Source of the DNA: Streptomyces sp. NBC_01210
GTDB taxonomy: Bacteria > Actinomycetota > Actinomycetes > Streptomycetales > Streptomycetaceae
Direction: 5' to 3'
DNA: 64,000 nucleotides
Assembly: GCF_036010325.1 (NCBI RefSeq)
Contig: NZ_CP108549.1
Location: forward strand, 4,526,001-4,590,000
A program made the position numbers and the translations under genes. Below, in pieces: positions 1 to 64,000 of the stretch; positions within the stretch are counted from its first letter, which is position 1, and every line of letters begins with the position of its first letter. The notes beneath the pieces were generated by a model. That model ran no database searches. It saw only the letters and a program-made list of their open reading frames with translations, and had not been told where the DNA came from.

Positions 1-1060
1 CACCGTGGAAGAGGCGGGCCGCCAGCAACGAAGCGGCCTCGTCGACCGCGCCCGGCTCCTCGAGCAGGTCGCAGGCGGGGCGCTCGCCCAGCCGGGATGC
101 GAAGCCCTCGGCGAGGCGGTCGCGGCGGGAGAGCTCGGTGAGGGCCGAGACGACGCCCGCGTCCAGACGGGAGGGCCAGCGGCCCATACGCCAGGCGGGC
201 AGCGCGACCCGGGTCAGCAGCCGGTCCCACCCCGCGTAGGCGAGGCCGACCTGCTCCTGGGCGACGATCCGCAGACCGTAGTCCACAGCCTGTGCACGCT
301 CGGAGGCATCGGCCGCGACCCCGCGCTCCATCTCACCGACATGCAGCTGGCAGCTGCGCAGCAGCAGTCGGGCGATCCGGCCGACAAAGCCGAGCGCGAG
401 CCTGGGTATCGCCCCCCGGCCGGGGCTCGCGGCAACCGCGACCGCCGCGTCCAGTCCCCGTACGAAACGGCGCGCCGCGGCTATGTCCGGGTGCGCGGAA
501 GGCGCGGTCCCGGCCACGACGGGCGCCAGCACCGCCCGGAGCTCCGCGACCCGCATCCACCACAGGAACGGCGAGCCGATCACCAGCACGGGCGCCTCGG
601 TCGTCCGGCGTCTGCGCCCGCCCTGAATCCCCCGGATCGCATGGGCCGGGTGCGTACGGTCCTCGAGCCAGCTGTCGCAGTCGGGTGTGAGCGCGAGCGC
701 GGACGGCGCGGGCACCTCGAGGCGCTCTGCCACGTCCCGCACCAGCCGGTACAGATCAGGGGCAGCCCGCTCCGAGAGCTCCACGGTCGGGCTGAGTGCC
801 GGACTGGCCCGAACGATCACGGTCGCGACCGCCGCGGCGACCAGCAGCACGATCACCGCGCAGAACGTCACACCCCAGCGCGCCGCGTTCCAACTACCGC
901 CGTCCATATGGTCCGTGGTACCGCCTGCCAGCAGCACGACGGCGACGGCCGCGGGCAGCAGCGCCACGGCCAGCGCCCGGCTACGTATACGCAGCACGGC
1001 GAGAGCCCGGGACCGCGCGGCCTGCGCGCCCATGGACTCACCGATACCGGAACCCGACAC
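1..1060 (-). CDS. M48-like membrane protein with degenerate active site (partial)
   Basis: The reading frame stays open from the left edge to about 1060 on the minus strand, so the C-terminus is outside the window. Two hydrophobic segments (ALAVALLPAAVAVVLLAGG, and one starting GVTFCAVIVLLVAAA) lie within the first 75 residues. The rest resembles the cytoplasmic part of M48 peptidases of actinomycetes: a stretch of the form VLVIGSPFLWW...ELRAVLA comes where the family has its zinc helix, followed about 90 residues later by GEMERGVAADASERAQ. The zinc motif HExxH is absent: after ELRAVLA comes PVVAG. This suggests a non-catalytic relative. GTG 1060 has AGGGGG about 11 bases upstream; GTG 1072 and ATG 1033 are alternatives. 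It lies downstream of purD on the same strand, with a 211-base gap. The family assignment is by eye. Confidence 0.7.
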   Translation of the reverse strand, partial: MSGSGIGESMGAQAARSRALAVLRIRSRALAVALLPAAVAVVLLAGGTTDHMDGGSWNAARWGVTFCAVIVLLVAAAVATVIVRASPALSPTVELSERAAPDLYRLVRDVAERLEVPAPSALALTPDCDSWLEDRTHPAHAIRGIQGGRRRRTTEAPVLVIGSPFLWWMRVAELRAVLAPVVAGTAPSAHPDIAAARRFVRGLDAAVAVAASPGRGAIPRLALGFVGRIARLLLRSCQLHVGEMERGVAADASERAQAVDYGLRIVAQEQVGLAYAGWDRLLTRVALPAWRMGRWPSRLDAGVVSALTELSRRDRLAEGFASRLGERPACDLLEEPGAVDEAASLLAARLFHG

Positions 1061-1271
1061 GGCCGGACTCACCCCCTCTGCCCTGCGACGGTGCTGCTCA
1101 CTCCCCCACTGTGGCACCCACCACTGACATCGCAATGCCGGTGGGCCAAGTGCCGGAATGCCTGCGCCGCACCCTAGTTGGGGCTTCGGCGGGCGTCATC
1201 CGGATGGGTCACCCGTCACTCGATGGAATGGCTTTGGGTAAAGGTGATGACGGGCTCCGGGCCCTAGAGGT

Positions 1272-2522
1272 TCACTCCCCGGCGGCTTTGCGTGCGATGT
1301 CCGTACGGTGCTGCGAACCGTCCAGCCGGATCCTGGCCACCGCCTTGTACGCGCGTTCACGGGCCTGCGCCAGGTCCTTGCCGGTCGCGGTTACCGACAG
1401 TACGCGGCCACCGGCGCTCACGACCGCGTCGCCTTCGTGCCTGGTCCCGGCGTGCAGGACATACGCATGGGGGGCATCCTCGGCCGCGACCTCGTCCAGG
1501 CCCTCGATCGGGTCGCCGGTGCGCGGGGTGTCCGGGTAGTTGTGGGAGGCGACGACCACGGTCACGGCCGCGACCTCGCGCCACCGCAGCGGCGGCTCGA
1601 GGTCGAGGGTGCCCTGGGCCGCGTTGAGCAGGACGCTCGCGAGCGGCGTCGCGAGGCGGGCCAGGACCACCTGGGTCTCCGGGTCGCCGAAACGGGCGTT
1701 GAACTCGATGACCCGTACGCCGCGCGAGGTGATCGCGAGGCCCGCGTACAGCAGCCCGGAGAAGGGCGTGCCACGGCGGCGCAGCTCGTCGACGGTCGGC
1801 TGGAGGACGGTGGCCATGACCTCGTCGACCAGCTTGGGGTCGGCCCACGGGAGCGGGGAGTACGCACCCATGCCGCCGGTGTTGGGGCCTTCGTCGCCGT
1901 CGAGCGCGCGCTTGAAGTCCTGGGCGGGCGTCAGCGGGACGACGGTCTGGCCGTCGGTGATGGCGAAGAGGGAGACCTCGGGGCCGTCGAGGAACTCCTC
2001 GATGACGACGCGGTCGCAGGCCAGCGCGTGCTCTCGGGCTGCGGCGAGGTCGTCGGTGACGACGACGCCCTTGCCGGCGGCCAGGCCGTCGTCCTTGACG
2101 ACGTACGGAGCGCCGAAGGCGTCCAGGGCCTGGTCGATCTCCTCGGGAGTCGTACAGAGATAGCTGCGGGCCGTGGGCACTCCGGCCGCCGCCATCACGT
2201 CCTTGGCGAAGGCCTTGGAGCCCTCCAGCTCGGCGGCCTCCCGGGAGGGGCCGAAGCACGGGATGCCCGCGGACCGTACGGCGTCGGCGACCCCGGCGAC
2301 GAGCGGCGCCTCGGGGCCGACGACGACGAGCTCGGCCGCCAGCTCGGTGGCGAGCCGCGCCACGGCCGCGCCGTCCAGCGCGTCGACCGGGTGCAGCTCG
2401 GCGACCTCGCCGATGCCGGCGTTTCCGGGCGCGCAGTGCAGAGCGGTGACGTCGGGGTCGAGGGAGAGAGAGCGGCACAGGGCGTGTTCGCGGGCGCCGC
2501 CGCCGATGACGAGGACCTTCAC
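1272..2522 (-). CDS. purD: Phosphoribosylamine-glycine ligase (GARS)
   Basis: Second step of purine synthesis: ATP, glycine and 5-phosphoribosylamine give glycinamide ribonucleotide in the cytoplasm. The 416 residues match the usual monofunctional length. The N-terminal motif [13 protein letters not shown] (residues 7-19) and APGNAGIG are typical. The ATP-grasp domain shows [15 protein letters not shown] near residue 140 and the family signature [12 protein letters not shown] near residue 275, which binds Mg-ATP. The ATG start is at 2522, 60 bases after the stop of dnaX on the same strand, so the two may be co-transcribed. Nothing is unusual in the sequence. Confidence 0.97.
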
Positions 2523-2582
2523 GGCAGCCAGCCTAACCGCCGGGGGCGGCTGGTCCTGTACGGGCCTCCGAGGACCCGCCCC

Positions 2583-4775
2583 CTACTCGTTCGTATATTC
2601 CTCCACGACCGTGGCACCGAGCTCGCGCACGATCAGGTCGTGGCCGGAGAGCGCGGAGTCGACGAGGTCGGGATCGTCCTCTTCCGGTACGTCGTCCTCG
2701 GGAGCGACCGGGGGCGGGGTGTGCACCGGGGCCGCGCGCGGGGGCTCCGGCGCGGAGGTCTGCGAGCCTGATCCGGAGTGGGAAACCGCCGGGGCGGGGC
2801 GGGGCGCGGGGGCTGCGGGGGGCTGCGGGGCCGGGGCCGCCTGGGCACGACCGCCGCCGAAACCGCCACCGAAGCCGCCGCCGGACGGGGGCTGGGCACC
2901 GCCACCGGGACCGCCTGCGCCTCCCGAGGGATCGATGATCGCCTCGACCTTCCACTGCACATTGAACTGCTCGGAGAGCGCCTGCTTCAGCACCTCCTCG
3001 CTGCCACTGCTCGCGAAGTTGTCCCGAGCGCCGGCGTTGATGAAGCCGAGCTGGAGGGTGGTGCCGTCGAAGCCTGCGACCTGGGCGTTCTGACTGAGCA
3101 GGATCCAGGTGAAGCGGCGGCGGTTCTTCACGGCCTCCAGGATGTCCGGCCACATGTTCCGCACCTGTACGGCGCCCTGCACCATGCCGGCGCTCGGCGC
3201 GGCGGGAGCGGACGCGGCCGAGGCGGGAGCGGCGGCTGCGGGCGCGGGTGCCGCGGGCCGGCCGCCCTGTCCCGGGGCCGATGCCGTGGGCCAGCCACCG
3301 GGACGCCGCCCCGGCTCGGCCGCGGCAGCGGCGGGCCAGGCCCCCGGGCGTGACCCGGCCGGCTGTGGCTGCTCCACCGGGGGAGCCACCGCCTCGGGAG
3401 CGGGCGCAGGGGCAGGCGCGGGAGCAGGCGCGGGTGCGGGTGCGGGAGTGGGCGCGGCAGGAACAGGAGCGGGCGTGGGCACACCTCCGCCCCGAGCCGC
3501 CGCGCGGGCCGCGGCGGGCCCGCCCCCCTGCGGGACCGGCGGTACGGGAGCGTGCGCCTGCGCCTCCGGCCCCGGCACGTACCCCATCGCGGGCCCGGAG
3601 CCCCCGGTCGAGAACGTCGCACCCCGCTCCAGCCGGTCCAGCCGCGCCTGCATCGACCGCTCGTCGTCGAAGGCTGCGGGCAGCAGCACCCGCGCACAGA
3701 TCAGCTCGAGCTGCAGCCGCGGCGAGGTGGCGCCGCGCATCTCCGTGAGCCCGGTGTTGACCAGATCGGCGGCGCGGCTCAGCTCGGCCGCACCGAAGAC
3801 GGACGCCTGCGCCTGCATACGCTCGACCACGTCGGCCGGTGCGTCGATCAGGCCCTTGTCCCCCGCGTCCGGCACGGCGGCCAGGATCACCAGGTCCCGC
3901 AGCCGCTCCAGCAGATCGGCGACAAAGCGCCGCGGGTCGTTGCCGCCCTCGATGACCCGGTCCACGACCTCGAAGGCCGCGGCCCCGTCGCCCGCCGCAA
4001 AGGCATCCACGATCGAGTCGAGCAACGACCCGTCCGTGTACCCGAGAAGGGAGGTGGCCATGGCATACGTCACACCTTCCTCGGTCGCGCCCGCCAGCAG
4101 CTGGTCCATCACGGACATCGAGTCACGCACGGACCCGCCGCCGGCCCGCACGACGAGCGGCAGCACGCCGTCCGCCACCGGGATGTTCTCCTTGCCGCAC
4201 ACCTCGCCGAGGTACTCGCGCAGCGTCCCCGGAGGCACCAGCCGGAACGGATAGTGGTGCGTACGCGACCGGATCGTCCCGATGACCTTCTCGGGCTCGG
4301 TGGTCGCGAAGATGAACTTGAGGTGCTCCGGCGGCTCCTCGACCACCTTCAGCAGAGCGTTGAAGCCCTGCGGGGTGACCATGTGCGCCTCGTCGATGAT
4401 GTAGATCTTGTACCGGCTGCTCGCCGGCCCGAAGAAGGCCTTCTCCCGAAGATCACGCGCATCGTCGACACCACCGTGCGACGCGGCGTCGATCTCGATG
4501 ACATCGATCGACCCCGGCCCGTTCCTGGCGAGGTCCTGGCAGGACTGGCACTCGCCGCACGGCGTCGGCGTGGGCCCCTGCTCGCAGTTCAGACAGCGGG
4601 CGAGGATGCGCGCACTGGTCGTCTTTCCGCATCCGCGCGGCCCGCTGAACAGGTACGCGTGATTGACCCGGTTGTTCCGCAGGGCCTGCTGCAGCGGGTC
4701 AGTGACATGCTCCTGCCCGATGACCTCGGCGAACGACTCGGGGCGATAGCGGCGGTACAGCGCAAGGGACGACAC
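2583..4775 (-). CDS. dnaX: DNA polymerase III subunit gamma/tau
   Basis: Clamp-loader ATPase of the replisome; 730 residues from GTG 4775 (VSSLALYRRYRPESFAEVIG). Walker A GPRGCGKTTS is at 45-54. The zinc-binding cysteines C64, C73, C76 and C79 fall at the same numbers as in the E. coli protein. Walker B IYIIDEAHM lies near 120, followed by the sensor motif FIFATTEPEKV. Residues of about 400-600 are a low-complexity Ala/Pro/Gly linker, usual in actinomycetes. A further Gly/Pro-rich tail ends in an acidic segment. An upstream extension of the frame to 5045 is rejected because it would run through the SRP RNA gene. No slippery poly-A tract for a gamma/tau frameshift was noticed. Confidence 0.96.
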   Translation of the reverse strand: MSSLALYRRYRPESFAEVIGQEHVTDPLQQALRNNRVNHAYLFSGPRGCGKTTSARILARCLNCEQGPTPTPCGECQSCQDLARNGPGSIDVIEIDAASHGGVDDARDLREKAFFGPASSRYKIYIIDEAHMVTPQGFNALLKVVEEPPEHLKFIFATTEPEKVIGTIRSRTHHYPFRLVPPGTLREYLGEVCGKENIPVADGVLPLVVRAGGGSVRDSMSVMDQLLAGATEEGVTYAMATSLLGYTDGSLLDSIVDAFAAGDGAAAFEVVDRVIEGGNDPRRFVADLLERLRDLVILAAVPDAGDKGLIDAPADVVERMQAQASVFGAAELSRAADLVNTGLTEMRGATSPRLQLELICARVLLPAAFDDERSMQARLDRLERGATFSTGGSGPAMGYVPGPEAQAHAPVPPVPQGGGPAAARAAARGGGVPTPAPVPAAPTPAPAPAPAPAPAPAPAPEAVAPPVEQPQPAGSRPGAWPAAAAAEPGRRPGGWPTASAPGQGGRPAAPAPAAAAPASAASAPAAPSAGMVQGAVQVRNMWPDILEAVKNRRRFTWILLSQNAQVAGFDGTTLQLGFINAGARDNFASSGSEEVLKQALSEQFNVQWKVEAIIDPSGGAGGPGGGAQPPSGGGFGGGFGGGRAQAAPAPQPPAAPAPRPAPAVSHSGSGSQTSAPEPPRAAPVHTPPPVAPEDDVPEEDDPDLVDSALSGHDLIVRELGATVVEEYTNE

Positions 4776-4904
4776 GCCTACGAGGTTATCGGGGCCCACT
4801 GACAAGCGGCGCCGCCCGACGGCGCCGGGGACCGGGCCGCATCGGAGCTGCGTCGCGGACCGGGAGGCGGACCGTCGGACGGGCAGCGCCCGCAAACGCA
4901 AGCG

Positions 4905-5000
4905 CCCCCCACGCACCCGCCAGAGCCAACCTACCCTTGCTGCCTTCCGGCCCTGGGGGAGTTCAGTCAGATAGCGCCACGTGAGGGGCTCCGCACAGGG
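4905..5000 (-). ncRNA. ffs: Signal recognition particle RNA (small bacterial type)
   Basis: Read on the minus strand, the segment has the conserved apical hairpin of 4.5S/SRP RNA: a GGCCGGAAGGCAGCAAGGG core with the GGAA tetraloop and the AGCA internal-loop strand that binds Ffh. This sits inside a long imperfect hairpin whose arms pair GGAGCCCC with the GGGGGGC near the 3' end. Size (about 96 nt) and position between a tRNA-Ser and dnaX fit Streptomyces. End points are estimated to within a few bases. Confidence 0.9.
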
Positions 5001-5065
5001 TACCTGATCGCAGGGGGTGGGAACGAGTTCGCTAGCACTCCTCAACGTCTTGTATTGTTTGCCGC

Positions 5066-5153
5066 GGAGGATTCGCCTAGTGGCCTAGGGCGCACGCTTG
5101 GAAAGCGTGTTGGGGGCAACCCCTCACGAGTTCGAATCTCGTATCCTCCGCCA
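5066..5153 (+). tRNA. tRNA-Ser (anticodon GGA)
   Basis: Acceptor arm GGAGGAT (5066-5072) pairs with ATCCTCC (5143-5149), then G discriminator and an encoded CCA (5151-5153). Anticodon stem CACGC/GCGTG encloses loop TTGGAAA with anticodon GGA at 5100-5102. The long variable arm (TTGGGGGCAACCCCTC) is typical of serine tRNAs. The TTCGAATC T-loop is intact. Confidence 0.97.
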
Positions 5154-5176
5154 TTGCTCTCACCGGGCAATACGTT

Positions 5177-5208
5177 GAAGGGCCCCACCGTTCGCGGTGG
5201 GGCCCTTC
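5177..5208 (+). terminator. Terminator hairpin of tRNA-Ser(GGA)
   Basis: Perfect 14-bp stem GAAGGGCCCCACCG / CGGTGGGGCCCTTC with a TTCG tetraloop, 24 bases after the tRNA. There is no long U tract, as is common for Streptomyces terminators. Confidence 0.88.
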
Positions 5209-5346
5209 GGCGTTGTGGGCGCTCAATGGCGACCAACGTCGACAGCTGCCGACAGCTCGACAGCAGGTCAGGGCTTTGATCGATCAGGCGGCCGCAGGTC
5301 ACGGCCTCCGGTGAGCAGTTGTAGGCGTACTGATCGCGCCCGTCGC

Positions 5347-6144
5347 CTACGGCCCGCCGTCGAAAAAGCTGGACTTCAGGTTCCCGATGATGTCGTCGAG
5401 TGGATGCCCACTGACGATGAACGGTCCGCTCCAGGGCGCGCTGAGTGCGAAGAGCAACGCAAGGCTCAGCCCGACCACACTCGCAACACCTACGATCAGC
5501 AGTGACGTTCGCAGGCTGCTGCGGAAGACCAGTGCGCCGGAGTTCACGATCAAGGCCAGTCCGCTGACCACAAGCGTGACGACGTAGAGCGCGGGAACGT
5601 CGCGCGAGGCGGCCGCAACGCGGGCGCGACGACTACTGGTGACACCGTCCATGGAAACCACCAGCTCCGTGCCTGTCGGGGTTCCCACCTCGGGCCTGGC
5701 CGCCTCGGCGCGCACACTCCGCTCCAGCCGTGCGATCGCGCGAGCGGTGGCGGGGTCGTCACCGGACGCCGCTGCTGTAGCCTCCCACTCCCTGGCACGC
5801 GTGTTCTGCAAGTAGTCCAGCAGTGCCGCATGGATCGGCTCCGACTGGACCCGCGGACTTGTCGCCGCCCATGCCAGACGGGAGGCCGCGGCCGCCTCGT
5901 CGCTCACCAGCCCCTCGGCTGCGCGCAGGTAGCCGGACTCGCTGGCCAGTGTGAGTGCCGCAAAGATCGCGAAGGCAGCGCCGAGTGTCGGCATCAGGGG
6001 CGTGGCGATCTGCGGCACCCGATCCCGTTCCTCGACCGGTACGAGCACCCGGACGCCGACCCGCGCCACGGCCGCGACCAGTAAGGCAAGTAGGAGCCCG
6101 CCCACAACCAGCACCACCGCCGGCAGCGAGGTCAACCAGTTCAC
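5347..6144 (-). CDS. DUF4239-type integral membrane protein
   Basis: 265 residues with two membrane segments near the N-terminus (about 8-28 and 50-70) and two near the C-terminus (about 188-208 and 217-238). Between them is a roughly 110-residue soluble, largely helical section rich in Ala, Glu and Arg. This arrangement, with conserved acidic residues following the second segment (SDEAAAASRL), matches DUF4239 (bestrophin-like) proteins of actinomycetes, whose function is not established. It stands alone: a tRNA terminator lies downstream and a divergent esterase gene upstream. ATG 6144 is the only convincing start. Confidence 0.75.
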   Translation of the reverse strand: MNWLTSLPAVVLVVGGLLLALLVAAVARVGVRVLVPVEERDRVPQIATPLMPTLGAAFAIFAALTLASESGYLRAAEGLVSDEAAAASRLAWAATSPRVQSEPIHAALLDYLQNTRAREWEATAAASGDDPATARAIARLERSVRAEAARPEVGTPTGTELVVSMDGVTSSRRARVAAASRDVPALYVVTLVVSGLALIVNSGALVFRSSLRTSLLIVGVASVVGLSLALLFALSAPWSGPFIVSGHPLDDIIGNLKSSFFDGGP

Positions 6145-6520
6145 CGCATCACCTACAGCGCGTTACCGCGAGCGCCACATGGCGGCGGCACATCGGCCCC
6201 CGCGACCTGGAGCTCCTCGTCGATCACTTTTCATGAACGCTCCATGATCACAGGTCGAAGACCTTTGACGCTCGCGACGCTCGCGACGCCCGGCACGGCA
6301 TCTCATTGCGTTGGCCAGACAGCCGAATACGGCCCAGTACGAGGCTGTACTGACAACGACGCCGCGCCCGTCTCACGCAAGCTGCGAGTTTGCATGACCC
6401 GGTCGCCAGTGCCACACGCTCCAGCGCCTTGGCCAAAGTTGCACCGATGCGCTGCTGAGAGACGATGGGAAACGGTTGGGTCTGGCCGTCACGACCGAAT
6501 TTCGAGGCAGGAGGCACACC
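6145..6520. other. Divergent intergenic region
   Basis: About 375 bases between the DUF4239 gene (minus) and the esterase gene (plus). It must hold both promoters. No hairpin, repeat or further gene was recognised. Base composition is somewhat lower in G+C than the genes around it. Confidence 0.5.
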
Positions 6521-7492
6521 ATGGCCACTTCTTCGTTGCTCCCGACGCCGGTCCTGGAGCCCGCGGCCCAGGAACTGGCGGATGCCACCAAGCCGCACCC
6601 ACGCCTCTACGAAGTCCCACCGGAGAACGGCCGAGAGATCCTTGATGGTCTGCAGGCGGGCCAGGGGGTGGCCAAGCCCGCGGTGGACGAGGAATGGGTG
6701 AGCGTCGACGCAGGCCAGTACGGCCAGGTCCGAGCCCGAATCATCCGTCCCCACGGGGCGACGAAAACCCTCCCGGTGGTTTTGTACATCCACGGCGCCG
6801 GATGGGTGTTCGGCGACGCGAATACTCACGACCGACTGGTGCGGGAACTGGCGACCGGAACGGATGCCGCGGTGGTCTTCCCGGTCTACGACCTGGCCCC
6901 CGAGGCGAAGTATCCGACTCAGATCGAGCAGAACTACGCGGTCGGTAAGTGGATCATCCAGAACGGCGAGGAGCGGAACCTCGATGTCTCCCGGATCGCG
7001 GTATGCGGTGATTCGGTCGGCGGCAACATGTCCGCCGTCTTCGCGCTGATGGCCAAGGAACGCGGCGATGTTCGCCTTGCGGCCCAGGTGCTGCTGTACC
7101 CGGTCACCGATGCCAACTTCGACACCTCTTCGTACCAGCAGTTCGCCGATGGCTACTACCTCACTCGCGACGGGATGAAGTGGTTCTGGGACGCCTACAC
7201 CAGCGACCCCGAGCAGCGCGCCGAAATCTATGCCTCCCCACTGCGCGCCGACATCGAGCAACTCCGTGGTCTTCCTCCCACCTTGGTCATCACCGATGAG
7301 GCCGATGTGCTGCGTGACGAAGGCGAGGCGTACGCATCCAAGCTGCGCGAGGCGGGAGTGGACGTCACGGCGGTACGAGTGCTGGGGATGGTCCATGACT
7401 TCCTCATGCTCGACAGCCTCCGCGACTCCAAAGCGACCGTTGTCGCACGCACGCTGGCCATCGAAGCGCTGCGCCGAGCACTCCACCCGTAG
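6521..7492 (+). CDS. Alpha/beta-hydrolase esterase (HSL family)
   Basis: 323 residues from ATG 6521, preceded by GGAGG six bases upstream. Hydrolysis of a carboxylic ester is the expected reaction; the substrate cannot be told. HGAGW (91-95) is the oxyanion-hole motif of the hormone-sensitive-lipase group (HGGGW in most). The nucleophile elbow is GDSVGG with Ser165. The acid is probably the Asp in TDEADVLRDEG near 263, and the base is the His of GMVHDFLML near 295. No signal peptide is seen, so it is cytoplasmic. An in-frame start 15 codons upstream is possible but lacks a good ribosome site. It is monocistronic: a terminator follows at 7874 and no gene is close upstream. Confidence 0.88.
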   Translation: MATSSLLPTPVLEPAAQELADATKPHPRLYEVPPENGREILDGLQAGQGVAKPAVDEEWVSVDAGQYGQVRARIIRPHGATKTLPVVLYIHGAGWVFGDANTHDRLVRELATGTDAAVVFPVYDLAPEAKYPTQIEQNYAVGKWIIQNGEERNLDVSRIAVCGDSVGGNMSAVFALMAKERGDVRLAAQVLLYPVTDANFDTSSYQQFADGYYLTRDGMKWFWDAYTSDPEQRAEIYASPLRADIEQLRGLPPTLVITDEADVLRDEGEAYASKLREAGVDVTAVRVLGMVHDFLMLDSLRDSKATVVARTLAIEALRRALHP

Positions 7493-7873
7493 CCCGCGCT
7501 TGGGCCCTTGGGGCCTTTATCTTCAGGCCAAGCGCGTGGGCTGAGCCACGAGGGCGCCTGGGGCTGGCGTCATGCACCCAGGCGCGACCGGCCAGATCGC
7601 GACGGTTGCCGTCCAAGTGTCCGTCTCAGTTGGCCTTCGGCGGCTCCATCCGCCCTGGGGCGCTTCCATGCCACTTCCGTGCCCGACGCAGCGGAGACCT
7701 CGGGGCTGTCAGTCGCGCCCGGCGCCATGGCGCCCCCATGGCTGCGGCCGACCACGGTGATGGTCAGCGCCACCACGAGCATGGTGCCGAGCACCAGCGG
7801 TTGCGCGGTGGTCTCGTTCTGGAGGTGACCATGCAGCTGGTGACGCTGTACGGCAGCACCAGCCCCATGCAGT
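7493..7873. other. Gene-poor stretch with a possible gene fragment
   Basis: No complete gene can be supported here. On the minus strand, about 7570-7850 reads as a frame containing one membrane segment (TTAQPLVLGTMLVVALTITV) followed by a polar tail. It has no ribosome site and no recognisable start, so it is probably a remnant of a small membrane protein or chance. Confidence 0.3.
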
Positions 7874-7903
7874 GAACCCCGGAACTGGAGGGTTCCGGGG
7901 TTC
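7874..7903. terminator. Hairpin between convergent genes
   Basis: GAACCCCGGAAC (7874-7885) and GTTCCGGGGTTC (7892-7903) form a perfect 12-bp stem with a 6-base loop. It lies between the esterase gene (plus) and the leader-peptide gene (minus) and could serve both. Confidence 0.8.
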
Positions 7904-7984
7904 TGGCCAACCTACTGGTATTCAGATGCACCGGTGGGCCGAGTAATACTCCTGGCCATAAGACGTTGTCGCAGAATGCCGCTG

Positions 7985-8203
7985 TCAGATGCTGGTGGTC
8001 TGCACCGAGACGAGACCGGCGAGCTGCGAAACGGGCAGGGCGGGCGCGAGGGACCGGGCAGTCCCGACTACGTCGCCGATACCAACGGAGGCGCCATTAC
8101 CGGCGACATCGGCACCGGCGCTGGCGACACCACCGGAAATGTTGTCCAGCTCACTGTCGGAAATCTCGACGGTCTTAACCTGGGGGGTGAAGTCCTTGCG
8201 CAC
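7985..8203 (-). CDS. Double-glycine leader peptide (RiPP-precursor-like)
   Basis: A 72-residue peptide from GTG 8203, with AAGGAAGG seven bases upstream. The N-terminal part (MRKDFTPQVKTVEISDSEL, then DNISGG) is a classical double-glycine leader of the type found on class II lanthipeptides and bacteriocins, where a peptidase-containing exporter cuts after GG. The remaining 46 residues are Val, Ala, Gly and Ser rich (VASAGADVAGNGASVGIGDV at first, ending SVQTTSI) and contain no cysteine. Lanthionine rings are therefore impossible. Similar Streptomyces peptides are often labelled 'type A2 lantipeptide'. No modification enzyme, protease or transporter gene lies within this window near it. Function is unknown. 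Confidence 0.7.
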   Translation of the reverse strand: MRKDFTPQVKTVEISDSELDNISGGVASAGADVAGNGASVGIGDVVGTARSLAPALPVSQLAGLVSVQTTSI

Positions 8204-8936
8204 GACTTTCCCTTCCTTTCAATTCTCCGGGGTTCCTGAACGGGCGTCGGCCGGGTTTACGGCAAGACAAATCCGGCCGGTTCAACGGGCGCCTGACACC
8301 CAACCGGGCACCGATAATTACGACTCCCGTACTCGCAGGATGCAATCACGCCGAGGGACCGCCGGGCAACTTACCTCCCGGTTCTTTTCGGTGCACACAC
8401 TTCGTCACCACAACATGCCTTGAAGTGCAGTTTTGTCTGCCGGTTGGTGACGAACCCCATCGCACGGAATCTACGGTCAACACTCACGTAAAAGCCCTGC
8501 ACACGACCCCGACAGGGCATGTCTGCATTTACGGTTCGACGCACACCCAGCGATACGGGATGGCATGAGATGTCCACATCTTCTACCTATCGATGCATAG
8601 GTGAAACGAAAACGGCATTTAGCGACAAGACCCCCTGGGGCACACGCCGCCTCCCTCGCGATGGACAGCCCAGAGGAAATGACTCCGTCACGCGGAAAAA
8701 GCACGACAAGAAGCCGAACTTTCACCGAAATATTGATTCGGAACCGGCGGTTCAGGATCACTCGGACTGTGAAATCGGGAGCGGGGCCGGGACATCGAGC
8801 GGATGCGAGCCGGGGGCCCTGTTCGCGCCGGAGTAGTGTGAAGACACCGGGGCCGTTTCGAGCGCGCCCGCGCATGCCGTTCCACGCCTTCGCCTCACAC
8901 CACTGGGCACACCATTCGCCGGACAGCGAGGCCATC
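8204..8936. other. Long intergenic region, comparatively A+T rich
   Basis: About 730 bases with a lower G+C than the surroundings and no frame with gene-like codon use. It probably contains the promoter of the leader-peptide gene (minus strand) and of the 8937-9515 gene pair (plus strand). No conserved RNA or strong hairpin was recognised. Confidence 0.45.
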
Positions 8937-9209
8937 ATGAAATCTGCGGAACCAGTGCCCGGGGCAGGGCTCGCTGAGGTTCGCATCGTCGCCACGTCCC
9001 CCGAAGCCGCCCGCCGGGTCGCAGAGGTTCTCCGGCACTTCTTCACCTCCACCGAACAGCGCAGCTACCCCGCCGGTCACGACGGCGGGACCCGGCTGCA
9101 CATCACCCTGGACACCACGCACACCCCCGAGCCCGCCGATTCGGCCCCGCCATGGCTGGTGACCAGCAAGTCAGCGGCGAATGACCGCCCGCACAGAGAC
9201 GAGGTCTGA
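8937..9209 (+). CDS. Small protein of unknown function (90 aa)
   Basis: Starts at ATG 8937 with GCGAGG six bases upstream. Residues 10-65 alternate predicted strand and helix (LAEVRIVATSPEAARRVAEV, then a basic section and RLHITLDTT), which gives a compact alpha/beta appearance. The last 25 residues are polar and probably disordered. Its stop is nine bases before the next gene, whose ribosome site overlaps the end, so the two are probably made together. No family could be named. Confidence 0.6.
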   Translation: MKSAEPVPGAGLAEVRIVATSPEAARRVAEVLRHFFTSTEQRSYPAGHDGGTRLHITLDTTHTPEPADSAPPWLVTSKSAANDRPHRDEV

Positions 9210-9218
9210 GGAGACCAG

Positions 9219-9515
9219 GTGGCAGTCATGGCATCTCTGACCGAGCGGAAGGCGTACCGCGAGAAGATCATGCAGGCTCTGTACGAGGCCACTGAAGGCA
9301 ACCGCCTCCTGGGTGTCACCGGGGCGCAACTGCTTCACGATCTCGGGATCCGCGAAGAGGATCTGGCTGCCGCCTGCACCTATCTGGTGGGCGAGGAGCT
9401 GATCGCGGTCGACTGGGCCACAGGCAACACGCCCGCCATGGTCACGCTGACACACGAAGGAATCCGGCGTATGGAGGCCATGGAAGAAGAGCAGGGCCGA
9501 GCCGACGAGCAGTAA
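9219..9515 (+). CDS. Small winged-helix-like protein (98 aa)
   Basis: GTG 9219 follows GAGGAG by five bases and lies nine bases after the previous gene. The sequence is predicted to be three helices followed by a beta pair (MVTLTHEGIRRMEAMEEEQG), the layout of small winged-helix domains of MarR or PadR type, but it lacks a dimerisation region. It may be a DNA-binding accessory protein or act with the 90-residue protein encoded upstream. Function is inferred from pattern only. Confidence 0.6.
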   Translation: MAVMASLTERKAYREKIMQALYEATEGNRLLGVTGAQLLHDLGIREEDLAAACTYLVGEELIAVDWATGNTPAMVTLTHEGIRRMEAMEEEQGRADEQ

Positions 9516-9563
9516 AATGGACTGTGGGTTGGTGCACTCTCACGTGCAACCGCCCGGAAGGGC

Positions 9564-9589
9564 GACCTCGGCGTGTATACGCCGAGGTC
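9564..9589 (+). terminator. Terminator of the 8937-9515 gene pair
   Basis: GACCTCGGCGT / ACGCCGAGGTC, a perfect 11-bp stem with loop GTAT, about 50 bases after the stop codon. Flanking GGGC and GCCC can extend it. Confidence 0.85.
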
Positions 9590-9749
9590 GTTGCCCAAGC
9601 CGTCGGTGCGACAGCGCAGCAGATGCCAGGGCTCGCCTGCGGGGCGGGCGCGGATCCGACTGGGTGAGTGAGCGTGGTGTCAGGGGCCCGCGGGGGCAGG
9701 CTGGAATGAGGGCCACCGATTCCAGGTGCTCGGCCGCGACATTCCGTGG

Positions 9750-9809
9750 GACGGCTCGCACCGACTGGTGATCCGCTCGGACGGCTCGCACCGACCGGTG
9801 TCCCGCTCA
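9750..9809 (+). repeat. Two tandem 30-bp repeats before the PRC-barrel gene
   Basis: The 30-base unit beginning GGACGGCTCGCACCGAC occurs at 9750-9779 and 9780-9809 with three differences. The second copy ends just before the ribosome site of the PRC-barrel gene, so the duplication lies in its promoter or leader. Confidence 0.75.
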
Positions 9810-9822
9810 GGAGGGAGAGGGC

Positions 9823-10179
9823 ATGATCCAGGCAGCCGACATCCGCGAGTGGCGCGACCACGATGTCGTCGACGAGAAGCAGCGCAAGATCGGCGTGCTC
9901 GAAGCGGTCTATGTGGATACCACGACCGACGAACCGGCCGTGGCCACGGTCCGGACCGGGCTGCTGAGTCGCCAGCGCCTGGTCTTCGTCCCCCTCGACA
10001 AGGCCATCCTCGGACCGGGATACCTCAAGGTCTCCTACGCCAAAGGACTGGTGAGGAAGGCCCCTTCGATCGGCACGGACGACGTACTGCCCGCCGGGCA
10101 GGAGGAAGCGATCTTCCAGCACTACGGCATGACCTACCAGCCGGGCGCCAACGGCGAACGGCAACTCGCGCGCCGCTGA
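9823..10179 (+). CDS. PRC-barrel domain protein
   Basis: 118 residues from ATG 9823 with GGAGGGAG upstream. Residues 1-75 form a PRC-barrel: ADIREWRDHDVVDEKQRKIG is the typical first strand pair (W.G..V.d..G..iG), followed by VLEAVYVDTTTDEPAVATV and a strand containing RLVFVPLDKA. The tail has the sequence QEEAIFQHYGMTY seen in actinobacterial stress proteins of this family. PRC-barrels bind partner proteins or RNA; the exact role is unknown. The gene stands alone, with tandem 30-bp repeats in its leader. Confidence 0.85.
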   Translation: MIQAADIREWRDHDVVDEKQRKIGVLEAVYVDTTTDEPAVATVRTGLLSRQRLVFVPLDKAILGPGYLKVSYAKGLVRKAPSIGTDDVLPAGQEEAIFQHYGMTYQPGANGERQLARR

Positions 10180-10440
10180 CCCCCGACGCTGAGTACAGCT
10201 CAGCACTGAAGGCTCAGCGCTGAAGAAGGATTCGGGTGATGGTGCTGGTCCCGGAGTGCTCGGCGGCGTCGTCCCATCCGCCGACTGCAGCGGCAAATTC
10301 GAAACATATCGGCGGGGTCCGGCCGGGGGTACCCTGGGAATACCGAGAACTTTTCGCGCACCAGCTTCCATTGCTCGTGTCGTTTTCGGTGATTCACGAC
10401 ACCGGGCCGGTTTCGATCGGGCCGGGGCAGGGTCCGCGTC

Positions 10441-10543
10441 ATGACCGCGACCATGTTGCATACGCCCGCGGTCGAAGACCGGACCTCTTCGCTGCCCCTC
10501 CGGCTCATGCTCGCGCCGGCCACCAGCCCACCCGGCCTCAGGT
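10441..10543 (+). pseudogene. N-terminal fragment of a DUF5994 protein
   Basis: From ATG 10441 the translation begins MTATMLHTPAVEDRTSS and continues with LPLRLMLAPATSPPGL, the usual opening of DUF5994 proteins, in which GLLDGAWWPRSRD should follow. Instead the similarity stops at about 10540 and the frame runs on with unrelated codons. It is therefore a 33-codon stub. An intact DUF5994 gene follows 100 bases downstream, so this may be the remains of a tandem duplicate. Confidence 0.5.
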
Positions 10544-10645
10544 TCAGCTGCGCAAGAAGTCGTTGCTCAGGTACCACTCGGCCCAGGGCAGTTCCACCCA
10601 CGTCCCGCGGACACGCGGCTTCGAGTGCCACTGGCGGCGTCTCAT
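10544..10645 (-). CDS. Possible 33-residue peptide or gene fragment
   Basis: ATG 10645 to TGA 10544 gives a tryptophan-rich peptide containing KPRVRGTWVELPWAEWYL. The composition looks protein-like rather than random, and the reading frame ends exactly where the DUF5994 stub on the other strand begins to lose similarity. No ribosome site is evident. It may be a real small protein or the end of a decayed gene. Confidence 0.3.
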   Translation of the reverse strand: MRRRQWHSKPRVRGTWVELPWAEWYLSNDFLRS

Positions 10646-11120
10646 GACCTGCGATTCCAGCATCCCGAATCCTCTCCTGCTCCTCGAGGACACAAGCGAT
10701 CAGCCGATAGTTCCCGGCGCGGCTGTGCTGAGGATGGAGACGACCTCCAGCCGTGTGGGGTTGTTCGACGGCGCGTGGTGGCCGAGCTCCCGCGACATCG
10801 AAACCCAACTGCCCGGCCTGATCACCGCCCTGACCGCCAGACTGGGCCCCATCGCAAGCGTCGGTCTGGACGCGAGCGCCTGGAACCACGCTCCCGGCCA
10901 CCTGGCCATCGACGGCCGCACGGTCCATATCGACTGGTCGGCCGTCGACGACAGCACAATGATCATCACTCGCGGCCCTCAGGACCACTTCTCCTTCCTG
11001 GTGATCCCGCCACAGGCTCCCGCATCGGCCGCACGCGCCGCGATGGCCATGGCCGTAATGGACAGCAACTGCAGATCGGCGGAGCAGATCCTCACCGTCA
11101 CCGGCATCACCCCCGCGTAG
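10644..11120 (+). CDS. DUF5994 family protein
   Basis: 158 residues. The family core starts with RVGLFDGAWWPSSRDIETQL at about 38, continues with HAPGHLAIDGRTVHIDWSAV and the strand HFSFLVIPPQA, and ends in a helix with AARAAMAMAVMD. These are hallmarks of DUF5994, an actinobacterial family of unknown role often found with stress genes. ATG 10644 has no clear ribosome site; ATG 10734 within the core motif is a less likely alternative. The gene is followed directly by a broken CGNR gene. Confidence 0.75.
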   Translation: MTCDSSIPNPLLLLEDTSDQPIVPGAAVLRMETTSSRVGLFDGAWWPSSRDIETQLPGLITALTARLGPIASVGLDASAWNHAPGHLAIDGRTVHIDWSAVDDSTMIITRGPQDHFSFLVIPPQAPASAARAAMAMAVMDSNCRSAEQILTVTGITPA

Positions 11121-11575
11121 TCGGATCAGCCAGGCGGGGCTGCCGGCAGATCCGGACGGAACGCGGATCACCACCGAGGACCTCGCAGACGCACGAGCCC
11201 TGCGCGAAGCGCTCTACCGGCTGCTGCTCGCCGCGATGGGCGGGCAGGACCCTGATCCGGCCGACGTCGGACACGGAAACCGAAGCCGATGCGGAAGCGG
11301 AAGCGGAAGCGGAAGCGGAGAGCGAGCGGCAGCCGGTCCTGCACTGGCGAGCCGAGCACCCCGCGCCCGCGGCCCTCGCGACGCTGGCCCGCGACGCGGT
11401 GCTACTGGTCAGCGGCCCACTGCTGGCCCGGGGCAAGGAGTGCGCGAACCCCGAGTGCGCCTTGCTGTTCCTCGACGACTCGCAAGCCCGCCGACGCCGC
11501 TGATGCTCCATGGACCGCTGCGGCAACCTCGCGAAAGTCGCCGAATACCGCTCCCGTACACGCAACAGTTCCTGA
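11121..11575 (+). pseudogene. CGNR zinc-finger regulator, frameshifted and with a stop
   Basis: Two frames together give parts of a CGNR transcription factor. 11122 to about 11270 reads RISQAGLPADPDGTRITTED and LADARALREALYRLLLAAMG, the ligand-binding ABATE domain. The other frame, from about 11265, gives (EA)n, then LARGKECANPECALLFLDDS, QARRRR, stop TGA at 11501, and CSMDRCGNLAKVAEYRSRTR. The family sequence there is RRRWCSM-RCGNR, so the TGA replaces the conserved Trp codon TGG, and the name motif is CGNL. The N-terminal part of the ABATE domain is also missing. At least two lesions make a functional product unlikely. Confidence 0.85.
11291..11319 (+). repeat. Hexanucleotide microsatellite (GCGGAA)n
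   Basis: Nearly five copies of GCGGAA, encoding Glu-Ala repeats in the CGNR pseudogene close to its frameshift. Similar six-base repeats lie in the MarR (27625) and MerR (43185) genes. Confidence 0.8.
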
Positions 11576-11583
11576 CGCCGCGG

Positions 11584-12801
11584 TCACCCGTTCGGAATCG
11601 CCGCGCCCATGATCCGATCCACGCTTTCGTCCGAGAAGAAGTCCGCCGGCGACGTGACCCCGGCCGCCACCCTGGCGAACCCGTCCATTGCCGGACGGCT
11701 CTGCGACACCGCGCCGAGCAGTTGTTGCAGCTCGGGAGGCGGCGGATCCAGCGCGGCGAGCTGGGCCGTGAACTCGTACATCGGCATGACCTGGGTGTCC
11801 CTCCTCTCCTGGTAGTCATGCATGGCCGCGTCGAACGCCCGGCTGCCGGTGAAGGTCTCGTCGAGCGCCCGCGCACACAGTTCCGCGTCCCTGAACGCGT
11901 CCTGGATGCCCTGGGCAGTGATGAAGTCCTTGAGGTACCCGGCGTCGCCGACCAGTGCCCAGCCGGGGCCGTACGGCCGCCGGAAGAAATTGGGCACCGC
12001 CATTCCGACGAGTCGTTCCACGCGAGCGGCCGAGCCGGCCCGTTCGGCGAACGAGGGGACGAGCGCCATGGTGGCCAGGTAACCGGCTTCGATGTCCGCG
12101 CGGTTGGCCTCGAAGTCTCGGATCGGCAGCCCGCAGATGACCACGGTCCGGTCGTCGTTGGTGGGCCATGCGGCAAAGGCCCGGTCGGGCCGTACGTAGG
12201 TCTCGAACCGGCCTTCCATCGGCAGGCCCGTCCAGTAGGAGTAGTAACTGCACTGGAGCTTCGGCTTTTCGGCGTACCGGACGGCGCCGACGGTTTTCGC
12301 CACCAGCGAGTTGATGCCGTCGGCTCCGACGATGACACGGGCGTACTCCGTGACGCTCTTCCCGCCCGCGCTGTGGCCCCTGATCCCCGTCACCGTGTCC
12401 CCCTCGATCACGAGGTTCTCGACGGTGAAGCCTTCGCGCACCTCCGCGCCGGACTCGGCTGCGGCATCGATCAGGATCTTGTCCAGGACCGTACGGCGTG
12501 GTGCGTACGCGGCCCGGAACCCGTTGCCGGTCGGCGATCCCTCGATGGTGAAGTGCCCGAAGTCGAAGGAGTAGGTGTCGATCGCCGGACAGCCGCTCGC
12601 GATCACCTGGGGCAGAAGTCCCCAGCTGTCCAGTGCGGCAACCCCTGGCGGATGGACAAGATGAGTGGAGACCGTGTCGCTCGGGAACCTCGCCCGGTCG
12701 ACCACGAGCACCCGGTAGCCCCGGCGGGCCAGGAGCATCGCCGTTGGTGCGCCGGCGCACCGTGCCCCGACGACGACGGCGTCGTAGACCTGTTTCGACA
12801 T
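11584..12801 (-). CDS. FAD-dependent oxidoreductase / monooxygenase
   Basis: 405 residues from ATG 12801, which has GAGAGGTGA about five bases upstream. The N-terminal FAD fold is DAVVVGARCAGAPTAMLLAR, ending with LVVDR (the dinucleotide motif is GxRCAG instead of GxGxxG, as in many geranylgeranyl-reductase-like and aromatic hydroxylase relatives). The second FAD contact GDAGYLKD is near residue 285. The middle part has substrate-domain strands, including PKLQCSYYSYWTGLPMEGRF. It probably hydroxylates or reduces a small hydrophobic substrate. A LuxR regulator gene lies 132 bases upstream on the same strand and may control it. No ferredoxin or NAD(P)H reductase gene is adjacent. Confidence 0.85.
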   Translation of the reverse strand: MSKQVYDAVVVGARCAGAPTAMLLARRGYRVLVVDRARFPSDTVSTHLVHPPGVAALDSWGLLPQVIASGCPAIDTYSFDFGHFTIEGSPTGNGFRAAYAPRRTVLDKILIDAAAESGAEVREGFTVENLVIEGDTVTGIRGHSAGGKSVTEYARVIVGADGINSLVAKTVGAVRYAEKPKLQCSYYSYWTGLPMEGRFETYVRPDRAFAAWPTNDDRTVVICGLPIRDFEANRADIEAGYLATMALVPSFAERAGSAARVERLVGMAVPNFFRRPYGPGWALVGDAGYLKDFITAQGIQDAFRDAELCARALDETFTGSRAFDAAMHDYQERRDTQVMPMYEFTAQLAALDPPPPELQQLLGAVSQSRPAMDGFARVAAGVTSPADFFSDESVDRIMGAAIPNG

Positions 12802-12933
12802 GACGTCACCTCTCACATCGCGGAAGGACTCATCGACGAAAACGCTAGCCAGCAGGCAGGGTTCGGCGCTTCCCGCGAACGTCCACTCACGGGCATGGGT
12901 GTTTCTTCGTAGGCGCCGGACGAGGAGGTGACG

Positions 12934-14571
12934 TCAGACAAGGTTGTGCTGATGGGCGTACGCCGTGGCCGCCGAGCGTGATGACACGCTGAGCTTGATG
13001 AAGATGTTGCTGAGGTGACGGGCGACCGTCTTCTCGCTCAGGAACAGGTCGTCCGCGATGGCCCGGTTCGACTTCCCCACCGCCACATGACGCAGCACTT
13101 CCAGTTCGCGTGCCGTGAGCAGACCAGCCGCTCTGGTCGTGGCCTTGAGGGCCAGCTCCTCGGCGCGAACCAGGTCCGGTGCGGCGCCCAGCTCCCGGAA
13201 GGCCGATGTGGCGGCTTCGATCTCCAGCCGGGCGGTTACCTCGTCGCCGGTCTCCCGGCAGGACAGGCCGATCAGCAGCCGGGCCCGCGCGGCGTCGTAC
13301 GGTGCGTCGAGTTCGCGGAAGGTCGCCACCGCACGACCGAGCACCGCCTGCGCGCCGCGCGCCTCACCGGCGGCCAGCAGCACCGACCCCTTCGCCAGAG
13401 CGCTGATCGCGTTCAGCAGAGGAGCGTCCAGGGTCTCGGCCACCGCGGCCAGTTCCTCTTCGGCGGTCCGTGCGTCCTCGGCCTTGCCCGCGGCCAGCAT
13501 GACCTCGATGTACGCCGGCAGGATCCGGCACCGCGACGCCTGGTCGGCGGCGGCGTCGAGCGCGGTGCGGATCGCGTGTTGGGCGGCCCGTACATCTCCC
13601 GCGGCGAGCAGCACAAGCGCCAGTCCCGGCTGCGCGGTGTGTCCGAGTCTGCTGGCCTCGCGGTAGGCCTGGTCCGCCTTGCCGTACTCGCCGAGCAGCC
13701 GGTGGAGCTCACCGAGCTGGTAGTAGGCGGCGTCGGCGGACCGAGCGGACGGCGCGGAGCCCAGCAGGCGGCACGCGTGGTTGGCCTCGTCCATGGCGTC
13801 GGCCCAGTCGCCGTGCAACCGCATGATCTCGACACGGTGGGCCAGGCACACCCCGCGGTACGGCACCACCTGCTGCTGCGACGCACACCACCGGGACAGC
13901 TCGGCCGTCCACTCGCGGGCTCGGCGCAGATCGAAGATCTCGTGGCAGGCCGAGATCACCGCGCAGTACGCGAGTCCGGAGACAACCGGGGACACCTCGC
14001 CGGCCGTCACCGCGACCATGGCCTCGTCGAGGAGCTGGACACCTTCTCTTGCCTCACCGAGCCCGATCAGGCTTTCGCCGACGGTGACCATGGCGAAGCT
14101 CAGCAGGTCGCGGTCCCCGAACCGCGTCGCACACGCAAGGGCTCGCTCGGAGACGGCCTTGGCGTTGGCCACATCCCCGGAGAAGTGGCTCTGCAGGCCT
14201 TCCAGCGCCAGCAGATACCCCTCCTCCACGCAGCCAGGACGCTCGGCATCGAGCAGACGCCGGCCCCTTGCCACCCAGCCGGTGCTGCGGGACCACTCGC
14301 CGCTCAGCACCAGATCGATGCCCAGCCAGAACACGCACCGCACCGCCCGCGGCACCTCGCCGCGGCTCAGCCACGCATGGTGGGCCCTCGCCCATACCTC
14401 GTCGCTCTCGGGATCCCTGCCGGTCATGTGGGCGGCAAGCGCGAGCCGCTCAAGGTCGTCAGGATCGAGCGGATGCAGCCCGTCGGCCTCCGACAGAATC
14501 GCGTACACATACCCCCACGCGTGCCGCGACATCGCTTCGTCGACGGACTGCAGCGCTGAGGCCGGGGGCAT
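12934..14571 (-). CDS. LuxR-family regulator with TPR-like sensor region
   Basis: 545 residues. The C-terminal 65 residues are a GerE/LuxR helix-turn-helix: LLTARELEVLRHVAVGKSNR, then AIADDLFLSEKTVARHLSNI. The preceding roughly 470 residues are alpha-helical tetratricopeptide-like repeats rich in Ala and Leu, with units such as YYQLGELHRLLGEYGKADQA. No AAA/STAND ATPase is present (no P-loop), so it is shorter than the LAL regulators. It probably senses a protein or small molecule through the repeats and activates neighbouring genes, the FAD oxidoreductase downstream being the obvious candidate. ATG 14571 is the likely start. Confidence 0.88.
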   Translation of the reverse strand: MPPASALQSVDEAMSRHAWGYVYAILSEADGLHPLDPDDLERLALAAHMTGRDPESDEVWARAHHAWLSRGEVPRAVRCVFWLGIDLVLSGEWSRSTGWVARGRRLLDAERPGCVEEGYLLALEGLQSHFSGDVANAKAVSERALACATRFGDRDLLSFAMVTVGESLIGLGEAREGVQLLDEAMVAVTAGEVSPVVSGLAYCAVISACHEIFDLRRAREWTAELSRWCASQQQVVPYRGVCLAHRVEIMRLHGDWADAMDEANHACRLLGSAPSARSADAAYYQLGELHRLLGEYGKADQAYREASRLGHTAQPGLALVLLAAGDVRAAQHAIRTALDAAADQASRCRILPAYIEVMLAAGKAEDARTAEEELAAVAETLDAPLLNAISALAKGSVLLAAGEARGAQAVLGRAVATFRELDAPYDAARARLLIGLSCRETGDEVTARLEIEAATSAFRELGAAPDLVRAEELALKATTRAAGLLTARELEVLRHVAVGKSNRAIADDLFLSEKTVARHLSNIFIKLSVSSRSAATAYAHQHNLV

Positions 14572-14907
14572 GTAACCACTGTCCCAGCATCCGCGGAACG
14601 AGGGAACCGCTCGTCGATCCGCCAGGTCTCGGCAGGTCTCGGGGGGCGCCGGCAGGTCTCCGGCAGTTCATGGACGGGCGCGCGGCCCCGTCCTGAGAAG
14701 GCAGCACCGGCCGAATGGGGCGACCGCGGACCCGGCCCCCCTCAGCACCGGCCACCTGATCAGCCGCACCGGCCCGCCACCGCCGCTTTCCGATCCTCGG
14801 CGGCGCGGCAGCGCCCCTGGGCGCGCTCCAGCTCTTGTGCACCCCGGAGCGACCCGATCGCCCGCGTGAGACTGGCGGCGCGTCAGCGGCCGGGTGATCA
14901 TCGGGAC
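14572..14907. other. Divergent intergenic region with short repeats
   Basis: 336 bases between the LuxR gene (minus) and the HhH-GPD gene (plus). Four copies of a GGCAGGTCTC-like decamer occur at about 14619-14668 within the LuxR upstream region. Their spacing is irregular and their role unknown. No gene is seen. Confidence 0.45.
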
Positions 14908-15495
14908 ATGAGCCCCACGATTCATCTCGCCCAGCAGCCCGAGGCCGACGAACTGCTCAGCCGCAGTCCGCTCGCCGTGCTCATCGGCATGCTGCTCGAC
15001 CAGCAGGTCCCCATGGAGTGGGCGTTCTCCGGCCCGTACACCATCGCGCAGCGCCTGGGCACCGACGATCTCGATGCTGCCCAGATCGCCGCGTACGACC
15101 CCGAAGCCTTCGCCGAGCTGCTGAAGCAGAAGCCCGCCGTCCACCGCTATCCGGGAAGCATGGCCAAACGGGTGCAGCAGCTGTGCCAGTACCTGGTCGA
15201 CGAGTACGACGGCGACGTGAACGCCATTTGGCGCGATGTGGAGACCGGGGAGGAGCTGCTGGCGCGCCTGAAGGCGCTGCCCGGCTTCGGCGAGCAGAAG
15301 GCGAAGATCTTCCTGGCTCTGCTGGGCAAGCAGTTCGGGGTGCGGCCCAAGGGCTGGCGGGAGGCTGCCGGAGCGTACGGCGAGCCGGGCTCGTACCGCT
15401 CGGCGGCCGACATCACCGGGCCCGAGTCGCTCGCCAAGGTGCGCGCATACAAGCAGGAGATGAAACGCGCCACGAAGGCGGCCAAGAAAGCCTGA
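14908..15495 (+). CDS. HhH-GPD-family DNA repair-like protein
   Basis: 195 residues from ATG 14908 (MSPTIHLAQQPEADELL). The fold is that of base-excision glycosylases: AVLIGMLLDQQVPMEWAFSG in the first helices, and the helix-hairpin-helix LPGFGEQKAKIFLALLGKQF near residue 130 that holds the DNA backbone. In active enzymes an Asp follows the hairpin by some 18-20 residues; here the sequence is GVRPKGWREAAG with no acidic residue at that place. It may be a non-classical glycosylase or a DNA-binding relative. Many actinomycetes have such a protein. The C-terminus is lysine rich. It is monocistronic. Confidence 0.82.
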   Translation: MSPTIHLAQQPEADELLSRSPLAVLIGMLLDQQVPMEWAFSGPYTIAQRLGTDDLDAAQIAAYDPEAFAELLKQKPAVHRYPGSMAKRVQQLCQYLVDEYDGDVNAIWRDVETGEELLARLKALPGFGEQKAKIFLALLGKQFGVRPKGWREAAGAYGEPGSYRSAADITGPESLAKVRAYKQEMKRATKAAKKA

Positions 15496-15634
15496 TGCAC
15501 GGCGTGTTGAAGTGGATGGGGCGCCTCCTGGTATCAATGCGATGAAATACGCCGTGAGTTGGGGCACATCGGTTCACAGAGCTCGCAAAGATCGCTAACT
15601 TCCCCTCAACCTCGTACACACGGGAAGGATCTCT

Positions 15635-17191
15635 GTGAAGGCAACCCATCGCAGAGCCGTGGCCACCATGGCCGCAGCCGCACTCGCGACCCCGCTCCTG
15701 CTGGCATCCGCATCTCCCTCCGCAGCCCGCCAGAACCCCGGCGAGCAGGCGGCAAAGGACGCGTCGAAGCTCGCAAGGAAACTGGTCGAGAAGTCGTCCG
15801 CCAAGGACGCGTTCCAGCACCTGAAGAAGTTCCAGCAGATAGCCGACACGACCGACGGCAACCGCGCCGCAGGCACGCTCGGGCACGACGCCTCCGCCGC
15901 GTACGTCTACCAGCAGCTGAAGAAGTACGGCTACGACGTCTCGTACCAGCAGTTCGACTTCATCTACACCGAGACGCAGGCCGAGAAGCTCTCCGTGCTC
16001 ACGCCCGCGCCGCGCGCCGTCGAGATCAAGGCGATGACGTACACCAAGTCCACTCCGGTGGGTGGCGTCAGGGCCGATCTGGCCGCCGTGGCGGTGGACG
16101 CGACCACCGGCTGCGAGCCGGCCGACTACGCCTCCGGGACCTTCACCGGAAAGATCGCGCTGATCAAGCGCGGCGGCTGCACCTTCGGCGAGAAGCAGGC
16201 TGCCGCGGCGGGTGCCGGCGCGGTCGGCGCGGTCATCTACAACAACGCCGACGGCGCGCTGTCGGGCACCCTCGGCGACCCGGCCACCGGCAAGATCCCG
16301 ACCGGCGGAATCACCCGGGCCGAGGGCGAGCAGCTCGCCGCCGACGTCGCCAAGGGCCCGGTGAACATCTCCTTCGAGATCCGCCAGCTCCAGCAGAAGC
16401 GCTCCACCAACAACGTCATCGCGGAGACCCGCGGCGGCAACGCCGCGAACACCGTGATGCTCGGCGCGCACCTCGACTCGGTCACCGCGGGCCCCGGCAT
16501 CAACGACAACGGCTCCGGCTCGGCCGGACTCCTCGAAGTCGCCCAGGAACTCGCCAAGTCCAAGGCGAGGCCGACCAACAAGGTCCGCTTCGCCTGGTGG
16601 TCGGCGGAGGAGAACGGCCTGCTCGGCTCGGAGGCGTACGTCGCCCAGCTGAGCTCGCTGGGCAAGAAGGAGATCAAGCTCTACCTGAACTTCGACATGA
16701 TCGCCTCGCCGAACTACGGGCTCTTCGTCTACGACGGCGACGACTCCGACGGCGTGGGCGCGGGCCCCGGCCCGGCCGGCTCGGCGCAACTCGAGCGTGA
16801 CATCAACGAGTTCCTCGACAAGCGGGGCAGGCCGCACGAGGGCACGGACTTCACGGGCCGCTCGGACTACGGCCCGTTCATCGAGGCCGGCATCCCGTCC
16901 GGCGGTACGTTCACGGGCGCCGAGGGCATCAAGACGGCGGCCCAGGCGAAGAAGTACGGCGGCACGGCCGGGGTGGCGTACGACTCCTGCTACCACGCCA
17001 AGTGCGACAACATCAGCAACATCGACATGAAGGCGTTCGCCGTCAACATCGGCGTCATCGCCAACGCGGTGGGCACATACGCCCACGACCTGAGCTCGCT
17101 GCGCAAGCCGGTCGTCACGGTCCCGACGGGCGGCGAAGCGGGCAGCGGTGGCGGCCTGCACGACGGACACGACCACGATGTGACCGAGTAG
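15635..17191 (+). CDS. Secreted M28 aminopeptidase with PA domain
   Basis: 518 residues from GTG 15635 (AAGGA seven bases upstream). A signal peptide occupies about 1-32 (LATPLLLASASPSAARQ), so the enzyme is exported. A protease-associated domain spans about 140-240. The catalytic domain has the two-zinc ligands of family M28: H279 (GAHLDS), D291 (INDNGSG), E326 with the general base E325 (WWSAEENG), D354 (NFDMIAS) and the His near 453 in DSCYHAKCDN. These match the Streptomyces griseus aminopeptidase pattern. The enzyme should remove N-terminal residues from peptides outside the cell. The tail is His/Gly rich (GGGLHDGHDHDVTE), possibly binding metal. A composite inverted repeat follows the gene. 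Confidence 0.95.
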   Translation: MKATHRRAVATMAAAALATPLLLASASPSAARQNPGEQAAKDASKLARKLVEKSSAKDAFQHLKKFQQIADTTDGNRAAGTLGHDASAAYVYQQLKKYGYDVSYQQFDFIYTETQAEKLSVLTPAPRAVEIKAMTYTKSTPVGGVRADLAAVAVDATTGCEPADYASGTFTGKIALIKRGGCTFGEKQAAAAGAGAVGAVIYNNADGALSGTLGDPATGKIPTGGITRAEGEQLAADVAKGPVNISFEIRQLQQKRSTNNVIAETRGGNAANTVMLGAHLDSVTAGPGINDNGSGSAGLLEVAQELAKSKARPTNKVRFAWWSAEENGLLGSEAYVAQLSSLGKKEIKLYLNFDMIASPNYGLFVYDGDDSDGVGAGPGPAGSAQLERDINEFLDKRGRPHEGTDFTGRSDYGPFIEAGIPSGGTFTGAEGIKTAAQAKKYGGTAGVAYDSCYHAKCDNISNIDMKAFAVNIGVIANAVGTYAHDLSSLRKPVVTVPTGGEAGSGGGLHDGHDHDVTE

Positions 17192-17220
17192 GCCGCACCT
17201 GGGGCTCCGCCCACCGCGCG

Positions 17221-17333
17221 CCTCAATCGCCGGCGAGGCTCTGGTCGGGGCTCCGCCCCAAGCCCCGCTTCTCAAACGCCGGAGGGGCTGAAATGCCCCT
17301 CCGGCGGATACCCGGCCCGTCCGGCGATTGAGG
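17221..17333. repeat. Composite inverted repeat / bidirectional terminator
   Basis: Outer arms CCTCAATCGCCGG (17221-17233) and CCGGCGATTGAGG (17321-17333) are perfect complements. Inside is a perfect 11-bp hairpin GCCGGAGGGGC / GCCCCTCCGGC (17278-17288 and 17295-17305). It separates the convergent M28 and HerA-like genes. Sequences of this kind recur at gene ends in Streptomyces genomes. Confidence 0.85.
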
Positions 17334-17390
17334 ACACGGCCGAAGGCCGTACGGGGCCTGGGGGCTCAACCCCCAGTGGGAAACACGCGC

Positions 17391-19082
17391 CTAGCGTCGC
17401 CTGCGGGCCGTACCGAAGATCGAGCGGGAGATCTCCCGGCCCAGCTGCGTACCGACCGAGCGCGCCAGCGACTTGAAGATGCCGCTGCCCATAACCTGCC
17501 CCACCACAGACTCGTCCTGCGCCCGCGCCCGCGGGGACTTCGCCGTCCCCGCCGCCTCCTTGGCATGCTCGGCCTCCTTGGCATGCTCGGCCTCCACCGC
17601 CGCCCGCACCGCCGCCGCCTCCGCCTCCTGCTGTTCGGCCGTCAGCTTCTCGTACGCCGACTCCCGGTCGACCGCCTCCGCATAGCGCGAGTACAGCTGC
17701 GAGGACTTCACCGCCTCGTCCAGGGCCGCCGCGTCGATCGGGCCCATCAGCGACTGCGGGGCGCGCAGACGGGTCATCGCGACCGGCGTCGGGGCGCCCT
17801 TGTCGCTGAGCACGGTGATCACCGTCTCGCCCGTGCCGAGCCCCGTCAGCACCTCCTCCAGGTCGTACGGCGATTTCGGGAAGGTCTTCACCGTCGCCTT
17901 CAGCGCCTTGGCGTCGTCCGGAGTGAAGGCGCGCAGCGCGTGCTGCACCCGATTGCCGAGCTGCGCCAGCACATCCCCCGGAACATCCTTCGGCGTCTGC
18001 GTGACAAAGAAGACGCCGACTCCTTTCGAGCGAATCAGCCGCACCGTCTGCGTAATCGACTCCAGGAACGCCTTCGACGCCCCGTTGAAGAGCAGATGCG
18101 CCTCGTCGAAGACGAACACCAGCTTCGGCTTCTCGACATCCCCGACCTCGGGAAGGTCGTGGAAGAGGTCCGCGAGCAGCCACATCAGAAATGTCGAGAA
18201 CAGCTGCGGCTTGTCCTGCACGGCGGGCAGTTCCAGTACGGAGACGAGCCCGCGCCCGTCCGGAGCCGTACGCAGCAGCTCACTCGTGTCGAACTCGGGC
18301 TCGCCGAAGAAGCCGCCCGCGCCCTGTTACTCGAAGGCGGTGAGCGCACGCAGGATCACCCCGGCGGTGGCCGTGGAGAGTCCGCCGATGTTCTTGAGCT
18401 CCGCCTTCCCGGTGTCCGACACCAGAAAGGCGACCACGGCCCGCAGATCCTTGAGATCCACCAGCTCCAGACCCTTGGAGTCGGCGTAGTGGAAGATCAG
18501 CCCGAGCGACTGCTCCTGCGTCCGGTTGAGCTGGAGCACTTTGGAGAGCAGTACGGGTCCGAAGCTGGTGACCGTCGCGCGCAGCGGAACGCCGGGGCCG
18601 ATGCCGCCGAGGCCGTAGAACTCGCAGGGGAATCCCTTGGCCTCCCACGCCTGCCCGACCTGCCCGGCTCGCTCCTGGACCTTCGCGCCCGACTCGCCCG
18701 GGGCGGAGATGCCGGAGACATCACCCTTGATGTCGGCGAGGAACACGGGCACGCCGTTCGCGGAGAGCTGCTCGGCGATCAGCTGGAGTGTCTTGGTCTT
18801 TCCGGTGCCGGTGGCGCCGGCGACCAGACCGTGCCGGTTGAGCATGGACAGCGGGATACGGATCTGGGCATCGGGTCGGCACTGGCCGTCCCAGAGCAGT
18901 GCGCCGAGGTCCAGTGCGGCGCCGCTGAGGGCGTATCCGGCGGCGATCTCCTGCGCGGGCGGCGGCAGCACGGACCCGGCGGCCGACGCGCCCGCCGGGG
19001 CGGACACAGCCCCATCAGCCCCGGACACACCCGTGGCTGTTTCCGTTTCCGGCGCGTTCAGCGGCTGTTGGCCGGCGCTCAT
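17391..19082 (-). pseudogene. HerA-like (DUF853) ATPase interrupted by an in-frame TAA
   Basis: The frame from ATG 19082 to 17391 would encode 563 residues but has one TAA at 18327-18329 (codon 252). The first part has Walker A GATGTGKT (89-96) and FLADIKGDVSG, and ends ATAGVILRALTAFE. After the stop the same frame continues QGAGGFFGEPEFDTSELLRT and then KPQLFSTFLMWLLADLFHDL, LVFVFDEAHLLF (Walker B) and VFFVTQTPKDVPGDVLAQLG. Relatives normally read FEQQG at the break, so a CAA-to-TAA change explains it. Both halves keep good codon use. Possible readings are a recent pseudogene, readthrough, two polypeptides that complement (a start near 18221 is possible), or a sequencing error. HerA-like ATPases translocate DNA; the family role in Streptomyces is not settled. 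Confidence 0.85.
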
Positions 19083-19177
19083 GGCGACCCCCTATTCCCG
19101 ATATGAGGCACTTTGACCAGCATTACACTGGCGCTGCCTGGCTGCGCCGACCGCCGCTTGCCCGGTAGGCTTTCCGT

Positions 19178-19474
19178 GTGATCTTCAAGCGCATCGGTAA
19201 CGGGCGGCCGTATCCCGACCATGGCCGGGAAAGCACCCGGCAGTGGGCGGATGTCGCGCCGCGCCCGGTCCGCCTCGATCAGCTCGTGACCACCAAGGGC
19301 CAGCTGGACCTGGAAACGCTGCTCGCCGAGGACTCCACGTTCTACGGCGACCTCTTCGCGCATGTCGTGAAGTGGCAGGGCGACCTCTATCTGGAGGACG
19401 GCCTGCACCGCGCCGTGCGCGCCGCGCTGCAGCAGCGCCAGGTACTGCACGCCCGCGTGCTCGAGCTGGGCTGA
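19178..19474 (+). CDS. Conserved small protein, VapB-antitoxin-like label
   Basis: 98 residues from GTG 19178 (MIFKRIGNGRPYPDHGRESTRQW). The C-terminal half (FYGDLFAHVVKWQGDLYLED, then GLHRAVRAALQQRQVLHARV) is highly conserved in Streptomyces and is sometimes annotated as a VapB-type antitoxin. I see no ribbon-helix-helix motif and no VapC-type PIN gene beside it, so that label is doubtful. It is divergent from the HerA-like gene and 118 bases before the LytR_C gene. A housekeeping role in actinomycetes seems more likely than a toxin-antitoxin role. Confidence 0.75.
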   Translation: MIFKRIGNGRPYPDHGRESTRQWADVAPRPVRLDQLVTTKGQLDLETLLAEDSTFYGDLFAHVVKWQGDLYLEDGLHRAVRAALQQRQVLHARVLELG

Positions 19475-19592
19475 GGCCGGGGCCGGTCGGCGACCAGTCC
19501 GACTGAGCCTTTCGGACCCTTTCGGGACCGTACGGACGCAATCGATTGATCATCTAGTAGGCATCGGCACCAGCCCGCATTACGCTGCGCCC

Positions 19593-20216
19593 ATGAGCAT
19601 GCTCACTCCCCCCGGCATGGGCGGAAAGTACCGCATCACGGGCGACAAGTACCCGCGTATGCGACGCCCCAGCAACCGCCGCAGGATCGTGTCGGCGGCC
19701 ATCGCCGCGGCGGTCGCCCTCGGCCTGGCCGGCTGGGGAACGCTGCAGCTCATCGACGTCTTCGCGGGCGACGGCAAGAAGACATCCGCGGGCGGCCGCA
19801 CGACGGACTGCAAGCCCGCGCCGAGGTCGTCAGCCGCGCCCCCGGCGCCCAAGCCGGGCCAGGTCACGGTGAACGTCTACAACGCGACCCCGCGCGGCGG
19901 CCTCGCCAAGGCGGCGGCCGACGAGCTGAAGAAGCGCGGCTTCGCCATCGGCAAGGTGGGCAACGCCTCTCCGGCGTACGACAAGAAGGTCCCGGGCACC
20001 GCAATACTGCTGGGCGCCCCCAACGCGTACGAGGGCGCCTTCCGCGTGCTCGGCACCCAGCTCCGGGGCAGCCAGCTGAAGACCGACACCCGCGAGACGG
20101 CGGACGTCGACCTGATCCTCGGCACGGCGTTCAAGGCCCTGGACACGAAGAAGGACGCCGACGCGGCTCTGGCCACCCTGGCCAATCCCGCTCCGGCGCC
20201 CTCCAGGAAGTGCTGA
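19593..20216 (+). CDS. LytR C-terminal domain membrane protein
   Basis: 207 residues. A basic N-terminus (MRRPSNRRR) precedes one membrane helix at about 34-54 (IVSAAIAAAVALGLAGWGTL), so the rest is outside the cell. A Pro/Ala linker leads to a LytR_C domain at about 90-180: VTVNVYNATPRGGLAKAAAD and ELKKRGFAIGKVGNASPAYD, ending VDLILGTAFKAL. The LytR/CpsA/Psr catalytic domain is not present. Such stand-alone proteins are thought to act in cell-wall polymer attachment or binding. It precedes upp, which lies convergently. Confidence 0.9.
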   Translation: MSMLTPPGMGGKYRITGDKYPRMRRPSNRRRIVSAAIAAAVALGLAGWGTLQLIDVFAGDGKKTSAGGRTTDCKPAPRSSAAPPAPKPGQVTVNVYNATPRGGLAKAAADELKKRGFAIGKVGNASPAYDKKVPGTAILLGAPNAYEGAFRVLGTQLRGSQLKTDTRETADVDLILGTAFKALDTKKDADAALATLANPAPAPSRKC

Positions 20217-20242
20217 GGAACCACCTGGCCCCCAGCTAGCTC

Positions 20243-20878
20243 CTAGTCCGCGGTCCCGTACATGCGGTCGCCCGCGTCGCCCAGGCCCGGCACGATGTAG
20301 CCGTGGTCGTTGAGCCGCTCGTCGACCGAGGCGGTGACCACGGTGACCGGCGTGCCCGCCAGCTCGCGCTCCATCACCTCGACGCCCTCCGGCGCCGCGA
20401 GCAGCACGACCGCGGTCACATCGTCCGCGCCGCGCTTGATCAGCTCCCGGATCGCCGCGACCAGCGTGCCGCCGGTGGCCAGCATCGGGTCGAGCACGTA
20501 CACCTGGCGGCCCGAGAGGTCCTCGGGCATCCGGGTCGCGTACGTCGACGCCTCCAGGGTCTCCTCATTGCGGATCATCCCGAGGAAGCCCACTTCGGCG
20601 GTCGGCAGCAGCCGCACCATGCCGTCGAGCATGCCCAGGCCGGCCCGCAGGATCGGCACCACCAGCGGTCGCGGGTGCGAGAGCTTCACGCCCGTCGTCC
20701 TGGTCACCGGGGTCTCGATGTCGACCTGCTCGGTGCGCACGTCCCTGGTGGCCTCGTACGCGAGCAGGGTGACCAGCTCGTCGGCGAGGCGCCGGAAGGT
20801 CGGGGAGTCGGTGCGCTTGTCGCGCAGCGTGGTGAGTTTGTGCGCCACCAGCGGGTGGTCGACGACATGGATCCGCAT
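20243..20878 (-). CDS. upp: Uracil phosphoribosyltransferase
   Basis: Salvage of uracil with PRPP to give UMP; 211 residues from ATG 20878. The family motifs are present: [14 protein letters not shown] (uracil and PRPP site), the flexible loop, and the PRPP-binding loop [17 protein letters not shown], then [11 protein letters not shown] and the C-terminal uracil-binding segment [17 protein letters not shown]. An upstream extension of the frame to 21961 is a chance opening across the divergent genes and is not used. It is divergent from the 61-residue basic protein. Confidence 0.97.
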
Positions 20879-20995
20879 GCGCACAACAGTATCCGCTCGC
20901 TTCAAGCCAGGGTCCGGAGGGAAGGTGGAGGGGGGTCCCTCCCAGGCCGCAGGGCCTAGGGGGAATACGGACCAAGCCGTGGGGTGGTGTGGCCG

Positions 20996-21181
20996 ATGCA
21001 GGAGCCTGAGCAGGAGCAGCACGACATAGAACCCGAGACTGAAGCGCAGCGCAGGCGGCGACGCGCCCAGTTCCTCCGCGAACTCAACGAGGCCAAGGCA
21101 CTGCGTGAGCGAGTCCAGCCCAGAAGGGCCCGAGCGGCCCGGATGCGCCAGCAAATGCGCATGCGGACCTTCCGCTGGTAG
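20996..21181 (+). CDS. Small Arg/Glu-rich protein (61 aa)
   Basis: From ATG 20996 ([18 protein letters not shown]), the first third is acidic and the remainder strongly basic and helical ([20 protein letters not shown], then [18 protein letters not shown]). It looks like a nucleic-acid-binding or coiled peptide. GTG 20984 is an alternative start. It sits between upp and tadA, where Streptomyces genomes usually have a short gene. Function is unknown. Confidence 0.65.
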
Positions 21182-21322
21182 CCCCTCCTCGCAAGAACTG
21201 ATGGCCGACGCAACGACGGAAGACCTCTCGCAACGGGCTCGTTTCTGCCACGATTCCGAGTGGGCGGGGCACAAAGCACAGCGCCGCCGGTCGTCACACC
21301 TCTGATCAGTGGGAGAGTCACG

Positions 21323-21862
21323 GTGTACTTCGCCGCACTGCTCGCGCGCACTCAAGACGGGTGGCAAGCGAGCGACACAGAGCTCGACGATGTGGAGACC
21401 CTGTCGGATCTGACCGACCTGGCCCGTGATGCCTCGGTGGACGAGGACACGGTGCTGGTCTTCATCGAGCAGGAGGACGCTTGGTTCGGTGTCGTCCGCG
21501 TGGAGGGCGAGGAGGATCCTCGTATCTACGTCTCGGACGCGGCCGCGGCCGCACGCTCCTCGTACGGGGAGATCCTTACCAAGGAACTGCTCGGCGGGGA
21601 CGATGACGACCCCGCCGACGATCTCGACACGCTGGACCTCGACGGCACCGAAGACGGAGAGCCGGAAGAGGACGACGAGGAGGAGGCGGACGGCGAGTCC
21701 GGCCCGGCCGGCGAGTTTGTGCCGGCGGGACCGGTCGGCGACCGCGACATCCTCATGGACCTGGGACTGTCGGAGAAGGAGCTGCTGGCGCTGGACACGG
21801 ACGCGCTGCTGGAGATCGCGGACGCACTGGGCGCCGCCGAGGTACTGGAGACCGTCCGCTAG
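21323..21862 (+). CDS. TadA-associated protein
   Basis: 179 residues from GTG 21323 with GGGAGAG six bases upstream. The N-terminal part ([20 protein letters not shown]) and the C-terminal helix pair ([20 protein letters not shown], then [17 protein letters not shown]) are conserved in actinomycetes. The centre is an acidic Asp/Glu tract of about 50 residues. Its stop codon TAG shares a base with the GTG start of tadA, so translation is coupled. Family databases name it 'tRNA adenosine deaminase-associated protein' because of this linkage; no activity is known. Confidence 0.88.
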
Positions 21863-22353
21863 TGACAGGACCGGCTCCCGGTGGCGTACCGCCCGATCCC
21901 GTACGCGAGCCGTGGGAGGCGCCGATGCGCCTTGCCCTGGCAGCGGCGGAACGCGCGGCACTGTCCGGCGATGTGCCGGTCGGCGCTGTCGTGCTGTCCG
22001 CGGACGGCACGGTCCTCGCCACCGGTCACAACGAGCGTGAGGCGACGGGCGACCCGACGGCGCACGCCGAGGTGCTGGCGATCCGCCGGGCCGCCGCGCA
22101 TTTGGGAGAGTGGCGGCTGACCGGCTGCACGCTTGTCGTCACGCTGGAGCCGTGCACGATGTGCGCGGGCGCGATCGTGCAGTCCCGGGTGGACCGGGTG
22201 GTCTACGGCGCACGGGACGAGAAGGCGGGCGCGGCCGGTTCACTCTGGGACGTCGTACGGGACCGGAGGCTCAACCACCGGCCCGAAGTCATCCTCGGAG
22301 TGCTGGAGGCCGAATGCGCCGAACAGCTGACGGGCTTCTTCCGGGACCGGTGA
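21862..22353 (+). CDS. tadA: tRNA-specific adenosine deaminase
   Basis: Converts A34 of tRNA-Arg(ACG) to inosine; a matching tRNA-Arg(ACG) gene is present in this window at 49041-49113. 163 residues. Zinc ligands and the proton shuttle are in HAE (68-70) and PCTMC (97-101). The rest follows the family ([20 protein letters not shown] and [20 protein letters not shown]). The GTG start overlaps the upstream stop by one base. A tRNA-Ser gene follows 58 bases downstream. Confidence 0.96.
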
Positions 22354-22411
22354 ACGACGGGATCCTGGGCGGATTTCAGAGCACGGCCCACCTTGGGCTA
22401 AGCTCTCTCCC

Positions 22412-22496
22412 GGTAGCGTGTCCGAGCGGCCGAAGGAGCTCGCCTCGAAAGCGAGTGTGGCGCAAGTCACCGAGGGTTCAAATCCCTCCGCTACCG
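22412..22496 (+). tRNA. tRNA-Ser (anticodon CGA)
   Basis: Acceptor GGTAGCG (22412-22418) pairs with CGCTACC (22489-22495), with a G discriminator. Anticodon stem CTCGC/GCGAG holds loop CTCGAAA, anticodon CGA. The long variable arm is present. CCA is not encoded. Confidence 0.96.
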
Positions 22497-22546
22497 CAGA
22501 TAGACGAAGGGCCCGGCTCCACGAGCCGGGCCCTTCGTCTATCTGC
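22496..22546 (+). terminator. Very long perfect hairpin after tRNA-Ser(CGA)
   Basis: 24-base arms (22496-22519 and 22523-22546) are perfectly complementary with a 3-base loop. The 5' arm starts at the tRNA discriminator base, so the hairpin abuts the mature tRNA end. It is the strongest hairpin noticed in the window. Confidence 0.92.
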
Positions 22547-22942
22547 GTCTCCGGGGTCTGCAAGTCAGCCGCACCGGCGTTAAGGACAATGGGGCCGACG
22601 GTAACCACCTCGCGCGTGATCGTCGTACCGGCAGGACCAGTGGAACCCGGACGGCCCGGCGCCCCGGTCGGTCCCGTCGGACCGGTCGCTCCCCTCTTGC
22701 AGTCACCCTTCTGGGACTTCAGCTTGTCGTCGTGCGACCCGTCCTTGCACTTGTCGCCTCTGCTGCCCTCACTGCTGGACACGCTCACGCCGTCAGCCAC
22801 GCTCTGAGCCGTGGCCGCGACCGGACTGACCACCCGGCCACCAGGACCAGCGCAAGCGAGGCGAGCGCGCCGCCGGCCATCCACTTGCCTCGAGGGGCAG
22901 AGGTCCCAGCGAGGACGCTGTCCTGTTGTCAGGAGTCATGCA
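22547..22942 (-). pseudogene. Secreted collagen-like protein, frameshifted and lacking its end
   Basis: On the minus strand a signal-peptide-like sequence (MAGGALASLALVLVAGW) is in one frame. VVSPVAATAQSVADGVSVSS follows in another, so a frameshift lies at about 22830. The second frame continues with a charged spacer, six Gly-X-Y triplets (GATGPTGPTGAPGRPGST) and GPAGTTITREVVTVGPIVLN. It then runs without a stop through the tRNA-Ser terminator and on into tadA, so the true 3' end is gone. The break point coincides with the end of the tRNA unit, a common site of element integration. An alternative is that the frameshift is an error and only the end is lost. Confidence 0.6.
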
Positions 22943-23330
22943 CTTGCTCCTTGTCCTTGAGGATTTCACGTTCGAACCCAAGGCGGAGCCTGACCCGTAC
23001 GCAGTCGACAGGTCGTCACGCTCGGCCGGAACTCACCAGATGATCAGCAATTCGGAGCATTCGACTCAAACCTCGCCGGGTCCACCCACCGGCATCTTCA
23101 TCGCGTCCGCACGATGATCAGAAGGAAACGGTCCAGCGCACAACTTTCGGCTTTACCAGCACGAACAGACCTCGCCAGGCCCGGCCGCAGTCAGGGTCGG
23201 CAGAGGGCCTCGACACCCGGTCCCTTGATCCACAAGGGCTCGGTTAGACTCACGCGACTGCGCGACCGGGGGACAGCAGGGACCGCAGAGGCTGCAGGGA
23301 CCACAGGCATCGCAGGGGAGGCAGGGGCTG
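22943..23330. other. Intergenic region with purine-rich imperfect repeats
   Basis: No gene is supported. From about 23270 to 23325 the sequence is a run of CAGGGACCACAGG-like imperfect repeats leading into the ribosome site (GGGGAGGCAGGGG) of the next gene. The promoters of the collagen-like gene (minus) and of the small membrane protein (plus) must lie here. Confidence 0.45.
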
Positions 23331-23495
23331 ATGGTGCAAACGAAGAAAATCGCTCTCTACGTCGTCGTTGTCTTCGTGCTGTACACGATCATCACCTCCC
23401 CGGACAGGGCTGCCGACATGGTCCAGATAGGCTTCGAGGGCATTTCGAGCGCCGCACAGGGCGTCGGACGATTCATGACAGAGCTCGTCAATTAG
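23331..23495 (+). CDS. Small single-pass membrane protein (54 aa)
   Basis: ATG 23331 to TAG 23495. A basic start (MVQTKKIA) is followed by one membrane helix (LYVVVVFVLYTIITS) and a short amphipathic tail (VQIGFEGISSAAQGVGRFMT). It has an upstream GGAGG and ends nine bases before the next gene, whose own ribosome site overlaps the end, so they are probably co-transcribed. Peptides of this pattern are conserved in Streptomyces; function is unknown. Confidence 0.75.
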   Translation: MVQTKKIALYVVVVFVLYTIITSPDRAADMVQIGFEGISSAAQGVGRFMTELVN

Positions 23496-23504
23496 GAGTG
23501 CCCC

Positions 23505-23798
23505 TTGATCCGCCATCTTGTCCTCTTCAAGCTCAATGAGGGCGTCGATCGCGACGAGCCGCGGGTGGCCGCCGGCGTGAAGGCCTTCCGGGCGCTCGAA
23601 GGGGTCGTGCCCGAGCTGGAGTTCTGGGAGTGCGCCTGGAACATCACCGACCGGCCGATCGCCTATGACTTCGCCATCAACTCCGCGGTGTCCGACCGCG
23701 AGGCGCTGGAGCGGTACATCGGGCATCCGGCCCATCAGGCTGCCGCCGGACAGTGGCGCGAGTTCGCCACGTGGGTGATCGCCGACTACGAGTTCTGA
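23505..23798 (+). CDS. Dabb (stress-responsive alpha/beta-barrel) protein
   Basis: 97 residues from TTG 23505, supported by AGGAG six bases upstream. The opening MIRHLVLFKLNEGVD and the end (HPAHQAAAGQWREFATWVIA, then DYEF) are the signature of the dimeric ferredoxin-like Dabb family (RHIVLFKFK...HP.H). The fold binds small hydrophobic ligands; no specific reaction can be assigned. It follows the 54-residue membrane protein and precedes the sigF gene by 171 bases. Confidence 0.9.
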   Translation: MIRHLVLFKLNEGVDRDEPRVAAGVKAFRALEGVVPELEFWECAWNITDRPIAYDFAINSAVSDREALERYIGHPAHQAAAGQWREFATWVIADYEF

Positions 23799-23969
23799 GC
23801 CCCCGGTTTCCCCAGCCCCTCGCCTGTCCGGCGGGGGGCCTTTTGAGTTTGGCCCTCAACTTGCCTTCAACACGGCATTTTCGGGTGCTTGCACACAGTG
23901 GACATGTCTTGTGATGCTATGACCGCTTTTGACGGATGAGTTGACCGTAGTTGACCGCAAAGGGGTGGC

Positions 23970-24818
23970 GTGACCGTGTCGGCCAGTACTGCGCCTCAGG
24001 TGCCGCCCCAGAACGAGCGGCCCGACGACACCCCGGCCCCCGGAAAACCCCAGAGCCGGGGCGCGGACACCCGGGCCCTGACCCAGGTGCTCTTCGGCCA
24101 GCTCAAAGAGCTGAAGCCGGGCACTACGGAACACTCCCGGGTACGTGGGGCGCTGATCGAGGCGAATCTGCCGCTTGTGCGCTACGCCGCGGCGCGGTTC
24201 CGCTCCCGCAACGAGCCGATGGAGGACGTCGTCCAGGTCGGCACGATCGGGCTCATCAACGCCATCGACCGCTTCGACCCGGACCGCGGTGTGCAGTTCC
24301 CGACGTTCGCGATGCCCACCGTGGTCGGCGAGATCAAGCGGTACTTCCGCGACAACGTACGGACCGTCCATGTGCCCCGGCGGCTGCACGAGCTGTGGGT
24401 ACAGGTCAACGGCGCCACCGAGGATCTGACGACGGCTCATGGGCGCACCCCGACGACGGCCGAGATCGCCGAGCGGCTGAAGATCGGCGAGGACGAGGTG
24501 CTGGCCTGCATCGAGGCCGGGCGCTCGTACCATGCGACCTCCCTCGAGGCGGCCCAGGAGGGCGACGGGCTGCCGGGGCTGCTCGACCGGCTCGGTTACG
24601 AGGACCCGGCGCTGGCCGGCGTCGAACACCGCGACCTGGTTCGCCATCTGCTCGTACAACTGCCCGAGCGGGAACAGCGGATCCTCATGCTCCGCTACTA
24701 CAACAATCTGACGCAGTCACAGATCAGCCAGGAGCTGGGCGTTTCGCAGATGCATGTGTCAAGGCTGCTTGCCCGAAGCTTTGCCCGACTCAGATCCGCA
24801 AACAGGATCGAGGCATAG
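23970..24818 (+). CDS. sigF: SigB/SigF-family RNA polymerase sigma factor
   Basis: 282 residues, GTG start at 23970 with AAAGGGG upstream. Region 2 is [20 protein letters not shown] followed by [13 protein letters not shown] (core binding and -10 recognition). Region 3 has [15 protein letters not shown]. Region 4 is [20 protein letters not shown], then [20 protein letters not shown] (-35 recognition). The N-terminal Pro-rich tail and the position immediately before a second, similar factor match the SigF/SigN pair of Streptomyces, where SigF acts in spore maturation. Such factors are usually held by anti-sigma factors; none is encoded next to it here. Two hairpins follow. Which member is F and which N rests on memory of the N-termini. 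Confidence 0.88.
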
Positions 24819-24820
24819 CT

Positions 24821-24860
24821 GAAACGGGTAGACCGTTTCAGGGGCAGCTTCGGGCTGCCC
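24821..24860 (+). terminator. Two hairpins after sigF
   Basis: GAAACGG / CCGTTTC (24821-24839) followed at once by GGGCAGC / GCTGCCC (24842-24860) with loop TTCGG. They probably separate sigF transcription from sigN. Confidence 0.75.
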
Positions 24861-24902
24861 AAATGCCGCACACCCTCTGCTTCCTGCACAAATTCACCCG
24901 AT

Positions 24903-24940
24903 ACATGTCGACATGTCACTACAGCGTGTTGCCGACATGT
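24903..24940. promoter_or_regulatory. Three ACATGT motifs upstream of sigN
   Basis: The palindromic hexamer ACATGT occurs at 24903, 24911 and 24935, the first two joined as ACATGTCGACATGTC, between the sigF terminator and the sigN start. This density suggests an operator; the binding protein is unknown. Confidence 0.45.
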
Positions 24941-25053
24941 GACATTCTGCGGGAACCGCGTTTGCCGCAGCCCCGCCTCCGGTATTCAGGTGGAGGCTGC
25001 GTTCCTCCGATGGTCGTGGCCGCCGCGACCGTCCGCGACCTCAAGGGGGTGGC

Positions 25054-25908
25054 ATGTCCGTAGAACAGGGCAGCTCGAAGGTGCTCACGCTCACGAAGAG
25101 CGCACCCGCACCTGTCGTGCCTGACAGCTCGGAAGCCATCGACACGCGCACTCTGTCCCGCTCCCTGTTCCTGCGGCTGCGCGCGCTGGACTCCGAGGGA
25201 ACGGGCGACACCCCGGAGCGCACCTATGTGCGCGACACCCTCATCGAGCTCAATCTGCCCCTCGTGCGGTACGCCGCGGCGCGGTTCCGCTCCCGCAACG
25301 AGCCGATGGAGGACATCGTCCAGGTCGGCACGATCGGTCTGATCAAGGCGATCGACCGGTTCGACTGCGAACGGGGCGTGGAATTCCCGACGTTCGCGAT
25401 GCCGACGGTCGTCGGCGAGATCAAGCGCTTCTTCCGCGACACCTCGTGGTCGGTGCGGGTGCCGCGCCGGCTCCAGGAGCTGCGGCTCGCGCTCACCAAG
25501 GCCAGCGACGAGCTGGCCCAGAAGCTCGACCGCTCCCCGACCGTTCCCGAACTCGCAGCAGTGCTCGGGGTGTCGGAGGAGGACGTGGTCGACGGTCTCG
25601 CCGTCGGCAACGCCTACACCGCCTCCTCCCTGGACTCGCCCTCGCCCGAGGACGACGGCGGCGAGGGCTCGCTCGCCGACCGGCTGGGGTACGAGGACAC
25701 GGCGCTGGAGGGCGTCGAGTACCGCGAGTCCCTCAAGCCCCTGCTCGCCAAACTCCCGCCCCGCGAGCGGCAGATCATCATGCTGCGGTTCTTCGCCAAT
25801 ATGACCCAGTCGCAGATCGGCGAGGAGGTCGGCATCTCGCAGATGCATGTCTCGCGGCTGCTGACCCGTACGCTCGCGCAGCTGCGGGAGGGCCTGATCG
25901 CCGACTGA
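25054..25908 (+). CDS. sigN: SigB/SigF-family RNA polymerase sigma factor (SigN-like)
   Basis: 284 residues from ATG 25054 with AAGGGGGTGG upstream. Region 2: [20 protein letters not shown], then LIKAIDRFDCERGVEFPTFA. Region 4: LPPRERQIIMLRFFANMTQS and [20 protein letters not shown]. It is closely similar to the upstream factor, most in regions 2 and 4, and different in the N-terminus (SVEQGSSKVLTLTKSAPAP) and the linker before region 4. The pair probably arose by duplication. In Streptomyces the second gene of such a pair is sigN, implicated in development. It is separated from sigF by terminator hairpins and an ACATGT cluster, so it has its own promoter. Confidence 0.86.
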   Translation: MSVEQGSSKVLTLTKSAPAPVVPDSSEAIDTRTLSRSLFLRLRALDSEGTGDTPERTYVRDTLIELNLPLVRYAAARFRSRNEPMEDIVQVGTIGLIKAIDRFDCERGVEFPTFAMPTVVGEIKRFFRDTSWSVRVPRRLQELRLALTKASDELAQKLDRSPTVPELAAVLGVSEEDVVDGLAVGNAYTASSLDSPSPEDDGGEGSLADRLGYEDTALEGVEYRESLKPLLAKLPPRERQIIMLRFFANMTQSQIGEEVGISQMHVSRLLTRTLAQLREGLIAD

Positions 25909-25969
25909 CCCCGGACCGAAGCCCGCGGGCAGGGTTCCTTATTGACGGTGCGTCAGACACACTGACGCG

Positions 25970-26728
25970 ATGCGACGACGTCATGGAGCAGCTCTCGCAG
26001 CGGTCGCGCTCTGCCTCGGCGGGGCGCTGACCGCGTGCGGGAGCGGCGGCGGCGACGGCTATGTGGCGGTCGGCGCCGCCGGATCCGGGCCCGATGAGGC
26101 GCCCACGGCCGCCGTGCCGCCGAAGGGCAAGGTCGTGCTGGTGCCGCTGGACGGTGCCACGCCCTCCGGCGATGCGGAAGGCAAGACACCGGGCAGGCCC
26201 GGGAAGCCGGGCGGGACGGGGACGGTGCCGGGCGGCCAAGAGCTGCCCGCCGTACCGGACAGCGGCGGTACGGGACGTACGAGCGGCAGCACCGGCGGCG
26301 CGGCAGGTTCCGGCGGCAGCACCGGCGGCGCGGGAGATTCCGGCGGTACGAGCGGCGGTGGACCCGCCACCCCGACCCCGCCCGGCACCACCCCGCCGAA
26401 GCCCACTCCCACGCCCCCGGGACCCGCCGCGCTCAGCCTCGGCGTCCCGGTTCGCGCAGCCCTGGAGGTGCGCTGGTGCGAGAAGGTGACCGTGGAGTTC
26501 CGCAACACCGGCGGCTCACCGGTGGCTTCGGGCACCGTCACCTTCGCGACGCACATCATCGGCGCGCTCGGGATCGACTGGGCCACCATCGAGTCGGCTC
26601 AGCCGCTGCCCGCGCCGATCGCCGCGGGAGCGGTGAGAAAGCAGGCGTACACCGTGTGCGTGGACGCCTGGCGGGTGCCGCTGGGTATGCATATCGAGAC
26701 CCAGGACGTCACCGCCGTATGGAAGTGA
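25970..26728 (+). CDS. Lipoprotein with Gly/Ser/Pro-rich stalk
   Basis: 252 residues. The N-terminus is a lipoprotein signal with lipobox LTAC (Cys near 23), so it is anchored on the outer face of the membrane. Residues of about 45-155 are a low-complexity stalk rich in Gly, Ser, Thr and Pro. The C-terminal 95 residues form a beta-rich domain with VEVRW-like and VEFRNTGGSPVASGTVTFAT strands, ending LGMHIETQDVTAVWK, and with a Cys near each end (RWCEK and YTVCVD). This resembles an immunoglobulin-like fold. It lies 61 bases after sigN and may be in its operon. Ligand and role are unknown. Confidence 0.82.
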   Translation: MRRRHGAALAAVALCLGGALTACGSGGGDGYVAVGAAGSGPDEAPTAAVPPKGKVVLVPLDGATPSGDAEGKTPGRPGKPGGTGTVPGGQELPAVPDSGGTGRTSGSTGGAAGSGGSTGGAGDSGGTSGGGPATPTPPGTTPPKPTPTPPGPAALSLGVPVRAALEVRWCEKVTVEFRNTGGSPVASGTVTFATHIIGALGIDWATIESAQPLPAPIAAGAVRKQAYTVCVDAWRVPLGMHIETQDVTAVWK

Positions 26729-26756
26729 GCCGACCCGAGGCGGGCCAGGGCACGCC

Positions 26757-26975
26757 CTAGCCGAGGGCGAGCCAGGCCACCGCGCCGAGGATCACGACGG
26801 CCGCGATGACGCCGACGATCAGCCCGACCCGCGAGGAGGACTGCGCGGCGGGCGCTGCCTGCCGGCCCCGCGGAGCGCCGTCGTCGACGAAGGCGCGGAA
26901 CATCTGGGTGCTGCCCGCGGGGTCGTAGTTGCCCTCGGGGCCCTGACCTTGGGGAGCATGGGGGTTGTGTGCCAT
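26757..26975 (-). CDS. Small C-terminally anchored membrane protein (72 aa)
   Basis: From ATG 26975 (MAHNPHAPQGQGPEGNYDPA) the first 45 residues are polar and glycine or proline rich. The last 25 form one membrane helix (VGLIVGVIAAVVILGAVAWL). It is convergent with the lipoprotein gene, with only 28 bases between stops. The ribosome site is weak, and an upstream extension of the frame lacks a better start. Function is unknown. Confidence 0.72.
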   Translation of the reverse strand: MAHNPHAPQGQGPEGNYDPAGSTQMFRAFVDDGAPRGRQAAPAAQSSSRVGLIVGVIAAVVILGAVAWLALG

Positions 26976-27107
26976 GGGGCAGGACCCTAGCGAACCCGCC
27001 TGCCGCGCCCAACCCCGGGCGGGTAGCGCATACCTCCCCCGGCGAGCCATGACCGGACCCATGCAAAGCCTTTGAGGTTCCTTTACTGCCGCAACCCCGC
27101 TTTTAGT

Positions 27108-27149
27108 TTGCCTGCAGCAACCAACAGCTTCTATGGTTGCCCTAAGCAA
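27108..27149. promoter_or_regulatory. Tandem MarR-type operators
   Basis: TTGC-N5-GCAA occurs twice, at 27108-27120 and 27137-27149, with centres 29 bp apart and flanking bases fitting GTTGC-N5-GCAAC. Both are just upstream of the marR start. This fits autoregulation of the marR-MFS unit. Confidence 0.72.
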
Positions 27150-27174
27150 CAAGATGTGGGAGGGGCGGACTGCC

Positions 27175-27693
<519 letters not shown>

Positions 27694-27724
27694 CTCGACG
27701 TAAAGACGCAAGAAAAGGATGAAA

Positions 27725-30166
27725 ATGGCTACGACCACACCAACAGGTGTGCGGGGCGGCCACGCCAAGCACGGAGGCGGCCACGCCTCCGACGGCGGCG
27801 CGCCGATGACACACCGGCAGATCATGGAGGCGTTGTCCGGGCTGCTGCTCGGCATGTTCGTCGCCATCCTGTCGTCCACGATCGTCTCCAACGCCCTGCC
27901 GGAGATCATCACCGACCTCGACGGCGGCCAGAGCGCGTACACCTGGGTGGTGACAGCCTCGCTGCTGGCGATGACCGCGACCACGCCGCTCTGGGGCAAG
28001 CTCTCCGACCTCTTCTCCAAGAAGCTGCTGGTCCAGATAGCCCTCGTCATCTATGTCCTGGGGTCGGTGGTCGCCGGACTCTCGCAGAGCGCGGGCATGC
28101 TGATCGCCTGCCGTGTGGTCCAGGGCATCGGCGTCGGCGGTCTCACCGCCCTCGCGCAGATCGTGATGGCCGCGATGATCGCCCCGCGCGAGCGCGGCCG
28201 CTACAGCGGCTACCTCGGCGCGACCTTCGCCGTCGCCACCGTCGGCGGCCCGCTGATCGGCGGCGTCATCACCGACACCGAGTGGCTCGGCTGGCGCTGG
28301 TGCTTCTACGTCGGCGTACCGTTCGCGATCATCGCGCTGATCGTTCTGCAGAAGACCCTGAAGCTCCCGGTCGTGAAGCGCCAGGTCAAGGTCGACTGGT
28401 CGGGCGCCTTCCTCATCAGCGCGGCGGTCTCGCTGCTGCTGGTCTGGGTGACCTTCGCCGGCGACAAGTACGACTGGATCTCCTGGCAGACGTACGCCAT
28501 GGTCGGCGGCTCGGTCGCGCTCGGCGCGCTCTTCCTCCTGGTGGAGGCGAAGGCGAGCGAGCCGATCATCCCGCTGCGGCTGTTCCGCAACCGCACCATC
28601 ACGCTGGCGTCGCTGGCCTCACTCTTCGTCGGTGTCGCGATGTTCGCGGGCACCGTCTTCTTCAGCCAGTACTTCCAGCTGGCGCGCGACAAGTCGCCGA
28701 CGATGTCCGGCGTCATGACGATCCCGATGATCGGCGGCCTGTTCATCTCGTCGACCGTCTCCGGCCAGATCATCACCAAGACGGGCCGCTGGAAGGCGTG
28801 GCTGGTCAGCGGCGGTGTGCTGGCGACGGCGGGCCTCGGACTGCTCGGCACCATGCGGTACGACACCGAGTACTGGCGCATCGCGGCCTTCATGGCCGTC
28901 CTGGGTCTCGGCCTCGGCATGATGATGCAGAACCTGGTGCTCTGCACGCAGAACCAGGTGGCCCCGGCGGACCTCGGTTCGGCCAGCTCGGTCGTCACCT
29001 TCTTCCGGTCCCTGGGCGGTGCAATCGGTGTCTCGGCTCTGGGCGCGGTCATGGCCAACCGGGTCACGCGCTACGTCAAGGACGGGCTCACCGACCTCGG
29101 CCCACAGGGCGCGGCGCTGGGCCAGGGCGGCACGGGCGGCGGCATCCCCGACCTGGACAAGCTGCCGGGCCCGATCCGTACGGTGGTGGAGACCGCGTAC
29201 GGGCACGGTGTGGCCGACGTCTTCCTCTACTCGGCGCCGTTCGCGTTGCTCGCCTTCCTGGTGACGCTGTTCATCAAGGAAGTCGCGCTGAAGAGCCACG
29301 CGGCGCCGGAGACGGCGGACACGGCGAAGACCGTCGCGGCTACCGAGGCTGCGGACGTTCCCGTCCAGGCCGTCGAGACCATTCCCGTCCCCACTGCGGG
29401 CGGCACGGCGGTATGTGGTGTGGTGCGCGGAAACGAGGGCGTGCCGGTGCCTCAGGCAGCGGTCACGCTGATCTCGCCGACCGGACGGCAGCTCGGCCGC
29501 GCGGTCGCCCAGCCGGACGGAAGCTATGCGCTGGATGCTCCGGGCGCCGGTTCGTACGTACTGATCGCCTCCGCCGACGGCTTCCAGCCGCAGGCGTCCA
29601 CGGTGGTCGTCGGCGACGAGACGCTGGTCCACGACATCCTCCTCTCCGGCACGAGCGGTCTGACCGGGACCGTGCGGGCCGCCGAGGGCGGTGCGCCGAT
29701 CGAGGGCGCGATGGTGATCGTCACCGATGTTCGCGGCGATGTGCTGGCCACCGGGAAGAGCGCGGAGCAGGGCGAGTTCGCCTTCGGTGAGCTGGTGCCC
29801 GGCTCGGTGACCGTCGCGGTGAACGCCGCCGGCTACCGGCCGCTGGCGCTGCCGGTGGACATCGGCGGCCAGGGCGTGACCCGTATCGAGGCGGCCCTGC
29901 AGGCCGGAGCCCTGGTCCAGGGCGCCGTCCGGGGCGGAGCCGGCCGGCGTCCGCTGGCCGACGCCCGGGTGACCCTGGTGAACGCCGCGGGGAATGTGGT
30001 CGCCACCGCGACGACCGGGGACGACGGGGCGTACGCCTTCGCCGACCTGGACGCGGGGGAGTACACGGTCATAGCGACCGGGTACCCGCCGGTGGCCGGC
30101 GCGCTGACGGTGGCCGGTCGCGGGGTCGACGGCCACGACATCGAACTCGCCCACCCCGGCGAGTAG
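27725..30166 (+). CDS. MFS multidrug exporter fused to three CarboxypepD_reg-like repeats
   Basis: 813 residues from ATG 27725, with AGAAAAGGA six bases upstream. Residues of about 25-530 are a 14-helix DHA2/EmrB-type transporter: GQSAYTWVVTASLLAMTATT and PLWGKLSDLFSKK (motif A), VVQGIGVGGLTALAQIVMAA (motif C region), and SSVVTFFRSLGGAIGVSALG late in the chain. After a short Ala-rich linker come three repeats of about 80 residues with the transthyretin-like pattern G.V......P..GA.VT.....G......T..DG.Y.......G.Y.......G, at about 555-635, 636-720 and 721-810. This tail should lie in the cytoplasm if the 14-helix topology holds. It is co-transcribed with marR and followed by a YceI protein that carries one such repeat. 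Confidence 0.92.
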   Translation: MATTTPTGVRGGHAKHGGGHASDGGAPMTHRQIMEALSGLLLGMFVAILSSTIVSNALPEIITDLDGGQSAYTWVVTASLLAMTATTPLWGKLSDLFSKKLLVQIALVIYVLGSVVAGLSQSAGMLIACRVVQGIGVGGLTALAQIVMAAMIAPRERGRYSGYLGATFAVATVGGPLIGGVITDTEWLGWRWCFYVGVPFAIIALIVLQKTLKLPVVKRQVKVDWSGAFLISAAVSLLLVWVTFAGDKYDWISWQTYAMVGGSVALGALFLLVEAKASEPIIPLRLFRNRTITLASLASLFVGVAMFAGTVFFSQYFQLARDKSPTMSGVMTIPMIGGLFISSTVSGQIITKTGRWKAWLVSGGVLATAGLGLLGTMRYDTEYWRIAAFMAVLGLGLGMMMQNLVLCTQNQVAPADLGSASSVVTFFRSLGGAIGVSALGAVMANRVTRYVKDGLTDLGPQGAALGQGGTGGGIPDLDKLPGPIRTVVETAYGHGVADVFLYSAPFALLAFLVTLFIKEVALKSHAAPETADTAKTVAATEAADVPVQAVETIPVPTAGGTAVCGVVRGNEGVPVPQAAVTLISPTGRQLGRAVAQPDGSYALDAPGAGSYVLIASADGFQPQASTVVVGDETLVHDILLSGTSGLTGTVRAAEGGAPIEGAMVIVTDVRGDVLATGKSAEQGEFAFGELVPGSVTVAVNAAGYRPLALPVDIGGQGVTRIEAALQAGALVQGAVRGGAGRRPLADARVTLVNAAGNVVATATTGDDGAYAFADLDAGEYTVIATGYPPVAGALTVAGRGVDGHDIELAHPGE

Positions 30167-30323
30167 CTGAGCCCCCGGCCGGGCGCTCGCTCTGTAGCGG
30201 AGGCGAGCGGCCGGCCGGTGGAAACGGGCCCCGAAGGCGGGGACGGCGGGCAGGGGACGGCCTGCCGCCCCCGCCCGGGGCCCGATCATTTTCCGCGCAT
30301 ATGCGGCAAGGAGAGAAAACGGG

Positions 30324-31151
30324 ATGAGCGGCATGGGACTTCGCGCACAGGTGAGGACGCGGGACGGCTGGGCGGTCCAGCACGCGGTCGTGACCGTGAC
30401 CGACATGACCGGCGCGCAGGTACTGCGGGCGACGGCGGACGGGGACGGCGCGGTGACCTCCGCGGATCCCCTGGCCCCCGGCCCGCACACGGTGATCGTG
30501 ACGGCGCTCGGGTACGCCCCGGCCGCCTCGACCGCGCTGGTCACGGCGAGCGGCCGGGCCGAGGTCGGCACGGTGGTACTGGCCCGCCAGGGCGGCGTGG
30601 AACTCCCGCCGCCCGGCGCCTGGTCGATGGACCCGGCGCACTCGTCGGTGGGCGCGGCGGCGCAGCATCTGGGGATCTCCAGCGTGAACGGGCGCTTCAC
30701 GGAGTTCGGCGGCCGCATCACCATCGCGCCCGACCTGTCGCAGTCCCGCGTGGAGGCGGTCATCCAGGCGGCGTCCATCGACACGGGCAACGGCCTGCGC
30801 GACAAGCACCTGTGCTCCGCGGACTTCCTGGACGTCGAGCGGCACCCCGAGATCACGTACCGCAGCCACGGCCTGACCCCGGCGGGCACGGACCGCTGGA
30901 CGGTGCACGGCCAACTCTCGCTGCACGGCGTCGCACGCGAAGTCGACCTGGACCTGGCGTACTTGGGCACCGGACCGGACCCGTGGGGCGGGGTGCGGGC
31001 GGCTTTCCGCGCGACCACGGAGCTGCACCGCGAGGACTTCGCGATGAACTACAACCAGGTGGTGCAGGCGGGCATCTCGGCGATCGGAACGACGCTGAAG
31101 GTGGAACTCGCGATCCAGGCGGTCCAGGGCGAGTCGCTTCCGACGGCCTGA
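30324..31151 (+). CDS. YceI-family protein with N-terminal Ig-like repeat
   Basis: 275 residues from ATG 30324 behind AAGGAGAG. The first 90 residues are one CarboxypepD_reg-like repeat (AQVRTRDGWAVQHAVVTVTD...GYAPAA), related to those on the MFS protein upstream. The remainder is a YceI lipocalin-like barrel: GAWSMDPAHSSVGAAAQHLG, TGNGLRDKHLCSADFLDVER and HPEITYRS, with a C-terminal EDFAMNY. YceI proteins bind isoprenoid or fatty-acid-like ligands. There is no signal peptide, so it is cytoplasmic here. The gap to the MFS gene is 157 bases and to the PPOX gene 17 bases; all three may respond to the MarR regulator. Confidence 0.9.
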   Translation: MSGMGLRAQVRTRDGWAVQHAVVTVTDMTGAQVLRATADGDGAVTSADPLAPGPHTVIVTALGYAPAASTALVTASGRAEVGTVVLARQGGVELPPPGAWSMDPAHSSVGAAAQHLGISSVNGRFTEFGGRITIAPDLSQSRVEAVIQAASIDTGNGLRDKHLCSADFLDVERHPEITYRSHGLTPAGTDRWTVHGQLSLHGVAREVDLDLAYLGTGPDPWGGVRAAFRATTELHREDFAMNYNQVVQAGISAIGTTLKVELAIQAVQGESLPTA

Positions 31152-31168
31152 GGATTAGGCTGCGGCGC

Positions 31169-31639
31169 ATGGCACCCAACATCGCCACCAACACCCAGGT
31201 GGAGCTCGATCAGTTGCTGGAGTTCGTACGCCCCAGGCACCGGGCGATCCTGCTGACCACCCGCGCCTCGGACAGCACCCCCCAGGGATCCCCGCTGACC
31301 TGCGGGGTCGACGACGCGGGCCGGATCGTGGTCTCGACCTACCCGGAACGCGCGAAGACGCGGAACGCGAAGCGGAATCCGCGGGTGAGCGTGATCGTCC
31401 TGTCGGACGACTGGGACGGGCCGTGGGTCCAGATCGACGGCACGGCGGAGGTGATCGACTCCCCGGAGTCGGTGGAGCCTCTGGTGGAGTACTTCCGGAA
31501 CATCTCGGGCGAGCACCCGGACTGGGACGAGTATCGCGCCGCGATGGTGAAGCAGGGCAAGTCGATCATCCGGGTGACGCCGGAGCGGTGGGGGCCGATT
31601 GCGAAGGGCGGCTTCCCAGCGAGGCTCAGCGGGAGCTGA
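31169..31639 (+). CDS. PPOX-class F420-dependent or flavin oxidoreductase
   Basis: 156 residues from ATG 31169. The split-barrel fold is recognisable: RPRHRAILLTTRASDSTPQG near the start, IVVSTYPERAKTRNAKRNPR (cofactor phosphate contacts) and WVQIDGTAEVIDSPESVEPL. The closing part has KQGKSIIRVTPERWGPIAKG. Family members in actinomycetes use F420 or FMN to reduce small molecules. It is 17 bases after the YceI gene, so it is probably in the same transcript. A long tandem-repeat array begins seven bases after the stop. Confidence 0.88.
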   Translation: MAPNIATNTQVELDQLLEFVRPRHRAILLTTRASDSTPQGSPLTCGVDDAGRIVVSTYPERAKTRNAKRNPRVSVIVLSDDWDGPWVQIDGTAEVIDSPESVEPLVEYFRNISGEHPDWDEYRAAMVKQGKSIIRVTPERWGPIAKGGFPARLSGS

Positions 31640-31645
31640 GGCCAT

Positions 31646-32461
31646 CAGTTGCTCGGTCATGTGGTGAGCGTGGGCCGGGGGCGTCAGTTGCTCGGTCATG
31701 TGGTGAGCGTGGGCCGGGGGCGTCAGTTGCCCGGTCATGTGGTGAGCGTGGGCCGGGGGCGTTGGTGGTTGCTGTCCGGTGGGTGGTTTCCACCGGCGAA
31801 CCGCTGTACCCCCGCGGCGGGCGGTCTTGTCTCGTTCGGGTGGGGAGGGGCCGTGCAGTGTCGCCCCCGCCAGTTGGTCGGTCATGTGGTGAGCGTGAGC
31901 CGGGGGCGTTCGTGGTTGCTCTTCGGTGGGTGGTTTCCACCGGCGGACCGCTGACCCCCGCGGCGGGCCGCACTCGTGTCGTTCGGGTGGGGAGGGGCCG
32001 TGCAGTGTCGCCCCCGCCAGTTGCCCGGTCATGTGGTGAGCGTGGGCCGGGGGCGTTGGTGGTTGCTGTCCGGTGGGTGGTTTCCACCGGCGAACCGCTG
32101 TACCCCCGCGGCGGGCCGCACCCATGTCGTCCGGGTGGGGAGGGGCCGTGCAGTGTCGCCCCCGCCAGTTGCCCGGTCATGTGGCCAAGGTGGGCCGGGG
32201 GCGTTGGTGGTTGCTGCCCGGTGGGTGGTTTCCACCGGCGAACCGCCGTACCCCCGCGGCGGGCCGCACCCATGTCGTCCGGGTGGGGAGGGGCCGTGCA
32301 GGGTCGCCCCCGCCAGTTGCCCGGTCATGTGGCCAAGGTGGGCCGGGGGCGTTGTCGGTTGCTGTCCGGTGGGTGGTTTCCACCGGCGGACCGCTGACCC
32401 CCGCGGCGGGCCGCACCCATGTCGTTCGGGTGGGGAGGGGCCGTGCAGGGTCGTCCCCGCA
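31646..32461 (+). repeat. Nested tandem repeat array (39-bp and about 108-bp modules)
   Basis: A 39-bp module A (starts CAGTTGCTCGGTCATGTGG) occurs seven times: 31646, 31685, 31724, 31871, 32018, 32166 and 32314. The first two copies are back to back; each of the other five is followed by a module B of about 108-109 bp, giving a 147/148-bp unit. Module B contains CCGGTGG-N7-CCACCGG and CCCGCGGCGGG, both able to form hairpins. Copies differ at only a few positions. Frames run open on both strands because the early unit is a multiple of three, but the 148-bp copies shift frame, so it is judged non-coding. Confidence 0.95.
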
Positions 32462-32634
32462 GGGGATTGGCGGCAAAACCGGGGTCACGCACCAAGAGCC
32501 TGTACGCCGCCGACCCCGAGGAGTCGAGCCCGGAGGGGCACCGGAGCCCGCACCGGACAAGACCGGACGACCCCGCCGGAGGCAGCCCGCACCGGACAAG
32601 ACCCCGCACCCCGCCGGAGGCAACCCGCACCCCC
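32462..32634. repeat. Short second repeat, about 39-bp period
   Basis: Between the array and the TetR gene, a different 39-base unit beginning CCCGCACCGGACAAGACC occurs at 32547 and 32586, with a third start near 32624. It shares only its length with module A. No gene is seen. Confidence 0.65.
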
Positions 32635-33402
32635 CTACGCGCGAGCAACCATCGCTTCGATGCCGGCTACCAGCAAGTCCAGCGCAAACCCGAAGTCCCG
32701 CTCCCTCATCTCCTCCACCGTGTCCCCGCCCCTCGCCTTCATCAGCTCAGCCGACTCCTCGAACGCCTCCTGCAAACCCGGCTGCTGCCCGATCGCGCCC
32801 ATGACCTGGTGGAAGTAGTCGTCCTGGCTGATCCCCGCCGTCGCACAGCGCTGCGCGAAGCGGCCCTCCACCGTGCCGAAGCCGTACACGAACTGGAACA
32901 CCGCCGAAAGGGCGCCGGTCTGGCCGTGCAGCGGCAGACCCGTGTTGCGTATCACCCGCCGGACCGTCGTGGAGAAGGACATCGAGCGCGGTCCGATGTT
33001 GAGGTACTCACCGATGAGTGGCGACACCCAGGGGTGGGCGACCAGCAGTGACCGATAGCCGCAGGCAAGCCGGCGCAGCTGGTCGCGCCAGTCCGCGCCC
33101 GGGTCGTCCGCCGGCGGAAGCGGCAGCTCTCCCATGACCCGGTCGAGCGCCAGTTCCAGCAGATCGTCCTTGGTGTCCACGTACCAGTAGACCGACATCG
33201 CGGTGACGTTCAGCTCCGCGGCCAGCCGCCGCATCGAGAACTTCGCAAGGCCCTCCGAGTCGAGGAGCCGGACCGTAGCTGCGATGATCTTGTCGCGGTC
33301 GAGGCCGGCGGGCTGCTCGGTCCTCCGTTTGGGGGTCGCCTTGCCGTCGAGCCACACACTGGTCCGCGCGTGACCCTTCGCGCGGTCGGCCGCACTCACC
33401 AT
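32635..33402 (-). CDS. TetR-family transcriptional regulator
   Basis: 255 residues from ATG 33402, with AGGAGGA about seven bases upstream. The DNA-binding domain is DRDKIIAATVRLLDSEGLAK, then FSMRRLAAELNVTAMSVYWY and VDTKDDLLELALDRV at about 30-85. The C-terminal domain (AVFQFVYGFGTVEGRFAQRC and DYFHQVMGAIGQQPG) is of the TetR_C type seen in tetracycline or aminoglycoside efflux regulators. A preceding basic N-terminal extension is present. The expected partner, an MFS pump, survives only as a wreck immediately upstream, so the regulator may be orphaned. Confidence 0.92.
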   Translation of the reverse strand: MVSAADRAKGHARTSVWLDGKATPKRRTEQPAGLDRDKIIAATVRLLDSEGLAKFSMRRLAAELNVTAMSVYWYVDTKDDLLELALDRVMGELPLPPADDPGADWRDQLRRLACGYRSLLVAHPWVSPLIGEYLNIGPRSMSFSTTVRRVIRNTGLPLHGQTGALSAVFQFVYGFGTVEGRFAQRCATAGISQDDYFHQVMGAIGQQPGLQEAFEESAELMKARGGDTVEEMRERDFGFALDLLVAGIEAMVARA

Positions 33403-33514
33403 CGCGCATCCTCCTCGGTTCTTCCCGGCCGGGGCGGACGAGCCGGAACGGGCCGGTCCGCCCGCTCCCGATGCTATGCCGCTGCCTTGGGTGAGTCTGC
33501 CCGCTCCGCCCGCC

Positions 33515-33900
33515 TCAGCAGCATCGCCGCCACAGACCGCCGAGCACCGCCGCCGCGCCGACCAGCTGGCTCGTCTCAAGGCCCGAGGCGAACGCGTCGG
33601 AGATGCGGCCACGTTCCGCGGGACCGTCGGCCGCGGCGAGCACCGCGGGCAGCGAGGCCGCGCCCACCACCGTCGGCACGAGAGCGGTGAAGCGGGAGTT
33701 CAGTACGCCGCCCAGAACGGCGACGCCGAGGCCGTTGCCGAACGAACTCGGCGAGGGTGCCGTTCACACCTGCCCCCACACCCGCACCCATCACGACCAG
33801 CCCGAGCAGCATCCCGCCGTAGCCGTCGCCGCCGAGCACCGCGATCGCGGCGAGGCCGGCTGCCCGGGTGGCCCGTGGGGGTGCTCCTTGTACGGCGCAC
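33515..33900 (-). pseudogene. Remnant of an MFS drug exporter
   Basis: Two frames give the last helices of a DHA2-type pump: AAGLAAIAVLGGDGYGGMLL, then GLVVMGAGVGAGVNGTLAEF in one. After a frameshift at about 33735 the other reads SFGNGLGVAVLGGVLNSRFT, RISDAFASGLETSQLVGAAA and stops at 33515. The N-terminal 300 or more residues are absent. It lies head to tail upstream of the TetR gene, the usual place for a pump under its control. Confidence 0.75.
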
Positions 33901-33920
33901 GAGTCCGCTTCTCGTGCACC
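33885..33920 (-). terminator. Hairpin downstream of the GT39 gene
   Basis: GTACGGCGCACGAG and CTCGTGCACCGCAC pair over 12 of 14 positions around a 7-base loop (plus-strand 5' arm near 33889). CTCGTACGCCGTA, a near copy of the 3' arm, follows. It may terminate the glycosyltransferase operon or be an operator. Confidence 0.55.
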
Positions 33921-33950
33921 GCACAAGGAATCCTCGTACGCCGTATGGGA

Positions 33951-36245
33951 CTATTTCCTGTCCGTCAGGTCGTAGAGGGTCGTGCCGCCCACGGTGACCT
34001 TGGTGAAGGTGGACTCGATCCAGGAGGTGATCCCGGAGCTGGAATTGCCACCGGGGCCGCCGCCCATGCCACCGCCGCTGCCGCTGCCGCTCGAGATGAA
34101 GTAGTGGATCTTCCCGTCGGCCACGTACTGCTTGAACCGGGCGAGGCTCGGGGACGGGTCGCTTCCGTTGAAGCCGCCGATCGCCATGACCGGCTTCTCG
34201 GTGGCGAGCTGGTAGCTTGCGGCGTTCTGGGCGCCGACGGCTGCGGCGGCCCAGGTGTAGTCGTCGGCGTTCTGCTTCAGCTTGGCCTCGACCGCCGAGT
34301 TGACGTTCGCGCCCTGGAGGAGACCACCCATGCCACCGCCTCCGCCGCCGGCGCCGCGTTCGCCCTGACCGGGGAAGCCGCCCGGCAGCCGGCCCTGACC
34401 CTGACCTTGGCCCTGGCCCTGACCTTGGCCCTGACCCATCTGACCGCCGGTCGGAGGCTGCCCCATACCGCCGGGGGGACCACCCTGCTGACCCTGCCCC
34501 TGGCCCTGCTGCCCCGGCGGCTGCATCGGGCCGCCGAAGCCGCCGCCGTCACCGCCGCCCCGAGGACCGCCACCGCCGGCGGGACCACCCCGGCCGCCCG
34601 CGACCGCCGGCCCCGCCGTCACGATCGAGCCGGCGTGGCCCTCGCTCACCGTGGTGAAGGAGTACGCGAGCGGGCCCGCCAGCGAGACCGCGATCCCCAG
34701 TCCGGCCGCACCGAGCGCCAGTCGACGGCCCATCCGGCCCGCGAGCAGCAGCCCCGCGGCCGCCGCCAGACCGCCGATCAGCACCGCCCAGCGCAGCCAC
34801 GGCAGATAGTCCGTGCTGCGTCCCAGCAGCGTGTACGACCAGTACGCCGTCACCGCGACCGTGCCGCCCAGCGCCGCCGAGCCGAGCAGCTTCGTCCGCT
34901 CCTCCCACAGCACCGTGGCACCCATGCCGACCAGCGCGGCGATGTACGGCGCCAGCGCCACCGTGTAGTACTCGTGGAAGATCCCGGCCATGAAGCTGAA
35001 GATTCCCGCGGTCATCAGCAGCGAGCCGCCCCAGACCAGGAAGGCCGCGCGCGCCGTGTCCGTGCGCCTGGCGCGCCAGGTGACGACGATCCCCGCGACG
35101 AGCAGCAGCAGCGCTGCGGGCAGCAGCCAGGAGATCTGGCCGCCGATGCCGGCGCCGAACATCCGGTCGATCCCGGTCTCGCCCCAGCCACCGCCACCAC
35201 GGCCGCCGGCTCCTCCGCCGCCGCCTCCGACGCTGCCGGTCTCATTGCCGTTGATCCGGCCGAGGCCGTTGTAGCCGAAGGTCAGCTCCAGGAAACTGTT
35301 GTTCTGCGAGCCGCCGATGTACGGACGCGACGCCGCCGGCCACAGCTCGACGATCGCCACCCACCAGCCGCCCGCGACGACCATCGCCAGCCCCGCCAGG
35401 GCGAGTTGGCCGAGCCGCCGCCGTACGGTCGTCGGCGCGCACACCGCGTACACCAGCGCCAGTGGCGGCAGGATCAGGAACGCCTGCAGCGTCTTCGTGA
35501 GGAACGCGAAGCCGACCGCGACGCCCGCCCAGACCAGCCACTTCGTCCGCGCGTCCTCCAGCGCGCGCAGCACGCAGTACACGGTCACCGTCATCAGCAG
35601 TGCCAGCAGCGCGTCCGGGTTGTTGAAACGGAACATCAGCGCGGCGATGGGCGTCAGGGCCAGCACCGCGCCGGCGATCAACCCGGCGGCGGGCGTGAAA
35701 CGACGGCGTACGGCCCCGTACACCACGCCCACCGTCGCGACGCCCATCAGCACCTCGGGCAGCAGGATCTGCCAGGAGCCGAGCCCGAAGAGCCGTACGG
35801 ACAGGGCCATCGGCCACAACGCTGCCGGAGGCTTGTCGACGGTGATGGAGTTCGCGGCGTCGGACGAGCCGAAGAAGAAGGCCTTCCAGCTCTCGCTGCC
35901 CGCCTGCACGGCGGCGGAGTAGAAGGAGTTGGCGTAGCCGGACGCGCTCAGGTTGTAGACGTAGAGCAGCGCGGTGGCGAGGAGGACAGCGAGGAAGGCG
36001 GGCCGCACCCATGGGGCGTCCCCCTCCCGGCCGCGCCAGATCCGGGCCATGCGTCCGCCCGCTCGGCGGTGCCCGCCGAGTCCATGCTGGTCGGCGTCGG
36101 GCGGGAGCGGGGCTGCGTCGGGCGCGGGCCGGGCGGCGTCGGGCGCGGGCCGGGCGGCGGCGGGCGCGAGCCCCACCGCCTGCGGCGAGAGCCCGGGCGG
36201 GCTCCCCGGCGGCGGGTACGCGTGGCTGTCGTGCGACGTGGTCAT
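33951..36245 (-). CDS. GT39/ArnT-like membrane glycosyltransferase
   Basis: 764 residues from ATG 36245 with GAGGAAC six bases upstream. A Pro/Ala-rich cytoplasmic tail is followed by about 12 membrane helices. The first loop has SGYANSFYSAAVQAGSESWK and the segment FGSSDAANSITVDKPPAALW, typical of this PMT_2 family, which transfers sugars from polyprenyl-phosphate donors on the outer face. RFNNPDALLALLMTVTVYCV is a further hallmark. A Gly/Gln-rich linker (MGQGQGQGQGQGQGQG) and another Gly-rich run interrupt the extracytoplasmic C-terminal part. Its start overlaps the stop of the GT2-GtrA gene by ATGA, so the donor-making enzyme and this transferase are probably made in fixed ratio. The acceptor is unknown. 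Confidence 0.9.
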   Translation of the reverse strand: MTTSHDSHAYPPPGSPPGLSPQAVGLAPAAARPAPDAARPAPDAAPLPPDADQHGLGGHRRAGGRMARIWRGREGDAPWVRPAFLAVLLATALLYVYNLSASGYANSFYSAAVQAGSESWKAFFFGSSDAANSITVDKPPAALWPMALSVRLFGLGSWQILLPEVLMGVATVGVVYGAVRRRFTPAAGLIAGAVLALTPIAALMFRFNNPDALLALLMTVTVYCVLRALEDARTKWLVWAGVAVGFAFLTKTLQAFLILPPLALVYAVCAPTTVRRRLGQLALAGLAMVVAGGWWVAIVELWPAASRPYIGGSQNNSFLELTFGYNGLGRINGNETGSVGGGGGGAGGRGGGGWGETGIDRMFGAGIGGQISWLLPAALLLLVAGIVVTWRARRTDTARAAFLVWGGSLLMTAGIFSFMAGIFHEYYTVALAPYIAALVGMGATVLWEERTKLLGSAALGGTVAVTAYWSYTLLGRSTDYLPWLRWAVLIGGLAAAAGLLLAGRMGRRLALGAAGLGIAVSLAGPLAYSFTTVSEGHAGSIVTAGPAVAGGRGGPAGGGGPRGGGDGGGFGGPMQPPGQQGQGQGQQGGPPGGMGQPPTGGQMGQGQGQGQGQGQGQGRLPGGFPGQGERGAGGGGGGMGGLLQGANVNSAVEAKLKQNADDYTWAAAAVGAQNAASYQLATEKPVMAIGGFNGSDPSPSLARFKQYVADGKIHYFISSGSGSGGGMGGGPGGNSSSGITSWIESTFTKVTVGGTTLYDLTDRK

Positions 36246-37651
36246 CGTGCGTTCCTCTGGTCGTTGTCCTGCGGGACGACGCGCAGCTGCGTCGTCACGT
36301 CCCACGTGTGGTCCGCGGCTTCACCGGCGCGGAAGTCGGCCGTGTCGTACGGGTGTTGGGCCTGGCCGGCCACGGGCCGGGCCGTCGCGGATTCGTCTGC
36401 CGCAGGTGCATCGCGCCGGTCCGGGAAGACCCACGCACGGAAGAGCAGGAACCGCAGTACCGTCGCCGCCAGGTTCGCGGCGATCAGGACCGCGAGTTCG
36501 GTGCTGTGGGAGGGGCTTCCGGCGGCCGCGTCCAGGGCCGCCAGCGAGCCGCTGGTCAGCGCGAGCCCGATGCCGAACACGACCAGGCCCTGCGCCTGAT
36601 GGCGTACGGCGCGGTCCCGGCCGCGTACGCCGAAGGTGAGCCGGCGGTTGGCGGCCGTGTTCGCGACGGCGGAGACCAACAGCGCGCCCGCATTGGCGAC
36701 TTGGGGACCCACGCCGGCCCGGAAGAGCGAATACAGCAGCAGATACAGGAGCGTGGAGAGCGCCCCCACCACACAGAAACCGACCAGCTGCCGGGCCAGA
36801 CCGCCCGGCACTCCGCTGAGCTGCCGGTCCCGCGGGTCGTCGCCGAAGGGCCGCGCCAGCCGGTCGAGCGGCAGCGCGCCGACCGCCAGCGCCCGCCCCA
36901 CCCGCCACACGCCCTTGAGGTCGTCCGTCGCCGTGCTCACGATGTGCACCGTGGAGTCCGGGTCGTCGACCCAGTCCACCGGCACCTCATGGATACGCAG
37001 CCCGGCGCGCTCCGCCAGCACCAGCAGCTCCGTGTCGAAGAACCATCCGGTGTCCTCGACCATCGGCAGCAGCCGCTCGGCGACCTCCCGCCGTATCGCC
37101 TTGAACCCGCACTGGGCGTCGGAGAACCGTGCGGCAAGCGACCCGCGCAGAATCAGGTTGTAGGCGCGCGAGATGAACTCCCGCTTCGGGCCGCGCACCA
37201 CCCGCGACGACCGCGCGAGGCGCGATCCGATCGCCAGGTCCGAGTGCCCCGAGATCAGCTGCGCGACCAGCGGCAGCAGTGCGTTGAGGTCGGTCGACAG
37301 ATCCACGTCCATATAGGCGAGTACGGGGGCGTCGGAGTGCGACCACACGGTGCGCAGCGCGCGCCCCCGCCCCTTCTCTTCCAGCCGGTACGACCGCACC
37401 TCGGCGATCGTGTCGTCGAGCCACGCCGCCACCTCGGGCGTGCGGTCGGTGCTCGCGTTGTCGGCGATGGTGATCCGGAAGCCGTACGGGAAGGTCCGCG
37501 CCAGGTGGTCGTGCAGTCGCAGCACGCACCGCTCGAGGTCGGCCTCCTCGTTGTAGACCGGGATCACCACATCGAGTACGGGCAGTCCGGCCGCGGCGGC
37601 GAGCAGATGCTCCCGGGCCGGCAGAGTCCCCCTTGGGGTGTCGGTTCGCAT
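36242..37651 (-). CDS. GT2 polyprenyl-phosphate glycosyltransferase fused to GtrA-like membrane domain
   Basis: 469 residues. Residues of about 25-260 are a GT2 domain of the dolichol-phosphate mannosyltransferase kind: LDVVIPVYNEEADLERCVLR, ITIADNASTDRTPEVAAWLD, and DVDLSTD with the metal-binding DxD. SDAQCGFKAIRREVAERLLP is the later signature. From about 285 to 415 four membrane helices form a GtrA-like domain (LVGFCVVGALSTLLYLLLYS and NAGALLVSAVANTAANRRLT). It should load a sugar on undecaprenyl or polyprenyl phosphate and help flip it. The next gene, a GT39 transferase, overlaps by four bases. A two-component system lies 25 bases upstream on the same strand. Confidence 0.92.
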   Translation of the reverse strand: MRTDTPRGTLPAREHLLAAAAGLPVLDVVIPVYNEEADLERCVLRLHDHLARTFPYGFRITIADNASTDRTPEVAAWLDDTIAEVRSYRLEEKGRGRALRTVWSHSDAPVLAYMDVDLSTDLNALLPLVAQLISGHSDLAIGSRLARSSRVVRGPKREFISRAYNLILRGSLAARFSDAQCGFKAIRREVAERLLPMVEDTGWFFDTELLVLAERAGLRIHEVPVDWVDDPDSTVHIVSTATDDLKGVWRVGRALAVGALPLDRLARPFGDDPRDRQLSGVPGGLARQLVGFCVVGALSTLLYLLLYSLFRAGVGPQVANAGALLVSAVANTAANRRLTFGVRGRDRAVRHQAQGLVVFGIGLALTSGSLAALDAAAGSPSHSTELAVLIAANLAATVLRFLLFRAWVFPDRRDAPAADESATARPVAGQAQHPYDTADFRAGEAADHTWDVTTQLRVVPQDNDQRNAR

Positions 37652-37676
37652 GGAACGACACTCGGCGGGCGCGCTG

Positions 37677-39203
37677 TCACATCTGTGTGATGCGCCTGTG
37701 CCCCGTCTGTGAGTCGTACACGGCGGGCAGTTCCACCGCGAAGACGGTGTGACCGGGCCGGGACCACACCGTCACGGTGCCGCCGTGCGCGGTGACGACG
37801 GCCTGCACGATCGCCAGGCCGAGACCGGTACTTCCGGCGCCCCGGGACCTGGACGCGTCGCCGCGCGCGAACCGTTCGAAGATGTGGGGTTGCAGCTCGG
37901 GCGGGATGCCGGGCCCGTCGTCCTCGATCTCCAGCACGACCTTCGGCCCGCCGACACGCACCCGCGCGGTGACAGTGGTGCCGGCCGGCGTGTGGGTACG
38001 GGCGTTCGCCAGCAGATTGACCAGCACCTGATGGAGCCGGGCGCCGTCGCCGCGTACGGTCGCGGGTTCGACCGGCAGCTCGAGCAGCCACTTGTGGTCC
38101 TGGCCCGCCGCCCGCGCATCGCTGAGCGCGTCCACGACGAGTGGGGAGAGATCAGTGCTCTGGTACGAGAGCGGGCGTCCGGCGTCGAGCCGCGCGAGCA
38201 GCAGCAGGTCCTCCACCAGGCCCGTCATCCGGGTCGCCTCGGCCTCGATCCGCCCCAGTGCGTGCCGGGTGTCCGCGCCGACCTCCTCCCGTCCGCGCCG
38301 GGTCAGCTCGGCGTACCCGCGGATCGACGCCAGCGGCGTACGCAGCTCGTGGCTGGCGTCCGCGACAAACTGCCGCACCCGTGTCTCGCTCTCCTGCCGC
38401 ACCGCGAGCGCCGAACCGACGTGCCCCAGCATCCGGTTGAGCGCGGCGCCGACCTGCCCGACCTCGGTCCGGGGATCGGCCTCGGCGGCCGGGACCCGCT
38501 CGTGCAGGGCCACCTCACCGCTGTGCAGCGGCAGTTCGGAGACCCGGGTGGCGGTGGCGGCGACCCGCCGGAGCGGCCGCAGCGCGACACCGACCAGGGC
38601 GGCGCCGGCGATCCCGGCGGCGATCAGTCCGGCGCCGGTCACACAGACCTCGACCACAACGAGAGTGCCGAGCGCGTCCTGCAGCTCTCGCGTGGGGAGC
38701 CCGACCAGGAAGGAACCGCGGCTCCCGGTGATGTACTTGACCCGGTATTCGCCCAGGCCCGCCAGCTCCGTGGTGTGCTCACTGCGGTCGCGCGGTACCT
38801 CCGCCAGGCCCTCGGCCTGCGCCACGGTGAGCGCACTCGCCTGCGGCGCGAGACCCTCCGACCCCTGCTCGGTGCTGGCCACACCCCGGTCGATGCTGCC
38901 GTCCTCGGCGACCAGGGCGCCGACGGTGCCCACCGGCATACCGCCGCCGTTGACGAAGCCCAGCGGATCCTTGGACAGCGTATCGATGGGCGATCGCCCG
39001 CCGCCCATGTCCGGCGGGCCCGCGGCCCGGATCGCGACGTTGCGCAGCTGGATGTCCAACTGGCCGTACAAATAGGTGCGGTAGGCGATCGTCGTGGCCG
39101 TTCCGATCATCGCCGCCACCACCGCGATCAGCGTCACCGCGGAGACCACGAGCCGGGTCCGCAGCGACCATCTGCGGCCCCTCAAACCGCTCAAGCTACT
39201 CAC
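37677..39203 (-). CDS. Two-component sensor histidine kinase
   Basis: 508 residues. Two membrane helices (about 18-42 and 180-203) enclose an extracytoplasmic sensor of about 135 residues. HAMP follows, then the dimerisation helix with the phosphate-accepting His in VADASHELRTPLASIRGYAE, the N box LHQVLVNLLANARTHTP, the G1 box EIEDDGPGIP and the G2 box GSTGLGLAIVQA. All catalytic motifs are intact. The start overlaps the response-regulator stop by 8 bases. Order and spacing suggest one transcript with the two glycosyltransferase genes. Confidence 0.95.
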   Translation of the reverse strand: MSSLSGLRGRRWSLRTRLVVSAVTLIAVVAAMIGTATTIAYRTYLYGQLDIQLRNVAIRAAGPPDMGGGRSPIDTLSKDPLGFVNGGGMPVGTVGALVAEDGSIDRGVASTEQGSEGLAPQASALTVAQAEGLAEVPRDRSEHTTELAGLGEYRVKYITGSRGSFLVGLPTRELQDALGTLVVVEVCVTGAGLIAAGIAGAALVGVALRPLRRVAATATRVSELPLHSGEVALHERVPAAEADPRTEVGQVGAALNRMLGHVGSALAVRQESETRVRQFVADASHELRTPLASIRGYAELTRRGREEVGADTRHALGRIEAEATRMTGLVEDLLLLARLDAGRPLSYQSTDLSPLVVDALSDARAAGQDHKWLLELPVEPATVRGDGARLHQVLVNLLANARTHTPAGTTVTARVRVGGPKVVLEIEDDGPGIPPELQPHIFERFARGDASRSRGAGSTGLGLAIVQAVVTAHGGTVTVWSRPGHTVFAVELPAVYDSQTGHRRITQM

Positions 39204-39933
39204 CGGGCTTGATCAGATACCCGGCACCGCGCCTGGTGTGGATCATCGGCGGCCGCCCCGCATCGATCTTCTTCCGCAGATACGAGACATACAGCTCGAC
39301 CACATTGGCCTGGCCGCCGAAGTCGTAGGACCACACCCGGTCGAGGATCTGCGCCTTGCTCAGCACGCGCCGCGGATTGCGCATCAGAAAGCGCAGCAGC
39401 TCGAACTCGGTCGCCGTCAGATGGATGGAGTCCCCGCCGCGGCTGACCTCATGGCTGTCCTCGTCGAGCGTCAGGTCGCCGACCGCCAGCATCGACTCGC
39501 TCCGTACGGTCGCCGCGCCCGACCGCCGGATCAGCCCGCGCAGCCTGGCCACGACCTCCTCCAGCGAGAACGGCTTGGTGACATAGTCGTCGCCGCCCGC
39601 CGTCAGCCCCGCGATCCGGTCCTCGACCGCGTCCCTGGCGGTCAGAAAGAGCACCGGCACCTCGGGCAGATCGCGGCGCAGCCGCCCCAGCACGGCCAGA
39701 CCGTCCATGTCCGGCAGCATCACATCCAGGACCACCGCGTCGGGCCGGAAGTCGCGTGCCGTGCGCACCGCGCCCGCGCCGTCGCCGGCACTGCGCACCT
39801 CCCACCCTTCGTAGCGCAGGGCCATCGACAGCAGCTCGCTCAGCGCTGTCTCGTCGTCCACGACGAGTACGCGGACGGGGCTGCCGTCCGGCCTGAGCAT
39901 TTCGGTACGCCCATGGGGCGAGGTCGCGGTCAT
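39196..39933 (-). CDS. OmpR/PhoB-family response regulator
   Basis: 245 residues. The receiver has the acidic pair DDE near 26, the phospho-acceptor Asp in VVLDVMLPDMDG near 70, Thr in LFLTARD and Lys in DYVTKPFSLEE. The C-terminal winged helix is LTATEFELLRFLMRNPRRVL, then SKAQILDRVWSYDFGGQANV and YLRKKIDAGRPPMIHTRRGA. It is cognate with the kinase that follows. The DNA target is unknown; the adjacent glycosyltransferase operon is a candidate. Confidence 0.96.
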   Translation of the reverse strand: MTATSPHGRTEMLRPDGSPVRVLVVDDETALSELLSMALRYEGWEVRSAGDGAGAVRTARDFRPDAVVLDVMLPDMDGLAVLGRLRRDLPEVPVLFLTARDAVEDRIAGLTAGGDDYVTKPFSLEEVVARLRGLIRRSGAATVRSESMLAVGDLTLDEDSHEVSRGGDSIHLTATEFELLRFLMRNPRRVLSKAQILDRVWSYDFGGQANVVELYVSYLRKKIDAGRPPMIHTRRGAGYLIKPGE

Positions 39934-39999
39934 GCTCGTACCCTGCGACCCCGCCCTGAGAAGGTCCTTTCCCCTTCCTGTGAATTTCCTGAGAATGCG

Positions 40000-40926
40000 C
40001 TAGGAGTGCGGAAGACCGAACAGCCTGGCGCCGTTCTCGTAGCAGACCGCTCGCAGCCAGTCGTCCCCGAGCCCGAGGCCTTCGAGCGCGTGGAGCTGAT
40101 GGACGTACGGATACGGGATGTTGGGGAAGTCCGTGCCCAGCACGATCCGGTCGCCGAGGTCGGCGAGCCGTGCCCTCTCCCGCTCCGGGAAGGGCGCGAA
40201 CCGCTCGCTGAAGTCCGTGAAAGCCATCGTCGTGTCCAGTCGCACCTCGCCGTACCGCTCGGCGAGATCCAGGAAGTCCGTGTACTCCGGCATTCCCATG
40301 TGCGCGACCACCAGCCGCAGTCGGGGGTGCCGCGCGAGCAGCCGGCCCACCGGCTCGGGCCCGGTGTGCTTGCCGGGCGCGGGCCCGGATCCGCAGTGCA
40401 TCACCACGGGGACCCCGGCCTCGGCGAGCAGCCCCCAGACGGGATCGAGCCGCGCGTCATTGGGGTCGTACGCACCCACTTGGAGATGCGACTTGAAGAT
40501 CCGCGCGCCGGTCTCGACCGCCTCTCGTACGTAGCGCTCGACGCCGTCCTCCGGGAAGAGGGTCGCCGTATGCACACAGTCCGGTGTGCGCGCCGCGAAC
40601 TCCGCCGCCCAGCCGTTGAGCCAGGCGGCCATCCCGGCTTTGTGCGGATAGAGCATCGAGGTGAAGGAGCGCACCCCGAACTCGCGCAGCAGAGCGACCC
40701 GTCGCTCTTCCTCATGCCGATAGGTGATCGGCCACTCCAGGCCGGTCAGCGGTCCGGCGGCGTCGAAGTAGGCCCACACCTTCCTGAGGACCTGCTCCGG
40801 CATGAAGTGCGTGTGGATGTCGACGAGGCCGGGCAGCCGGAGCCGCTCCCAGAACCTCCGTACGTCCGCCGTCTCGTTGTCGCTCGAGCTCTCGGTCCGG
40901 CCGTCAGTCCCGTCAGTCGCGCTCAA
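40000..40926 (-). CDS. Amidohydrolase-family metal-dependent hydrolase
   Basis: About 308 residues. The metal-binding HxH is in LVDIHTHFMPEQ, with a further His in VPVVMHCGSG, then VVAHMGMPEYTDFL and the Asp in IVLGTDFPNIPYPYVHQ. This is the amidohydrolase-2 (ACMSD-like) pattern; decarboxylation or hydrolysis is possible. TTG 40926, with GGAG seven bases upstream, overlaps the end of the preceding gene by 14 bases. ATG 40956 is an alternative with a longer overlap. The preceding gene encodes a small monooxygenase-fold protein, so the two are an operon. Confidence 0.85.
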   Translation of the reverse strand: MSATDGTDGRTESSSDNETADVRRFWERLRLPGLVDIHTHFMPEQVLRKVWAYFDAAGPLTGLEWPITYRHEEERRVALLREFGVRSFTSMLYPHKAGMAAWLNGWAAEFAARTPDCVHTATLFPEDGVERYVREAVETGARIFKSHLQVGAYDPNDARLDPVWGLLAEAGVPVVMHCGSGPAPGKHTGPEPVGRLLARHPRLRLVVAHMGMPEYTDFLDLAERYGEVRLDTTMAFTDFSERFAPFPERERARLADLGDRIVLGTDFPNIPYPYVHQLHALEGLGLGDDWLRAVCYENGARLFGLPHS

Positions 40927-41248
40927 AACCGTAGCTCCGCTCGACCTTGCCGACATGGACGCTGTAGCTCTCGTACCACTCGGCCCGTCCGCGCTTCTGC
41001 GCGGCCTGGTGCTCCAGATTCCGCTGCCAGGTGGCGATGGCTTCCTCGTCCCTGAAGTACCCGACGGTGATCCCGAGCCCGCCGGGTGTCCGCGCCGACT
41101 CGTACCCGAGGAACCCGGGGACCTCTTCCACCAGATTCTTCATGCGCTCGGCGGTCTCGCCGTATCCCTCGGGCCGCTCCGTCTGAACCGAGGTGAAGAC
41201 CACGGTGTAGTAGGGCGGTTCATGTGCCGCGACAGGTTTGATGCTCAT
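40913..41248 (-). CDS. Antibiotic-biosynthesis-monooxygenase-fold protein
   Basis: 111 residues from ATG 41248 with AAGGTGA five bases upstream. The ferredoxin-like ABM fold is seen in PPYYTVVFTSVQTERPEGYG, then VPGFLGYESARTPGGLGITV and GYFRDEEAIATWQRNLEHQA. The last His-containing helix is typical of this cofactor-free monooxygenase or heme-degrading family. It overlaps the amidohydrolase gene, which suggests joint action on one substrate. The substrate is unknown. Confidence 0.88.
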   Translation of the reverse strand: MSIKPVAAHEPPYYTVVFTSVQTERPEGYGETAERMKNLVEEVPGFLGYESARTPGGLGITVGYFRDEEAIATWQRNLEHQAAQKRGRAEWYESYSVHVGKVERSYGFERD

Positions 41249-41369
41249 GACACTCACCTTCCGTTCCCGGTCACGGAGGTGTCCAGACTCATTGCTCGAA
41301 GGGATCCATACGGGATCCAACATTTGACCTTCGGGTCGCACGAATCGGCAGACCCTCCGGAATCAGCCG

Positions 41370-42239
41370 TCAGAAGAGCCCGTCCTGCACTGCGCCGGGA
41401 GCGCCCTTCTCGGTGAGAGGCACCGTCACCCCTGCATCGCACTCGGCACCCACCAGCGCCCATCCGGTCATCAGCCGTGTATCGACCACGACAAGACCGT
41501 CACGCGCCGTCCGCAGATGCAGATCGGGCCCGGCGGCCGCCACCAGCAACCCCGCGACCACCCCGCCGTCCACCAGCTCGCGCACCACCCCGGTCGCGGC
41601 CGGCAGCCCCTCGAGCCCGAACACCTCGGCGTGATCGACCGCCTCGAAGTCCATCCGCTCCAGCGACTCCGCCCACCCGCCAAGGCCGACCGCGCGCCGG
41701 TGCAGCTCTTCGATCTCCGCTGCCCGCTCCACCGCGCCCGGCAGCGCGGCCCGTACCGCCCGCTTGTCGGCGTACGGAATCCGGTCCGGCACGCCCAGCG
41801 CCGTACGCAGCAGTTCCTCGGTCCGCCGCGCCGCCATCAGCGGCCCGCGCCCCAGCCAGCTGAAGACCACGGCCCCCTGCTCCAGCAGCCGCGCCGCGCC
41901 GCGCTCCTCGGCGGTGATCCCTACCTTGACCATGCCAGGACCGAACCAGGCGAGATACACGCGGTACGTCCGCGGGTCGTCGGCGATCGTGTCGGCGGCC
42001 ACCGAGTGCGCCCGGTCCAGCCGTGCACACTCCGTACACCGCGCCTGTGTCGCCCGCCCGGACACGACGGCCCGCAGGGGGCAGGGATTCCCCCGCGCTC
42101 CGACACACCGCCGCTGCCCCTCGGCCTGGAAGCCCAGCTCTTTCCCGGTGGTGAGCGGACTGATCCGCCCGCCCTCCCACTCGAGCACGGGCATCCGCGT
42201 CCCGCGGGGCCAGCCGAGCCCCGCACACCGCCACGCCAT
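41370..42239 (-). CDS. DUF2797 protein
   Basis: 289 residues from ATG 42239 with GGAGG seven bases upstream. The N-terminal third has the cysteine pairs of this family (CAGLGW, then RRCVGARGNPCPLRA and ARCTECARL), which probably bind zinc. The centre reads YRVYLAWFGPGMVKVGITAE followed by ERGAARLLEQGAVVFSWLG, a GIY-YIG-like strand and helix (AYLAWFG...KVGIT). That resemblance suggests nuclease ancestry, but it is an inference. A GAAC-N4-GTTC box lies about 90 bases upstream. The gene stands alone between the monooxygenase pair and the DUF3291 gene. Confidence 0.85.
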   Translation of the reverse strand: MAWRCAGLGWPRGTRMPVLEWEGGRISPLTTGKELGFQAEGQRRCVGARGNPCPLRAVVSGRATQARCTECARLDRAHSVAADTIADDPRTYRVYLAWFGPGMVKVGITAEERGAARLLEQGAVVFSWLGRGPLMAARRTEELLRTALGVPDRIPYADKRAVRAALPGAVERAAEIEELHRRAVGLGGWAESLERMDFEAVDHAEVFGLEGLPAATGVVRELVDGGVVAGLLVAAAGPDLHLRTARDGLVVVDTRLMTGWALVGAECDAGVTVPLTEKGAPGAVQDGLF

Positions 42240-42325
42240 ACACACACCTCCGGCCGAATACGGGGACGCTACCGGAGCGCACGGACCGCGGCCGTGGTTA
42301 CGCCGGCGGCGACCCGCAATGGGCT

Positions 42326-42337
42326 GAACACCCGTTC
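42326..42337. promoter_or_regulatory. GAAC-N4-GTTC box (possible LexA site)
   Basis: GAAC-ACCC-GTTC matches the GAAC-N4-GTTC core of actinobacterial SOS boxes. It lies 87-98 bases upstream of the DUF2797 start. A single match may be chance. Confidence 0.45.
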
Positions 42338-42401
42338 AGTTGTGGCCGGAACTCGCCGCCGCCGAGGCTCGGCGCAGACGGGCCGGCACGAGCACCCGAC
42401 G

Positions 42402-42809
42402 TCAGGCTCCGCCGTCGATCCGCGCCTGTTCCGCGATACGCCGTTTGGCCTCGTCCCAGCCGATCGGCAACTGCTCCACCGGGACTTCCCAGAACGTAAA
42501 GGTCGAGCTGCGCATGGTCGCGCGCAGCCCGGCCATGATCCCGCGGTGCGGCTCGGTCCTCGCGTACGCGTAGAGGGCGTCCCGGCTCTCCCACGCGGAC
42601 AGCGTGAAGAAGACGCGCTTCGTCGGCTGGGCGATGAGGGAAGCACCAAAGGCTCCCGGCGCGGACCGCACCTGCCGCCACGCGGCGAGCGACTTCCAGA
42701 AGAAACGCGGCACGTCCCCGAGGGAGCGCACCTCGAAGCGGGAGGCCATGACGAAGGCCTGAGCGCCTGGTGGGGCAGGGTTCGGGGTGACCCAAGGGAG
42801 TGTGGGCAT
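42402..42809 (-). CDS. DUF3291 / spheroidene-monooxygenase-like protein
   Basis: 135 residues from ATG 42809. The family pattern is APPGAQAFVMASRFEVRSLG, then VPRFFWKSLAAWRQVRSAPG and RVFFTLSAWESRDALYAYAR with TEPHRGIMAG at its end. The dimeric alpha/beta-barrel fold suggests a small oxygenase or heme-binding protein. It is divergent from the MerR gene across two palindromes, so MerR control is likely. ATG 42827 six codons upstream would start inside the first palindrome and is less likely. Confidence 0.85.
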   Translation of the reverse strand: MPTLPWVTPNPAPPGAQAFVMASRFEVRSLGDVPRFFWKSLAAWRQVRSAPGAFGASLIAQPTKRVFFTLSAWESRDALYAYARTEPHRGIMAGLRATMRSSTFTFWEVPVEQLPIGWDEAKRRIAEQARIDGGA

Positions 42810-42825
42810 GACACTTCTCGCCTTC

Positions 42826-42873
42826 ATGGATAGGCAGTGACACTATCCATATTAGAGAGTGACACTCTCTAAT
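42826..42873. promoter_or_regulatory. Two abutting palindromes between divergent genes
   Basis: ATGGATAG-N9-CTATCCAT (42826-42850) is followed directly by ATTAGAGAGT-GAC-ACTCTCTAAT (42851-42873). Both contain AGTGACACT at the centre. They lie between the DUF3291 start (42809, minus) and the MerR start (42895, plus). Confidence 0.85.
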
Positions 42874-42894
42874 AGCCAGACGAGAGTGGGAACC

Positions 42895-43557
<663 letters not shown>

Positions 43558-43576
43558 CGAGGGGACCCGCGAGGGC

Positions 43577-43640
43577 GGTTGCCGTCAGCCACCCTCGGAG
43601 CAAAGGCCAAAGGCCAGAGGCCCCGTCGATTTCTCGACGG
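43577..43640 (+). repeat. Left copy of a ~60-bp direct repeat
   Basis: Matches 48965-49024 in two blocks: GGTTGCCGTCAGCCACC (16 of 17) and the 27 bases from CCAGAGGCCC to TCTCGACGG (24 of 27). The middle differs. The right copy contains the 5' arm of the tRNA-Arg terminator; here the second hairpin arm is missing. Confidence 0.75.
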
Positions 43641-44064
43641 AGTACGCTCGCTCGATCTCGCCCAGATACTGCCCCAGGTGGAAGCGGACCTCCTCGATCA
43701 CCCTGTGGTGGCGGTCCGGATACATCAACTCGCTCCAAACGGCCGTTTCACCATGTAGTCGCACTCGGACGCGGAGCCCCAAAGAGCCCCACTCGGAATG
43801 TTCCCGAGACGCCAGGCCGACACTGCGGGCGGCATCCGTCGGGTAGAGCGGTCCGCCGGGCCGGAGAAGCTGCTCCGGACGCATGCCCACAACCCTGCTG
43901 TCGCTGCGCGCGATCAAGTCGAGGCCGTCGACAAAGAGGTACGTGTGCGTGGCAGTGCATACAGGTGGCCCAGGGCAAGTGCCGATGAGCAACGTGCTGA
44001 TCCGACTGCGGCTTTGGCGATCGGGCGGCCTGACCCGAAGCGCATGCGGGGACCTACGCGGCAT
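43585..44064 (-). CDS. Protein of unknown function (159 aa)
   Basis: ATG 44064 has AAGGG nearby. After a basic, poorly constrained N-terminus of about 30 residues, the sequence looks like a real folded domain: PPVCTATHTYLFVDGLDLIA, LGLRVRVRLHGETAVWSELM and HHRVIEEVRFHLGQYLGEIE. The last 15 codons (from about EKSTGPLAFGL) lie inside the ~60-bp repeat that is also found beside tRNA-Arg, so the present C-terminus may be a result of recombination. No family could be named. Confidence 0.6.
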   Translation of the reverse strand: MPRRSPHALRVRPPDRQSRSRISTLLIGTCPGPPVCTATHTYLFVDGLDLIARSDSRVVGMRPEQLLRPGGPLYPTDAARSVGLASREHSEWGSLGLRVRVRLHGETAVWSELMYPDRHHRVIEEVRFHLGQYLGEIERAYSVEKSTGPLAFGLCSEGG

Positions 44065-44164
44065 TGACCCTTCGTGACATCATGCGCCGATCATACTGTC
44101 GGCGGCCGCACGCCCACCGGGACGGACGGCCGCCGAAGCCGGCCGGGGCCGGGGTCCTGCGACC

Positions 44165-45097
44165 CTAGTTGGCCAGCCAGTCCGTGATGCTCACGGGCCG
44201 GTCGGTGAGCACGCGGAGGTTCCCGCCATCGGCGGCGTCAACGACATAGACGCCACTTGTGCCGGCGAAGTCGTCGACGGCGGTGAAGGCGATCCGGTTG
44301 CCGTCGGGGGCGAAGACCGGGTTCTGGATACTGGAGAGGGGCATCGGCCACTGCGGCTCGGTGGCGGCGCCGGTCGCGACGTCCGTGATGCGCAGACCGT
44401 GCCCGGTGGAGTGGACGACGCGCTGCCCGTCGGGGGACCAGTCGGCGGGCGTCGACAAGGCCTGGTGGTCGGTTGTGACGGCGCGGACCTCGCGGGTGGC
44501 CAGGTCCAGGATGTAGACGTCGGAGCCGTACTCCCAGCCGCTGGGCGTCTCGTACGAGGTGGCCTTCAGGAAGGCGATGCTCCGGCCGTCCGGGGAGAAC
44601 GTGCCGTGGCTGCCGGAGGTGAGCACCTCAGCACCGGTGCCGTCCGTGGCGATCCACTCCAGGCCGCGTGGGCTGTCATAGACGATCCGCTTACCGCTCG
44701 GGGACCAGTCAGGGTGTCCGACGTACGGCGCGGTGGCGTCTTCGGGCTGGACGCCCTCGGCCAGGACCCGCCGGTCGCTGCCGTCGGTGTCGGCGATCAC
44801 CAGGTCGCGGGCGTACATGCAGCCCTCGGCCTGCGGTATGCACGTGTCCCGGCGTTGGATGTACGCCACCCGGGAACCCTTGGGCGAGAGGACCCCGTCC
44901 TGCGCGGCCTGGGCGAAGGTGGTGGTGACGGAGCCGGTCGCCGGGTCCAGCGCGACGGTGGCCGGCGACCCCGCCGAGTAGTCCGTGGCGGTGATCCGGC
45001 CCGCCCCCACCGTTCCCCCCGCGCTGGCGGTCCCCGCAAGTGACAGGCTCGTCGCAACCGCGAGCCCGACTGTCAACGCAGCGTGTGTGAAGCGCAC
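44165..45097 (-). CDS. Secreted TolB-like beta-propeller protein
   Basis: 310 residues from GTG 45097 with GGAAGGAG about six bases upstream. A signal peptide covers about 1-28 (LAVATSLSLAGTASAGG). The rest contains repeated WD40-like/PD40 blades with the pattern hPDWSPSGKRIVYDS: HPDWSPSGKRIVYDSPRGLE, SHGTFSPDGRSIAFLKATSY, PADWSPDGQRVVHSTGHGLR and NPVFAPDGNRIAFTAVDDFA. Six blades are likely. The cysteine pair CIPQAEGC may form a disulfide. It probably binds a protein or peptidoglycan fragment outside the cell; no enzyme domain is fused. It stands alone. Confidence 0.88.
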   Translation of the reverse strand: MRFTHAALTVGLAVATSLSLAGTASAGGTVGAGRITATDYSAGSPATVALDPATGSVTTTFAQAAQDGVLSPKGSRVAYIQRRDTCIPQAEGCMYARDLVIADTDGSDRRVLAEGVQPEDATAPYVGHPDWSPSGKRIVYDSPRGLEWIATDGTGAEVLTSGSHGTFSPDGRSIAFLKATSYETPSGWEYGSDVYILDLATREVRAVTTDHQALSTPADWSPDGQRVVHSTGHGLRITDVATGAATEPQWPMPLSSIQNPVFAPDGNRIAFTAVDDFAGTSGVYVVDAADGGNLRVLTDRPVSITDWLAN

Positions 45098-45309
45098 ATG
45101 CGCTCCTTCCTTGATCCGTGGACCGGCCGTACCGGCCCTGCTGAAACACAGCGCAAACCGATCAAGAAACGTCACGCCCGGCCCACGCCCAATCGGCACA
45201 GGGCACGTCGAAGGCCCCGTCCGTCCGGACGGAACGTTCAGCGGAGGCTGCCGCGCCGCTCGATGTGACCTGCGGTTGGCGGCGGCCGCTGTCCGTACTT
45301 CGCCGCTGT

Positions 45310-45328
45310 CCGTACTTCGCTGCTGTAC
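45310..45328 (+). repeat. 19-bp direct repeat, copy 1
   Basis: CCGTACTTCGCTGCTGTAC occurs here and exactly again at 46951-46969. A partial tandem copy (GCTGTCCGTACTTCG) lies directly upstream. The region 45098-45473 otherwise holds only the promoters of the flanking genes. Confidence 0.8.
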
Positions 45329-45473
45329 GGGCAATGCAAGAGGCCCAACGCCGTTCGGATCACCTGACGCGGCCCTTCAGGTGATTGACGGGTGACACAT
45401 GAGCCGGACAGCCGATGCGGGGGTATGACGTCTCAGCAGAATTCAAACCCTGACCCCCACGAGGAGCTCGGTG

Positions 45474-45758
45474 ATGTACGCAGCAGTCCGGCGGTACGAA
45501 GGGGTGACAGATCCGGCTGAGGCGGGACGCCGCGTGAACGAGGGGTTCGTGCCGCTCATGCGCCAGGTGTCAGGCTTCGTGGCCTACTACTGGGTCGATG
45601 CCGGGGACGGAGTGATGGTCTCGACCAGCGTCTTCCAGGACCGGGCCGGTGCCGCGGAATCGGTCTCGAGGGCGGCGGACTTCGTCCGGGACAACCTTGC
45701 GTCACTGCTCCCCAACCCTCCCCAGGTCATGGCCGGGGAGGTTTTGGCTTCCTCGTGA
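45474..45758 (+). CDS. Small ABM-like protein (94 aa)
   Basis: ATG 45474 has GAGGAG seven bases upstream. The sequence MYAAVRRYEGVTDPAEAGRR, then VNEGFVPLMRQVSGFVAYYW and VDAGDGVMVSTSVFQDRAGA is the ferredoxin-like dimer fold of antibiotic-biosynthesis monooxygenases and their relatives. The final helix contains SRAADFVRDNLASLLPNPPQ. No catalytic residue can be assigned. It stands alone between the beta-propeller gene and accessory DNA. Confidence 0.8.
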   Translation: MYAAVRRYEGVTDPAEAGRRVNEGFVPLMRQVSGFVAYYWVDAGDGVMVSTSVFQDRAGAAESVSRAADFVRDNLASLLPNPPQVMAGEVLASS

Positions 45759-45837
45759 AAGCGGTCGCAGCAGCCGAATGAGATGGCCTCTGAGCACGCA
45801 TGTTCTCGGCAGCAGCCGCCGAAGCCCAGAGCACCCT

Positions 45838-46161
45838 TTACGGCTGTTCGCTGCGCTGGTGGCGCTCGCTGGCTAAGTCAGCGCCCACCGTTGCCGGGCG
45901 GCGGCACGCGGGCACACCCCAAGCACGGGGACGGCTGAGCTCCTCACTGAGCAAGCGATCGGAAGGCGCTTGGATCTCTAGGCCGCCAAGGTGCGTGACC
46001 TGCACGCTCACGTCGAACGTGCCGCCGATCCGGCCTACCTCGACAGGCATTCGACAGACGGTCGCAACGGGGCGTGCGACCACCTCTGTTTGCCAGCCAT
46101 CTGCAAGGTGCGCCCTGCTCGACGAAGTCTTCAGGTCCGGGCGGTTCTGAGGGGGCGTCAT
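45838..46161 (-). CDS. Possible protein or fragment (up to 107 aa)
   Basis: ATG 46161 opens a frame whose middle (GWQTEVVARPVATVCRMPVE, then VGRIGGTFDVSVQVTHLGGL) reads like a genuine beta-rich protein. The ends look random and codon use is only moderately biased. There is no clear ribosome site. It may be part of a decayed gene in the accessory segment. The rest of 45759-46297 shows nothing else. Confidence 0.35.
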   Translation of the reverse strand: MTPPQNRPDLKTSSSRAHLADGWQTEVVARPVATVCRMPVEVGRIGGTFDVSVQVTHLGGLEIQAPSDRLLSEELSRPRAWGVPACRRPATVGADLASERHQRSEQP

Positions 46162-46297
46162 ACGTCATCGTCGGCCACTGCCGCGCAGCCTTGCACGGCC
46201 CGCAGACGGTCCGCCGCAGGTCAAATCTGTGAGCCCATGAAGGTTGGCAGCTTGAGCATGGGTATGAGTGCCGAGTGGCCGAGCAGATGGGGGGCAA

Positions 46298-46864
46298 GTG
46301 AGCGGACTCGCGGACCAACTGCCCGCACTTGTCGGGGTGGTTGTTGGCGGCGTAATGTCGTACGCCGCTGGCGCGCTGACCGAGCGAAGTCGATGGCGCA
46401 GGCAGCAGGCAACACGTTGGGACGAGCGCCTGCTTCAGGCATACAGCGACTACGGCCATGCAGTGAAGGAATGCGCCAGCTACTACCTGCGATTGGCCGC
46501 CGGCCGCGACCTGACAGATCACCCGGCGCCCCTTGAGTCGACCAATGACGTATTGGAACAAGCAGCAACCGCCGAGCGCCGACGATCAGCCATGGTGGAA
46601 CCCATGAGCCTGCTGGCCGATGCTCGTACCGCTGACGCGGTACGAGCACTCAACCGCAGCCTCTGGCACCTTGAGTGGTTGGCCCGCGGGAGAAAGCCGG
46701 GAGACACCACGACGTGGGCAAAGGCCTTCAGCGACTACAGGGCTGCGCGGGCTGAGTTCTATCTGCACGCAAGAAGGAGCCTGCAGGTCGCCGAGATGAC
46801 GGACCTGCAGGAAGCACCCTGGCCGCCCAGCTGGCGGCCGGTTCGGGAACCTTCTGATCCGTAG
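46298..46864 (+). CDS. Membrane-anchored protein of unknown function (188 aa)
   Basis: GTG 46298 has GGGGGG upstream. Residues 5-27 form an N-terminal membrane anchor (QLPALVGVVVGGVMSYAAGA), followed by a basic stretch and a helical domain (YSDYGHAVKECASYYLRLAA, ADAVRALNRSLWHLEWLARG). The composition and helix pattern suggest a four-helix cytoplasmic domain. Such proteins are common in actinobacterial accessory regions; no function is known. It is flanked by the exact 19-bp repeats at 45310 and 46951. Confidence 0.75.
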   Translation: MSGLADQLPALVGVVVGGVMSYAAGALTERSRWRRQQATRWDERLLQAYSDYGHAVKECASYYLRLAAGRDLTDHPAPLESTNDVLEQAATAERRRSAMVEPMSLLADARTADAVRALNRSLWHLEWLARGRKPGDTTTWAKAFSDYRAARAEFYLHARRSLQVAEMTDLQEAPWPPSWRPVREPSDP

Positions 46865-46950
46865 CTCTGCAGAGACCGGTCAACGGGGGCCATAGAGGCC
46901 GCCGTTCGGTCTCTCAGGTTCCCACCGGTCATGGCCGGTTGCTGGGGTTG

Positions 46951-46969
46951 CCGTACTTCGCTGCTGTAC
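46951..46969 (+). repeat. 19-bp direct repeat, copy 2
   Basis: Exact copy of CCGTACTTCGCTGCTGTAC at 45310. Here it lies within GGTTGC...GCAACC, which can pair. The region 46865-47071 otherwise contains no gene. Confidence 0.8.
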
Positions 46970-47071
46970 AGCAACCACCGTCGCTCCCCGGCAGAGACCG
47001 AGGTCGGCTACAGCTGCCCACGGCCGGGTGCCCCTGGGTGTTTCACCTGTCTCGCGGTGGACGCCCCGTAG

Positions 47072-47254
47072 TCAACCATCGTCAGCCGACCTACGGCGAC
47101 CATAGAAGTCTTCCCACGCTTGCCGCTGGATCTCATCGGCGTTAGCGAGGAGCTTCTCCAGGGGCTCCGCCGTCCCTGAAGAGGGAGGGGGTATCTGCGT
47201 GAGCGTGTCGTAGAGGTACTCGCAGGCTTCGGCTTCGGTGCCGAAACGCCGCAC
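47072..47254 (-). pseudogene. C-terminal gene fragment next to an integrase scrap
   Basis: The last 60 codons of a frame look coding (VRRFGTEAEACEYLYDTLTQ, then EKLLANADEIQRQAWEDFYG). The pattern RFxTExEACxYL is seen at the end of several small actinobacterial proteins of toxin-immunity type. Upstream of about 47255 the similarity to anything protein-like ends at the join with the integrase piece. The N-terminus is therefore missing. Confidence 0.45.
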
Positions 47255-47261
47255 CGCCCGG

Positions 47262-47345
47262 CCCCACCCCCTCTGTGCCCTGTGGTTGCTGCTCGTGTCG
47301 ACCGGCCTGCGCCGGGGCGAGGCTCTCGGGCTCACCTGGTCTGCG
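47262..47345 (+). pseudogene. Fragment of a tyrosine recombinase (phage integrase)
   Basis: The plus strand reads LCALWLLLVSTGLRRGEALG followed by LTW, the conserved first catalytic-Arg box (TGLRRGE) of tyrosine recombinases. Only about 25 codons remain before the sequence runs into the gad gene end. It marks an old integration event. Confidence 0.7.
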
Positions 47346-47397
47346 CGCACTCGGGAGCGACTTCGTCGCCCGCCCCTGAGGGTGCCGGTTGCGGGCG

Positions 47398-48762
47398 TTA
47401 GTAACCGGTGCCGCGCTTGATCTGGGCCCGCTCGACCTCGGTGGTCCCACCCTTGTGGTCCAAGGTGTTGCACGCGTCGGCGATGTCCTGGGTCAGACGC
47501 TCGATCTGCTCGCGGCTCAGGGTCTCCTTGACCAGGGCACGCAGGATCTTCACCCGCTCCGCGTTGGGCGGGAGCGTGTACGCCGGCACCATCCAGCCGC
47601 GCTCGGCCGAGAGCTGCCAGGCGATGTCGGACTCGTCGTAGGCGTGCTTGCCGGCGAGGCGGAAAGCGACCAGCGGGAGCTGCTCGAGGTCGCTGCCGAT
47701 CACTTCGAAGCGGCCGCTGCTACGCAGGTTGTCCGCCAACGCGCGGGCGTTCTTCTGCATCGTCTCCATGACGTAGGTGTAGCCCTGACGACCCAGCCGC
47801 ACGAAGTTGTAGTACTGGGCGAGCACCATCGACGCGCCGGTCGAGAAGTTCAGCGTGAACGTCGCGTCGGTCTTGCCCAGGTAGTTCTCGTAGAACACGA
47901 GGTTCTTGGCCAGGTCGGACTCCTCGCGGAAGACCAGCCAGCCGATGCCGGGGTAGACCAGGCCGTACTTGTGTCCCGATACGTTGATCGAGCGGACCTG
48001 CTCGAGCCGGAAGTCCCATTTCGAGTCCGGATAGAGGAAGGGCCACACGAAGCCGCCGCTGGCGCCGTCGACGTGGATCGGGATGTCGAGGTCCCGCTCC
48101 TTGCGAATGTCCCGCAGGAGCTTGTCGATCCCGACGACGTCGTCCTTGTGGCCGGTGAACGTGGTGCCGACGACGGCGACGACACCGATCGTGTTCTCGT
48201 CGATGTGGGGCTCCACGTCCTCCGGGCCGATCGTGTACTTGTCCTCGGCAAGCGGCACGATCCGCGGCTCGACGTCGAAGTAGCGGCAGAACTTCTCCCA
48301 CACGACGTGGACGTCGCCCCCGAAGATCAGGTTGGGCCGGTCGACCGACAGACTGGCCGCCTGGCGGCGCTCCCGCCACTTCCACTTCAGCGACAGCGCG
48401 CCGAGCATGATCGCCTCGGACGAGCCCTGGGTCCGGCATCCGGTGGTCTTGCCCGGTGCGTGGAAGAGGTCGGCGAGCATGCGCACGCAGCGCTGCTCGA
48501 TCTCGGCGGAGATGGGGTACTCCGCGTGGTCGATGAAGTTGCGGTGGAGGTTCTCGGCGATGATCCGTTGCGCCTCCGGCTCCATCCAGGTGGTGACGAA
48601 CGTGGCGAGGTTGCGCTGCGGGTCGCCCTCCATGACGAGGTCCTCATCCAGCAGCCTCATGGTGTCCGTCGCGGTCATGCCCTCCTCGGGGAAGGTCTCC
48701 GAGGGAGCGGGCTCGGTCAGGAAGCGGTTTCCGAACAGGGCCGCGACGTCTCTCTTGGTCAT
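47398..48762 (-). CDS. gadB: Glutamate decarboxylase
   Basis: PLP enzyme: glutamate to GABA and CO2, consuming a proton; cytoplasmic. 454 residues, near the bacterial norm (466). The PLP lysine is K265 in NVSGHKYGLVYPG, with D232 in HVDGASGG binding the pyridine nitrogen and CRTQGSSEAIMLGALSLKWK holding the phosphate. The N-terminus (MTKRDVAALFGNRFLTEPAP) lacks the long acidic-pH helix of E. coli GadB. The C-terminal region is short. No GABA antiporter gene is next to it. Its downstream end abuts an integrase fragment, so acquisition with mobile DNA is possible. ATG 48762 is the start. Confidence 0.93.
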   Translation of the reverse strand: MTKRDVAALFGNRFLTEPAPSETFPEEGMTATDTMRLLDEDLVMEGDPQRNLATFVTTWMEPEAQRIIAENLHRNFIDHAEYPISAEIEQRCVRMLADLFHAPGKTTGCRTQGSSEAIMLGALSLKWKWRERRQAASLSVDRPNLIFGGDVHVVWEKFCRYFDVEPRIVPLAEDKYTIGPEDVEPHIDENTIGVVAVVGTTFTGHKDDVVGIDKLLRDIRKERDLDIPIHVDGASGGFVWPFLYPDSKWDFRLEQVRSINVSGHKYGLVYPGIGWLVFREESDLAKNLVFYENYLGKTDATFTLNFSTGASMVLAQYYNFVRLGRQGYTYVMETMQKNARALADNLRSSGRFEVIGSDLEQLPLVAFRLAGKHAYDESDIAWQLSAERGWMVPAYTLPPNAERVKILRALVKETLSREQIERLTQDIADACNTLDHKGGTTEVERAQIKRGTGY

Positions 48763-48964
48763 GCCGACGATTCAACCGTTTCCCGAGCGGGAGCCATGCT
48801 CAGGACCTCGGGTCGGGCTTGGGATTCACGAGAACGGCGCACCTTGATGACTTCTCAACGCGATCACTCCCGTGCCCACGTCCAGCTGCGAGCCACTGCG
48901 TGAATGCGCTCACGGCCGGACGGCGATGACGGCACAGCTGGAGTGATCGCCGTGATCCAGAAGT

Positions 48965-49024
48965 GGTTGCCGTCAACCACCGCCGTCAACGCAAAAACCA
49001 GAGGCCCTGTCGATCTCTCGACAG
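48965..49024 (+). repeat. Right copy of a ~60-bp direct repeat
   Basis: Partner of 43577-43640. It spans the loop and 5' arm (plus-strand sense) of the terminator of tRNA-Arg, about 17 bases before the tRNA 3' end. The two copies are 5.4 kb apart in the same orientation. Confidence 0.75.
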
Positions 49025-49033
49025 GGCCTCTGG
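48998..49033 (-). terminator. Intrinsic terminator of tRNA-Arg(ACG)
   Basis: Read on the minus strand: CCAGAGGCCCTGTCGA, loop GAGA, TCGACAGGGCCTCTGG, then TTTTT. A 16-bp perfect stem followed by a U tract. Confidence 0.95.
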
Positions 49034-49040
49034 CCTGTTG

Positions 49041-49113
49041 TGCACTCGGCAGGATTCGAACCTGCAACCTTCTGATCCGTAGTCAGATGCTCTATCCGTT
49101 AAGCTACGAGTGC
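49041..49113 (-). tRNA. tRNA-Arg (anticodon ACG)
   Basis: GCACTCG acceptor (5' end at 49113) pairs with CGAGTGC, discriminator A. Anticodon loop CTACGGA gives ACG, whose A34 is the substrate of TadA (gene at 21862 in this window). CCA is not encoded. Confidence 0.96.
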
Positions 49114-49256
49114 TCGGCGTCCCGGGCTTTTCTGCCTGGTCGGCGTTGCGGGAACAACATTACATGACCCGCGCCGTCAGGTGAAATCCGTTAACCAAAC
49201 CCATCCTGACCTGCGAAAACGCCGCAGAAACGCCTTGAGAACACCTTCCGGAACGA

Positions 49257-49288
49257 CCGAAGCCCCGACCATCAGGACGGGGCTTCGG
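49257..49288 (-). terminator. Terminator of tRNA-Ser(GCT)
   Basis: CCGAAGCCCCG / CGGGGCTTCGG, an 11-bp stem with a 10-base loop, 12 bases downstream of the tRNA. Confidence 0.88.
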
Positions 49289-49299
49289 TGATCAACTGG

Positions 49300-49390
49300 C
49301 GGAGGCGGAGGGATTTGAACCCTCGATGGGCTTTAAGACCCAAACCGCATTAGCAGTGCGGCGCCATAGACCGGACTAGGCGACGCCTCC
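49300..49390 (-). tRNA. tRNA-Ser (anticodon GCT)
   Basis: GGAGGCG / CGCCTCC acceptor, discriminator G. Anticodon loop CTGCTAA gives GCT. The long variable arm (TTTGGGTCTTAAAGCCCATC) marks a class II tRNA. Confidence 0.96.
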
Positions 49391-49646
49391 AGCACACCCG
49401 CGCGGGCGCGAGTGGTGCGTGCAGATGATGACACAGCCCAGCGGGGTGTCACCAATCGCTGCCCACGGTACTAGGGACGTGGGCCACAGAGCAAAGTCCG
49501 GCCCCTCCGGGAGTCCGGCCGGTCCGGGAGACGTCCCTCGAAGAGCACAGTCCGGTTGCGCAACGCCCGGACGCAACGAGCGTTAGAGAGTGCGGGGCCT
49601 CTCGGTCCCAGTAGAACCCCGTGACTCTCCAGCTCCAGGAGCACCC

Positions 49647-50072
49647 ATGCTGCGCCACCTCGTCCTCACCGCAACCGCGTCCCTCGCCGCGCTCGGCGCC
49701 GCCCTGCCCGCCGCCGCCGCACCCCTTCCGCTGCTGAAGGCGCCGGACAAACTGACCGTGATCGTCTCTGAGACCGGGAACAGGCGGACCGACGGACGGT
49801 ACGAGCTGGCGTGCGGGCCCGCCAGCGGGACGCACCCCACGGCGCAGGCCGCGTGCGACCGGCTGGACCAGCTTGCGCGGGAGAGGCAGGACCCCTTCGC
49901 GCCGGTGCCCGAGGACCAGATGTGCACCGAGCAGATGGGCGGGCCGGCCACCGCACACGTCACCGGAACCTGGCAGGGGCGGCGCGTCGACTCCACCTTC
50001 AGCCGGACCAACGGCTGTGAAATCTCGCGCTGGCGGACGATCGAACCGGTACTGCCGAACACCAGGTCATAG
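49647..50072 (+). CDS. SSI-family subtilisin inhibitor
   Basis: 141 residues from ATG 49647 (AGGAGCACCC upstream). A signal peptide ends at about 28 (LGAALPAAAAPLP). The mature protein has four cysteines in the SSI pattern: CGPASGTHPTAQAAC, MCTEQMGG and NGCEISRW, giving two disulfides. The reactive-site loop follows the third cysteine region (VPEDQMCTEQMGGPATAHVT), so the P1 residue is probably Met or a nearby residue. TGTWQGRRVDSTFSRTNGCE is the family end signature. It should inhibit extracellular serine proteases during growth or development. It is monocistronic. Confidence 0.93.
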   Translation: MLRHLVLTATASLAALGAALPAAAAPLPLLKAPDKLTVIVSETGNRRTDGRYELACGPASGTHPTAQAACDRLDQLARERQDPFAPVPEDQMCTEQMGGPATAHVTGTWQGRRVDSTFSRTNGCEISRWRTIEPVLPNTRS

Positions 50073-50190
50073 GCCCGGGCGTGCGCCGTGTGCACACAAC
50101 ATTGGTGAGAGCTCCCCCTCATCCGCCGTCGCGTCCGCATCCGCTGCCTTTAGACTCCCTCCAGTGACAGGCTGAAGTCCGAGGAGCAAG

Positions 50191-53100
50191 ATGGGACCGG
50201 CCCGTCCGCAATATGCAGTAGGTCAGGGAGGAAGCGTCGTCGTGAGCAGCAGGCCATCCCGAGGCGCTGCTCGCCTCGCAGCCATACTCGACGCCCTTCC
50301 GGACGGGCTCGTGCTCGTCAACTGCAATGGCACGGTCGTCAATGCCAACACCATCGCCCTCGAACTCTTCGAGACGCCCGGCACCGCCCTCGTCGGACGC
50401 GGGCTGCTCGATCTGCTGCCCTCCTTCGACTCTCGGCTGATTCCAGGCTCCATGCGGCGACCCGAAGCCGCGGACGAGCGGGGCCGCACCAAGCCGGCCC
50501 GGATGGTCGCGCGGCGCACGGACGGCAGCGAGTTCCCGGTCGAGGTGACCAGCGCCAGCCTTGAGGACGGGCACGAGGCCTATGCCTCGTCCCCCGGATA
50601 CACCGGCGACGAGCTGCTGATGCTCGTCGTACGGGATCTGTCGGGCACCGTGGACACCGAAGCGGAGCTGGCGCGTTCGCAGCGGCAGACCGAGATGATC
50701 CTGCGGGCCGCGTCCGAGGGCGTCGTCGGTACGGACACCGACGGGCGGGTCGTCCTGGTCAATCCGGCCGCCGCACAGATCCTGGGGTTCCGGGCGAGCG
50801 ACCTGGGCGGCCAGGAGCTGCACCCGCTGATCCTGCACTCGCGCGCGGACGGCGAGCCGTTCCCGTACGAGGAATCACCGCTCGCGGACACGCTCAAGTC
50901 CGGCCGCAAGCACCGGGTGCGCGGGCAGGTCCTGTGGGCGAAGAACGGTTCGAAGGTGGCCGTCGATCTGACGACCGCGCCGGTACGGGACGGGGACCAG
51001 CTCGTCGGCGCGGTGATGACCTTCACCGACCGGCGTCCGTACGAGGAGCTGGAGCAGCAGCACTCGGCGGAACTCACGGAGACGACCGAACGGTTCACGG
51101 CCGAGATCGAGGAGACGACCGAGCGGCTCACGGCCGAGCTGGCGGACAGGTCGGAGCGGTACGCGGCCGAGATCGAGGGGCGCACTGAGCGGTACGAGGA
51201 GCTGGCCGCCCGGCATGCCCAGCTGACGGCCGTGCTCGGCGAGTCGCTGCGCGGGCCGCTGGAGGAACTGCGCGCCGAACTGGGCACGCTGGCCGCCGAC
51301 CCGGCCGGGCAGCTGTGGCCCGAGGCGAATCAGATCCTCCACCATCTGGCTGCCGGTTATGCCCGAATGACAACGCTTGTCGACAATGTGCTCGGCTTCC
51401 AGCGGCTCGACACGGGCGCGGAAGAGCTGAACAAGGCGAACGTGCTGCTCGACGCGGTCGTCGCGGCCGGGATCGAGGGCGCGATCGAACTGATTGGGCC
51501 CGGGCGGGCGCAGTTCGCGGTGCACGCGCCGCCCATAGAGGCCGAGGTGGACGGAGCTCGGCTGGCGACGGCGCTCGCGCATCTGGTCGCGGACGTGGCC
51601 GGGGTCGACTCGACCGGCAAGGCCCGGGTGGTCCCGGGCGGCGGGTACGTGGACTCGACGGTCGTGGTGGCGGCGGCGCAGCGCGGTGAGGTCGTACGGA
51701 TCGAGGTGCGGGGGCCGTTCGCCGGGGGAGACCCGGTGCACGAGCCGATCGTGCGGGGGATCGTACGGGCGCACGGCGGCGTGCTGCAGACGCACGAGGT
51801 GCCGGGGATGAGCGGCAGCGCGTACGTCCTGGAGGTGCCGCTCGGCGAGGGCGCGGGGACCGTGACGGCGTCGCAGGAGGCCGGTCCGGAGACCGGTGCG
51901 CCTGCGGAGGCCGGTGCGCTTGCGTTGCCGGAACAGCCGACGGGATCCGCACCGGGTACGTCCGGCGGGGGCGGCGGGCGGCGGCGCGCGCGCAGAGCCT
52001 CTACGGACGCGTTCCTGGAGAGCCCCGTGGCCATGGAGGATCCCGTGGCGGCGCAGCCGACCGGGCGGCGCCGGGGCCATGCGGAGAAGCCGCAGCAGGA
52101 ACTGATCCCGGCCCAGGATTCGGGTTCGCGTGCCGGCTCGGGGAGCGGTCCCGGGAGCGGTTCGGGCAGTGGCGGAACCGGGCGGCGACGCGGGCGGCCG
52201 AGCCCGGCCGAGCAGGCCACGACGGCTGCCGCCGTTGTCGCGGGGACCCTTGAGCCGACCGAGGGTTCGGTGGTGACGGCCGCGGAGGGCGCGGCCTCGA
52301 CCGGGCGCGCGGCGCTCGGCCAGGCGGTGCCCCCGCAGGGCGTGCCCGTCGACGCACAGGGTTCGGGCGCGGCGGGGCGGCGCGGCGGCGAGGGCGGGCT
52401 GCCCGAGCTGTCCGCCGCGCAAGTTGCCACACCTGCCGCACCTGCCGCTTCCGCTGTTCCGGCCGACGCACGGCCGGCCGGGCGCCGGGCCAGGCGGGCA
52501 CTGGCGGCAGCTCCGGCCGAGGTGGAGAGCGGGCGCAGCGCGTTCGCGCTTCCACCGGCCGAGGCCGACCGGATCCGGCCGATCCCGCCGACGGCCGGTG
52601 AGGCGGACGCCTCGCTGCCGGGCCGGCACGATGCCGTACACACCGAACCGGGCACCGAACACCACACGCCACCGCAGCAGCATCCCGTGCCGACGGGCCG
52701 CCGTCGCGCCCGCAGGGAAGAGGCTCAGCCGCTGCCGGGCCGGGCGCCGGAGACCCTTCAGGCACCGGAAGCGGCCGGGCAGGTGCCCGCCGCCGCACAG
52801 CCGGAATGGACGGAGAACGGCTCCTCGGGCACCGGCCTCGCCGCGATCGCCTCGGGCGGCCGCCAGCCGACCGCCGCGGATGACTCGACCGGTCAGCACT
52901 CGGTCGCCGCGGACGGCGAAGCCGCCGTGGAGAGCGCGGAGGAGACCGTTCAGAACACCGGTTCCGTATCCCTGCCGCTGCCGCTGCCACTGCCTGCCGA
53001 GGTCCCGGCACAGCCGGTCGCCGCGCGCGCCGCGCAGCCCCTGCCCGCCGAGGCACCGGTCTCGGCCGACTCGACACAGGGCCGGGCGTTCAGCGTGCGC

Positions 53101-54129
53101 ACGCTCGGTCAGGGCGTGCCGTTCTCGCAGCAGATCGCCCAGCAGCAGAACCAGACGCTCGGCGCCGGCCGCCGCCGCAAGCTGGCCACACCGCCGGACG
53201 GCGAGCGGCCCGAACCCGCCGCGCGTCCGCACCCGCAGGCCCCCGCGCAGAACGGGCCGCGGCTGCCCGCCTCCCAGGCCGAGGGCCGGGCGTACGCGAT
53301 CGGTGCGCCCGACGAGGGCGCGGAGGGACCCGAGCCGCTGGACGGTCCGGGCGGCGCGGTCGAGGTGGCCAACCGGCCGCAGCCGCAGCCCGTCGACGAC
53401 GAACTGCCCCCGGAGCCGCTGGACAACCCGCGCCGGCTGCTGGTCTGGCCCGCGCCCGACGTCTCCACACAGCAGGCGTTGAGCGACCGCGGCTACCGCC
53501 CGGTGGTCGTGCACTCGCGTGAGGAGGTCGACGCGCAGATCGCGGCCTTCCCGGCGGCGCTCTTCGTCGACCCGCTGACCGGACCGATCACACGGACCGC
53601 GCTCCAGTCCCTGCGCCAGGCAGCCGTGGCCGCGGAGGTGCCGGTGCTGGTGACGGCGGGCCTCGGGCAGGCGACGCGGGAGGCCGCGTACGGCGCGGAT
53701 CCTGCCGTGCTGCTCAAGGCACTGGCTCCGCGCGACAGCGAACAGCACCCCTCGCGCGTGCTGTTGATCGAGGAGCACGAGGAGATCGCGCTCGCGCTGA
53801 CGGCCACGCTGGAGCGGCGCGGCATGCAGGTCGCCCGGGCGGGTGCGGACACGGACGCGGTCACACTCGCGACCCAGATGCGGCCGAACCTGGTGGTGAT
53901 GGACCTGATGCAGGTACGCCGCCGGCGCGCGGGGATCATCGACTGGCTGCGTGCGAACGGCCAGCTGAACCGCACCCCGCTGGTCGTCTACACCTCGGCC
54001 GGCCTCAACCAGGCGGAACTGCCGCGGCTCTCGTCCGGCGAGACGGTGCTCTTCCTCGCGGAACGCTCGACGAGCAGCGAGGTCCAGGCCCGCATCGTGG
54101 ACCTACTGGCAAAAATCGGCACGAACTGA
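50191..54129 (+). CDS. PAS-PAS protein with degenerate kinase and receiver domains
   Basis: 1,312 residues from ATG 50191 (GAGGAGC upstream). PAS 1 covers about 25-135 (LDALPDGLVLVNCNGTVVNA) and PAS 2 about 165-285 (LRAASEGVVGTDTDGRVVLV). A heptad coiled coil follows (about 285-345, ETTERFTAEIEETTERLTAE). A kinase-like section reads AVLGESLRGPLEELRAELGT: the usual HELRTPL is replaced by ESLRGPL, so the phospho-His is missing. About 600 residues of Ala/Pro/Gly low complexity follow. The last 125 residues are a receiver fold with RVLLIEEHEEIALALTATLE and VVMDLMQ (Asp) but FLAER where KP is expected. It may be a scaffold or non-catalytic signal integrator. No signal peptide or membrane helix is seen. 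Confidence 0.85.
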   Translation: MGPARPQYAVGQGGSVVVSSRPSRGAARLAAILDALPDGLVLVNCNGTVVNANTIALELFETPGTALVGRGLLDLLPSFDSRLIPGSMRRPEAADERGRTKPARMVARRTDGSEFPVEVTSASLEDGHEAYASSPGYTGDELLMLVVRDLSGTVDTEAELARSQRQTEMILRAASEGVVGTDTDGRVVLVNPAAAQILGFRASDLGGQELHPLILHSRADGEPFPYEESPLADTLKSGRKHRVRGQVLWAKNGSKVAVDLTTAPVRDGDQLVGAVMTFTDRRPYEELEQQHSAELTETTERFTAEIEETTERLTAELADRSERYAAEIEGRTERYEELAARHAQLTAVLGESLRGPLEELRAELGTLAADPAGQLWPEANQILHHLAAGYARMTTLVDNVLGFQRLDTGAEELNKANVLLDAVVAAGIEGAIELIGPGRAQFAVHAPPIEAEVDGARLATALAHLVADVAGVDSTGKARVVPGGGYVDSTVVVAAAQRGEVVRIEVRGPFAGGDPVHEPIVRGIVRAHGGVLQTHEVPGMSGSAYVLEVPLGEGAGTVTASQEAGPETGAPAEAGALALPEQPTGSAPGTSGGGGGRRRARRASTDAFLESPVAMEDPVAAQPTGRRRGHAEKPQQELIPAQDSGSRAGSGSGPGSGSGSGGTGRRRGRPSPAEQATTAAAVVAGTLEPTEGSVVTAAEGAASTGRAALGQAVPPQGVPVDAQGSGAAGRRGGEGGLPELSAAQVATPAAPAASAVPADARPAGRRARRALAAAPAEVESGRSAFALPPAEADRIRPIPPTAGEADASLPGRHDAVHTEPGTEHHTPPQQHPVPTGRRRARREEAQPLPGRAPETLQAPEAAGQVPAAAQPEWTENGSSGTGLAAIASGGRQPTAADDSTGQHSVAADGEAAVESAEETVQNTGSVSLPLPLPLPAEVPAQPVAARAAQPLPAEAPVSADSTQGRAFSVRTLGQGVPFSQQIAQQQNQTLGAGRRRKLATPPDGERPEPAARPHPQAPAQNGPRLPASQAEGRAYAIGAPDEGAEGPEPLDGPGGAVEVANRPQPQPVDDELPPEPLDNPRRLLVWPAPDVSTQQALSDRGYRPVVVHSREEVDAQIAAFPAALFVDPLTGPITRTALQSLRQAAVAAEVPVLVTAGLGQATREAAYGADPAVLLKALAPRDSEQHPSRVLLIEEHEEIALALTATLERRGMQVARAGADTDAVTLATQMRPNLVVMDLMQVRRRRAGIIDWLRANGQLNRTPLVVYTSAGLNQAELPRLSSGETVLFLAERSTSSEVQARIVDLLAKIGTN

Positions 54130-54148
54130 CAGGCATCAAGTAGCGCAA

Positions 54149-54178
54149 AAGGGGCGGCAGTCATGACTGCCGCCCCTT
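54149..54178. terminator. Bidirectional terminator
   Basis: AAGGGGCGGCAGTCA / TGACTGCCGCCCCTT is a perfect 15-bp palindrome between the convergent PAS protein and acyl-CoA ligase genes. Confidence 0.92.
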
Positions 54179-54214
54179 CCTCGCTCTTCAACCGGCCAGC
54201 GGCTCCTGCATCGG

Positions 54215-55861
<1,647 letters not shown>

Positions 55862-56092
55862 GGCGTCCTCCCGGTGGGCGCTAGCGCTACGTGGCAGTTA
55901 AATGTTGTGCAGATTCTGCTCACGTACCGCGCGGTATGTCACTACCCAGGGGTAATGAATCGCCACACAGGATCAGCTCACATCGGCGCGCCGACGCGGC
56001 GCGGGCCTGCCGTGTCGGCGCGGTGCCCCGGGGCCGACCGCGCCACCAGCGTGGCGGCAGCGTGGCCGCAGGGCACGGGCGACAGCGTGGCG

Positions 56093-56647
56093 TCAGCGAA
56101 CGGGCGACAGCTCCGGGTCCTCGCGGAGCTTGCCGAGCGCACGGGACACCGCGCTCTTGACCGTGCCGACCGACACCCCGAGCACCTCGGCCGTCTGGGC
56201 CTCGCTGAGATCCTCGTAGTACCGCAGCACGACCATCGCGCGCTGTCGGTCCGGCAGCTTCATCACCGCACGCCACATCGCGTCGTGCAGCGCCTGCTGC
56301 TCGGCGGGATCGGGCGTGGGCACCGTCTCCGGCTCGGGCAGCTCGTCGCAGGCGAACTCGTCGACCTTGCGCTTGCGCCACTGCGAGGTGCGGGTGTTGA
56401 GCAGGGCACGGCGGACATAGCCGTCGAGCGCCCGGTGGTCCTCGATCCGCTCCCACGCGACATAGGTCTTGGTGAGCGCGGTCTGCAGCAGGTCCTCGGC
56501 ATCGCTCGGGTTCGCGGTGAGCGAGCGGGCGGTACGCAGCAGTACGGGCCCCCGCGCCCGTACATACGACGAAAACGATGAGTAGGGCGCATACGACGGC
56601 ACCGGCGCGGCGGCCTTCGAAGCGCTTGTGCAGACTGGCGTGGTCAT
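56093..56647 (-). CDS. ECF sigma factor, SigE family (SigE-M-like)
   Basis: 184 residues. Region 2: YVRARGPVLLRTARSLTANP, then SDAEDLLQTALTKTYVAWER. Region 4: LPDRQRAMVVLRYYEDLSEA, then QTAEVLGVSVGTVKSAVSRA. This is the actinobacterial SigE-family pattern (PSDAEDLLQ...TK.Y..W.RI). No zinc anti-sigma gene is next to it, as is usual in this group. It lies between the CoA ligase and the thiolase operon and may or may not be functionally tied to them. Confidence 0.93.
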   Translation of the reverse strand: MTTPVCTSASKAAAPVPSYAPYSSFSSYVRARGPVLLRTARSLTANPSDAEDLLQTALTKTYVAWERIEDHRALDGYVRRALLNTRTSQWRKRKVDEFACDELPEPETVPTPDPAEQQALHDAMWRAVMKLPDRQRAMVVLRYYEDLSEAQTAEVLGVSVGTVKSAVSRALGKLREDPELSPVR

Positions 56648-56812
56648 AGGTCCACGCTAGGAGCGGGTACTACTGTCGCGGATCGGCCCCAGGTCCCGAA
56701 GCGTTGTCCGCCTCAGGTTGTACGGGTGGTGCTGCCCTCACCTCCTGAAGGTGGAGGAGACCCTCAGGGATCGGACACGGGCTACGGGAGCATCCGCCAT
56801 ATTCCGGTCGCC

Positions 56813-57979
56813 TCAGCCGTCCGCGCCGAGGATCAATCCGGATGTGGGAACGCCGGTGCCTGCCGTGACCAGGGTCCTGGCCGCGCCCGGTATCTGGTTC
56901 ACCGAGGTGCCGCGCAGCTGTCTGACCGCCTCCGCGATGCCGTTCATCCCGTGCAGATACGCCTCGCCGAGCTGACCGCCGTGTGTGTTCAGCGGCAGGG
57001 TGTCCGCGGCCACGAACTCCGCCGCCTCACCGGGCTTGCAGAACCCGAACTCCTCCAGCTGCATCAGTACGAACGGGGTGAAGTGGTCGTAGATGATGCC
57101 CACGTCCATGTCGCGGGGGGCCAGCCCGGAGGTCTGCCAGAGCTGCCGGGCGACCACGCCCATCTCGGGCAGGCCGGTGAGGTCGTCGCGGTAGAAGCTG
57201 GTCATCTGCTCCTGAGCCCGGGCGGCGCCCTGCGCGGCGGCCACGATCACCGCGGGCGGCCGTGGCAGATCCCGCGCCCGCTCGGCACTGGTGACGACGA
57301 TCGCCTGGCCGCCGTCGGTCTCCTGGCAACAGTCGAGGAGACGCAGCGGTTCGACGATCCAGCGCGAGTCGGCATGGTCGGCGAGAGTGATCGGCTTCTC
57401 GTAGAAGTACGCGGCGGGGTTGTTCGCGGCATGGCGGCGGTCGGTGACGGCGACATGACCGAACGCCTCGGGCGCGAGCCCGTACGTGTGGAGATAGCGC
57501 TGGGCGGCCATGGCGACCCAGGAGGCCGGCGTGAGCAGCCCGAACGGCAGGTTCCAGCCGAGCGCCGCGCCCTCGGCGGACGGCTCCCGGTGCTGCACGC
57601 CGGAGCCGAAGCGGCGACCGGAACGCTCATTGAACGCCCGGTAGCAGACGACCACTTCGGCGACGCCGGCGGCAACAGCGAGTGCGGCCTGCTGCACGGT
57701 CGCGCACGCCGCGCCACCGCCGTAGTGGATACGGGAGAAGAAGGACAGCTCGCCGATGCCGGCCGCCTGGGCGACGGTGATCTCGGGGCTGGTGTCCATG
57801 GTGAAGGTGACCAGGCCGTCGACATCGGCGGGGGAGAGGCCCGCGTCGTCGAGGGCGGCGTGCACCGCTTCGACGGCCAACTTGAGCTCGCTGCGGCCCG
57901 AGTCCTTGGAGAACTCGGTCGCCCCGATGCCGGCGATGGCCGCCCGGCCGCCGAGCGCGTCCCGGCTGCGGATGCTCAT
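56813..57979 (-). CDS. Thiolase-fold lipid-transfer/aldolase protein (Ltp2-like)
   Basis: 388 residues from ATG 57979. The thiolase fold shows GRAAIAGIGATEFSKDSGRS at the N-terminus, SFFSRIHYGGGAACATVQQA in the middle and NTHGGQLGEAYLHGMNGIAE at the end (where thiolases have GGAIALGHP). It matches the SCP2-thiolase group without a sterol-carrier tail. In mycobacteria Ltp2 is the retro-aldolase that releases propionyl-CoA from the steroid side chain, and needs the DUF35 part of ChsH2. The gene is the last of five overlapping genes and overlaps the MaoC gene by four bases (ATGA). Confidence 0.9.
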   Translation of the reverse strand: MSIRSRDALGGRAAIAGIGATEFSKDSGRSELKLAVEAVHAALDDAGLSPADVDGLVTFTMDTSPEITVAQAAGIGELSFFSRIHYGGGAACATVQQAALAVAAGVAEVVVCYRAFNERSGRRFGSGVQHREPSAEGAALGWNLPFGLLTPASWVAMAAQRYLHTYGLAPEAFGHVAVTDRRHAANNPAAYFYEKPITLADHADSRWIVEPLRLLDCCQETDGGQAIVVTSAERARDLPRPPAVIVAAAQGAARAQEQMTSFYRDDLTGLPEMGVVARQLWQTSGLAPRDMDVGIIYDHFTPFVLMQLEEFGFCKPGEAAEFVAADTLPLNTHGGQLGEAYLHGMNGIAEAVRQLRGTSVNQIPGAARTLVTAGTGVPTSGLILGADG

Positions 57980-58380
57980 GCGTCACCCTCCGGAAGGATC
58001 CCGGGCAGAGCCACGGTCACCGAGCCGGTGACGTGGTTGCCGATGCCGTTGGCCCCTATGACCCGCACATGGGCCGTGCAGCCGTCGACGGAGGTGACGG
58101 TTCCGCTCAACACCATCGTGTCTCCTGGGTAGTTGGGTGCTCCCAGCCGGATGGCGACCTTGCGGAGCACCGCATGGTCGCCGAAACAGTCGGTGATGTA
58201 CCGGCCGACCAGGCCGTTGGTGGTCAGGATGTTCATGAAGATGTCCGGGGAGCCCTTCTCCTTCGCGAGCTCCGTGTCGTGGTGCACATCCTGGTAGTCG
58301 CGGGAGGCGACGGCCCCGGCGACGATCAGGGTGCGTGTGATGGGGATGGTGAGCGGCGGGAGTTTGTCACCGGCTTTCAC
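57976..58380 (-). CDS. MaoC-like hydratase subunit (ChsH1-like)
   Basis: 134 residues from GTG 58380 (VKAGDKLPPLTIPITRTLIV). The hot-dog fold includes the hydratase-2 type motif SRDYQDVHHDTELAKEKGSP, giving the catalytic Asp and His pair, then IFMNILTTNGLVGRYITDCF. The equivalent region of the larger partner (in 59404-60327) lacks the His, as in the mycobacterial ChsH1/ChsH2 enzyme, where one subunit carries the active site. The gene overlaps the acyl-CoA dehydrogenase gene by 14 bases and the thiolase gene by 4. It should hydrate an enoyl-CoA. Confidence 0.9.
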   Translation of the reverse strand: MKAGDKLPPLTIPITRTLIVAGAVASRDYQDVHHDTELAKEKGSPDIFMNILTTNGLVGRYITDCFGDHAVLRKVAIRLGAPNYPGDTMVLSGTVTSVDGCTAHVRVIGANGIGNHVTGSVTVALPGILPEGDA

Positions 58381-59404
58381 GCGATGGCTCCTTTGCGAGC
58401 AACTGGCCCAGTTCAGCGAGGAGTTGTGAACCGCATCCGAGATAGGCGTCCAACTGGCGCCCCCACAGGAAGTGCCGGTGGACGGGGTGGTCCAGGTCGG
58501 CACCCGTCCCGCCGTGCAGATGCTGCCCGGCGTGGACGACGCGTTTACCGGCCTCGGAGGCCCACCATGCGGCGGTCAGCGCCTCGGCGGCGGCGTCCAG
58601 GCGTTCGTCCTGCCGCCAGGCGGCTTCGTAGGCCGTGACCCGTATCGCCTCGGTGTCCATGTACGCGTCGGCAGCGCGCAGCAGCACACCCTGATGGGTG
58701 GAGAGGGCGCGCCCGAACTGCTCACGGGTCGAGGTGTACGCGACGGCCCGGGCGAGCGAGCCCGCGCACACTCCGGCCTGCAGCCCCGCGAAGGCGGTAC
58801 GGCCCAGGGACAGTACGGACTCGTACGCACCTGGCCCGCCGAGCCGCTCGCCCGCCGTCCCGGACAGGACGAGCCGCCCGGCAGCCCAGGGCGCGGTGGT
58901 CTCCACCTCCGTCACCTCCGCGTCGGCGGTCCGTACGAGCCACAGCGCCCGGTCCGTGTCGGGGACCAGGACGTGGGTGGCGTCCCGCAGCCACGGCACG
59001 AACGGCAGCGAGCCACTCAACCGCCCGGGAGCAGCGGTCCTTACAGCACCGCCCGCCGGGAACGCCCCGGTCGCCACCGCCGCACCCTCCCGGAGAGCGG
59101 GCAGCAGCCGGGCCCGCTGCCCGTCCGTGCCGTGCGCGGACACTGCCAGCACTCCGTACACACAGGTCGCCGCAAAGGGCACCTGCGCGGTGGTCCGCCC
59201 CTGCTCCTCCAACACCAGCACCAGCCCGAGCAGGCCTATGTCCTCGACGGCCCCGGGCAGCCCCGCAGCACACAGCGCCTTCCACAACTCCGTGTCCGTC
59301 CCGGTCCCGGCGGCGGCCAGCCGCTCATGTGTGGAGAGATCGCCGAAAATCTGCGCCGCCAGCTCCTGCGCGGCGGACTGCTCCTCCGTGGGCGTGAAGT
59401 CCAT
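58367..59404 (-). CDS. Acyl-CoA dehydrogenase subunit (ChsE1/FadE28-like)
   Basis: 345 residues from ATG 59404 (MDFTPTEEQSAAQELAAQIF). It is shorter than standard acyl-CoA dehydrogenases (about 380-400). The C-terminal half is recognisable: LARAVAYTSTREQFGRALST (the FAD-binding Arg and Gln), HQGVLLRAADAYMDTEAIRV and HAGQHLHGGTGADLDHPVHR. The middle region has few of the conserved FAD contacts. Length and degeneracy fit the alpha subunit of the mycobacterial ChsE1-ChsE2 heterotetramer, which pairs with the longer protein encoded at 60324-61514. Its ATG shares a base with the TGA of the gene upstream. Confidence 0.88.
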   Translation of the reverse strand: MDFTPTEEQSAAQELAAQIFGDLSTHERLAAAGTGTDTELWKALCAAGLPGAVEDIGLLGLVLVLEEQGRTTAQVPFAATCVYGVLAVSAHGTDGQRARLLPALREGAAVATGAFPAGGAVRTAAPGRLSGSLPFVPWLRDATHVLVPDTDRALWLVRTADAEVTEVETTAPWAAGRLVLSGTAGERLGGPGAYESVLSLGRTAFAGLQAGVCAGSLARAVAYTSTREQFGRALSTHQGVLLRAADAYMDTEAIRVTAYEAAWRQDERLDAAAEALTAAWWASEAGKRVVHAGQHLHGGTGADLDHPVHRHFLWGRQLDAYLGCGSQLLAELGQLLAKEPSRESR

Positions 59405-60327
59405 CAGTCCGCACCCCCGTCCGAGGCCCGGAAGACCGGCAGCTCCAACTCCTGGTCCACCCGCAGGAATTCCAGCTGCACGGGCATTCCGATCCGCACC
59501 TTGTCGTACGGCACGCCGACCACATTGCTGACCATGCGGACACCTTCCGCGAGCTCGATCAGCCCAACCGCGTACGGCGGATCGAAGGCCGGGAACGGCG
59601 GATGGTGCATCACCACGTACGAGTAGACGGTCCCCGCACCGCCCGCCTCGACCGTGTCCCACGCGGGCGACCCGCACGCACCGCATCCCGGCAGCCACGG
59701 GAAGCGCAGCGTCCCGCACCCCGCGCAGCGCTGGATCAGCAGCCGGTGCTCCGCCACCCCTTCCCAGAACCCGGCGTTGTCCCGGTTGATCACCGGCCGC
59801 GGCCGCTTGGCCGCCCCCTTCGGTTTCCGCCGGGCCGGCGCGTACTTGAGGATCCGGAACCGGTGCGTGCCCGCCGGCTCCCCGTCCGCCCGGACGTCCA
59901 TTCGCGTGGTGACGAAGTGGCCCGTGCCCAGCTTCGTCGTCTTGAGCTCCGAAACCGACTCGATCACCGCGTCGAACGTGATCCGGTCCCCCGGCCGCAG
60001 CGGCCGCAGATACTCCTGCTCACAGTCGGTCGCGACCACCGAGGTGTACCCCGCCCCGTCCAGCAGTGCGAACAGCTCGTCCTGTGCCGGGGACCGGTCC
60101 GTGTGCCCCGACAGACCGCCCATCGTCCACGCCTGCAGCATCGTCGGCGGCGCTGCGGCGTCCGGCCCGGTGTACGCGGGGTTGGCGTCCCCCATCGCCT
60201 CGCACCAGTGCCTGATCATCGGCTCATTGACCAGGTCCTTGCCCACGCCCGAGACGGTGGCCGGCCGCCCCTCGTACGCCTTCAGCCGTGCGTACAACTC
60301 ATCAGTCACCCTTTCCGCTCCGGTCAC
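59404..60327 (-). CDS. MaoC plus DUF35 zinc-ribbon/OB protein (ChsH2-like)
   Basis: 307 residues from GTG 60327, overlapping the upstream stop by GTGA. The N-terminal 160 residues are a MaoC-type hot-dog domain (MIRHWCEAMGDANPAYTGPD, without the catalytic His). The C-terminal 130 residues are a DUF35 protein: zinc ribbon CAGCGTLRFPWLPGCGACG (CxxC twice) followed by an OB-fold (GTVYSYVVMHHPPFPAFDPP). This two-part arrangement is that of mycobacterial ChsH2, whose DUF35 part binds Ltp2. GTG 60309 is an alternative start. Confidence 0.9.
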   Translation of the reverse strand: MTGAERVTDELYARLKAYEGRPATVSGVGKDLVNEPMIRHWCEAMGDANPAYTGPDAAAPPTMLQAWTMGGLSGHTDRSPAQDELFALLDGAGYTSVVATDCEQEYLRPLRPGDRITFDAVIESVSELKTTKLGTGHFVTTRMDVRADGEPAGTHRFRILKYAPARRKPKGAAKRPRPVINRDNAGFWEGVAEHRLLIQRCAGCGTLRFPWLPGCGACGSPAWDTVEAGGAGTVYSYVVMHHPPFPAFDPPYAVGLIELAEGVRMVSNVVGVPYDKVRIGMPVQLEFLRVDQELELPVFRASDGGAD

Positions 60328-61514
60328 CTCTTCCCCCTCTTCATGCCGAGCCGCATCGTCGCGACGATCTCCCGCTGCACCTCGCTCACCCCGCCCCCGA
60401 AGGTGTTGATCTGCGCCGCTCTGTTCATCCGCTCCAGCTCCCCGTCCCCCAGCGAACCGATGTCGAGCGAGCCCGGCGAACCGGCCCGGATCAGCCCCGC
60501 CTCCCCCGTGATTTCCTGGCACATTCGATACACCTCCACGGCGGATTCGGTTCCCGCGAATTTCACGCCGCTCGCATCGCCGGGTGCCGGCCGGCCCGCC
60601 CCCACATCCCCCACCAAACGCCAGTTGAGCAGGCGTGTTGCCGACAGCCTGGCGTGCGTTTCGGCCGCCCGGAATTGCACCCATGACTCGTCAATCCGGC
60701 GCTCACCCGTCACTGGATCAGGTGTACGTGCGCGCTGCAGTGCCGCCTCGTAGAAGTCCTCGGCCTGCATCCCGATCGCCGCCAGCGCCACCCGCTCATG
60801 GTTGAGCTGGTTGGTGATCAGTCCCCAGCCGCCGTTCTCCTCGCCGACCAGATTCGCTGCGGGCACCCGTATCCCGTCGTAGTACGTCGACGTCGTGGTC
60901 AGACCGCCCACCGTCTCGATCGGCGTCCAGGCGAAACCCAACGCGTCGGTCGGCACCAGGATGATCGAGATGCCCTTGTGTTTGGGTGCCTGAGGGTCCG
61001 TGCGGCATGCGAGCCAGATCCAGTCCGCGTTCTGGCCGTTGCTGGTGAAGATCTTCTGTCCGTCGACGACCCAGGAATCGGCGTCAGCGGTGCGCTCCCG
61101 CACGGCGCGCGTCCGCAGCGCGGCGAGGTCGGTCCCGGCCTCCGGCTCGCTGTAGCCGATCGCGAAGACGAGGTCGCCGCTGAGGATGCGCGGCAGGAAG
61201 AACGACTTCTGCTCGGCGGTGCCGTACTTCATCAGGGTCGGTCCGACGGTGTTCAGGGTCACCATGGAGACGGGCGCGCCGGCCCGGTACGCCTCGTCGA
61301 AGAAGACGAACTGCTCGTCGGGACCGCGCCCCTGACCTCCGTACTCGACGGGCCAGCCGAGCCCGAGCATGCCGTCCGCGCCGATCCGCCGCAGCAGTCG
61401 GCGCTGCTCCGCTCCGTCGTCGGCGGGCGGCGGTCCGTCCGGCATCACATCGCGGAAGTACGAACGAAGTTCGGTGCGCAGCTGCTGCTGCCGCTCCGTC
61501 GGGGCGAGGTGCAC
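60324..61514 (-). CDS. Acyl-CoA dehydrogenase (ChsE2/FadE29-like)
   Basis: 396 residues from GTG 61514, with GGGAGG nine bases upstream. The core motifs are complete: LGWPVEYGGQGRGPDEQFVF, FAIGYSEPEAGTDLAALRTR, WVVDGQKIFTSNGQNADWIW, and near the end GLIRAGSPGSLDIGSLGDGE with AAQINTFGGGVSEVQREIVA (FAD contacts). It fits the beta-type subunit of the heteromeric dehydrogenases of steroid side chains. It is the first gene of a five-gene operon, and a short inverted repeat 35 bases upstream may be the operator. Confidence 0.91.
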   Translation of the reverse strand: MHLAPTERQQQLRTELRSYFRDVMPDGPPPADDGAEQRRLLRRIGADGMLGLGWPVEYGGQGRGPDEQFVFFDEAYRAGAPVSMVTLNTVGPTLMKYGTAEQKSFFLPRILSGDLVFAIGYSEPEAGTDLAALRTRAVRERTADADSWVVDGQKIFTSNGQNADWIWLACRTDPQAPKHKGISIILVPTDALGFAWTPIETVGGLTTTSTYYDGIRVPAANLVGEENGGWGLITNQLNHERVALAAIGMQAEDFYEAALQRARTPDPVTGERRIDESWVQFRAAETHARLSATRLLNWRLVGDVGAGRPAPGDASGVKFAGTESAVEVYRMCQEITGEAGLIRAGSPGSLDIGSLGDGELERMNRAAQINTFGGGVSEVQREIVATMRLGMKRGKR

Positions 61515-61548
61515 GGCGGCCGCCTCCCGGGCATACGGATCAGGGTTT

Positions 61549-61563
61549 CTGACTGTCCGTCAG
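61549..61563. promoter_or_regulatory. Putative TetR-type operator of the acyl-CoA operon
   Basis: CTGAC-TGTCC-GTCAG is an inverted repeat 35 bases upstream of the first operon gene. It does not match the mycobacterial KstR or KstR2 boxes known to me. Confidence 0.5.
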
Positions 61564-61698
61564 TTCTGCGGCCGCTGTCAAGGTCACCGCCATGAAGACC
61601 CACCACCCCACCCGCACAACCGCCTGCGCGACGGCACCGAAGTACCGTCGCGCAGGCAGTGGTTCACCCCTTGGTCAAACCCCCCATCGGGCCGGTCG

Positions 61699-62004
61699 TC
61701 ACCAGAGATTCGTGAAGTTCACGACGGCGTTGGACTGGTCGATGTCCGTGAAGCCGAAGCCGTTCACACTCGCGGTGTTGCTCTGGTTGGACGCACCCGC
61801 GCCGCTCGCCACCTGCTGAGTGGTGGTCGAGTTGCCGTAGTTGTCTCCACCGACACCGCTGCCGATGATCGAGGCCACGGTCGCATTCGATCCGTCGTCC
61901 GCGAAGGCGCCGTTGTCGGCCTGGGCAATGCCCGAGAACAGGGCTGCCGTGAGGGGCAGAGCGGCGACAGCGGCGAGGACGCGGGCGGTACGGATGCTTG
62001 CCAT
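61699..62004 (-). CDS. Small secreted Asn/Ser/Gly/Val-rich protein (101 aa)
   Basis: ATG 62004 has GGAGGAAATGAC just upstream. A signal peptide ends near 29 (LTAALFSGIAQADNG). The mature 70 residues are cysteine-free, uncharged apart from a few Asp, and contain SGVGGDNYGNSTTTQQVASG and AGASNQSNTASVNGFGFTDI, then DQSNAVVNFTN. The spaced Asn/Gln/Ser/Gly pattern resembles secreted surface proteins that self-assemble. It is not a chaplin (no chaplin domain, no sorting signal). Function is unknown. Confidence 0.8.
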   Translation of the reverse strand: MASIRTARVLAAVAALPLTAALFSGIAQADNGAFADDGSNATVASIIGSGVGGDNYGNSTTTQQVASGAGASNQSNTASVNGFGFTDIDQSNAVVNFTNLW

Positions 62005-62403
62005 GTCATTTCCTCCAGGAACCAGAACTGCAGAAGTACGGCTAGTTCCAAGGCAGTTGGCCTACCGCCCCGGATCGTGGTCACGACGTCGCGAGATCAG
62101 AATTGCCCACCGAATCCCAGGCGAACCACCTCGGAGGCCCCAATTCCCCCTCAAGCGTGATGACATGTCGATAAACCCCCTTCGGCCCACAGAACCCCGA
62201 CCCGGGGCGGAACGGACCCGAAACGGACCCGGAACGGACCCGAGCCCGACCCGAGCCGGGCCCGGGAGCGACCCGGAGGGGGCCCGGGAGGGACCGGTAC
62301 GGACCACCGGGCCCGGTCGCCGCAAGAGATGAACCGTTCCGGCAGGTTTTCGGGCAATCTCTCCCCCCTTCCCTTCTTCGAACACTCGTACGAACATAGA
62401 GGT
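62005..62403. other. Intergenic region, mostly repeat
   Basis: About 400 bases between divergent genes. The central part (62205-62310) is an 11-bp-period repeat described separately. Promoters of both flanking genes must lie at the ends. No gene is seen. Confidence 0.5.
62205..62310 (+). repeat. Degenerate 11-bp tandem repeat
   Basis: Units such as CGGACCCGAAA, CGGACCCGGAA and CGACCCGAGCC, with variants GGGCCCGGGAG, follow each other with a period of 10-12 bases for about nine copies. This puts one unit per helical turn. It lies 95 bases upstream of the primase-polymerase gene. Confidence 0.7.
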
Positions 62404-63300
62404 ATGGCCACCACCGACCGGCAGTCCGTCACCCTGGCCCTCGCCCACGCTCTTTCCGCCGCCGAGCGCGGGCTCCCCGTCATACCCCTGTCCCCCACCA
62501 AGCTCCCCGCCCTGCGCTCTCCCCACCGTGGCGACCCCGAGCCGGTCCTGTGCCGCGGTGAATGCGGCCTCCCGGGCCATGGCGTCCACGACGCGACCAC
62601 CGACCCCGCGGGCGTACGCGCCCTCTTCGCCGCCGCTCCCTGGGCCACCGGCTACGGCATCGCCTGCGGCCGGCCCCCGCACCATCTGATCGGCATCGAC
62701 CTCGACACCAAGTCCGCCACCTCCTCGACCGACTCCGTGTCCGCGCTCCAGCACCTGGCCCTGCGGCATCTGTTCACGATCCCGGAGACGGTCACGGTCC
62801 TCACCCCCAGCGGCGGCCGCCACCTCTGGCTGACCGGACCGCCCGACGTCGTCGTCCCGAACTCCGCGAGCCGGCTCGCCCCCGGCATCGACGTCCGCGG
62901 CGCAGGCGGCTACCTCGTAGGCCCCGGCTCGGTCTCCGCCCACGGCGCGTACCGCCTCGCTCCCGGTACCGCCGAGCTGGCACCCGCGCCCTGCCCCCGC
63001 GCACTCCTTCGCCTTGTCGCACCCCCCGCACACCCCCACCACCCCACCCGCACCGCACCGTCCCCACTACCCCAGGGCCACGGTCAGGGCCACGGCCTGG
63101 TCCAGTTCGTGCTTGCGGCGCACGAGGGCCAGCGCAACACTCGGCTGTTCTGGGCGGCTTGCCGCGCCTACGAGAACGGCTTCGGCGAGGAGCTCGCGGA
63201 CGCCCTCACCGATGCGGCGGTCCACGCGGGCCTCACCGAACGCGAAGCCCGGGCGACGATCGCCTCGGCCGACCGACTCACCTCGGGCCGCCGCCACTGA
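62404..63300 (+). CDS. Bifunctional primase/polymerase-type protein
   Basis: 298 residues from ATG 62404. The archaeo-eukaryotic primase fold is seen as ALAHALSAAERGLPVIPLSP near the start, a short CRGECGLPGHG zinc-like knuckle, GYGIACGRPPHHLIGIDLDT with the metal-binding DxD, and TPSGGRHLWLTGPPDVVVPN with the catalytic His. The C-terminal 90 residues include VLAAHEGQRNTRLFWAACRA and a helical end, as in Prim-Pol proteins of actinomycete chromosomes and integrated plasmids. No helicase, integrase or Rep gene is next to it here. It may repair gaps or be a relict of an element. Confidence 0.9.
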   Translation: MATTDRQSVTLALAHALSAAERGLPVIPLSPTKLPALRSPHRGDPEPVLCRGECGLPGHGVHDATTDPAGVRALFAAAPWATGYGIACGRPPHHLIGIDLDTKSATSSTDSVSALQHLALRHLFTIPETVTVLTPSGGRHLWLTGPPDVVVPNSASRLAPGIDVRGAGGYLVGPGSVSAHGAYRLAPGTAELAPAPCPRALLRLVAPPAHPHHPTRTAPSPLPQGHGQGHGLVQFVLAAHEGQRNTRLFWAACRAYENGFGEELADALTDAAVHAGLTEREARATIASADRLTSGRRH

Positions 63301-63455
63301 CCGGGCGCCCCTGCGCGGCCACCCGGACCGGCCCCGGCCCGGGCCCCGGCACCTGCGTGCCCTGCTCCTGCACTGGCCCACCCGCCCGGACGGGCCCACC
63401 CTGGATATACAGGGGGGGCACGATCCCGCCCGCAGGTGACTCACGGAGACCCGCC

Positions 63456-64000
63456 ATGAGCATTCACAAGGTCGGAAGGGACATCACCGTACTCAGCGAT
63501 TGCCTGGAGGTGCCCGGGATCGGCTTCCTCCCGGTCAACGCCTTTGTCCTGCACGCCGCCCAGCCCGTCGTCGTCGACACCGGCCTCGGGCTCCCCGACC
63601 GGAACTTCGTCGAGACGCTCAGCTCGGCCCTCGACCCCGCCGACGTACGGTGGATCTGGCTCACCCACCCCGATCGCGACCACACCGGCGGACTGTTCGA
63701 TCTGCTCGCCGCCGCTCCCCACGCGCGCGTGGTGACCACGTTCATCGGCGCCGGGCTCATGTCCACCGAGCGGCCGCTGCCGCTGGACCGTATCTGCCTG
63801 GTCAACCCCGGCCAGACCCTGGACGCCGGCGACCGCGCCCTCATGGCCTTCCGGCCACCGCTGTTCGACAACCCCGCCACCGTCGGCTTCTACGACGAGC
63901 GATCGGCGGCCTGCTTCAGCTCCGACTGCTTCGGCGCGCCCATGCCCAGCGCCGAACTCGCCCTCACCGACAACGTCGGCGCCTTCCCCGCCGGCCAGCT
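63456..64000 (+). CDS. Metallo-beta-lactamase-fold protein (partial, right edge)
   Basis: 181 codons of an open frame from ATG 63456 (GGAGAC upstream); the C-terminus is beyond the window. The fold begins DITVLSDCLEVPGIGFLPVN, AFVLHAAQPVVVDTGLGLPD. The metal motif is THPDRDHTGG, an HxDxDH rather than the HxHxDH of most members; HxExDH in flavodiiron proteins is the nearest parallel, so a di-iron or redox-sensing role is possible. A later SSDCFG supplies another Asp ligand. No neighbouring gene is visible downstream. Confidence 0.85.
   Translation, partial: MSIHKVGRDITVLSDCLEVPGIGFLPVNAFVLHAAQPVVVDTGLGLPDRNFVETLSSALDPADVRWIWLTHPDRDHTGGLFDLLAAAPHARVVTTFIGAGLMSTERPLPLDRICLVNPGQTLDAGDRALMAFRPPLFDNPATVGFYDERSAACFSSDCFGAPMPSAELALTDNVGAFPAGQ

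Follow-up and report, generated by a model that had tools for sequence, protein, structure and literature searches.

An in-frame stop codon in a YjgR-type HerA-like ATPase gene of Streptomyces: a probable recent pseudogene at a site of repeated gene loss

The interrupted gene and its family

The window, a stretch of 64,000 nucleotides (G000:C1:4526001-4590000), comes from Streptomyces sp. NBC_01210, whose genome comprises 9,208,508 bases (9.2 Mb) in two contigs. On its minus strand, the frame 17391-19082 translates into 563 codons ahead of the terminal stop and contains one internal TAA, at codon 252, beyond which the frame stays open to the end of the gene (Table 1). The claim of the initial annotation that a single in-frame TAA splits an otherwise whole gene is borne out by this translation and by a two-part match to PF05872, in which the N- and C-terminal halves match profile positions 8-188 and 191-502 of 502 with 220 and 393 bits (cut-off 22); the nearest intact protein matches positions 8-500 in one piece with 632 bits. 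Because the halves cover adjoining parts of the profile, they represent one domain cut in two, between the motifs that we take to be Walker A and Walker B. No uninterrupted chain in the window copy carries both motifs, whereas the nearest intact protein has one. The presumed inactivation hangs on this one codon, with no second lesion yet. Both halves are coding-like, as had also been claimed, the GC content by codon position being 0.71/0.51/0.88 in the N-terminal and 0.70/0.46/0.90 in the C-terminal half. The 12-base word around the TAA occurs once in the window, and a protein search of the genome itself (E <= 0.001) returned one match, the gene in question, which is thus present in a single copy.

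Table 1. Features of the interrupted gene and of the genes that delimit its site (window coordinates; Walker names as presumed)
Feature	Position	Strand	Basis
Convergent M28 peptidase gene, bounding the site on its far side	15635..17191	+	Pfam
C-terminal half with Walker B, past the TAA and through the gene's own stop	17391..18326	-	PF05872 191-502
Walker B strand, residues 322-327	18102..18119	-	sequence comparison
GTG, codon 288, earliest in-frame ATG/GTG/TTG past the TAA	18219..18221	-	sequence
In-frame TAA, codon 252	18327..18329	-	translation; no stop in relatives aligned there
N-terminal half (251 codons), Walker A included	18330..19082	-	PF05872 8-188, PF01935 12-68
Walker A GATGTGKT, residues 89-96	18795..18818	-	sequence; columns invariant
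AGGGGG, Shine-Dalgarno-like, 5 nt ahead of the ATG	19088..19093	-	by eye
VapB-like gene (PF23719), divergent neighbour, site anchor	19178..19474	+	Pfam; 294/295 genus genomes

The label HerA-like that had been given to the gene is correct for the superfamily, and a sharper assignment is to the YjgR/PF05872 type. Judged by profile scores, the gene belongs to PF05872 (HerA_C, YjgR type) and lies outside the NurA-partnered HerA equivalogs, for which the nearest intact protein reaches 39.7 and 25.5 bits against NCBIfam cut-offs of 800 and 970, the halves likewise falling far below them. PF05872 is listed under its former name DUF853 in PMC3388012, and one paper describes YjgR as a P-loop protein, so far uncharacterised, with strong stabilisation by ATP (PMC12819154). 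Among solved chains the closest is PDB 11kk ('HerA like helicase YjgR'), to which the nearest intact protein aligns from residue 70 to 486 with E 1.2e-120. This chain, presumably Escherichia coli YjgR, keeps EQQGA..FFGEP where the window has its stop. In comparison with YjgR and PF05872, the window copy is cut at codon 252, and Streptomyces proteins, unlike YjgR, carry a variable stretch ahead of the domain. The 11kk entry contains six chains, which suggests that members of the family may assemble as hexamers. An AlphaFold2 model of the nearest intact protein is too poor to use (mean pLDDT 55); residue 252 falls within a helix (237-255) that has better confidence than the rest of the model.

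HerA proteins of the HerA-NurA pair and of anti-phage systems have the P-loop core in common with this gene (4d2i (HERA), E 7.8e-8), and there are matches to PADLOC mad8 (1.1e-17) and, with 2e-14 at best, to seven HerA profiles. A Pfam scan of seven adjoining frames at this locus identified HhH-GPD, M28, VapB-like, LytR_C, UPRTase (uracil phosphoribosyltransferase) and deaminase genes, with one frame lacking a match; a HerA-type nuclease, SIR2 or DUF4297 partner, which we take to be the known partners of HerA systems, is absent among these seven, and the only nuclease-related neighbour is the HhH-GPD gene, of base-excision glycosylase type. A phage origin was rejected: four phage records match, with 70-72% identity across 7-28% of the query. 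Elsewhere in the window, at 23970-25908 (+), lie two genes in tandem that are presumably sigma-factor-like.

Codon 252 and the age of the lesion

In 111 de-duplicated near full-length relatives, codon 252 encodes Gln in 65, Ala in 44 and Gly and Thr in one each, with a stop in none. All 115 alignments spanning the codon, which include the window and represent some species twice, give 67 Gln, 45 Ala, 1 Gly, 1 Thr and 1 stop, that of the window; both counts leave out broken copies whose alignment misses the place. The initial annotation had relatives reading FEQQG here, which is right as to Gln for about three fifths of them; with Ala in about two fifths, FEQQG is not universal. The premature stop is lacking in all intact orthologues compared (0/111), and the proposition that orthologues might end at the same place fails accordingly. 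Streptomyces sp. NPDC060064 has the nearest protein, an intact one with 96-97% identity, and a protein named as from S. venezuelae is also among the relatives. Three genomes, G161, G173 and G098, each with a stop flagged in the genus search, were considered as possible carriers of a common lesion and rejected, their stops being terminal or 5' of the start.

Several relatives show other irregularities. In L033 (3958-3961; G039), the gene is whole except for a single frame break near residue 243, at a distance of nine codons from the stop in the window. Apparent in-frame internal deletions, of about residues 210-335 or 275-426, occur in L040, L039, P0128, P0130 and P0220; these would leave one open frame from which part of the core is gone. 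Shorter N-terminal proteins on record, for example P0133, P0136 and P0147, are taken as other broken copies. A copy titled Microtetraspora glauca (L098) is 78% identical to the window's protein and is perhaps mislabelled or transferred.

Divergence is constrained on both sides of the stop. Against seven near relatives, the N-terminal half of the window copy has dN of about 0.07-0.10, dS of about 0.42-0.61 and dN/dS of about 0.13-0.20, and the C-terminal half has values of about 0.06-0.08, 0.39-0.52 and 0.12-0.16, respectively. Five control pairs of intact genes give dN/dS of about 0.06-0.20 (N half) and 0.11-0.22 (C half); the window values fall within this range, which suggests that decay has hardly begun. 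Of the changes that arose after divergence from the nearest protein, seven are assigned to the window side and seven to the other, with two undecided. Among 253 columns conserved in at least 98% of 110 relatives, the window departs at two, residues 324 and 420, both invariant across all 110; residue 324, on the presumed Walker B strand, is Val in the window and Phe in 110/110 relatives. As 21 of the 110 relatives likewise depart at two or more of these columns, the two departures would not by themselves indicate relaxed selection, and faster protein change as a mark of long decay was rejected on the 7 versus 7 changes and on deviations within the relatives' spread. Constrained divergence in both halves and the lack of excess changes together argue that the stop is recent. 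The option of a very recent change, one of several left by the initial annotation, is therefore supported by codon composition, the equal number of changes, constraint and the intact nearest protein.

The site across Streptomyces

A search of 295 genomes of the genus, the window's included, found a match at E <= 0.001 in 165. Among the matches listed, one piece of at least 457 residues is present in 108 genomes (window included), only fragments with best E values of 1e-10 to 1e-200 in 19, and weaker matches or none in 168; one of the 168, G230, has small remains, and G282, one of the 108, carries a frame break close to the C end. Loci were retrieved for 20 places with stops or pieces and for 40 of the 168 genomes. 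Two of the 20 places proved intact (L031 and L032) and 18 broken, the latter comprising 17 of the 19 fragment genomes and G282, and all 18 broken copies have their pieces at this same site.

In the 40 retrieved genomes lacking the gene, the M28 gene was found on the far side of the site in 20, and in 17 of the 40 its match ends no more than 405 bp from the VapB-like gene, a distance of 1,987 bp in the window; such a site was counted as empty only where M28 was found, since no M28 gene was found in the retrieved stretch of the other 20. Small remains of the gene lie at the same site in three of the 40 (L198, L208 and L214). The M28 peptidase gene itself (window 15635-17191) seems variable too, as it was not found in half of these stretches.

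A tree of 138 rows was built by a quick method from three neighbouring genes (1,545 columns). Its rows are not random, consisting of the 80 best named loci, the 20 retrieved places and 40 of the 168 genomes, from which L098, L117 and L124 were dropped for missing marker genes. On this tree, the intact or non-intact state requires 30 changes, versus 44.7 for shuffled labels, and at least 19 are required by well-supported (starred) branches. For the 19 broken rows, 18 changes are required, versus 18.1 for shuffled labels, so that broken rows are as scattered as shuffled ones; here the starred branches call for 14 or more. Counts of changes are by themselves blind to gain versus loss; the changes are read as losses because remains lie at the same site. 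L187, the row closest to the window with 92% across the 1,545 columns, has lost the gene.

Interpretation of the interruption

The most probable explanation, to which we assign a rough probability of 0.86, is that a nonsense mutation has recently made a pseudogene of this YjgR/PF05872-type HerA-like ATPase gene, which is dispensable and has been lost separately many times. Translation probably begins at the ATG, as suggested by the Shine-Dalgarno-like stretch and by a start common to the nearest protein, and would halt after 251 residues, producing a chain with Walker A that lacks Walker B and the remaining core. Such a chain should not form a working ATPase. The gene appears to be dispensable in the genus, with one fixed site at which it has been broken or deleted repeatedly in separate lineages, and in this reading the window captures one of these losses shortly after its onset. 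Bacterial nonsense pseudogenes likewise show one premature stop, constraint until recently and a single copy; the present case is the same in kind as ordinary ones and stands out only for how often the gene was lost in parallel at a single site.

A base-calling or assembly error concealing an intact gene would agree with a lone lesion flanked by constraint, and the GCWGC-type palindromic context of the codon in relatives might suit a methylation-linked miscall. However, two of the three bases of the TAA differ from those of the codon most frequent in relatives, and gene loss is in any case frequent at this site. As a control, 262 frames of a relative were compared with 460 kb around the window, of which 176 aligned at >= 55% identity. 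These gave a list of 21 stop positions, of which only codon 252 combines at least 90% identity with coding-type composition on both sides; another, located in a frame of 134 residues, reaches 82% and 95% identity with an upstream composition unlike coding, and the remaining listed positions have 68% identity or less on at least one side. A strand-symmetric methylation miscall was rejected, as GTAAC, the word it would produce, occurs without clear excess (counted on both strands, 130 in 460 kb here versus 101 in 400 kb from G015). With two codon bases differing and no second clean mid-gene stop in 176 aligned adjoining frames, sequencing error, another of the annotated options, is unlikely.

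The two remaining options would keep the protein functional and find no support. Programmed or leaky read-through, which would yield some full-length ATPase, is compatible with the constraint of both halves over the branch as a whole, but constraint predating the mutation accounts for the same data. The aligned relatives have no stop at codon 252, and hence no conserved recoding site, and TAA is an ordinary stop here, ending 16 of 153 long coding frames nearby; suppressor tRNAs were sought among the window's four tRNA genes only. Read-through is accordingly very improbable. Scarcely credible is the proposal that the C half is restarted at the GTG (18221) and that two chains assemble as a split ATPase. 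The frame past the TAA is indeed open to the end, yet this first restart codon lies 36 codons beyond the stop, has no clear ribosome site (GGAAC only, by eye) and would omit residues 252-287. In 111 relatives, codon 288 specifies valine 109 times and reads GTG 53 times; it is an old valine codon and hence nothing new. The P loop and Walker B would also fall on different chains.

Literature searches found no paper on a HerA-like pseudogene in Streptomyces; judged by title, matches for pseudogenes combined with recurrent gene loss in Streptomyces included none on the subject, those for HerA gene loss in Streptomyces none on this gene, and those for stop codon readthrough in Streptomyces none on this gene among the matches listed. 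Several matches for 'YjgR' are plainly chance word matches, again by title.

The stop itself makes an ordinary pseudogene; what may be useful is the range of states that a single site takes (intact, one lesion, fragments, empty). Across the genus, this series points to the dispensability in Streptomyces of a widespread ATPase of unknown function, and the many separate contrasts of presence and absence may help to find its role. A more speculative extension, doubtful on present grounds, is that the pseudogene in the window and its counterparts arise frequently because carriage is at times harmful, like that of defence or conflict genes kept under attack and discarded in peace, the window copy having been caught in the act. 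If so, the intact, broken and empty sites would provide a ready natural experiment on YjgR function.
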